Source: a virus. Taken from it: DNA of 23,593 bases. This document shows positions 1 to 23,593 of this stretch, in pieces; position 1 is the stretch's first letter; the number at the start of each line of letters is the position of its first letter. Below the pieces are notes generated by a model. The model saw only the letters and a program-made list of their open reading frames with translations. It made no database searches and was not told the origin of the DNA. The stretch covers positions 1 through 23,593 of the IMG/VR virus record IMGVR_UViG_3300048027_000059; one strand, given 5' to 3'. The position numbers and the translations under genes are program-made.

Positions 1-1038
1 ACCTTAAAAGAAGCGTTTGAAGAAGCGAACGCTGATATGTTGTCTGCTGGCATAAAAAATCAACAGCTCAAAATAAATGTTGACGCTTCTGGTAACGTTA
101 GAAGCATAACTGAACAGCCAAATGTGCAGCAATTAGATTATCTAAAAAGAGCATTGCAATCTCTAGCGGAACAAAACAGAGATCCTAGCACTTACAGATT
201 GACAAGTAGAGGTGATCGGTATGCTAGACTTGCAAGGCAGCTTAGATCAGCATTAGGTGAAGCGGTTATTGATCCTCAGACAAATAGACGTTTGTACGAC
301 GAGGCAGTGAAACTAGGTGGCGATACAATTTCAGAACAAACTGCTTTTAAATTAGGTCGTGATGCATTGAAGCCGCAAACAGAAATTGAAGATGTTTTTG
401 ATGTTGTTGGATCAAATCCCTCTGACGCTCAAACGCAAGCGTTAAGAATGGGATTAAGCCAGTACATTAAGAAAGTATTGAAAGATGTTAAGAGCGTTCC
501 TAGTGACCCAGATTTAGAAGCAAGACAGCTTGATGCATTTTATCGCTTAACATCTTCTGATGCGGCGCGTGAAAAAATTACAATGATTTTAGCCGATCAA
601 GCACCAGCTATGCTTAAACAAATTGATGAAGTGGCGCAGTCTGCTTTAGTGAGAAGTCAGTTTAGACAAGGATCTCAAACAGCTATACGGCAATCAACAC
701 AAAAAAGCGTTGAAGATCAAACACAATTTGGGCCAGCAAGTTCTTTGCTGCAAGGCAAACCTTTTGAGGCAGCGCAAAAGATTGTTTCTGATTTAACGGG
801 CTTCACTGATGAGATGGTGGATAGCAGACGAACAGCTATTTACAACGACATTGCTAGAGCCTTAACTGATCGGGGAACAGATAAGGCTCTAAAAGCTGTT
901 GAGATTATGCAAGACGCATTGCGAGGAAAAGTAAGAACGCAAGAAGAAAATCAAATGCTCGCTAATGAGATTGCTATAATCTTAGGCAGTGCCGGTCAAA
1001 AAGAAACAGAGCGCCGTGCTGGTGGACTGTTAGATTAA
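1..1038 (+). CDS. Helical virion protein, C-terminal part (probable internal/ejection protein), 5' end outside window
   Basis: The reading frame is open from the first base, so the ATG at 37 is internal and the true start lies upstream. About 345 residues are visible, almost all charged amphipathic helix. The region with LKRALQSL, the Arg-rich stretch around RGDRYARLARQLRSAL, then ALGEAV, a LYDEAVKLGG segment and a GSQTAIRQS motif resembles the C-terminal helical domain common in phage and prophage structural proteins described as internal or DNA-ejection proteins. That assignment is by recalled family resemblance. It sits 10 bases upstream of the portal gene, which fits a virion role. No catalytic motif is seen in the visible part; a lytic transglycosylase domain could lie in the missing N-terminus. 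Confidence 0.6.
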   Translation, partial: TLKEAFEEANADMLSAGIKNQQLKINVDASGNVRSITEQPNVQQLDYLKRALQSLAEQNRDPSTYRLTSRGDRYARLARQLRSALGEAVIDPQTNRRLYDEAVKLGGDTISEQTAFKLGRDALKPQTEIEDVFDVVGSNPSDAQTQALRMGLSQYIKKVLKDVKSVPSDPDLEARQLDAFYRLTSSDAAREKITMILADQAPAMLKQIDEVAQSALVRSQFRQGSQTAIRQSTQKSVEDQTQFGPASSLLQGKPFEAAQKIVSDLTGFTDEMVDSRRTAIYNDIARALTDRGTDKALKAVEIMQDALRGKVRTQEENQMLANEIAIILGSAGQKETERRAGGLLD

Positions 1039-1048
1039 AGGAAGCAAC

Positions 1049-3151
1049 ATGCGTTTAGAACCATTAGACGAAGTACAGATTGAAAGCATTGTTTCCAAAG
1101 CAATTCAAGATGCGGTGGATTTCATAGACGGTGAAATAGCGCCTCAAAGAATTAAAGCACAACGGTACTTTGATGGGGAAGTTGATATTGGCTATGAAGA
1201 AGGCCGGTCAAGGGTTGTAGCAACTAAGTGCCGTGAAGTCGTGCGTGGCATGAAGCCATCTATTCAACGCATTTTTTTGACAAGCGAAAAACCTGTTGAG
1301 TTTGTGCCGCGTGGGCCAGAAGATGTCCAATCAGCAGAACAGGCTACGCAATATATAAGCTACAAGTTTCAGCAGCATGATGGGTATCGTGTGCTAAACG
1401 ACGTTTTCCAAGATGCTATGGTGAAGAAGGCGGGGATTGCTTACGTTTACCACAAAGAAAACATGGAAACAGAGATCCACACGTTCACTAATCTGACTGA
1501 TGAGGCGTTTACCGTTATCGTAAAAGAGGATGACGTAGAGGTTTTAGAGCATGAAGCCCGCATGACCATCACTGTAGATGAAATGGGAATGGAAATAGAA
1601 ACCCCAGAGCATGATGTAAAAATTGCGCGGTCAATGCCTCATGGCGATCTATGCATAGAAAGTGTGCCGCCAGAAGATTTCTTTGTAGATAGAAATGCAC
1701 GTTCTATAGATGATTGCTATTGCGTTGGTCATAGCACAGAAATGCGTGTTTCTGACCTTTTGGCTATGGGTTTTAGCTTAGATAATTTAGCTGACCTTGA
1801 TGGATCTCAGTATAGCACAATGGACGATGAGGCAGAATTTGAGCGCCGTGGGTATGCTACAGATGACGATGATGAGAACACCTCTACGGCATCAAAGAAA
1901 ATCACTGTAACAACGGCATATATGGAACTTGATATAGAGGGATCGGGTGTGCCGGTTTTGTATCAATTCCTTTGCGCTGGATCTTCCTACAAGCTGCTTA
2001 ATTTTTACGAAGCAGATCACATTCCATACGCTATCTTTGAGTGCGATCCAGAGCCACACGCTTTTTTTGGCACATCTCTTGTTGACTTGGTTATGGACGA
2101 TCAGGACGCTGCTACAGCAATGTTGCGGGGTGTTTTGGACAACGTGGCGTTGACGAACAATCCAGCACTACAAATTGTAGATGGTCAGGTCGCGGTGGAC
2201 GATCTTTTAAATAATGAAATCGGACGAATAATCAGGGTTAAATCACCGGCTGCGGTTTCTGAAATGACAGTGCCTTTCACGGCTGGTCAGACTTTACCGG
2301 CTATGCAGTATTTTGACCAATTGGTAGATAACAAAACCGGCGTTAGCAAAATGGCGCAGGGTCTTGATCCAGACGTTTTGAAATCTTCTACAGCAACGGC
2401 AATTGCTGCATCTCAAGAGGGCCAAACGGGTCAAGCTGAAGTTATAGCTCGCAATTTTGCTGAAGGCGGTATGCGTCAATTGTTTCAACGCATGTTGGAG
2501 TTAATGGTCAAGCACACTGATGATGAACAGCTTATGCGTTTAAATGGTGGTTTTGTTCCTGTAGATCCTAGAGCGTGGGATGCAGAAATGGATCTCATTG
2601 TTAATGTCGGGATCGGCACAGGGCGCGAAAATGAACGCGCTGTAGCGCTGCAACAGGCATTTGCTATACAGCAGCAGCTATATCAGACATACGGGCCTCA
2701 GAACGGCGTTGTAACGCTCACACAGCTACGCAATACTATGGCAGATATGCTGGCTTTGGGTGGAATTAGAAACGCAGACAGGTATTTTATGCCAATGACG
2801 CCAGAAATTGAGCAGCAAATGATGCAGCAGCAACAGCAGCAAGCACAAATGGCAGCGCAACAACCCCAACCAGATCCGAATGCGGCCTTCCTGCAAACAG
2901 AGCAAATGAAGGCACAGACAAGAGCGCAAGTTGACATGGCAAAAGCTCAGATGGATCAGCAGTATAAAATGCATAAGCTTGGCATGGATGATGATTTGCA
3001 GCGTGATGAGATGGTGCAGGATCTTGCCGTTAAGGTTGCTGAGATACTAGGTAAATATGGCGCTGCTGTTGACGTTGAGGGCGTAAAGCAGGAGCAAAAC
3101 GCTATTCGTGAGCATAACGCTCAAATGATGGGAATGTCTGGTGGATATTGA
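1049..3151 (+). CDS. Portal (head-to-tail connector) protein, P22-like
   Basis: A 700-residue protein that would form the dodecameric ring at the capsid vertex for DNA packaging and exit. The N-terminal third (REVVRGMKPSIQRIF, then EQATQYISYKFQQHDGY) and the central segment (DNVALTNNPALQIVDG, DNKTGVSKMAQGLDPD, TATAIAASQEGQ) match the P22-type podovirus portal family as I know it. The length agrees with that family (roughly 650-750). The C-terminus, about residues 580-690, is extremely Gln/Met/Ala-rich and helical, as expected for a portal barrel. The DNA there has a CAG/CAA trinucleotide-like run near 2823-2850. The ATG is preceded by AAAGGAAG at good spacing. It is followed directly by an overlapping small gene and the scaffold gene. 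Confidence 0.92.
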   Translation: MRLEPLDEVQIESIVSKAIQDAVDFIDGEIAPQRIKAQRYFDGEVDIGYEEGRSRVVATKCREVVRGMKPSIQRIFLTSEKPVEFVPRGPEDVQSAEQATQYISYKFQQHDGYRVLNDVFQDAMVKKAGIAYVYHKENMETEIHTFTNLTDEAFTVIVKEDDVEVLEHEARMTITVDEMGMEIETPEHDVKIARSMPHGDLCIESVPPEDFFVDRNARSIDDCYCVGHSTEMRVSDLLAMGFSLDNLADLDGSQYSTMDDEAEFERRGYATDDDDENTSTASKKITVTTAYMELDIEGSGVPVLYQFLCAGSSYKLLNFYEADHIPYAIFECDPEPHAFFGTSLVDLVMDDQDAATAMLRGVLDNVALTNNPALQIVDGQVAVDDLLNNEIGRIIRVKSPAAVSEMTVPFTAGQTLPAMQYFDQLVDNKTGVSKMAQGLDPDVLKSSTATAIAASQEGQTGQAEVIARNFAEGGMRQLFQRMLELMVKHTDDEQLMRLNGGFVPVDPRAWDAEMDLIVNVGIGTGRENERAVALQQAFAIQQQLYQTYGPQNGVVTLTQLRNTMADMLALGGIRNADRYFMPMTPEIEQQMMQQQQQQAQMAAQQPQPDPNAAFLQTEQMKAQTRAQVDMAKAQMDQQYKMHKLGMDDDLQRDEMVQDLAVKVAEILGKYGAAVDVEGVKQEQNAIREHNAQMMGMSGGY

Positions 3152-3389
3152 AACAAGAGCCAAACGCTCACAATCTCTGCTGCAAAATGATTGGTTTAGA
3201 GAAACCATAGAAGATTTGCGAGAACATCAAAAAAGTGTTTTCGCAAGTAGCGGTAAGGATGACGTATCCAACCGCGAGGAGGCACACGCAATTCTGCGGG
3301 CCTTAAATGCAATTGAGCATTTGCTGCAAGCCGATGTGGATGCAGTGAAGCTCCTTCAGAAGAAGGGAAAGCACCGTGGACACGACTAA
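3141..3389 (+). CDS. Small helical protein between portal and scaffold
   Basis: An 82-residue charged, probably all-helical protein. It starts with GTG inside the last codons of the portal gene (11-base overlap), and its end overlaps the scaffold start by 14 bases. It is therefore almost certainly translated as part of the portal-scaffold-capsid operon. No enzymatic motif is visible. I do not recognise a named family. Its position and helical content suggest a head assembly or scaffold accessory function, which is inference from neighbours only. The C-terminus is basic (KKGKHRGHD). Confidence 0.75.
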   Translation: MDIETRAKRSQSLLQNDWFRETIEDLREHQKSVFASSGKDDVSNREEAHAILRALNAIEHLLQADVDAVKLLQKKGKHRGHD

Positions 3390-4356
3390 CCCAATCAACG
3401 GTAATGACTTAGGGGCTGTTGCCGAAAATTTGATTATGGAAGCCCCAAATCCGCAAGAAGTTATAGAAGATGCTGTAGAGGTAACTGATGACGGTCAGCC
3501 CGAAACGGTAGAAGCTGAAGCTGAATTTGTGGATGACACTGAGATCAATGCCAGTGAAGAAAGTGTTGATGAGGAATACGAAGAAGCTGAAGAAAGCGAA
3601 GTTCAAGAGGAACCTATTTATCGCGTCAGAGTAGATGGCGAAGAAAAAGAGGTAAGCCTAGATGAACTCAAACGCGGGTACTCAGGGCAAAAGTATATCC
3701 AAAAGGGCATGGCTGAAGCGGCGCAAGCCAAAAAGCAAGTTGAGGAAGTAACTCAAAAAGTGACCCAAGAGCGTCAAATGCTTGCACAGATGATGCAGCA
3801 AATCCAAAACGGTGAAATACCGCCTGTGCCACAATATCCATCAGAGGAACTACGCGCTAGTGACCCTCTAGGCTATTTAGAAGCAGAGGCAGAATATCGC
3901 CGTGCCGTTGATAAGCGTAATGATTTTGACCGTAAGGCTCAATATGTTGCGCAACAGCAGCGCGCCCAAGAAGAACAGCAACACAATCAGTTTCTTGAAC
4001 AGCAAGCTATGCGTTTGCAGGAATGGATGCCTGATTTTGCTGATCCAGAAAAGCGCACTGTATTTATCAAGGAAATGACTACTAAAGCAAAGAAGCACTA
4101 TGATCTGACAAATGAGCAGATTTCTACTGTGAAAACCGCTGAAGAAGTTATGATCTTGAACGATGCTTTGAAATGGCGTGAGCTACAGCAAACCAAAACC
4201 GCTGCTACTAAAAAAGCAGAAGGTGCGCGGCCTGTAGTGAAACCGGCAGCAAAGCGGGCAGCAACGGCAGGAAAAGCTACAAAATCTAAACAAGCTAGAG
4301 CGCAGATGCAGAAAAGAGGCGGCATTGATGATGTTGCTAATTTTCTTCTCTCTTAA
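3376..4356 (+). CDS. Capsid scaffolding protein
   Basis: A 326-residue protein directly upstream of the capsid gene. The first 75 residues are very acidic, with many Glu/Asp (for example EEYEEAEESEVQEEP). A short beta-like module follows (YRVRVDGEEKEVSLDELKRGY, around 81-102), typical of podovirus scaffold proteins. Next comes a long Gln/Glu/Ala coiled coil (about 115-215) and a Lys/Ala-rich basic tail (about 270-318) that could contact capsid protein. The start is GTG with AGAAGGGA upstream. An acidic head, coiled coil and basic C-terminus just before the capsid gene is the classic scaffold arrangement. It has no protease motif. Confidence 0.88.
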   Translation: MDTTNPINGNDLGAVAENLIMEAPNPQEVIEDAVEVTDDGQPETVEAEAEFVDDTEINASEESVDEEYEEAEESEVQEEPIYRVRVDGEEKEVSLDELKRGYSGQKYIQKGMAEAAQAKKQVEEVTQKVTQERQMLAQMMQQIQNGEIPPVPQYPSEELRASDPLGYLEAEAEYRRAVDKRNDFDRKAQYVAQQQRAQEEQQHNQFLEQQAMRLQEWMPDFADPEKRTVFIKEMTTKAKKHYDLTNEQISTVKTAEEVMILNDALKWRELQQTKTAATKKAEGARPVVKPAAKRAATAGKATKSKQARAQMQKRGGIDDVANFLLS

Positions 4357-4380
4357 CTTTTGCAATGAAAGGATACGGCA

Positions 4381-5340
4381 ATGGCTGTTACTGCAAATAC
4401 AAATGAAACATATGATGTTTCAACAATCCGCGAGGATTTATCTGAGGCCTTAGCCTCAGTGTCGCCTACTGAAACCGTTTTTATGAGTGCTATTGGAACG
4501 CGCAGCGTTGATAATACTTACTTTGAATGGTCTGAAGTAGATTTGGCCGCAGCAGCGACAAACACCCAAATAGAGGGTGATGTTGGGCTGTCTAACTCTG
4601 CACCAACAAACGCAGTGCGGAAAGGCAACTATACAAATATTAGCGCTAAGGTTGTAGAGGTTTCTGATACAAACCAAGCGGTTAATGGTGTTGCTAATGC
4701 TCAGACAGTAGCCAAGCAAGTCGCTTATAAGTTGTCTGAAATGAAACGCGACATGGAAAAGATGTGTCTGTCAAATGTGGCGGGAAATGCTGGGGCGTCT
4801 GGTACGGCTCGCGTTACTGCTGGTTTGCCAGCATTCTTGACTACTAACGCAGCGCGTGGAACTGGCGGCGCAGACGGTACTACATCAGGATCAGGAACAT
4901 CTGGGTATCCAAATGCTGCTGCAACTGACGGTACTCAAAGAGCCGTTACAGAAGCGCTCCTTAAAGGGGTTATCGCTGATTGTTGGGATCAGGGTGCAAC
5001 GCCTTCAATCGTGCTTTGCGGATCTGCTCAGAAGCAAACTATCTCTGCCTTCACAGGTAACGCTACGCGCTTCAAAGAAGCAGAAGATAGCAAGCTGAAC
5101 GCTGCAATTGATGTTTACATCTCAGACTTTGGTGAGTTGCAAATCGTTCCAGCCCGTCACATTCGCTCGCGTGATGTGTTCGTGCTTGATCCAAGCTACG
5201 CTGAGATTGCGTACTTGCAAACTGCTAATCAGAAGCCATTGGCTCGCACTGGCCTGTCAGAGCGCCGCTTGATTTCTGCTGAGTGGGGTTTACAGGTTAC
5301 TTCAGAGAAAGCGCACGGCGTTATTGCTGATGTAAGCTAA
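4381..5340 (+). CDS. Major capsid protein, SU10/DUF5309 type (HK97 fold)
   Basis: A 319-residue protein expected to build the icosahedral shell. The N-terminal pattern (YDVSTIREDLSEAL, TETVFMSAIG, YFEWSEVDLA) and the middle (ISAKVVEVSDTNQAVNG, LSEMKRDMEKMCLSN) are the hallmarks of the DUF5309/SU10-like major capsid family, as is the C-terminal part with ARHIRSRDVFVLDPSYAEIAYL and a GLSERRLISAEWGLQV end. A Gly/Thr/Ser-rich stretch at about 158-185 is probably an exposed loop. The ATG follows AAAGGA at proper spacing. A GAAA-tetraloop hairpin lies just after the stop. No decoration-protein gene is obvious next to it. Confidence 0.93.
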   Translation: MAVTANTNETYDVSTIREDLSEALASVSPTETVFMSAIGTRSVDNTYFEWSEVDLAAAATNTQIEGDVGLSNSAPTNAVRKGNYTNISAKVVEVSDTNQAVNGVANAQTVAKQVAYKLSEMKRDMEKMCLSNVAGNAGASGTARVTAGLPAFLTTNAARGTGGADGTTSGSGTSGYPNAAATDGTQRAVTEALLKGVIADCWDQGATPSIVLCGSAQKQTISAFTGNATRFKEAEDSKLNAAIDVYISDFGELQIVPARHIRSRDVFVLDPSYAEIAYLQTANQKPLARTGLSERRLISAEWGLQVTSEKAHGVIADVS

Positions 5341-5352
5341 ATAAGGCATAGT

Positions 5353-5380
5353 AGGGGGGCAGAAATGCCCCTCTATTCTT
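5353..5380 (+). terminator. Hairpin with GAAA tetraloop after the capsid gene (partial terminator or RNA-processing site)
   Basis: Bases 5353-5361 pair with 5366-5374 (nine pairs, one G-U) around a GAAA loop at 5362-5365. The sequence then runs TCTATTCTT, only modestly T-rich. It lies 12 bases after the capsid stop and before the next small gene, so it may trim or attenuate late transcription and give excess capsid mRNA. A fully efficient terminator would need a longer U tract. Confidence 0.6.
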
Positions 5381-5393
5381 ATGGAAGGTTGAT

Positions 5394-5564
5394 ATGAAAA
5401 TTAAAATTATCACTGACAGAGGCCCATTTGTTGATGGTGTACGCGCAAAAATGGGCGATATCGTTGACGTTTCAACAGAAGAAGCAAAGCTAATGATGTC
5501 ATTAGAGTTTGCTATGCGGGCAGAAGAAAAGCCTAAAAAGCCAAAGAAGAAAAAAGATGACTGA
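5394..5564 (+). CDS. Small post-capsid protein (56 aa)
   Basis: A 56-residue ORF with ATG preceded by GGAAGGTTGAT, ending in an 8-base overlap with the next gene. The N-terminal two thirds read as a short beta-type fold (MKIKIITDRGPFVDGVR, then KMGDIVDVSTEEAKLMM). This resembles the short phage proteins that follow capsid genes, with the layout beta strand, an added-loop motif, GD-x-(I/V)-x-V and 'EEA..L'. The tail is almost pure Lys (KPKKPKKKKDD). A head-associated role is inferred from position and the recurrent layout. Confidence 0.7.
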   Translation: MKIKIITDRGPFVDGVRAKMGDIVDVSTEEAKLMMSLEFAMRAEEKPKKPKKKKDD

Positions 5565-5844
5565 TAGCCTAAGTCTAAAAACCTCTTATAAAACAGAAGA
5601 TGACAAGCTGATCGTGAGCCGTTCACAAGATGTCAGTGCCATTTTAGATTTTAATAAGGAAAAACAAATAGACGGGCATAACCGTAAATCAGATATGCGT
5701 CACGTTACTTCAATTCCTTTTGTAGTTGCGGAAATGTGGCTGAAAGAAAGTGGATTAAAATTAGGTTCTCCAGAATTTTCTGAATATGTCAAAGGAAAAT
5801 TACTTTCTGGTGATTACAGCAAGCTGATGGTTCATGGTTATTAG
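5557..5844 (+). CDS. Conserved phage protein of unknown function, head region
   Basis: A 95-residue protein. A TTG start further upstream is possible (5509), but the ATG at 5557 gives the usual 8-base overlap with the preceding gene and removes an unnatural basic leader. The layout (acidic N-terminus, 'ILDFNKEKQIDG', then MRHVTSIPFVVAEMWLKESG, then 'YVKGKLLSGDYSKLMV') matches a small family common in podoviruses. Its conserved core is 'R.VASIP.VV.E.W', followed by a 'KL.D..Y.KL' helix. The function of that family is not known to me. A role in head completion or tail attachment is possible from the position only. Confidence 0.75.
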   Translation: MTDSLSLKTSYKTEDDKLIVSRSQDVSAILDFNKEKQIDGHNRKSDMRHVTSIPFVVAEMWLKESGLKLGSPEFSEYVKGKLLSGDYSKLMVHGY

Positions 5845-5854
5845 GGCGCGAATA

Positions 5855-6067
5855 ATGAAGTTTATTGAAGATTACATGGGCTTTTTAATAGCCATAGCGG
5901 GTGCTTTTGCTGCATCAGCATGGTGGATAATTAACAATCTTTTGACCAGTAAATCTCAGATTAAGCTTCTTGAGCAAAAAACAGACATGATGCACGAACT
6001 TTTAAAAGAAATGCGCGACGATCAAAAGGAAATGCGGCGCGATATTCAGAATTTAGCTGTCAAGTAA
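5855..6067 (+). CDS. Membrane-anchored coiled-coil protein, possible lysis accessory
   Basis: A 70-residue protein if translation starts at the ATG with AGGG eight bases upstream. An in-frame ATG at 5834 overlaps the previous gene but has no better ribosome site. Residues about 8-31 form one hydrophobic segment (GFLIAIAGAFAASAWWIINN). The remainder is a highly charged helix with heptad spacing (LLEQKTDMMHELLKEMRDDQ). One TM helix plus a cytoplasmic coiled coil resembles XhlA-type and other holin-associated proteins. Its place at the head of the lysis block supports that, but no direct family match is claimed. Confidence 0.72.
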   Translation: MKFIEDYMGFLIAIAGAFAASAWWIINNLLTSKSQIKLLEQKTDMMHELLKEMRDDQKEMRRDIQNLAVK

Positions 6068-6071
6068 AATG

Positions 6072-6080
6072 TGATATAAT
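6072..6080 (+). promoter_or_regulatory. Extended -10 promoter TGATATAAT
   Basis: TG at 6072-6073, one base, then a perfect TATAAT at 6075-6080. The -35 region (6052-6057, TTTAGC) is poor, as is common for extended -10 promoters. It lies just after the stop of the 5855 gene and could drive the lysis genes independently of the head genes. Transcription would start at about 6087, on the next ATG. Confidence 0.55.
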
Positions 6081-6086
6081 CGGGCC

Positions 6087-6260
6087 ATGATTTGCGCCCT
6101 CACATCTATTGCCTTTGGAATGTTTCCGCATGGGATCATGTATAAGGCTTGCCGGTATCGTTGCCCGCGCCCGTCATTTTATTATCATTATCCAAAAATA
6201 TACAGAATACATCCTGATGCAAAATGCTTGGGATACATTATCGTGGGGCGAGATACATGA
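6087..6260 (+). CDS. Small Cys-rich ORF (57 aa), tentative
   Basis: It fills what would otherwise be a 189-base gap and ends in an ATGA overlap with the next gene, the usual coupling in this genome. The peptide has five Cys and many Tyr/His residues (MICALTSIAFGMFPHGIMY start, then CRYRCPRP, then DAKCLGYIIVGRDT). The ATG lies seven bases after a TATAAT box with no Shine-Dalgarno, so if expressed it may come from a leaderless transcript. I recognise no family. An unusual composition and the lack of a ribosome site leave real doubt that it is translated. Confidence 0.4.
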   Translation: MICALTSIAFGMFPHGIMYKACRYRCPRPSFYYHYPKIYRIHPDAKCLGYIIVGRDT

Positions 6261-6739
6261 TAGATCCTATCACAGCTATTGCGGGGGCTACGCAAGCGTA
6301 CAATCTTGTCAAGAAAATGGTTTATGCGGGCCGTGAGCTAGAAGATGTAGCGGGCCAGCTTGGCAAGTGGTATGGAGCAGCAGCGGATCTTGGCCGCGCA
6401 GAACAGCAGCGTAAGAACCCGCCTATTTTCACTAAACTGTTTTCGTCTGGATCTGTAGAGCAAGAAGCTTTGCAGATAATCATTCACCAAAAGAAGCTGG
6501 CAGAGCAAGAGAAAGACTTGCAGCAAATGCTGAATAATCGCTTTGGCTATGGCACTTGGCGCGAAATGGTGGAGCTACGGCGTAAGATTAAGAAAGAGCG
6601 CGAGGAAACTCTGTATAAGCAGCAAGAGCGTAAAGCGGCCTTTTTTGAAACTCTGCTGTTGATATTACTACTTGTGATGCTGGCGGCTATTATAGGGGGC
6701 GGCACATGGTTGACAGGATTAGGCGCTGGGTGGTGGTAA
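6257..6739 (+). CDS. C-terminally membrane-anchored helical protein of marine-phage type
   Basis: A 160-residue protein starting MIDPITAIAGATQAY. The ATG at 6257 overlaps an upstream stop and is preceded by GGGGCGAG. An upstream ATG at 6224 adds a leader without a ribosome site. The body is helical with a KNPPIFTKLFSSGSVEQEA segment and a Lys/Glu/Gln-rich coiled coil (about 75-120). It ends in a hydrophobic helix (ETLLLILLLVMLAAIIGGG, about 125-145). I recall near-identical layouts next to holin and endolysin genes in marine phages, without an assigned function. A tail-associated or lysis-related membrane protein is likely. Confidence 0.8.
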   Translation: MIDPITAIAGATQAYNLVKKMVYAGRELEDVAGQLGKWYGAAADLGRAEQQRKNPPIFTKLFSSGSVEQEALQIIIHQKKLAEQEKDLQQMLNNRFGYGTWREMVELRRKIKKEREETLYKQQERKAAFFETLLLILLLVMLAAIIGGGTWLTGLGAGWW

Positions 6740-6994
6740 ATGGCTGACGGGGTATCAGGAATAGGCAGCGCACCGTTTAACGTGCAGTCGGACATACACC
6801 AGCAAACCAGATCGCGTGAGCGCATAGAAACGCATCTGGTAGAGCAAAGGGTAGAGAAAGAGCATAGGGCCAACCACAGCCACCTAGAAGCGCTTGCAAA
6901 GCAAAGATTTGATCTAAACGAAACTTATGATAGGTTTGGTCGCAAGACTACAGCGGATAGACCGCAAGGAACCAAGATAAACATAGAGGTTTGA
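6740..6994 (+). CDS. Small hydrophilic protein, unknown function
   Basis: An 84-residue soluble protein starting on the base after the previous stop, with GGTGGT as ribosome site. The sequence is polar and His/Arg/Glu-rich (ERIETHLVEQRVEKEH in the middle) and ends with DRFGRKTTADRPQGTKINIEV. No membrane segment or known motif is seen. It is wedged between two membrane-protein genes of the lysis block and is probably co-translated with them. A chance match to the regulatory octamer (AGACTACA near 6948) falls inside this gene. Confidence 0.72.
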   Translation: MADGVSGIGSAPFNVQSDIHQQTRSRERIETHLVEQRVEKEHRANHSHLEALAKQRFDLNETYDRFGRKTTADRPQGTKINIEV

Positions 6995-6995
6995 T

Positions 6996-7196
6996 ATGAC
7001 TATAGCTATGGAAAAGATATTAGCTTGGAAAATAATGCCGCGCATTATGATGGCCGTTATGACGGTAATGTACATTCGCGTTTTGGAGTGGGGAATGAGC
7101 CTTGATGATTTGTCAACGCAGCAATCCGCAATGATTAGCGTTTGCTCTGGGGCCATGACGGGCGCGTTTGCCGTGTGGTTAGGTTCGGAGAAATGA
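6996..7196 (+). CDS. Small two-TM membrane protein, holin candidate
   Basis: A 66-residue protein with two hydrophobic helices: MPRIMMAVMTVMYIRVLEW (about 14-32) and a second with AMISVCSGAMTGAFAVWLG (about 45-63). The two are separated by a short polar turn with an acidic SLDDLSTQQ. The size and two-helix layout fit class II holins. The WKIMPR-x-MM N-terminus and GAMTGAFAVW C-terminus recur in marine phages next to GTA-type holins. It is preceded by AGAGG and ends in an ATGA overlap with the 3-TM holin. Holin versus antiholin or regulator cannot be decided from sequence. Confidence 0.75.
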   Translation: MTIAMEKILAWKIMPRIMMAVMTVMYIRVLEWGMSLDDLSTQQSAMISVCSGAMTGAFAVWLGSEK

Positions 7197-7588
7197 TTGA
7201 CAAGCTAATAGCGCCGGTCACTGGCCTCCTAGACAAGTTTATTCCTGATGCTGACGAGAAGGCAAAGCTCGCGCACGAAATTGCTACAATGTCGGATAGA
7301 CACGCGCAAGACTTGGCCCTCGCTCAAATACAACTCAACACAGCAGAGGCGGCAAGTGGAAGCACTTTTAAAGGTGGCTGGCGTCCTTTCATTGGCTGGA
7401 TCTGTGGGATTGCTTTTGGTTGGCACTTTATTGGTCAGCCTGTTGCCCTTTTTGTTGTAGCTTTGACAGGCACACAGATCCCGCCCTTGCCAGAGTTTGA
7501 CATGGGAACGCTTTTGACTGTTCTTGGCGGTATGTTAGGAATTGGTGGTCTTAGGACATATGAAAAGCAGAAAGGCTTAACCAAATGA
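7193..7588 (+). CDS. Holin, GTA-type three-TM family
   Basis: A 131-residue protein starting at the ATG that overlaps the preceding stop (ATGA). The first 60 residues are a charged amphipathic helix (LLDKFIPDADEKAKLAHEI, then a Gln/Ala-rich stretch). Hydrophobic segments follow from the motif GGWRPFIGWICGIAFGWHF onward, through ALFVVALTG to LLTVLGGMLGIGGLRTYEK. This is the signature of the alphaproteobacterial gene-transfer-agent holin family (Holin_3TM). It would form the inner-membrane hole that lets the amidase out. The gene is coupled to the amidase by another ATGA overlap. Confidence 0.9.
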   Translation: MIDKLIAPVTGLLDKFIPDADEKAKLAHEIATMSDRHAQDLALAQIQLNTAEAASGSTFKGGWRPFIGWICGIAFGWHFIGQPVALFVVALTGTQIPPLPEFDMGTLLTVLGGMLGIGGLRTYEKQKGLTK

Positions 7589-8013
7589 GAAAGATAAACG
7601 AGATTATAATTCACTGCACTGCCACAAATCCAAGCTGGTATGCTGATCGGTCTGTTGAAGATGTAGTCGCAGAGATTAGGCGCTGGCACGTTGAGGAGCG
7701 CGGGTGGCGAAATGTGGGCTATCACGCAATCATTCACCGCGATGGCTCAGTGGGCTATGGTAGGCCCGTAGAGCAATCAGGGGCGCACTGTAGAGGCCGA
7801 AACAAGTCATCTATAGGGGTAAGCCTAGTGGGTGGCCGTGGCGGCTGTGCTGACGATGCTTTTCTGGACAACTTTACACCAGAGCAGGAAACAGCTTTGC
7901 GTGAGTTAATTGTGGAATACAGCGCCAAGTTTCCTAGCATCAAGGAAATATCTGGACATAATTCATATGCAAGAAAAGCTTGCCCTTGCTTCGCTGTTAA
8001 GGATTGGTCATAA
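7585..8013 (+). CDS. N-acetylmuramoyl-L-alanine amidase, T7-lysozyme-like endolysin
   Basis: A 142-residue Amidase_2-type enzyme that cleaves the amide bond between MurNAc and L-Ala in peptidoglycan. Zinc ligands are visible as His10 (IIIHCTAT), His125 (GHNSY) and Cys133 (KACPCF). Tyr46 (VGYHAII) and Lys131 occupy the catalytic positions known from T7 lysozyme. The length is close to T7 lysozyme (151). There is no signal peptide, so export needs the holin. The start overlaps the holin stop by ATGA. T7 lysozyme also inhibits its phage RNA polymerase; no such polymerase is seen in this window. Confidence 0.95.
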   Translation: MRKINEIIIHCTATNPSWYADRSVEDVVAEIRRWHVEERGWRNVGYHAIIHRDGSVGYGRPVEQSGAHCRGRNKSSIGVSLVGGRGGCADDAFLDNFTPEQETALRELIVEYSAKFPSIKEISGHNSYARKACPCFAVKDWS

Positions 8014-8022
8014 GCAAAAGTC

Positions 8023-8074
8023 GGGGCTGGCTCATAGGAAACTGTGACAGGGTTGTGATGAACTTGCTGGCCCC
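8023..8074. other. Wobble-rich long hairpin at the convergent boundary
   Basis: Bases 8023-8031 can pair with 8066-8074 over nine positions in the rightward RNA, using two G-U pairs. TCAT at 8032-8035 can also pair with ATGA at 8058-8061. No U tract follows on the plus strand. It lies after the amidase stop and may mark the 3' end of the late transcript. Its significance is unproven. Confidence 0.35.
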
Positions 8075-8077
8075 ACG

Positions 8078-8116
8078 AAAAACCCCGCCACTACACAAGG
8101 AGAAGGAGTGACGGGG
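8078..8116 (-). terminator. Rho-independent terminator of the leftward operon
   Basis: In the leftward RNA the arms 8116-8107 and 8092-8083 form a ten-pair GC-rich stem with a single U-G wobble, followed at once by UUUUU (8082-8078). The same arms contain a C-A mismatch in the rightward RNA, which has no U tract there. The signal is therefore specific for the minus strand and ends transcription that enters through the 8445-8137 gene. Confidence 0.8.
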
Positions 8117-8136
8117 GAGAAGGTTTGACCCTTCAT

Positions 8137-8445
8137 CTATGCCGCGTGGGAGTGCGCAGCATTCTGTTCTAAGCGCCGTTTTCGTCTGTACTGATTTACG
8201 ATGTTACGGCTGCAATTCAATTCTGCCACAATTTCGTCTGTGGTCATACCTTTTTCTAGGCGCTCATTAATCTTGGTCTTAAAGCCATTTGGCCTTCCTA
8301 AGCGCCCGCCTTGTTTTTGTTTTTTTTCATATTCCTCGGCATTGCCCCAGCTAGGGTTGTTCCCCCAACTTTCTTTGCTCTTAACGTAATTCATATCTGC
8401 TTTTGCCATCTCCATCATTTTGGCGGCTAGTGTGGCTTCATCCAT
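8137..8445 (-). CDS. Small protein with C-terminal helix-turn-helix
   Basis: A 102-residue protein. The N-terminal 45 residues are polar (KMMEMAKADMNYVKSKESW). The middle is a Gly/Arg patch (GGRLGRPNGFKTKINERL). The C-terminal region reads as a helix-turn-helix (GMTTDEIVAELNCSRNIVN, then YRRKRR), suggesting DNA binding. It is the last gene of the leftward unit, with the terminator 21 bases downstream. The start overlaps the previous stop by 8 bases and has AAAGGAAAGAG upstream. It could be an early regulator. No target can be named. Confidence 0.75.
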   Translation of the reverse strand: MDEATLAAKMMEMAKADMNYVKSKESWGNNPSWGNAEEYEKKQKQGGRLGRPNGFKTKINERLEKGMTTDEIVAELNCSRNIVNQYRRKRRLEQNAAHSHAA

Positions 8446-8626
8446 GAATGCTCTTTCCTTCTTTTTGTAGCGATAAGATAAATGATTTTAATTCTGATCT
8501 GGCGCGAGCCAAATCTTGTTTGACGTTAGGGTGCGGATCTAGCCTAAAGCTTTCATCTTGCAAACGATCTACTTGCCCCCGCAGAAACCGCAAATGTGCG
8601 TGATCGGCTGATGTAAGGCTCTGCAT
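8438..8626 (-). CDS. Small helical protein, unknown function
   Basis: A 62-residue charged helical protein (HAHLRFLRGQVDRLQDESF, then RARSELKSFILSLQKEGKS). The start chosen is the ATG at 8626, preceded by AAGGGGGG, a strong ribosome site. An in-frame ATG at 8701 would add 25 residues that overlap the upstream gene. Its first 74 bases overlap the 3' part of the 8813 gene in another frame. The A5G6 homopolymer just before this start is discussed as a possible slip site. No family is recognised. Confidence 0.6.
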   Translation of the reverse strand: MQSLTSADHAHLRFLRGQVDRLQDESFRLDPHPNVKQDLARARSELKSFILSLQKEGKSIHG

Positions 8627-8813
8627 TTGTATACCCCCCTTTTTGGCTGCGTTTAAAATTGATCTGCCAATAATGGCAAAATCTAACAAGGCTCTTAGCA
8701 TCCCATTTCAGAATATTTGAAGCCTCTGCATAAGTGTAATCATCAGCGAGTGATTTGACCAAAGCAATCTTTTCTTGCTGGTGGCGGTTGCGGATTTCTG
8801 CCCAAGTTTCCAA
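8553..8813 (-). CDS. Small helix-turn-helix protein with a long out-of-frame overlap
   Basis: An 86-residue ORF starting with TTG directly after the upstream stop, with AGGGGGAAATAA as ribosome site. Residues about 5-55 resemble small phage DNA-binding proteins. A charged helix (RHQQEKIALVKSLAD) is followed by 'YTYAEASNILKWDAKSLVRF', a plausible helix-turn-helix, and then 'CHYWQINFKRSQKGG'. The last 25 residues overlap the next gene in another frame and look unconstrained (Ser/Arg-rich). The functional part may end near residue 60, or a frameshift may replace the tail. Confidence 0.6.
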   Translation of the reverse strand: METWAEIRNRHQQEKIALVKSLADDYTYAEASNILKWDAKSLVRFCHYWQINFKRSQKGGYTNAEPYISRSRTFAVSAGASRSFAR

Positions 8814-9068
8814 TTATTTCCCCCTTTTCGGCCCGTTTTTAATTTGTTTTTGAAGATCCTCTAAAAAGATTTCCCCGCTTTTTTTTCTTTCTATCCTTTG
8901 GTTGACGCCAATATTAAGAATTATCTCTTGTATAAATTCGTCAATCACATCTACCGAAACAAACTTTTCTCTTTTCTTTGTAATTTTATTTATTACTGGC
9001 CCATGCTCTACTGAATTTCTCATCATTGCTTCTAGTCTGTCGCAAACATAATGCATAAATTTATCCAC
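8814..9068 (-). CDS. Small helical protein, unknown function
   Basis: An 84-residue protein starting with GTG at 9068, placed 6-7 bases after AAGGAGA. The reading frame extends upstream to an ATG at 9137, but that leader lies wholly inside the neighbouring gene and is poor. The sequence is Lys/Ile/Glu-rich and helical (KFMHYVCDRLEAMMRNSVE, later VSVDVIDEFIQEIILNIG) with a basic end. The A+T content is visibly higher than in the flanking genes. No motif or family is recognised. It belongs to the same coupled leftward array. Confidence 0.65.
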   Translation of the reverse strand: MDKFMHYVCDRLEAMMRNSVEHGPVINKITKKREKFVSVDVIDEFIQEIILNIGVNQRIERKKSGEIFLEDLQKQIKNGPKRGK

Positions 9069-9261
9069 GTTGTTCTCCTTGTTCTGGCCGTGGCCGTGGT
9101 TTGATGTTTGGAATAGGGCGGCGGTAATCTGCTTCACCGCCCATCTCTACGCACTGAGGAAGAAAGATCCGCTCAAGATCATAATACTCAGAAAACGCCT
9201 TGCATTCATCTGGTGATGAGAAAATGACAAATGCCATAAAAACTGGTTCAGCAATATTCAT
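9061..9261 (-). CDS. Small protein, unknown function
   Basis: A 66-residue protein. The start at 9261 shares a base with the stop of the 30-residue membrane peptide gene (TAATG) and has GGGGTGG upstream. An in-frame ATG at 9270 is the alternative. The first half is hydrophobic then mixed (MNIAEPVFMAFVIFSSPDE, then KAFSEYYDLERIFLPQ). The second half is Pro/Arg-rich and low in structure (RRPIPNIKPRPRPEQGEQRG). Its end overlaps the next GTG start by 8 bases. No family is recognised. Confidence 0.6.
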   Translation of the reverse strand: MNIAEPVFMAFVIFSSPDECKAFSEYYDLERIFLPQCVEMGGEADYRRPIPNIKPRPRPEQGEQRG

Positions 9262-9353
9262 TACATCCACCCCATGCTAACGCCAAAGATCCAGCCTAAC
9301 ACCACCGCAGCAATCGCCACGGTGATGATAATGTCTTGCACCCAATTAGTCAT
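9261..9353 (-). CDS. 30-residue single-TM microprotein
   Basis: A 30-codon ORF tightly wedged between two genes. Its ATG overlaps the preceding stop by 8 bases, and its TAA forms a TAATG junction with the next start. The peptide is MTNWVQD followed by about 19 hydrophobic residues (IIITVAIAAVVLGWIFGVS) and MGWM, a textbook single transmembrane helix. Without it there would be an 84-base gap in an otherwise coupled array. The function is unknown; such phage microproteins often act on host membrane proteins, which is only an analogy here. Confidence 0.6.
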   Translation of the reverse strand: MTNWVQDIIITVAIAAVVLGWIFGVSMGWM

Positions 9354-9606
9354 TGATAACTCCATAGCTGCGCCATAGCTGGTTGCGCGTTGGAGTGTGC
9401 TTGATACCCTGCACGATCTTGATGATCTCATCTAACGTGCCATAGAGCGAAGCAGATTTAAGCTGTGCGTTGAGCATATCAACTTCAGCATCGGTTGGGC
9501 CTGTGTTGCAGTCACAAGCCTCTGTGATGGTTACGCTGTCATCAAACCAATTGTGCTGGTGTGAGTAGCTTATAAGGCCAGTGCCTTTACATTGCTTGCA
9601 AGTCAT
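9346..9606 (-). CDS. Small zinc-ribbon (DnaJ-knuckle-like) protein
   Basis: An 86-residue protein beginning MTCKQCKGTGLISYS, a CxxCxGxG half-site as in DnaJ cysteine-rich domains. ACDCNTG follows at about 29-35 and could complete a four-Cys zinc site (C-x-x-C plus C-x-C). The rest is helical (DAEVDMLNAQLKSASLYG, then DEIIKIVQGIKHTP). The start is part of a TAATG junction with the upstream stop and has GGGGAG upstream. A role in nucleic-acid or protein binding is possible. No catalytic features are seen. Confidence 0.75.
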   Translation of the reverse strand: MTCKQCKGTGLISYSHQHNWFDDSVTITEACDCNTGPTDAEVDMLNAQLKSASLYGTLDEIIKIVQGIKHTPTRNQLWRSYGVIND

Positions 9607-10175
9607 TAGTAATTCTCCCCATTTACTTTAACTTTGGTAGGACGCTGGATGATGGTTTGCTTTACGCCCTCACGCACATCATGGTCTTTGACTTTGGCTG
9701 TGCAAGTTACTTCAGCGCCGCTACCCCAATATTGTGAGCCTTTGTAAATAATAATATTTTGATTATCGTCACGGCATACATGAAGGTACGAAGATCCATA
9801 CATGCTTTCTAACTCTACAATTATAATAACCTTGAGAGAAAAAGCTTGACGCTCGCCTACCGTGCCAACAAATTCGCACTTGCTGTCTCTTTCAGCCCAT
9901 TCTGCTTTTTGTGTAGCGCGTTTATCCAGCGTTTTTACAATAGCATTGCGCATGTTAGGTGTAGGCTGACCAAAGCTTTGAATGCCCTTCTTAACGGCTG
10001 AAAAAAACCCTTCGCCTTCTGGGCTGTAATCATCCAAGAAATCAATAATCTCTTGAGCGCGATCATCAGATGCAATCCAATTAAGGCGCTTTGTGTGAGC
10101 AGCGTTTGCCAGCTTGCGAGCTTGAATGGCTGGGTGATAATTATGCTCATATTCGTGTGTCGGATCGTATGCCAT
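9606..10175 (-). CDS. OB-fold-like nucleic-acid-binding protein (early gene)
   Basis: A 189-residue protein. Residues about 1-95 are helical and charged. Residues about 100-185 read as a beta-barrel module: 'GERQAFSLKVIIIVELESM', 'YGSSYLHVCRDDNQNIIIYK', then 'VTCTAKVKDHDVREGVKQT'. The pattern ending in 'G.VK.HD...GVKQT.I.R' recurs in phage proteins with a predicted OB fold and suggests ssDNA or RNA binding. It is the first gene of its transcription unit, with its own promoter (TTGCAA/TATAAT) and an AAGGAG ribosome site. The exact function is not known to me. Confidence 0.75.
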   Translation of the reverse strand: MAYDPTHEYEHNYHPAIQARKLANAAHTKRLNWIASDDRAQEIIDFLDDYSPEGEGFFSAVKKGIQSFGQPTPNMRNAIVKTLDKRATQKAEWAERDSKCEFVGTVGERQAFSLKVIIIVELESMYGSSYLHVCRDDNQNIIIYKGSQYWGSGAEVTCTAKVKDHDVREGVKQTIIQRPTKVKVNGENY

Positions 10176-10203
10176 TTTATTCTCCTTGTTGCTTACAGAT
10201 GCT

Positions 10204-10231
10204 ATTATAGAGATTGCAGACTACATTGCAA
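10204..10231 (-). promoter_or_regulatory. Leftward sigma70-type promoter with TGTAGTCT octamer
   Basis: On the minus strand, TTGCAA (10231-10226), a 16-base spacer and a perfect TATAAT (10209-10204). The spacer begins with TGTAGTCT (10225-10218), the octamer shared with two other leftward promoters and the 15206 site. A TTGCA/TGCAA inverted repeat spans 10231-10214. It drives the 10175 gene and the genes beyond it. Confidence 0.78.
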
Positions 10232-10233
10232 GC

Positions 10234-10274
10234 AAAAAAGTTTGCTAAAAACCAATTTAAGTTAATAGCAAACT
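10234..10274 (-). terminator. Rho-independent terminator after the 10288 gene
   Basis: In the leftward RNA, 10274-10266 and 10247-10239 form a perfect nine-pair stem (AGTTTGCTA with TAGCAAACT) with an 18-base loop, followed by UUUUUU (10239-10234). The stem is AT-richer than usual. It lies 13 bases beyond the stop of the 10288 gene and immediately before the next promoter, so it cleanly separates two units. Confidence 0.72.
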
Positions 10275-10287
10275 CTTGGGTATAGAC

Positions 10288-10707
10288 TTATGAGACTTGA
10301 TCGGCCACCTCATCCAGCCGGTTCATTAGCACTGCCAGAGCAACGCCTAGATCCTTGAAGGATGCTTTCTCAGCACATTCGCGGATAGTATCCCAGCGGT
10401 GCGGGTGGCTGTCTGGGTTCTGCCTTGTCAGGCGCACATCACCATCAGGGCCGTGGCTCATCTTGAATTTTAAAGGCGCATCTGGGAAGCTGTCTAAGGG
10501 ATTGCCACCCATTATATCGGAAAATAACCCATCGGCTGCATTATTGACAAGGACATCAAATGAGCCAACTTGATGTTCGTTGAGGAATGCCAGCAAGCTA
10601 GGCTTGTCGGTTGGAACCTCAATAATTCTCATATCATTTTTAAAGCGCTTGCGAGCGTCAGCTTGAGTGCCAGCCCATTCGCCTTTGTTGTTCGTATAAA
10701 GTTTCAT
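10288..10707 (-). CDS. Conserved phage protein, unknown function
   Basis: A 139-residue protein. The ATG at 10707 follows CAGGAGAACGCT, and the upstream extension overlaps a hairpin and the next gene. The N-terminus (MKLYTNNKGEWAGTQADARK, then IEVPTDKPSLLAFLNEHQ) matches a short module seen in many phage early proteins: 'KLY.T..G.W.GTQ.DA', then 'VPTDK..LL.FLN'. The C-terminal half contains a WDTIRECAEKASFKDLGVA helix. The function of the family is unknown. It follows the 11084 gene after a UUCG-loop hairpin and precedes a terminator. Confidence 0.75.
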   Translation of the reverse strand: MKLYTNNKGEWAGTQADARKRFKNDMRIIEVPTDKPSLLAFLNEHQVGSFDVLVNNAADGLFSDIMGGNPLDSFPDAPLKFKMSHGPDGDVRLTRQNPDSHPHRWDTIRECAEKASFKDLGVALAVLMNRLDEVADQVS

Positions 10708-10729
10708 AGCGTTCTCCTGTCGCTGTAGT

Positions 10730-10745
10730 GGGGGCCGAAGCCCCC
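10730..10745 (-). other. Six-pair hairpin with UUCG tetraloop
   Basis: In the leftward RNA the sequence is GGGGGC, UUCG, GCCCCC, an exceptionally stable tetraloop hairpin located just after the stop of the 11084 gene and ahead of the 10707 start. No U tract follows, so it is more likely a 3'-end stabiliser or processing element than a strong terminator. Confidence 0.65.
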
Positions 10746-10751
10746 TGATTA

Positions 10752-11084
10752 TCAGACCAAGTAGTTTGGGCCTGTCCATTGAATTTTATAGTCACCAAAA
10801 ATATTGCCACGCGCTCTGTTGCGGGCTGGTGCTGACCAACCGGCGGCTTTGAGAATGTCACCGGCTTGAAACTTGGCGTCATCTGCCTTCATTACAAAAC
10901 CCCAGACCATTTCTTGATTGCGGGTTTTAGTAGTGATTTTGATATACTTTGGGCCAACCTTATAAGACAGGCCATCTTCAAACTCAGCGATCATGCGGCT
11001 CTTAATGTCATCCAGTTTATCACCATGCCATTTTCTGTAATCAGATTTGATTGCGGCCAGTAAGTTGTTCATTGCGTTTTCCAT
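10752..11084 (-). CDS. Conserved marine-phage early protein, unknown function
   Basis: A 110-residue protein. The ATG at 11084 has AAGGAGATGACCTA upstream; the longer frame reading back to 11153 lies in the promoter. The sequence shows 'IKSDYRKWHGDKLDDI', 'LSYKVGPKYIKITTK', 'MVWGFVMKADD', then 'GDILKAAGWSAPARNRARGN' and 'YKIQWTGPNYL'. This pattern (KYIK...VWGF...GDILKA..W..PARN.ARGN...WTGP.Y) recurs in marine phages as an uncharacterised family. The Arg-rich PARN-x-ARGN motif suggests nucleic-acid contact (inference). It is the first gene after its own promoter. Confidence 0.8.
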   Translation of the reverse strand: MENAMNNLLAAIKSDYRKWHGDKLDDIKSRMIAEFEDGLSYKVGPKYIKITTKTRNQEMVWGFVMKADDAKFQAGDILKAAGWSAPARNRARGNIFGDYKIQWTGPNYLV

Positions 11085-11113
11085 TAGGTCATCTCCTTGT
11101 TGCCTATAAATTA

Positions 11114-11142
11114 TATATAGGGGACTATAGCCTACATTGCAA
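11114..11142 (-). promoter_or_regulatory. Leftward promoter with TGTAGGCT octamer
   Basis: On the minus strand, TTGCAA (11142-11137), a 17-base spacer starting TGTAGGCT (11136-11129), and TATATA (11119-11114) running on into TATAAT. The downstream bases TTATAGGCAACAAGGAG lead into the ribosome site of the 11084 gene. It is very similar to the 11497-11525 promoter. Confidence 0.78.
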
Positions 11143-11153
11143 CCCCTAAACAT

Positions 11154-11174
11154 AAAAAAAGGGGCCGTAGCCCC
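11154..11174 (-). terminator. Terminator with UACG tetraloop after the 11183 gene
   Basis: In the leftward RNA, GGGGC, UACG, GCCCC (11174-11161) followed by a run of seven U (11160-11154). It is a compact rho-independent terminator placed 8 bases after the 11183 stop and directly upstream of the next promoter. Confidence 0.82.
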
Positions 11175-11182
11175 AATTTATT

Positions 11183-11446
11183 TTAGAATGAACCTTTGCC
11201 GTTATAGGTTCCTGTTTCAAACAGCTTGTCGCGGTAGCTACTATCAGCGCCCCTAAAGCATTCCCAGAAATCAATCGTCGGGATGTCATGGCCCCGCTTG
11301 ATTAGCTCATCACGGTAGTTGCTTGCTGCAACTTCATTAAAGTGGCCTTTAGTGTGGCCGGTGCAACTTTGTGTAGCGACAGCGTTTGCCATCCACTCAG
11401 ATAAATCAGCGTCAGTTGCGGTTTTGATTTGGTCGTTAGTCATCAT
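11183..11446 (-). CDS. Small early protein, unknown function
   Basis: An 87-residue soluble protein with the strong ribosome site TAGGAGG upstream. Two adjacent ATGs (11446 and 11443) are both possible. The sequence begins MMTNDQIKTATDADLSEWM and contains 'CTGHTKGHFNEVAASNYRDE', 'LIKRGHDIPTI' and 'SSYRDKLFETGTYNGKGSF'. A few His and Cys residues are present but no clear metal site. It is a single-gene transcription unit with its own promoter, a UACG hairpin in the leader and a UACG terminator. Being first and alone suggests an early regulated product. Confidence 0.72.
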   Translation of the reverse strand: MMTNDQIKTATDADLSEWMANAVATQSCTGHTKGHFNEVAASNYRDELIKRGHDIPTIDFWECFRGADSSYRDKLFETGTYNGKGSF

Positions 11447-11466
11447 GTTGGCCTCCTAGCCGTTGC

Positions 11467-11480
11467 GAGGCCGTAGCCTC
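11467..11480 (-). other. Leader hairpin with UACG tetraloop
   Basis: In the leftward RNA, GAGGC, UACG, GCCUC lies about 20 bases ahead of the 11446 start, between promoter and ribosome site. It may shield the 5' end or set translation. It shares its core (GGC-UACG-GCC) with the terminator at 11161-11174. Confidence 0.6.
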
Positions 11481-11496
11481 TGTTGTCTATACATTA

Positions 11497-11525
11497 TATA
11501 TAGTAGCTTATAGCCTACAAGTCAA
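11497..11525 (-). promoter_or_regulatory. Leftward promoter with TGTAGGCT octamer
   Basis: On the minus strand, TTGACT (11525-11520), a 17-base spacer starting TGTAGGCT (11519-11512), and TATATA (11502-11497) running into TATAAT. It drives the 11446 gene. It stands back to back with the rightward promoter of rusA, so the two start sites are only about 75 bases apart. Confidence 0.8.
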
Positions 11526-11531
11526 GGGGGG

Positions 11532-11559
11532 TAGACAAATAAATTAAAAAAAATATTAT
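11532..11559 (+). promoter_or_regulatory. Rightward promoter of rusA, A-tract spacer
   Basis: TAGACA at 11532-11537, a 16-base A-rich spacer containing eight consecutive A, and TATTAT at 11554-11559. The predicted start falls on or next to the rusA ATG at 11566, and no Shine-Dalgarno is present, so the message may be leaderless. Confidence 0.65.
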
Positions 11560-11565
11560 CCAGCC

Positions 11566-11991
11566 ATGAATAAAGTTGAGATCCAAGTGTCAGGACAGCC
11601 CCAAGGAAAGGGCAGACCAAGGTTTACGCGCACTGGTCACACCTACACCCCGCCAAAGACAAAAGAATATGAGGCTCGCATTCAAGCAGCAGCATGGTCT
11701 GCTATGAAGCAGCATGGCCTAGAGCCGACAGACAGGCCCGTACACGTTGATCTGGTGGCTTTTATGGACATACCCAAGTCATGGCCTAAGATGAAACGCC
11801 TAGAGGCTGAATATGGGGCCATACGTCATATGAGCAAGCCTGATCTGGATAACATTGTTAAGGCTGCGCTAGACGGGATCGTTGGGAAGGTAGTGTTGGA
11901 TGACAAACAGGTTCACAGCATCAGAGCCAGAAAAGTGTATTGTCATCCTGAGCGGGGGCCGGTTCTCTATATTTCGGTTGAATGGGAGTAG
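11566..11991 (+). CDS. rusA: RusA-family Holliday junction resolvase
   Basis: A 141-residue endonuclease that would cut four-way junctions arising in phage recombination and replication. The N-terminus has the typical 'GQPQGKGRPRFT' strand. The catalytic acidic cluster is visible as Asp93 and Asp95 (KPDLDNIVKAALDG) and the DDKQV motif (Asp112/Asp113), equivalent to the three essential Asp of E. coli RusA (70, 72, 91). The length is close to RusA (120). It is the only rightward gene between 8137 and 15166. Its 3' end overlaps the convergent HNH gene by 25 bases. It has its own promoter and no ribosome site. Confidence 0.93.
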   Translation: MNKVEIQVSGQPQGKGRPRFTRTGHTYTPPKTKEYEARIQAAAWSAMKQHGLEPTDRPVHVDLVAFMDIPKSWPKMKRLEAEYGAIRHMSKPDLDNIVKAALDGIVGKVVLDDKQVHSIRARKVYCHPERGPVLYISVEWE

Positions 11992-12293
11992 CTGTAATCT
12001 GGCCCATAGGTTTCGCGCCACAGCTTTGGTTCACGATGAAGCGCGATTTTGGATGTGTCAAAAAGACCCTGATGGTGGCCTTCACATAAAGGGATACAAC
12101 TTGTATCTGGGCGCTTCTCAGTGCCGTGACGATCATGGATAGGGTGATGGGCTTGGGTGGCGCTTTGCTGTACTTCCCCAAACCTCTCACAGACGCAGCA
12201 CGGCTGTTCCCTAACCCAACGCAAAAATTTTACGCTTTTTTTGTCTTTGGGTTTTTTCAGACCCAGAGGTGGTTTATTTGCTAAGTTAGGCAA
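11967..12293 (-). CDS. HNH-type zinc-binding nuclease-like protein
   Basis: About 108 residues. The start is uncertain. TTG at 12293 has AGGA seven bases upstream and gives the common 8-base overlap, whereas TTG at 12320 lacks a ribosome site. Motifs in order are REQPCCVCERFG (first Cys pair), TQAHHPIHDRHG (His-His core), DTSCIPLCEGHHQGLFD (Cys plus two His), and a closing His in ALHREPKLW. This C-x-x-C / AHH / PLC-x-x-HH layout is shared with the DUF968/Ref-like HNH proteins of phages, RecA-linked or recombination-associated nucleases. Nuclease activity is inferred. Confidence 0.78.
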   Translation of the reverse strand: MPNLANKPPLGLKKPKDKKSVKFLRWVREQPCCVCERFGEVQQSATQAHHPIHDRHGTEKRPDTSCIPLCEGHHQGLFDTSKIALHREPKLWRETYGPDYSYSHSTEI

Positions 12294-12759
12294 TTGGAAA
12301 TCCTGCTGTTCTGTTATCAACCATAACTTTAAAAACTTCGCTTGGAACGTATCGGCAAACCTCTATTTCGTTTGGATCGTTCGTGCGGTTCATTCCTTTT
12401 GGTGTAACCCGATAATCTGGCTTGCACTCAATATTGTTTATATCAACATAAGTCACTGATTTGCATTTATACCAAAAAACCATGAACAATGATTTTACGC
12501 CAGTAAGTTGGGTTTGCTGCTGACCTAAAATTATCTTTGACATTGGGATCATTATTTCTGGCAATTGCCCAAACGCATAATTTACTACGCGCATCTCAAT
12601 AAATGCATGTGGCTTTCTTGTGCTGAAGTCATAGGCCACAGCGTCAAAAATGCTGTATTTAAGTTGAAGGTCACATTCGCAGTTTTTTTCTTTTTTTACG
12701 ATTGCAGCCAATTCTTTTTCGCGGGCGTTGTTTTCTTTACTGTATGTGTAACGGGTCAT
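12286..12759 (-). CDS. PD-(D/E)XK-like protein, possible nuclease
   Basis: A 157-residue protein. A candidate restriction-like core runs as Glu14 in an N-terminal helix, Asp39 (SIFDAVAYD) and 'HAFIEMRVVNYAFG', where Glu55-x-Arg57 takes the place of the usual E-x-K. Then come 'ISLxK'-like 'PMSKIILGQQQ' and a strand 'KSLFMVFWYKCKSVTYVDI'. The layout matches an uncharacterised phage family with a predicted PD-(D/E)XK fold. The Lys-to-Arg change could weaken or abolish catalysis. The start overlaps the DUF1367-like gene by 23 bases. Confidence in fold is moderate and in activity low. Confidence 0.65.
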   Translation of the reverse strand: MTRYTYSKENNAREKELAAIVKKEKNCECDLQLKYSIFDAVAYDFSTRKPHAFIEMRVVNYAFGQLPEIMIPMSKIILGQQQTQLTGVKSLFMVFWYKCKSVTYVDINNIECKPDYRVTPKGMNRTNDPNEIEVCRYVPSEVFKVMVDNRTAGFPIA

Positions 12760-13132
12760 ATCCTATCGCCTCTGACAGCTTTTCCATAGCTGCCTCAAAA
12801 TATTTCATAAAGTCTTGCTGGCTCATCTGGTCAAACGAAATGCTGCTTGGAATACGCATAAATTCTTCAGCCAATTCATTGTATTTCATGCTGTAATAAC
12901 CACACGCAAATTTTAATTCATCGTGCAGATGTTTTTCGGTGGGCCATTTGCCAGTGTCTTTACATACGTTGCGAAGCGCCGCCCAATAGAGATTGTGATG
13001 CGGGTTGGATCTCTTGCCGGTAGATGTCAGGTTGAAAACTTGACCATTAGCAAAATCTTCCATGCGCTGCGCATCGTATTGAGAAACGGGCAATAACTGC
13101 CCGCTCTTTAGGTGTACTTGAATTTTAGGCAT
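12737..13132 (-). CDS. DUF1367-like phage protein
   Basis: A 131-residue protein. Order of features: an N-terminal strand pair (MPKIQVHLKSGQLLPVSQYD), a 'MEDFANGQVFNL' segment, 'SNPHHNLYWAALRNVCKDTG', a 'DELKFACGYYSMKY' helix, then 'IPSSISFDQMSQQDFMKYFE' and a terminal helix. The HH..(L/F)(Y/F)WAL core and 'P.SISF..M.Q.EF...' box correspond to DUF1367 proteins found among the recombination and replication genes of temperate phages. Function is unknown. The start overlaps the stop of the ParB-like gene by 8 bases and lacks a strong ribosome site, so coupling is likely. Confidence 0.7.
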   Translation of the reverse strand: MPKIQVHLKSGQLLPVSQYDAQRMEDFANGQVFNLTSTGKRSNPHHNLYWAALRNVCKDTGKWPTEKHLHDELKFACGYYSMKYNELAEEFMRIPSSISFDQMSQQDFMKYFEAAMEKLSEAIGYDPLHIQ

Positions 13133-13943
13133 AAGAACCGTTGAAGATTTCTTTTGTAAAGCCCTTTAATTCAAAGTTTGGTTCTATTCTTAATCTTGTT
13201 AAAGGCTTTTTAGTAACAAACAAATTCCAAGATTTAATGAAAAGTTTTTTCCGAAAATCTATATCTGATTTGCCTACTTTTCTTGACGCATCTTTTAGCA
13301 ACCACTCTCTTGCGTAATGAGCAGCGTCATTTTCATATGTTTTTTGACCATGAGCATAAACTTCAACAAATGCTTCTGCATCAGCTTCTTCTCCTAAAAT
13401 ACACCCAATGTAATGAACGGCAGGAAGCCAAGATGTAGCTGGACTAAAAGCATTTTTGCATCTTAGAATACTATCTGCAATTTTGGGGTGATTGTTGTGA
13501 ATTGCATACATTTCTGTATTTGTTAAACCACTTTTCTTTATAGATTGATGTGCCAACTGATCTAAAAAAATAATTGCAGCAGATATATTTGATGCGTGTT
13601 TTACACCGTCCATTGTTAATTGATCTGCAAATGATCTTTTCTTTCCACTATCAATAGTTTTCACACATTTTGGATCTAAGTTTTTAACCACTACTGTTTG
13701 AAACGGTGTGTTTGCCGCAACACAGCTATGCAGCCTATGGTGGCCGTTCATTAAAATTCCATTCCAATCAACGCAAATTGTTTCGCCATTTAACTGCCAA
13801 TTATTAGAAGCCATATCACGCTTATATTTTCCAAAACTTATTGCATTTGCTTTTCTGTTGTTTGGGTTTTTATTTTTCAGCATTTCTGCTGCAATAATTG
13901 GTGTTATTGTTTCAACAGAACATTCAACTTTTTTATTTTGCAT
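13125..13943 (-). CDS. ParB/sulfiredoxin-fold protein
   Basis: A 272-residue protein. The N-terminal domain shows 'ITPIIAAEMLKNKNPNNRKAN', 'SFGKYKRDMASNNWQLNGET' and 'CVDWNGILMNGHHRLHSCVA', i.e. the strand-loop 'G.L.(D/N)G.HRL.A' box of the ParB/Srx superfamily. In this box the conserved motif binds nucleotide, and Gln is usual where His is seen here. The C-terminal part is helical without a recognisable HTH. It resembles a phage family of similar length whose role is unknown. The ribosome site is AGGAGA. The gene is noticeably A+T-richer than ssb and the annealase upstream. Confidence 0.75.
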   Translation of the reverse strand: MQNKKVECSVETITPIIAAEMLKNKNPNNRKANAISFGKYKRDMASNNWQLNGETICVDWNGILMNGHHRLHSCVAANTPFQTVVVKNLDPKCVKTIDSGKKRSFADQLTMDGVKHASNISAAIIFLDQLAHQSIKKSGLTNTEMYAIHNNHPKIADSILRCKNAFSPATSWLPAVHYIGCILGEEADAEAFVEVYAHGQKTYENDAAHYAREWLLKDASRKVGKSDIDFRKKLFIKSWNLFVTKKPLTRLRIEPNFELKGFTKEIFNGSYA

Positions 13944-13968
13944 TGCTTTCTCCTAAACACATAATTGT

Positions 13969-14022
13969 GGGGGTGGGCTTCCTGCCAAGTTTATGCACCA
14001 TTGCCAAACCTGACCCACCCCC
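13969..14022. repeat. Perfect 9-bp inverted repeat with 36-base loop in the ssb downstream region
   Basis: GGGGGTGGG at 13969-13977 and CCCACCCCC at 14014-14022 are exact inverse copies. In the leftward RNA they fall between the ssb stop and the ribosome site of the ParB-like gene and would form a strong GC stem with a large loop containing TTGGCA and TTGGCAGG repeats. No U tract follows. A translational or processing element is more likely than a terminator. Confidence 0.6.
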
Positions 14023-14032
14023 TGATTGACCC

Positions 14033-14386
14033 CTAAAAGGGGATTTCGTCATCCACATCATTGGGCGGTGGTGCTTGATGTTCGGTGTACTTTACAGGCT
14101 CCGCAGAGCGCCCACCAAGCAGCTTAACTTCTGATGGCCTAACACCTAAAAAAGTTTTGCCGTTGTACTCACGGGTCTTTAGATCGCCTGTCACGGCTAC
14201 TTGCGTACCTTTTTTTAGATACTGAGATAACTGTGGACGGTTGTACGATACATCAAAGAACATCACGCCTTTGTTTTCTCCCCAGCCATCGTCAACTGCG
14301 ACAGAAAAGGAGACAAATCCCCCTCTGTCGTTCTCACGAACTTCACTGTCTTTGGTAAGACGCCCAACGATAGTAATCGCTTTCAT
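14033..14386 (-). CDS. ssb: Single-stranded DNA-binding protein
   Basis: A 117-residue SSB. The OB fold is evident: MKAITIVGRLTKDSEVREN, 'GGFVSFSVAVDDGWG', 'VMFFDVSYNRPQLSQYLKKG', 'QVAVTGDLKTREYNGKTFLG'. A short Pro-rich linker leads to the acidic tip DDEIPF, the conserved tail that recruits host recombination and replication partners. It is shorter than bacterial SSB (about 178), as is usual for phages. Its ATG overlaps the stop of the annealing-protein gene (ATGA), with GGAG upstream. Co-expression with the annealing protein is expected. Confidence 0.94.
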   Translation of the reverse strand: MKAITIVGRLTKDSEVRENDRGGFVSFSVAVDDGWGENKGVMFFDVSYNRPQLSQYLKKGTQVAVTGDLKTREYNGKTFLGVRPSEVKLLGGRSAEPVKYTEHQAPPPNDVDDEIPF

Positions 14387-14991
14387 ATTCCTAGCTCCAA
14401 TTTGCGGTTATTGTTTGCATCAAAGAGCGCGTCATATTGATCTGACGTTATCCCTGTGCTGTTGATGAGCTTTTTAAATTTTGGCTCAAACTTCTCAAAA
14501 GCTGACGCGGTGCAGTTTTTGTAAAATTCTATAGATGCATCTACTCTGGCATCTATGTCTAATTCCATTGTTGGCTTAGACTGTTCAGCGTGTGCTGCTT
14601 CCTTGCGAGAAATGCCATCCATCTCATTTGATGATGCATACTGCCCACCATGCATACCCATGCTGGCAAGCGCCCGTCCAATTGCAGAAGTCTCGCAAAC
14701 TTCTACAGCAGACGTTTTTGTAATGTGTGATGATCCGCGTATTTCTTCAGCAAGGCCAGATCCAACTACAAAACCATCTTTATCAGCAATCAAAGCCCGC
14801 ACGATAACCGTCTTACCATCGTTATGCAGGATCTCAGTCGTGATGCCGTAATCACCGCCAAATGACATGCGGAACGCCTCTACGCGCTTGGCAACCTCTG
14901 TGTATTGCTTGCCGCCGCGCTGTTTTACACCGTGCGATTTATTAAGTTCAGCAACAAGATCCATTGCCTGATGAAATTTATTAGCTTGCAT
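14383..14991 (-). CDS. ssDNA-annealing protein, Erf/Rad52-like (probable)
   Basis: About 202 residues. The ATG at 14991 is favoured because AAGGAG lies ten bases upstream; TTG at 15000 is too close to it. Motifs: 'KQYTEVAKRVEAFRMSFGG', 'GITTEILHNDGKTVIVRALI', then 'GFVVGSGLAEEIRGSSHITK' and 'TSAVEVCETSAIGRALASMG'. The 'TSA.E..ETSAIGRALA..G' box is characteristic of a phage recombinase group with an Erf/Rad52-type annealing core. The gene is coupled to ssb, the usual partner. It would pair complementary single strands during phage recombination or concatemer formation. The family assignment is from recalled motifs. Confidence 0.72.
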   Translation of the reverse strand: MQANKFHQAMDLVAELNKSHGVKQRGGKQYTEVAKRVEAFRMSFGGDYGITTEILHNDGKTVIVRALIADKDGFVVGSGLAEEIRGSSHITKTSAVEVCETSAIGRALASMGMHGGQYASSNEMDGISRKEAAHAEQSKPTMELDIDARVDASIEFYKNCTASAFEKFEPKFKKLINSTGITSDQYDALFDANNNRKLELGI

Positions 14992-15166
14992 ATCCTGCAA
15001 TCTCCTTGGTCAAATCATGGTGAAAGTTTGCAGCTTTAACGCCTGTCTCTACAGCCTTAATCATACGGCTTACAGTATGCGTTGAGATGTTTTCTTTTAC
15101 AGCCATCTCAATCATAGCCTTAACTATAGCAGCTTGGATCTCTGCTGGTGTTGGATGTTTATGCAT
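14981..15166 (-). CDS. Small helical protein at the head of the recombination operon
   Basis: A 61-residue protein with TAGGGG upstream of its ATG. The sequence is helical (AEIQAAIVKAMIEMAVKEN, STHTVSRMIKAVETGVKAA) and ends with HHDLTKEIAGYAS. The middle could form a short helix-turn-helix (ISTHTVSRMIK), but this is weak. Its 3' end overlaps the annealing-protein start by 11 bases. It is the first gene of the leftward recombination unit, opposite the HTH regulator at 15254, and may be an early regulator. No family is recognised. Confidence 0.65.
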   Translation of the reverse strand: MHKHPTPAEIQAAIVKAMIEMAVKENISTHTVSRMIKAVETGVKAANFHHDLTKEIAGYAS

Positions 15167-15205
15167 TTTGTACCCCTACTTGCATTTTGTGGGTTGTACC
15201 TATCA

Positions 15206-15221
15206 GCATTGTAGTCTATGC
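15206..15221. promoter_or_regulatory. Operator candidate (TGTAGTCT) in the divergent control region
   Basis: An imperfect palindrome GCAT-TGTAGTCT-ATGC between the divergent genes at 15166 (leftward) and 15254 (rightward). The octamer at 15210-15217 is the one found directly downstream of the -35 box in three leftward promoters. Here it lies on the plus strand. A leftward promoter of TTGTGC, 17 bases and TAGGTA could overlap it, as could weak rightward boxes (TTGTAC at 15194). Confidence 0.6.
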
Positions 15222-15253
15222 ACAACCCCATAATTATTTATGGAGTAAAAAAA

Positions 15254-15439
15254 ATGGAAGCTAGTACAATGTACCGACTTGATAAGATCCAGCAGATGCT
15301 TGGTGATCGTCAGGTGCAAGCAATAGCAGATGCTACTGGATTATCGCGCTGGACTATATACAATGTGCGAAATGGCGTTGGCAAAATACGTTACGAAACA
15401 ATAGAGCGTTTGTCAGATTACTTTGAGCGCCAGAAATAA
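15254..15439 (+). CDS. Small Cro/CI-type helix-turn-helix regulator
   Basis: A 61-residue protein starting at the ATG that has GGAG eight bases upstream; the frame reads back to 15218 without a ribosome site. Nearly the whole protein is one HTH domain: 'YRLDKIQQMLGDRQVQAIAD', 'ATGLSRWTIYNVRNG', then 'IRYETIERLSDYFERQK'. Recognition-helix residues lie in SRWTIYNV. It lacks a C-terminal dimerisation or cleavage domain, so it is Cro-like rather than LexA/CI-like. It lies next to the operator candidate and opposite the recombination operon, which suggests control of that switch and perhaps of the three similar leftward promoters. Confidence 0.8.
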   Translation: MEASTMYRLDKIQQMLGDRQVQAIADATGLSRWTIYNVRNGVGKIRYETIERLSDYFERQK

Positions 15440-15441
15440 TA

Positions 15442-15471
15442 GAACCGCCAGCTTGGTCATGCTGACGGTTC
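15442..15471. other. 11-bp imperfect hairpin after the HTH gene
   Basis: Bases 15442-15452 pair with 15461-15471 around an 8-base loop. The pairing has one C-A mismatch in the rightward RNA but a G-U pair in the leftward RNA, where UAUUAUUU follows. Possibly a weak bidirectional end signal: it would end the regulator transcript, or stop antisense transcription coming from the right. Confidence 0.45.
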
Positions 15472-15546
15472 GTAGGGGTAAACAGTGTTGGAGAACACAA
15501 TAGAACTCCTGATACACTATAGGCACAAAAAAATAAAGGGGTTACG

Positions 15547-16227
15547 ATGTCAAATCACACTTTCAATCCAGCAATTGCTTGCGCTGTAGGCGTCAACGCG
15601 GCTGTTATTTATCAGAACATTTTATTCTGGACAGAGAAGAATGCTGCAAACAACCGCCATCTGCATGAGGGATCTTACTGGACATATAACAGCATAGCGG
15701 CGTTTGAAAAACTGTTTCCATATCTCTCTGGCAAGCAAATCAGAACCGCATTGTCTACCCTTGAGAGTGCTGGTCTTATCATCTCAGGAACATTTAATAA
15801 GTCGGGTTACGATAGGACAAAATGGTACTGCCCCGTAGGTCAGGTGGATTTGACCCAGAGGGCAAATGGAATGGCCCCAGAGGGCGAACCTATACCAGAT
15901 AATAAACCAGTTAAAAAACAAAGTAATAATATTAGGGATATTTTATCTACTTGGTTGATGGATGAAGAAGCTGCTGACAGTTTCATCTCATATCGCAAGT
16001 CTATCAAGAAACCACTTACTGAAACTGCTGCTAAAAGATTGTCTGAGAAATTACGGTGGATCTTCGTCGGCGGTGGTGAACCATCTGACGCATTGGCTAT
16101 GTGCGAAGAAAAGGGTTGGCAGAGCATAGAGGTTGATTGGTTCTTTAAATCACTTCATGGTGAGAAATCTGATAGCTACAAAAAAGCTATGACAAATATT
16201 GAGCAAGCAAAACGGGAGACAGTATAA
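15547..16227 (+). CDS. Phage replication initiator-type protein (winged helix N-domain)
   Basis: A 226-residue protein with AAGGGG upstream. The N-terminal domain, about residues 1-100, contains 'FNPAIACAVGVNAAVIYQNI', 'WTYNSIAAFEKLFPYLSGKQ' and 'RTALSTLESAGLIISGTFNK', followed by 'DRTKWYCP'. This is the winged-helix layout of phage O-like/DnaD-like replication proteins (an activity-test helix 'YLS..QIR.AL..LE..GLI' plus a wing with 'DRT.WY'). A linker follows (PIPDNKPVKKQSNN), then a helical C-terminal domain ('VDWFFKSLHGEK'). It probably binds the origin and recruits a helicase loader. The next gene starts in a TAATG junction. Confidence 0.8.
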   Translation: MSNHTFNPAIACAVGVNAAVIYQNILFWTEKNAANNRHLHEGSYWTYNSIAAFEKLFPYLSGKQIRTALSTLESAGLIISGTFNKSGYDRTKWYCPVGQVDLTQRANGMAPEGEPIPDNKPVKKQSNNIRDILSTWLMDEEAADSFISYRKSIKKPLTETAAKRLSEKLRWIFVGGGEPSDALAMCEEKGWQSIEVDWFFKSLHGEKSDSYKKAMTNIEQAKRETV

Positions 16228-16715
16228 TGGATTATGGTCAAAGAGTGGAAATGATTAAGCGGCATCTTGCAGCAATGTTAAGCAGCTATGCCATCCCTAG
16301 CCATTTGCGCAGCAGCGAAACGGCACAGCAGGATGAAATTGATGTAACGGCTAAAGCTTTAAATCAGCTATTTCCAAACAACACTACGCCAGATCATTTG
16401 GCCGGTACGTTTGAACGTGCAGCATTAAAGATTAAAGCGGCTCATACTTCGCGCTCATGGCCTAAAGCATCTGACATAGCAGCAGCTATCAAAAGTTGCT
16501 TTGATAAAGCCAGTGGCCGTGACGTTGCCTCTGGGCCTTGGAAGCCAGATACTTACAAGATCAATGCTGATAGAATTAAACGCGGAGAAGCTGTCGGTGA
16601 TAATTGGGTCAACGGTAAGATGGGCGAAGTGCTGGTGGAGCGCGGCCTTGTAACCGATCAGGATTTGTTGCCATACCGCGAGGCAATAGGTTTTGCAAAA
16701 CGATTTGAGGCGTGA
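16227..16715 (+). CDS. Replication partner protein, possible helicase loader
   Basis: A 162-residue helical protein translated from a TAATG junction with the initiator. The first part ('ALNQLFPNNTTPDHLAGTFERA', split by a Pro turn) and 'TSRSWPKASDIAAAIKSCFD' resemble the N-terminal helical module of phage helicase-loader-like proteins. A loop (SGPWKPDTYKI) and a 'MGEVLVERGLVTDQDLLPYR' helix-turn follow. No Walker motif is present, so it is not a DnaC-type ATPase. The role is inferred from linkage with the initiator. Confidence 0.6.
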   Translation: MDYGQRVEMIKRHLAAMLSSYAIPSHLRSSETAQQDEIDVTAKALNQLFPNNTTPDHLAGTFERAALKIKAAHTSRSWPKASDIAAAIKSCFDKASGRDVASGPWKPDTYKINADRIKRGEAVGDNWVNGKMGEVLVERGLVTDQDLLPYREAIGFAKRFEA

Positions 16716-16757
16716 TAGTCTTTTAGTTGGGCGTCATACCCTCTGTCTGCTCAACTT

Positions 16758-16806
16758 CCCCCCTCTGGCTAGGTTACGCACTGCAACGAGGGGGGTCTTT
16801 TCTTTT
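16758..16806 (+). terminator. Rho-independent terminator of the replication unit
   Basis: CCCCCCTC (16758-16765) pairs perfectly with GAGGGGGG (16788-16795); a 22-base loop lies between. TCTTTTCTTTT follows on the plus strand. It ends the regulator/replication transcript 43 bases after the 16715 stop and insulates the terminase genes, which start again at 16863. Confidence 0.85.
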
Positions 16807-16862
16807 AGTGGTTCTTAGCATACTATACACAACATATAGACGCACCCTCTAAGGACGGACTT

Positions 16863-17153
16863 ATGCAACCAGAAGTTGAAACCGACACTAACATAGTGAA
16901 AAGTAAACCGCCTGCTGCTGGTAAGGGCAGACCCAAAGGCGCTAAGAATAAAAACAGTAAGCTTTTAAAAGATGCGATCTTAGAGGCTGCTGAATTGGCC
17001 GGTGGTAAACGTGGCATGGTTGCCTATCTGGAACTGCAAGCAGAAGCAAACCCAACTGCTTTCATGGCTCTTATGGGAAAGGTTCTGCCATTACAGGTTA
17101 CGGGATCTGGCGCACAGGGCGAGCATGAGTTTGTCATCAAATGGAAGTCATAG
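16863..17153 (+). CDS. terS: Terminase small subunit
   Basis: A 96-residue protein with AAGGA upstream, ending in a 13-base overlap with terL. The basic GKGRPKGAKNKNSKLLKDAI start, the helical 'LEAAELAGGKRGMVAYLELQ' and 'NPTAFMALMGKVLPLQVTG' correspond to the short class of phage TerS proteins, with a DNA-binding N-terminus and a PLQV end. It would recognise the packaging site and stimulate the large subunit. It is short compared with TerS of other phages (about 140-180), but this size is common in phages with this terL type. Confidence 0.88.
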   Translation: MQPEVETDTNIVKSKPPAAGKGRPKGAKNKNSKLLKDAILEAAELAGGKRGMVAYLELQAEANPTAFMALMGKVLPLQVTGSGAQGEHEFVIKWKS

Positions 17154-18400
17154 AAATTGACTACACGCCAAGGCTACAAGCGCGAGAGTTTCATAACAGA
17201 TCAGAGCGTTTTGCAGTATTGGTCGCTCACAGACGATTTGGTAAGACTGTGGCTGCGGTTAATGATCTTATCAGAGATGCGCTAACCATTGATCTTCCTA
17301 ACGTCAGGGTGGCTTATATCGCCCCGTATCTCAGCCAATCAAAAGCAGTGGCTTGGGATTATGCGCTAGAGTACACGCAAGACATTCCCCACATCAAAGT
17401 TAATCATAGCGAGCTAAGGATAGACTTCCCCAATGGTGCAAGATTTCGGTTATTTGGCGCTGATAATTACAACGCTATGCGTGGTTTGTATTTTGATGCG
17501 GTAGTGCTTGACGAAATGGCTGACTTTCCTGCATCAGCATGGCCCACAGTCATTAGGCCAGCTATTGTAGATCGTAAGGGCCGCGCCACAATAATTGGGA
17601 CGCCTAAAGGCAAAAACGAATTTTGGGAAATGTATGACTATGCGAAGAACCATCCTGAGTGGTGGTGCAGGATGTTCAAAGCGTCTGAGACAGATATTCT
17701 TGATGAGGATGAGCTTGAAGAAGCTAAACGCACAATGGGCGAAGATCGCTATGAGCAAGAGTTTGAATGCAGCTTTGAAGCGGCGATCCAAGGGGCATAT
17801 TACGCGCAAGAAATGAAAACGGCTACCTCTGACGGTAGGGTGACAAATGTGCCGTATGATCCAGCAGTAGGAGTTACAACCGCATGGGATCTTGGCATAG
17901 GCGACAGCACAGCCATATTCTTTGCTCAGTATGTGGGGCAGGAGATCCGCATCATAGATTATTATGAAAGCAGCGGGGTTGGCTTAGATCATTATGCAAA
18001 GGTTCTTAGCGAAAAGGGCTATCACTATTCTGAGCATATTTTACCGCACGATGTGCAAGTTAAGGAGCTAGGCACAGGAAAGAGCCGCGTAGAGACTTTA
18101 GACGCGCTGGGCATATCTGATATCACAATAGCCCCAAAGCTTGCTGTAGATGACGGAATACAGGCCGCACGGTCTATGATTGCACGTTGCTGGTTTGATG
18201 AGAAGGATTGCGCCAGAGGTATAGAGGCACTACGGCAATATCGCAGGGAATTTGACGAAAGACTAAAAACTTGGCGAGGTAGACCATTGCACGATTGGAC
18301 ATCTCACGGCGCTGATGCATTCCGATATTTAGCCGTTGGAAAGCAGACCCAGCAGGATTGGGGTGAACCGATCAGAAGGAATTTGCGCGGCATAGCCTAA
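17141..18400 (+). CDS. terL: Terminase large subunit (packaging ATPase/nuclease)
   Basis: A 419-residue protein that powers DNA translocation into the prohead and cuts the concatemer. The ATPase domain has Walker A at RRFGKT (31-36), Walker B with FDAVVLDE (118-125, Asp124-Glu125) and a coupling motif IIGTPKG (151-157). The nuclease domain shows TTAWDLGIGDST (Asp250), PHD (302-304) and SHGADAFRY (388-396, Asp392), the acidic triad of RNase-H-type TerL nucleases. It is shorter than T4/T7 TerL but normal for this class. The start is in an overlap with terS and has no strong ribosome site, so it is translationally coupled. Confidence 0.96.
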   Translation: MEVIEIDYTPRLQAREFHNRSERFAVLVAHRRFGKTVAAVNDLIRDALTIDLPNVRVAYIAPYLSQSKAVAWDYALEYTQDIPHIKVNHSELRIDFPNGARFRLFGADNYNAMRGLYFDAVVLDEMADFPASAWPTVIRPAIVDRKGRATIIGTPKGKNEFWEMYDYAKNHPEWWCRMFKASETDILDEDELEEAKRTMGEDRYEQEFECSFEAAIQGAYYAQEMKTATSDGRVTNVPYDPAVGVTTAWDLGIGDSTAIFFAQYVGQEIRIIDYYESSGVGLDHYAKVLSEKGYHYSEHILPHDVQVKELGTGKSRVETLDALGISDITIAPKLAVDDGIQAARSMIARCWFDEKDCARGIEALRQYRREFDERLKTWRGRPLHDWTSHGADAFRYLAVGKQTQQDWGEPIRRNLRGIA

Positions 18401-18440
18401 TGTGGTAGTGTGCGGCATATATGCTCTGCGCGGGGTTGCT

Positions 18441-18659
18441 ATGTCATTATACGAAAACATCCATAATAAAAGAAAACGTATTAAAGCTGGATCTGGTGAG
18501 CGAATGCGTAAGAAGGGTGCATCTGGCGCTCCTTCAGATAAAGATTTTAAAGATGCGGCTAAGACTGCAAAAGATTTCACGCCTTGCAAGGGATGCCCGA
18601 CGAGGGGCGCTTGTAAGAAAGCCGGTAAATGTTTGATGAAATCAATAGTGGGTAAATAA
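18441..18659 (+). CDS. Small basic CxxC-containing protein (marine-phage family)
   Basis: A 72-residue protein starting at the ATG preceded by GCGCGGGG. The frame is open back to 18402 but without a ribosome site. The sequence begins MSLYENIHNKRKRIKAGSGE and continues 'RMRKKGASGAPSDKDFKDAA', a pattern I know from many marine phages. It ends in 'PCKGCPTRGACKKAGKC', a four-Cys cluster that could bind zinc or iron. It is strongly basic, so nucleic-acid contact or packaging in the virion is plausible. Function is unknown. Confidence 0.78.
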   Translation: MSLYENIHNKRKRIKAGSGERMRKKGASGAPSDKDFKDAAKTAKDFTPCKGCPTRGACKKAGKCLMKSIVGK

Positions 18660-18660
18660 A

Positions 18661-18711
18661 ATGCGTTGTGGATACAAAAAAAAGGGCCGCAAGGGCGGTA
18701 AAAAGAAATAA
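18661..18711 (+). CDS. 16-residue basic microprotein, tentative
   Basis: A 16-codon ORF (MRCGYKKKGRKGGKKK) that starts one base after the previous stop and ends in a TAATG junction with the next gene. Nine of its 16 residues are Lys or Arg. The exact fit between two genes argues that it is translated; otherwise the 51-base gap would be unexplained. It could also serve only as a coupling cistron for the Gly-rich protein. Confidence 0.45.
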   Translation: MRCGYKKKGRKGGKKK

Positions 18712-19778
18712 TGGCAACTTATAGTTTTACAAGTGGCGAAAACCTAAGTGGAAAAACATTTGGGGGAAGCGGAAACAAGAAACGTAAAGAAAAATTTAGC
18801 GGCGGTAATAATGTAAGGTCAAATGACAAAACAAAGTCTGGTTCTGGCGGCAAGGGCGGTGGGCGTCCTGATGTAAATCCAGAAACTTCTAAAGGTCAGT
18901 CGGCTATCGCTAAAAGTAGAGCAAAAAAAAGCGGGTTCGGATATTACGATAATAAAGGAAAATATGTTCCTGCTTATGTAGATATGTTTGACGGTGGCGG
19001 GATGAATACTTCTGACACATATTTTGCTGGCGGGCCTTTATCAAATATTCTGAACGTAATGAAGGTTGCGCCTAAAGGATCTGGCGATGTGCCGCGTGAA
19101 AGAATTGGCTATCGTGATTTAACCGATATGTTTGATGAAGGTGGCCCACAGGCAAGCGGTGGTGGCTTCAGAGGCGCGGGTGGCTTTAGTGGTCTAGGTA
19201 ATATAGCGAATATGCTTGCTGGCAATGAAAGCGAGCGCGTTGGTTATTATGATGAGGGTGGCCGGTTTTATGAGCCACCATCCCCGACACCATCCCCATC
19301 TGGTATTTTAAATGCTGTTCAGAATAACGATGCTTCCTCTCTAAGCTATGCAAATATGCCAATGGGTGAAGCGGGCCGTGGTGGAATACCCATGCAAGTG
19401 GGTAGACCCAATCCACAAATGGGTATCCCTATGCCGAAAGCTCCGCTTCCAGAAGGGCCAAGTGTTCAATCCGAAATGAACCTGCCAGATCCAATGAATT
19501 ACGGCGGTGGCCTTACGATGCAATTTGGAAAACCTATAATAAAAGATGAAACCTTTTTTGAACCGTTTGGAAGGCCTTATCGCAAAGGTTTTTCTGATGC
19601 AAATCAGGCTTCAGACATGGTTGCTCCTACTATGGCTCCTGCAACGCTATCAAGCGATGGTGGGCGTTTACAGCAAATGAAAGCGGATCTCTCAGCAATG
19701 GGCTTTGACCCTATGGGTTTCAGTGATGCTGATGTTATGGAATTGCATAAACTCTATGTTGGTGGGCTTGTTGAGTGA
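18711..19778 (+). CDS. Gly/Pro/Met-rich low-complexity protein with internal repeats
   Basis: A 355-residue protein of unusual composition. It has a Lys/Ser/Gly-rich N-terminus (about 1-75) and then repeated short units: 'YVDMFDGGG' at about 89-97, 'LTDMFDEGG' at about 137-145 and 'VGYYDEGG' at about 177-184, each preceded by 'GY(Y/R)D' or 'ERxGY'. Pro/Met-rich segments and a short helical end (FSDADVMELHKLYVGGLVE) follow. No fold is recognised; most is probably disordered. It lies between terL and the ART-like genes and ends in a GTGA overlap. A virion-internal or DNA-associated role is a guess. Confidence 0.75.
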   Translation: MATYSFTSGENLSGKTFGGSGNKKRKEKFSGGNNVRSNDKTKSGSGGKGGGRPDVNPETSKGQSAIAKSRAKKSGFGYYDNKGKYVPAYVDMFDGGGMNTSDTYFAGGPLSNILNVMKVAPKGSGDVPRERIGYRDLTDMFDEGGPQASGGGFRGAGGFSGLGNIANMLAGNESERVGYYDEGGRFYEPPSPTPSPSGILNAVQNNDASSLSYANMPMGEAGRGGIPMQVGRPNPQMGIPMPKAPLPEGPSVQSEMNLPDPMNYGGGLTMQFGKPIIKDETFFEPFGRPYRKGFSDANQASDMVAPTMAPATLSSDGGRLQQMKADLSAMGFDPMGFSDADVMELHKLYVGGLVE

Positions 19779-20038
19779 CCAAAGCAAAGCCTAAAAGCCG
19801 AAAGTCTGGCCCAAGCTTATCAGTAGGGCGCGGAGAAAAGCTGTCTGTTAAACGTGGCGGTGGTTTAACGGCCAAGGGTAGGGCAAAGTATAACAAGGCC
19901 ACAGGAAGCAATCTCAAGGCTCCTGCGCCTAGTCCAAAGACAAAAAAAGAGAAGGCCCGTAAAAAGTCATTCTGCGCCAGATCACAAGGTTGGACGGGTG
20001 AACGGGGCAAGGCTGCGCGTAAAAGGTGGAAGTGTTAG
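19775..20038 (+). CDS. DUF6321-like basic protein
   Basis: An 87-residue, very basic protein starting with GTG in a GTGA overlap. The core reads 'GGGLTAKGRAKYNKATGSNL', 'KAPAPSPKTKKEKARKKSFC' and 'ARSQGWTG' with a 'RKRWKC' end. This 'GGGLTAKGRAKYN.ATGS.LK.P.P.PKTK...A.RRKSFCAR..G' signature is highly conserved in marine phages and, to my recollection, labelled DUF6321. The function is unknown. The strong charge and conserved Cys suggest nucleic-acid binding or a structural role in the capsid. Confidence 0.82.
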   Translation: MTKAKPKSRKSGPSLSVGRGEKLSVKRGGGLTAKGRAKYNKATGSNLKAPAPSPKTKKEKARKKSFCARSQGWTGERGKAARKRWKC

Positions 20039-21106
20039 ATGTCTGGTCGTGGATTAAGAGCAGTTAGCGATCTTGGGCAAACCTTGCTTGGTTATTTGTT
20101 AAAAGCTGATGATATTGTGGCGAATACGCCTCAAAAGCAAATGGCAAAGCGGATCTTGCAAATGCGAGAGCAAGGTAATGCTTCAGCGGTTACAGATGAA
20201 ATGATGAACCAAGCAGATCCGCAAACAATGTTTAATTATACTCCGATGACTATGGACACGGCCTCAAGAATGGATCGCGCCAGAGCGCTTGGTTTCATCC
20301 CAGAGGAAAGACAATTTCATGGTTCATCTTCCCACGGGGATATAGATAGATTTGCCTTTGATGATCCAGAGCGTCCGATCTACACATCAAGCAACCCAGC
20401 AGTTTCTAATACATACACCGACAGAACAGACAGCGGTATGTATGATTTGTTGGTAAATCGCGGTGATCCTTTTGATTTCTCAGTAGACGCCAGTGGCGCA
20501 CATTACAGAGGTTTAAACCCATATATTAGGGCCGATGATGGAAATCAATTGTTCAATCATTTTCAAAAATCTGGAGTTGACATAGATACTGATAGCGAAA
20601 CGCCTTTGCAGTTTCCATTATCTGATGTTTTGACAGGGAAAGATGATGATCCCGACATTTTAAAAAGAATTGATTTTTTGCAGGGCGTAACGGGTTCAAC
20701 GCCTAATGAGATACCATTATCTCCTATGTCTACTGATACAATTGCAAACGCAATGCTTGACACTATGGAGATCCCTTCATCTCAAGATGGTGGAAGAATT
20801 ACATATGGCCGATTAGAAAACATTATTGATCGTGGCCCATATTCCCCGCGTCCTGATGAGGTTCCAGACATTTACAAGGATTATAAAGATTTTCAAGCAG
20901 CGGCAAGAAGCCCATCCACTGACCAAATCATAACTGATGCAACTAGAGTTAGGTCAAGGTTTGCGAGGTTTGATCCTGCGTTTTCTCATTTAAAAAATCT
21001 TACTGCTGCCGGTTTGCCAGTAAGTGTTGGTCTTTCATATTTGTTGAATGACCCCGACACTACAGAAAAAGAAATAGAGCAATATCTTGCAGAGGTTAAG
21101 GGCTAA
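20039..21106 (+). CDS. ADP-ribosyltransferase-like protein (polyvalent-protein type)
   Basis: A 355-residue protein with AGGTGGAAG upstream of its ATG. Residues about 77-160 match the ART domain seen in phage polyvalent proteins: MDRARALGF, then FHGSS (93-97, with His94 as candidate NAD-binding His), 'GDIDRFAFDDP' and 'PIYTSSNPAVSNTYTD' (114-128, with Tyr115 and Ser as NAD-site residues). A catalytic Glu of the H-Y-E type is not obvious from eye inspection. The C-terminal 200 residues are mixed helical. If active it would transfer ADP-ribose from NAD to host targets. The next gene starts in a TAATG junction. Confidence 0.68.
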   Translation: MSGRGLRAVSDLGQTLLGYLLKADDIVANTPQKQMAKRILQMREQGNASAVTDEMMNQADPQTMFNYTPMTMDTASRMDRARALGFIPEERQFHGSSSHGDIDRFAFDDPERPIYTSSNPAVSNTYTDRTDSGMYDLLVNRGDPFDFSVDASGAHYRGLNPYIRADDGNQLFNHFQKSGVDIDTDSETPLQFPLSDVLTGKDDDPDILKRIDFLQGVTGSTPNEIPLSPMSTDTIANAMLDTMEIPSSQDGGRITYGRLENIIDRGPYSPRPDEVPDIYKDYKDFQAAARSPSTDQIITDATRVRSRFARFDPAFSHLKNLTAAGLPVSVGLSYLLNDPDTTEKEIEQYLAEVKG

Positions 21107-22383
21107 TGTCTGGATTTATAGATTGGCTAATGTCTAACAGAGGCGCTTTACAGCCAGAAAACCGTGATCCGCGTGAAAGTATCGGTAGACAGTATTTAAG
21201 AGAGGCTGCATCAGATTTGAATGATGCTGTAAATGCTTACGAAGTACCTTCAATGAACCCTGTTTTTACACTGCCAAAGTTACTTCTTGCGTTAGATCCT
21301 GCAATTAGATCAGGAACAGGTGCGGCAGTATCAACGGCTCAATCTCTTTCTGAAGGGTTCCCATTTTTTCAAGATGAAAAATCAAGTGACAGAATGGGCC
21401 GTGATTTAATTGCGTTAGTTGATGAAAGCCCCGTTGAAATGATGGTCGCGCCTTATGCGGGCATATTAGATAAAGCTGGTGAGTTTGGTTCTATGGTTAA
21501 GAGATCACGGCCATATCTTCTTGGCGATACATTGGAGGGAAACCCTGATGTTATGAATTTGCCAGAAAAGGGCAGACCGGCAGCAGTAGGTATTCCAGAT
21601 GAGGGCAGATTTTCTTCTAGGCCAATTGCTGAAGTGCAGAGCGCATCTCGCAATTATATGAATGAAGCTGGCATAGATATTCCAGAATATATTGAATACC
21701 CAGAATTAGATCAGCAGCGGGCCAAATATATCGCAGCAGCGTATGAGCGCATGAAGCACGATCCAGACAACCCAGATGTAAAAGCAGCATATGAGGCTCT
21801 TAAAAACGAAACTATGGCGCAGTATGAAGCGCTAAGAGATACGGGAATAGATTTTAAGTTTTTGCGCGAAGGCCAGACAGATCCATATGCAAAAAGTCCC
21901 GCGATGGGTTATCAGGATGTTGTGGAAAACAAGGAATTGACTGTATTTCCTACTGACTTTGGCTACGGATCTGGCGAATTTGATGCATCAGACAACCCGT
22001 TATTAGGTTTTGTAGGTCAGGTTGGCGATAAAGAAGATGCTGTTGCTAATGACGCTTTCCGCGTTGTGCATGATATGTTTGGGCATTTAGGCGCAGGAAA
22101 CCCGCAGTTTAGAGCAAAAGGTGAAGAACGCGCTTGGTTAGAGCATAGCAGGATGTTTAGTCCAGAAGCCCGAAAGGCTATGACAACTGAAACACGCGGT
22201 CAAAATAGCTGGTTAAATAGCGGGCCATTTGCAGATCAGAATGCTACCGCTTTAGGCGCTGACACAGTGTTTGCCGATCAGAAAGCCGGTTTGCTGCCAG
22301 ATTGGGCTGTAGATCCACAGGGTATGCCCAAAGGCATTGAGCGTGATGAGCTAGACGAAATTATTAAGAAGTGGGGCAGATAA
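21106..22383 (+). CDS. HDxFGH-motif protein, putative metal-dependent enzyme (polyvalent-protein module)
   Basis: A 425-residue protein. Residues 1-170 are poorly conserved helical sequence with a possible membrane-active stretch. Residues about 172-260 form a helical linker (PIAEVQSASRNYMNE, YIAAAYERMKHDPDNP). Residues about 280-375 hold the conserved core: 'ANDAFRVVHDMFGH' (His322, Asp323, Phe325, Gly326, His327), 'KGEERAWLEHSRMF' (Glu340/Glu341, Trp344, His347) and TTETRGQNSW (360-369). This box recurs in giant phage polyvalent proteins. HDxFGH followed by acidic residues also resembles the iron site of aromatic amino-acid hydroxylases (HDxxGH...E). The similarity is by motif only. Confidence 0.65.
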   Translation: MSGFIDWLMSNRGALQPENRDPRESIGRQYLREAASDLNDAVNAYEVPSMNPVFTLPKLLLALDPAIRSGTGAAVSTAQSLSEGFPFFQDEKSSDRMGRDLIALVDESPVEMMVAPYAGILDKAGEFGSMVKRSRPYLLGDTLEGNPDVMNLPEKGRPAAVGIPDEGRFSSRPIAEVQSASRNYMNEAGIDIPEYIEYPELDQQRAKYIAAAYERMKHDPDNPDVKAAYEALKNETMAQYEALRDTGIDFKFLREGQTDPYAKSPAMGYQDVVENKELTVFPTDFGYGSGEFDASDNPLLGFVGQVGDKEDAVANDAFRVVHDMFGHLGAGNPQFRAKGEERAWLEHSRMFSPEARKAMTTETRGQNSWLNSGPFADQNATALGADTVFADQKAGLLPDWAVDPQGMPKGIERDELDEIIKKWGR

Positions 22384-22961
22384 TGAGAAAGGGTTTACGG
22401 CAAGCTTCACAGTTAGCAAAAGGCTTGCTTGATTTGTTTCATTACTCTGACGAAGTGCGGCCAGTTATTGATCCATTGCAACATCTGAGCAATCCCAATA
22501 TTCGCGGTATGGAGCGTGAGTTGGCATATGGAACGAGGTTATCAAAGTATGGTGAAGTGCCAGAGGTAATTTATGATCCTTACCCGCCACAATCTTATTT
22601 TGGAACATCAAGCTACTCTCCCGAAACTGGTTTAGGTGATGTTGTCCACAAAACAACGGCTGATGAAGAAGCTTTCTACGATGTATCCGATGATTTAAAA
22701 AAGTTTATGCCTTTGGCGCGTGAAGAAGTGATGGACAGATTAACGGAGTTTGATAAGAAATTTACACCTTATGAGGTCAACCTGATGGTGCAAGGCAGGG
22801 CCATGAGTTTAGCAAAAGAGGCTAAATACTTGGGTCTTAGCAATAGAAAATACAGGCCAGACGTATATACTCAATTTAACGAAGTGATCCCGCAAGAGGT
22901 TCAACCGTTAGGGCAAGAAATGATGTCATTGGTGGAATACCTAGAGAGCATAAAAAAATGA
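22383..22961 (+). CDS. Second ADP-ribosyltransferase-like protein
   Basis: A 192-residue protein starting at the ATG of a TAATG junction with GTGGGG upstream; GTG at 22371 is the alternative. Motifs follow the order of another ART-like module found in phage polyvalent proteins: LFHYS (18-22), VIDP (28-31), RGMERE (41-46), YFG (72-74), ETGLG (81-85) and FYDVSDD (98-104). The second half is helical ('LAREEVMDRLTEFDKKFT'). In related modules the sequence is 'HYS...LDP...G..G.ER.R...YYG...E.GLG...YD...DP'. Catalytic Glu and target are unknown. It follows the HDxFGH gene and ends in an ATGA overlap. Confidence 0.65.
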   Translation: MRKGLRQASQLAKGLLDLFHYSDEVRPVIDPLQHLSNPNIRGMERELAYGTRLSKYGEVPEVIYDPYPPQSYFGTSSYSPETGLGDVVHKTTADEEAFYDVSDDLKKFMPLAREEVMDRLTEFDKKFTPYEVNLMVQGRAMSLAKEAKYLGLSNRKYRPDVYTQFNEVIPQEVQPLGQEMMSLVEYLESIKK

Positions 22962-23131
22962 CAGTATATGAGATAGAAGTTGATGATATGGGGCTGGGCT
23001 TAATGCGCAGTGACCCATTTTATAAAAGCATTGATGTAGTGAGTGAAAAGCCTACCGGCACAATGCAGAAGCGTTATTTAGTAAAAGTTGTTGAGCGAGA
23101 AGAAAACGCATATTACGCAAAAAGCGTTTAA
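22958..23131 (+). CDS. Small protein coupled to the second ART-like gene
   Basis: A 57-residue protein whose ATG overlaps the previous stop (ATGA). The sequence MTVYEIEVDDMGLGLMRSDP continues with 'FYKSIDVVSEKPTGTMQKRY' and ends 'LVKVVEREENAYYAKSV'. It reads as a small beta-rich soluble protein. No family is recognised. Because it is coupled to an ART-like gene it could be an immunity or folding partner, but nothing in the sequence proves that. Confidence 0.65.
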   Translation: MTVYEIEVDDMGLGLMRSDPFYKSIDVVSEKPTGTMQKRYLVKVVEREENAYYAKSV

Positions 23132-23185
23132 CCTTGGGTTCTCAGCTAAAGTATGATAAAAGTAAGCCAATCTTAGGAGAGTTAC

Positions 23186-23593
23186 ATGGCGATCACAACT
23201 TACGCAGAGTTACAAACTGCGATTGGCGATTGGCTAAACCGCGCCGATCTTGACCAAAAGATACCTGATTTTATTCGGTTGGCTGAAAGCACGTTAAATG
23301 ATGTTCTGCGATCTGCTGATATGGTTACGCAATCAACATCTATAGCAATTACGAGTGGCCGCGCTACATTGCCAGCAGATGCTTTAGAGATTGTGTACGC
23401 GCAAGTAGCGTCATCTGAGGATGAGCCATTAGAGCAAATTACACCGCAGCAGCTTACAATGCTACGCAGAACGCGCACAAGAAACACCGCAAATCCTAGA
23501 TTTTACGCAATTGTTGGCCGTGATATAGTGGTCACTCCGACACCGGCATCTGGATCTTTGGATTTGGATTATTATCAAAGATTGCCAGTTTTG
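23186..23593 (+). CDS. Tail-adaptor (head-tail connection) protein, 3' end outside window
   Basis: 136 codons are open to the end of the window. The ATG follows TTAGGAGAGTTAC, one of the best ribosome sites here. The sequence begins MAITTYAELQTAIGDWLNRA, then 'DQKIPDFIRLAESTLNDVLR', 'ITSGRATLPADALEIVYAQV' and 'RFYAIVGRDIVVTPTPASGS'. This is the common phage adaptor layout: helix 'YAEL...I..WLNR.DL...IPDFI.LAE..(L/I)N..LR', then 'LP.D.LE...' and 'Y...G..I...P'. It would sit below the portal and bind the tail. A 54-base gap precedes it. Confidence 0.85.
   Translation, partial: MAITTYAELQTAIGDWLNRADLDQKIPDFIRLAESTLNDVLRSADMVTQSTSIAITSGRATLPADALEIVYAQVASSEDEPLEQITPQQLTMLRRTRTRNTANPRFYAIVGRDIVVTPTPASGSLDLDYYQRLPVL

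Follow-up and report, generated by a model that had tools for sequence, protein, structure and literature searches.

Introduction

The closest described systems are the polyvalent proteins of phages and the packaged ADP-ribosyltransferases (ARTs). Polyvalent proteins are recognized by several disparate domains in one polypeptide, by domains common to such giants, by a position among late or virion genes and by packaging and injection. In the sections of Iyer et al. 2017 (PMC5512222) drawn on here, solo polyvalent domains, some near structural genes, are already described, and the ART active-site set is given as His, Tyr and Asp. The same sections provide the precedents of T4 Alt as a packaged ART and of a late-gene location; ART genes near terminase and portal were also counted as precedent. 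Here we describe a locus on a viral record, IMGVR_UViG_3300048027_000059, whose whole 23,593-nucleotide stretch is called the window. A real and conserved block of four co-oriented ORFs, A to D, lies between its terL and SU10-type adaptor genes. As solo polyvalent domains are already known, the novelty of the locus is the family of gene B.

Results

Layout of the locus

The features of the block and its borders are as follows.

17141..18400, plus strand: terL (PF03237 1.7e-7; phrog_2 6e-34), left border of the block
19775..20038, plus strand: DUF6321 protein, 87 aa, basic (PF19846 1.8e-17), immediately 5' of A
20039..21106, plus strand: gene A, 355 aa, probably a diverged ART (A-family profile similarity to ARTs)
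20306..20428, plus strand: A residues 90-130, HGS and second ART motif (16-row alignment; aligned to ART profile)
20945..21028, plus strand: C-terminal segment of A, RSRFARFDP...HLKNL, residues 303-330, common to Octadecabacter phage gp6
21106..22383, plus strand: gene B, 425 aa, HDxFGH family (phrog_3170 2.6e-13, unknown function)
21571..22380, plus strand: conserved domain of B, residues 156-425 (high-confidence model)
22069..22086, plus strand: HDMFGH motif at B residues 322-327, a putative metal site together with E362
22383..22961, plus strand: gene C, 192 aa from ATG 22383, homologue of a segment fused behind B
22958..23131, plus strand: gene D, 57 aa, ATGA overlap with C (phrog_17191 0.023 only)
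23186..23593, plus strand: SU10-type adaptor (PF24175 3.1e-22; phrog_2941 8e-33), right border, runs off the record

The preliminary description placed three genes and a small partner between terL and the adaptor, and the border matches (terL phrog_2 6e-34; SU10_adaptor PF24175 3e-22) bear this out. The HDxFGH motif that it names is present in B. The opposite end of the record carries the portal, scaffold and major head genes. Where matched, the DUF6321 protein is 95-100% identical to its near relatives, and gene D is found in related loci. The proposed linkage by TAATG and ATGA junctions holds in part. A and B are joined by TAATG, B and C likewise if C starts at ATG 22383, which is better placed than the listed GTG 22371, and C and D by ATGA. 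No TAATG links the DUF6321 gene to A; the two meet end to end as TAG|ATG.

Gene order was compared across 71 loci from 64 contigs, chosen as the window's group together with the solo-B relatives nearest to it. The block is conserved, and the A slot is swappable: an unrelated gene of about 135 aa can replace A with the neighbours kept.

Gene A and its cultured counterpart

A is probably a diverged ART, judging from its extended family profile and a cultured counterpart. ART-PolyVal (PF18760) matched 4 of 16 A-family members, the best at E 0.025 and 15.8 bits against a curated cut-off of 31.2; the window's own A had no ART-PolyVal match in the Pfam scan. The A family aligns to the N-terminal half of PF18760, conserved His included, but differs from it in falling under the curated cut-off and in carrying a long insertion as well as an RSRFARFDP tail that is conserved. 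H94, Y126 and D264 are invariant in the 16-row A alignment and are candidates for the His, Tyr and Asp set; the tyrosine of the second motif (strand 2) is F in several A proteins.

A counterpart occurs in OANV2 (Octadecabacter Antarctic DB virus 2), a cultured podovirus whose adaptor belongs to the same PHROG as the window's. Its gp6 occupies the same slot between terL and adaptor and matches both the A and ART profiles (ART-PolyVal 7.7e-4, under the cut-off), but at 493 aa it has an additional N-terminal part. A search of gp6 for similarity to B and C gave no match. Every A member scanned, gp6 included, scores under the Pfam ART cut-off.

In hhalign, an extended A profile aligned with ART domains at a probability of 73% (E 3e-5, score 40.5), a value that depends on the addition of gp6, itself ART-like, and three relatives to the 16 rows; the 16-row alignment alone gave 14%. 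As controls, the best of 100 column shuffles scored 15.3 and three unrelated profiles at most 21.1. Thus the family profile and gp6 favor the ART-like character first suggested for A, though below the Pfam cut-off. By tblastn against phage records, the window's A had no match and the A of locus L031 had one.

Gene C

C was also proposed to be a second ART-like domain, an assignment that the comparisons made here do not support. Two C alignments gave hhalign probabilities of 0.5% and 0.4% against ART domains, with no ART signal, and the AlphaFold model of C has a pLDDT of 49. C is homologous to a segment fused behind B in two giant proteins (L038, L039). A and C have an N-terminal leader in common. 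Neither the window's C nor that of L031 had a tblastn match among phage records.

Gene B, a large undescribed family

B belongs to a large undescribed family for which scans of its members gave no Pfam or NCBIfam match. The window's B had no Pfam match at E 1 and no NCBIfam match at E 0.1, and no Pfam model, LPD series included, matched the solo B members scanned. Literature searches for HDxFGH-type strings, for polyvalent proteins with solo, phage or hydroxylase, and for Pag-Yong1 found no paper. Relatives of B occur on 39 viral contigs, with 39 of 43 pattern stretches confirmed in one protein scan; for the family alignment at least 595 of 600 stretches were confirmed and the best 80 kept. 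Sebata gp107 gave one weak Pfam match overlapping the B region, DUF1989 at 0.012, under the cut-off.

The residues H322, H327, E340, H347 and E362 are present in all 51 phage rows and in all 59 bacterial-genome rows having the column, conservation that is partly built in for pattern residues because the loci were selected by residue patterns. Counted over all bacterial-genome rows, which take in prophage giants, H322, H327 and E362 are found in 59 of 60 (one gap); Asp323 is present in every phage row (51 of 51) and, one gap aside, in every bacterial-genome row (59 of 60). Q366 is also conserved. These rows derive from 129 segments, 111 of which were left after a redundancy cut, bacterial envelopes shorter than 140 residues having been excluded beforehand. 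The selection patterns were VVHDMFGH among six in the viral contig scan, ND.FR.VHD or ..ET.GQ in the family alignment, and ND.FR.VHD or GQNS.N.G in the bacterial scan. None of them includes E340 or H347; H327 is in one pattern of the viral contig scan only, and E362 in one family-alignment pattern only.

Structure prediction, suggested as a check for the three proteins, gave a confident model for B without a significant solved match, and a poor one for C. From residue 151 onward the ten-residue pLDDT means of B are 81-99, most above 90; the N-terminal 150 residues or so are mostly helical and modelled with lower confidence (block means 48-86). Both His residues lie on one helix and the Glu on a later helix, with strands before them, and H322, H327 and E362 form a putative metal-binding site. 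Foldseek of the B model against the PDB returned 60 matches, none at E ≤0.001. As the Foldseek VIA rows mostly span residues 11-116 and barely cover residues 156-425, we make no claim of a new fold. Sequence profiles compared with solved structures gave best E values of 0.28 for B, 1.5 for A, 0.71 for C and 0.4 for one bacterial B.

Distribution of B in giants, solo genes and bacteria

The B domain occurs both inside polyvalent-type proteins of 1000-4100 aa and as solo genes adjoining portal genes. Of the 126 frames that span 200 or more model positions, 30 are at least 1000 aa long, overlapping loci being counted apart. A portal gene adjoins B in all seven loci chosen for this test (L037, L038, L039, L064, L070, L097, L109). 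In L038 and L039, B and C are fused in giant proteins directly behind the portal gene, and a single 2460-aa protein of L096 combines an A-like stretch (i-E 1.3e-4) with B and ART-PolyVal. A scan of 24 giant B-proteins found ART-PolyVal in 8, DUF7178 in 5, LPD38 in 2, and MuF, PBECR5, M23, LPD23 and two other DUFs in one each. B is also present in the 'large polyvalent protein' of Pag-Yong1, which carries LPD38, in Mel-JY33, in ctQRb9, whose protein also has ART-PolyVal (1e-19) and LPD22, and in ct7L0027, where the gene directly 5' of that of B holds GNAT, M15 and ART-PolyVal. Streptomyces phage Dagobah encodes B in a small gene just within its terminal repeat, and none of the neighbouring genes shown is annotated as structural.

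B is an ordinary chromosomal gene in some bacteria, and four plasmid records carry it, all as hypothetical proteins. Bacterial forms occur in Chryseobacterium and Ruegeria. Bacterial neighbourhoods were read from simple gene calls in 12 of 80 bacterial-genome loci; these replaced a conserved-neighbour clustering of 41 bacterial loci that was swamped by antisense frames of high-GC genomes. In five bacterial loci B adjoins an SAH-hydrolase-like gene, and B is therefore probably an enzyme. Its chromosomal occurrence also means that a role as injected effector is not inherent to B.

Discussion

The giants described as polyvalent (in the consulted sections of PMC5512222) share with this locus the B and C domains, an A-like stretch and a position among virion genes, here flanked by terL and the adaptor. 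They differ in that A, B and C are each encoded by their own gene, with no polypeptide combining several disparate domains, and in that B has no LPD-series or other Pfam match. B and C have domains in common with the giants; for A the link is weaker. The B-C fusions, the L096 fusion, ART-PolyVal in 8 of 24 giants and the OANV2 slot all fit an unfused polyvalent arrangement. That earlier suggestion can largely be kept for A and B, while for C, a homologue of a fused segment, it is tentative.

We lean toward the view, at slightly better than even chances, that A, B and C form a compact polyvalent-type host-takeover set of separate late genes with coupled translation, whose products are packaged and ejected early. 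The sequences themselves show homology to the domains of polyvalent-type giants, similarity of the A-family profile to ARTs, an enzyme-like pattern of conservation in B and a place among genes for packaging and structure. We infer packaging and injection solely from gene order and precedent. In the events that we infer (catalysis, metal, targets, timing, packaging, ejection and leader role alike), A would be a diverged ADP-ribosyltransferase whose targets are probably host proteins. B would probably be a metal-dependent enzyme with its putative site at H322, H327 and E362 and with E340, H347 and Q366 conserved, and C a third polyvalent-associated domain. Expressed alongside the head and tail genes, the three would be taken into the particle, for which the leader common to A and C may serve as a guide, and would leave it along with the DNA, modifying the host at an early stage. 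T4 Alt, a packaged, late-made phage ART in the sections consulted, is a model for how A may work.

The three proteins could instead act in the producing cell as unpackaged metabolic or anti-defence enzymes. Bacterial B relatives do adjoin metabolic-looking genes, the solo B of Dagobah is away from annotated structural genes, and no member turned up with packaging data in the literature search. No virion proteomics was found for mycobacteriophage B relatives at the level of literature listings, nor in the consulted passages of the OANV2 paper, which uses neither 'mass spectrometry' nor 'SDS-PAGE'. We nevertheless consider this fairly unlikely, as the terL-adaptor position, the portal beside B in the seven chosen loci and MuF in one of 24 giants fit particle-borne proteins better. 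Non-catalytic head or neck assembly proteins would suit the structural-gene location and the mostly helical, less confidently modelled N-terminus of B, but the solo bacterial B genes, the invariant H/E/Q pattern, the replacement of A with its neighbours kept and the ART similarity of the A family make such a role improbable.

The chemistry of B invites two further comparisons. The HD.FGH motif corresponds to the H[DE].FGH of the tetrahydropterin-dependent aromatic amino acid hydroxylases (AAAH; PF00351), which hold iron by two His and one Glu, and an invariant Glu follows 35 residues later in B. hhalign co-places both motifs with a score of 32.6, where the best of 100 shuffles reached 21.0 (30 of 32 AAAH rows used, two from a split match having been dropped), and human tyrosine hydroxylase (2xsn) appears in the Foldseek list. 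However, only 9-13 columns align, at hhalign probabilities of 7-16%, the Foldseek E values of 6.7 and 8.2 are at chance level, PF00351 has no match in the window, and no similarity was detected beyond the motif. A relationship of B to these hydroxylases is unlikely. A variant zincin-like metallopeptidase, as often found in polyvalent proteins, would process its neighbours. The two His on one helix, the Glu on a later helix and the preceding strands would be in keeping with it, and the consulted sections of Iyer et al. (PMC5512222) report a group in which four residues separate the two His. In B, though, the catalytic Glu of HEXXH is Asp323, so HEXXH itself is absent, the bacterial link to an SAH-hydrolase-like protein suggests small-molecule chemistry, and the window's B matched no peptidase family; we regard a peptidase as having little chance of being correct.

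A more tentative reading, with the odds against it, goes further. B would represent an undescribed metalloenzyme family (hydroxylase-like, 2-His-1-Glu) with an SAH-hydrolase-like protein and DUF3293 as bacterial partners. Phages would have recruited it as an early effector, as fused or solo cargo, and the shared A/C leader would sort solo cargo into the head.

Expressing and testing giant polyvalent proteins is difficult. Here the modules are separate genes of 190-430 aa, so each activity can be assayed directly, and OANV2 is a cultured phage that carries an A-like gene. Should the A/C leader prove to direct cargo into heads, it would amount to a packaging signal that is both short and portable. 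The B family numbers hundreds of phage loci, and its bacterial members lie in a small, conserved neighbourhood of genes. With members so numerous, no Pfam or NCBIfam match among the ones scanned and a confident predicted fold, one enzyme study would annotate many proteins.

Layout of the A–B–C–D block

Genes for the portal (phrog_1216, 1e-135), the scaffold and the major head protein occupy the left end of the window, a virus contig of 23,593 bases. Farther right, terL is followed by a small basic gene, a 355-aa gene of low complexity, the DUF6321 gene, A, B, C, D and the adaptor gene.

17141-18400, terL
20039-21106, A (355 aa, probably a diverged ART protein)
21106-22383, B (425 aa, HDxFGH family)
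22383-22961, C
22958-23131, D
Right end of the window, SU10-type adaptor gene, extending past the record end

The A–B–C–D block is a real, conserved cluster. Its position between terL and the adaptor gene, among virion genes, as proposed in the preliminary description, is borne out by the gene calls and PHROG matches. The coupling junctions claimed there are present as TAATG at A–B and B–C and ATGA at C–D; the DUF6321 stop codon abuts the start of A. The ATG at 22383 is the better start for C, giving MRKGLRQASQLAKGLLDLFHYS.

The Gly/Pro-rich 355-aa gene (18711-19778) is strongly variable among near-identical relatives and contains conserved blocks. A second adaptor paralogue, about 36% identical, lies about 680 bases past the start of the first in L002-L005 and other contigs. 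Mosaic exchange was seen in L013/L042, with one contig 98.6% identical to the window in A vs 85.9% in B. Frame changes in L016, either assembly errors or real, break terL and C relative to related contigs.

Conservation and possible activity of B

Judged from the alignment, the invariant residue pattern of B is enzyme-like. H322, D323, H327, G339, E340, H347, E362 and Q366 are invariant where present in 51 phage and 60 bacterial-genome rows; part of these residues stood in the search patterns, E340 and H347 in none. G326 of the HDxFGH motif is replaced by Ala in eight bacterial rows. The AlphaFold model of B, built from 53 rows, has an overall pLDDT of 85.9, with block averages between 81 and 99 starting at residue 151. 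A search of predicted viral structures gave 160 matches, 21 with E ≤0.001; those with names are phage proteins, among them one termed large polyvalent, one ART-PolyVal-like and one head morphogenesis. No PDB match reaches E 0.001. There was no Pfam match for the window B at E 1 or for three bacterial B proteins at 0.01, and no NCBIfam match for six B-containing proteins at 0.1.

Aromatic amino acid hydroxylases bind iron via two His and one Glu, and the HD.FGH motif of B is common to them, which makes a relationship with these enzymes a lead. When B was compared with 30 members retrieved from bacterial genomes, hhalign aligned both motifs with a score of 32.6; the 100 column shuffles reached no more than 21.0, and reversing the alignment gave 19.4. 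However, the probability was at most 16%, the alignment was confined to 9-13 columns, and tyrosine hydroxylase appears in the Foldseek list with a chance-level E. Alternatively, B could be a zincin, a fold with which its helix arrangement is compatible, but it lacks the catalytic Glu.

B in phages and giant proteins

B was matched in 200 of 50,697 phage records (tblastn, E 0.01), 187 of them Mycobacterium phages; none of these matches reached 80% coverage of B, and among those listed the matched portion lies inside residues 125-425.

Phage proteins containing B
Pag-Yong1: within a 2772-aa "large polyvalent protein"; Pfam LPD38
Mel-JY33: within a protein of about 4012 aa (length from annotated coordinates)
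ctQRb9: within a 3209-aa protein; Pfam LPD22 and ART-PolyVal (1e-19)
ct7L0027: within an 847-aa protein; gene immediately before with GNAT, M15 and ART-PolyVal (1e-17)
Sebata: 433-aa gp107, a few genes past the major head gene

Of 600 pattern stretches in viral contigs, at least 595 were confirmed; the best 80 were retained. Among 126 frames that cover 200 or more model positions (overlapping loci counted separately), 95 are shorter than 700 aa, 30 are of 1000 aa or more, and one lies between. The portal gene adjoins B, with at most one small gene between, in all seven chosen loci (phrog_156, 1216 or 145, E 1e-100 or better), upstream in L037-L039, L097 and L109 and downstream in L064 and L070. 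A Pfam scan of 24 giants, the large polyvalent-type proteins that contain B, found ART-PolyVal in eight, DUF7178 in five, LPD38 in two, and MuF, PBECR5, M23, LPD23, DUF6782 and DUF6861 in one each; domain positions come from one of these 24.

In L037 (1683-3383), directly after the portal gene, a 566-aa protein combines an N-terminal ART-PolyVal-like stretch (1.2e-3, below the cut-off) with B, making it a minimal fused form. The 586-aa B ORF of L132 (1605-3362) has an insertion of about 155 aa within the B domain, which gave no match in a Pfam scan and which, by eye, we take to resemble another ART type (YRAVP...GDWITLSP motif). Streptomyces phage Dagobah (L047:1734-2300) has a minimal B gene of 188 aa located immediately inside the terminal-repeat end.

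A, C and their shared leader

The window A has no Pfam match, and weak ART-PolyVal matches occur in 4 of 16 A relatives. Combined with gp6 of the cultured podovirus OANV2 and three further relatives, the A profile aligned with ART domains at 73% probability (hhalign, E 3e-5, score 40.5; 100 shuffles ≤15.3, three unrelated profiles ≤21.1), whereas the 16-row alignment by itself gave 14%; the argument relating A to ART is therefore partly transitive through gp6. Adding the A-like stretch of L096 gave 60.5%. In a two-sequence search gp6 matches both A (3e-22) and ART (5e-9), and its gene stands between terL and a member of PHROG 2941, the PHROG of the window adaptor. On visual inspection, the N-terminal half of gp6 looks ParB-like and the small basic gene before it looks similar to the gene at 18402 in the window.

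The slot of A varies in content. Upstream of B in 71 chosen loci stands A in 33, an unrelated gene of about 135 aa in 18 and neither in 13, the locus start being too close in 7; C follows B in 55. The ~135-aa gene occupies the slot in L010, L016-L018, L022 and L027-L029.

Within giants L038 and L039, the segment that immediately follows B matches C; searching back with the L039 segment recovers C genes (E 7e-8 to 1e-4, segment residues 9-90). Invariant residues of C include H24, S26, Y103 and D104, numbered from the listed start.

A and C have a basic-amphipathic N-terminus in common (MARRGIDTASRLAKGILDLL in A and MARRGLNTIGRVARGLLDLF in C of L031). The two families align at 89.6% probability (hhalign, E 1.9e-6) over 36 columns, covering the leader only. 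In a C-leader profile search of 1458 frames, A proteins came first after C itself (L031 best, 4.8e-6); 13 A frames, three from one contig, fell below 0.1, and no protein other than C and A fell below 0.22. The A type of the window itself scored E about 6; the leader resemblance there therefore rests on intermediates. The leader is absent from the C segments fused behind B in L038 and L039. As a guess, it might be a sorting signal, for which T4 internal proteins offer a model.

A possible effector set

The preliminary description saw in these genes an unfused polyvalent set, possibly packaged and injected. The polyvalent link holds for B, a domain inside giants, and probably for A. C keeps its place as a fused neighbour of B in L038 and L039, but not the role of second ART-like domain, as comparisons of C found no relation to ART or another family. 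Iyer et al. 2017 (PMC5512222) infer polyvalent protein injection from late-gene location and describe solo versions of polyvalent domains near structural genes, and a 2022 study (PMC9503650) assigns about 44% of its recovered phage ARTs to contexts suggesting head packaging. The A–B–C block fits this theme of solo polyvalent domains and ARTs near structural genes. We lean slightly toward A–B–C being an unfused early-effector set, packaging being the weakest step of that reading.

B in bacteria

A bacterial genome scan confirmed 81 B loci, of which 80 were retained. Some of these encode prophage-like giants. Aureispira, Chryseobacterium, Enterovibrio, Ruegeria, Pelagibius and many actinomycetes carry B as a gene of its own, about 235-305 aa long. 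This gene is rare: a search of 247 genomes from the phylum that includes the Chryseobacterium genome gave two matches, that genome itself and one weak match (1e-4).

A conserved protein of about 355-390 aa adjoins B, or lies one gene off, on the same strand in 5 of 12 loci inspected (L153, L155, L156, L157 and L166; by titles Bacteroidota, Gamma- and Alphaproteobacteria), four being 44-56% identical to that of L157. Both such proteins scanned contain an SAH-hydrolase-type NAD domain (PF00670, 1.6e-10 and 5.8e-10), with ahcY scores far under the equivalog cut-off. In L153 and L155 a separate DUF3293 gene follows B; in L166 the two are fused. A homocysteine S-methyltransferase gene adjoins B in L183; in Nocardia L188 one lies about 3.4 kb downstream. 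B is the most valuable part of these findings, a large, unmodelled, enzyme-like family whose bacterial members lie in a conserved gene neighbourhood.
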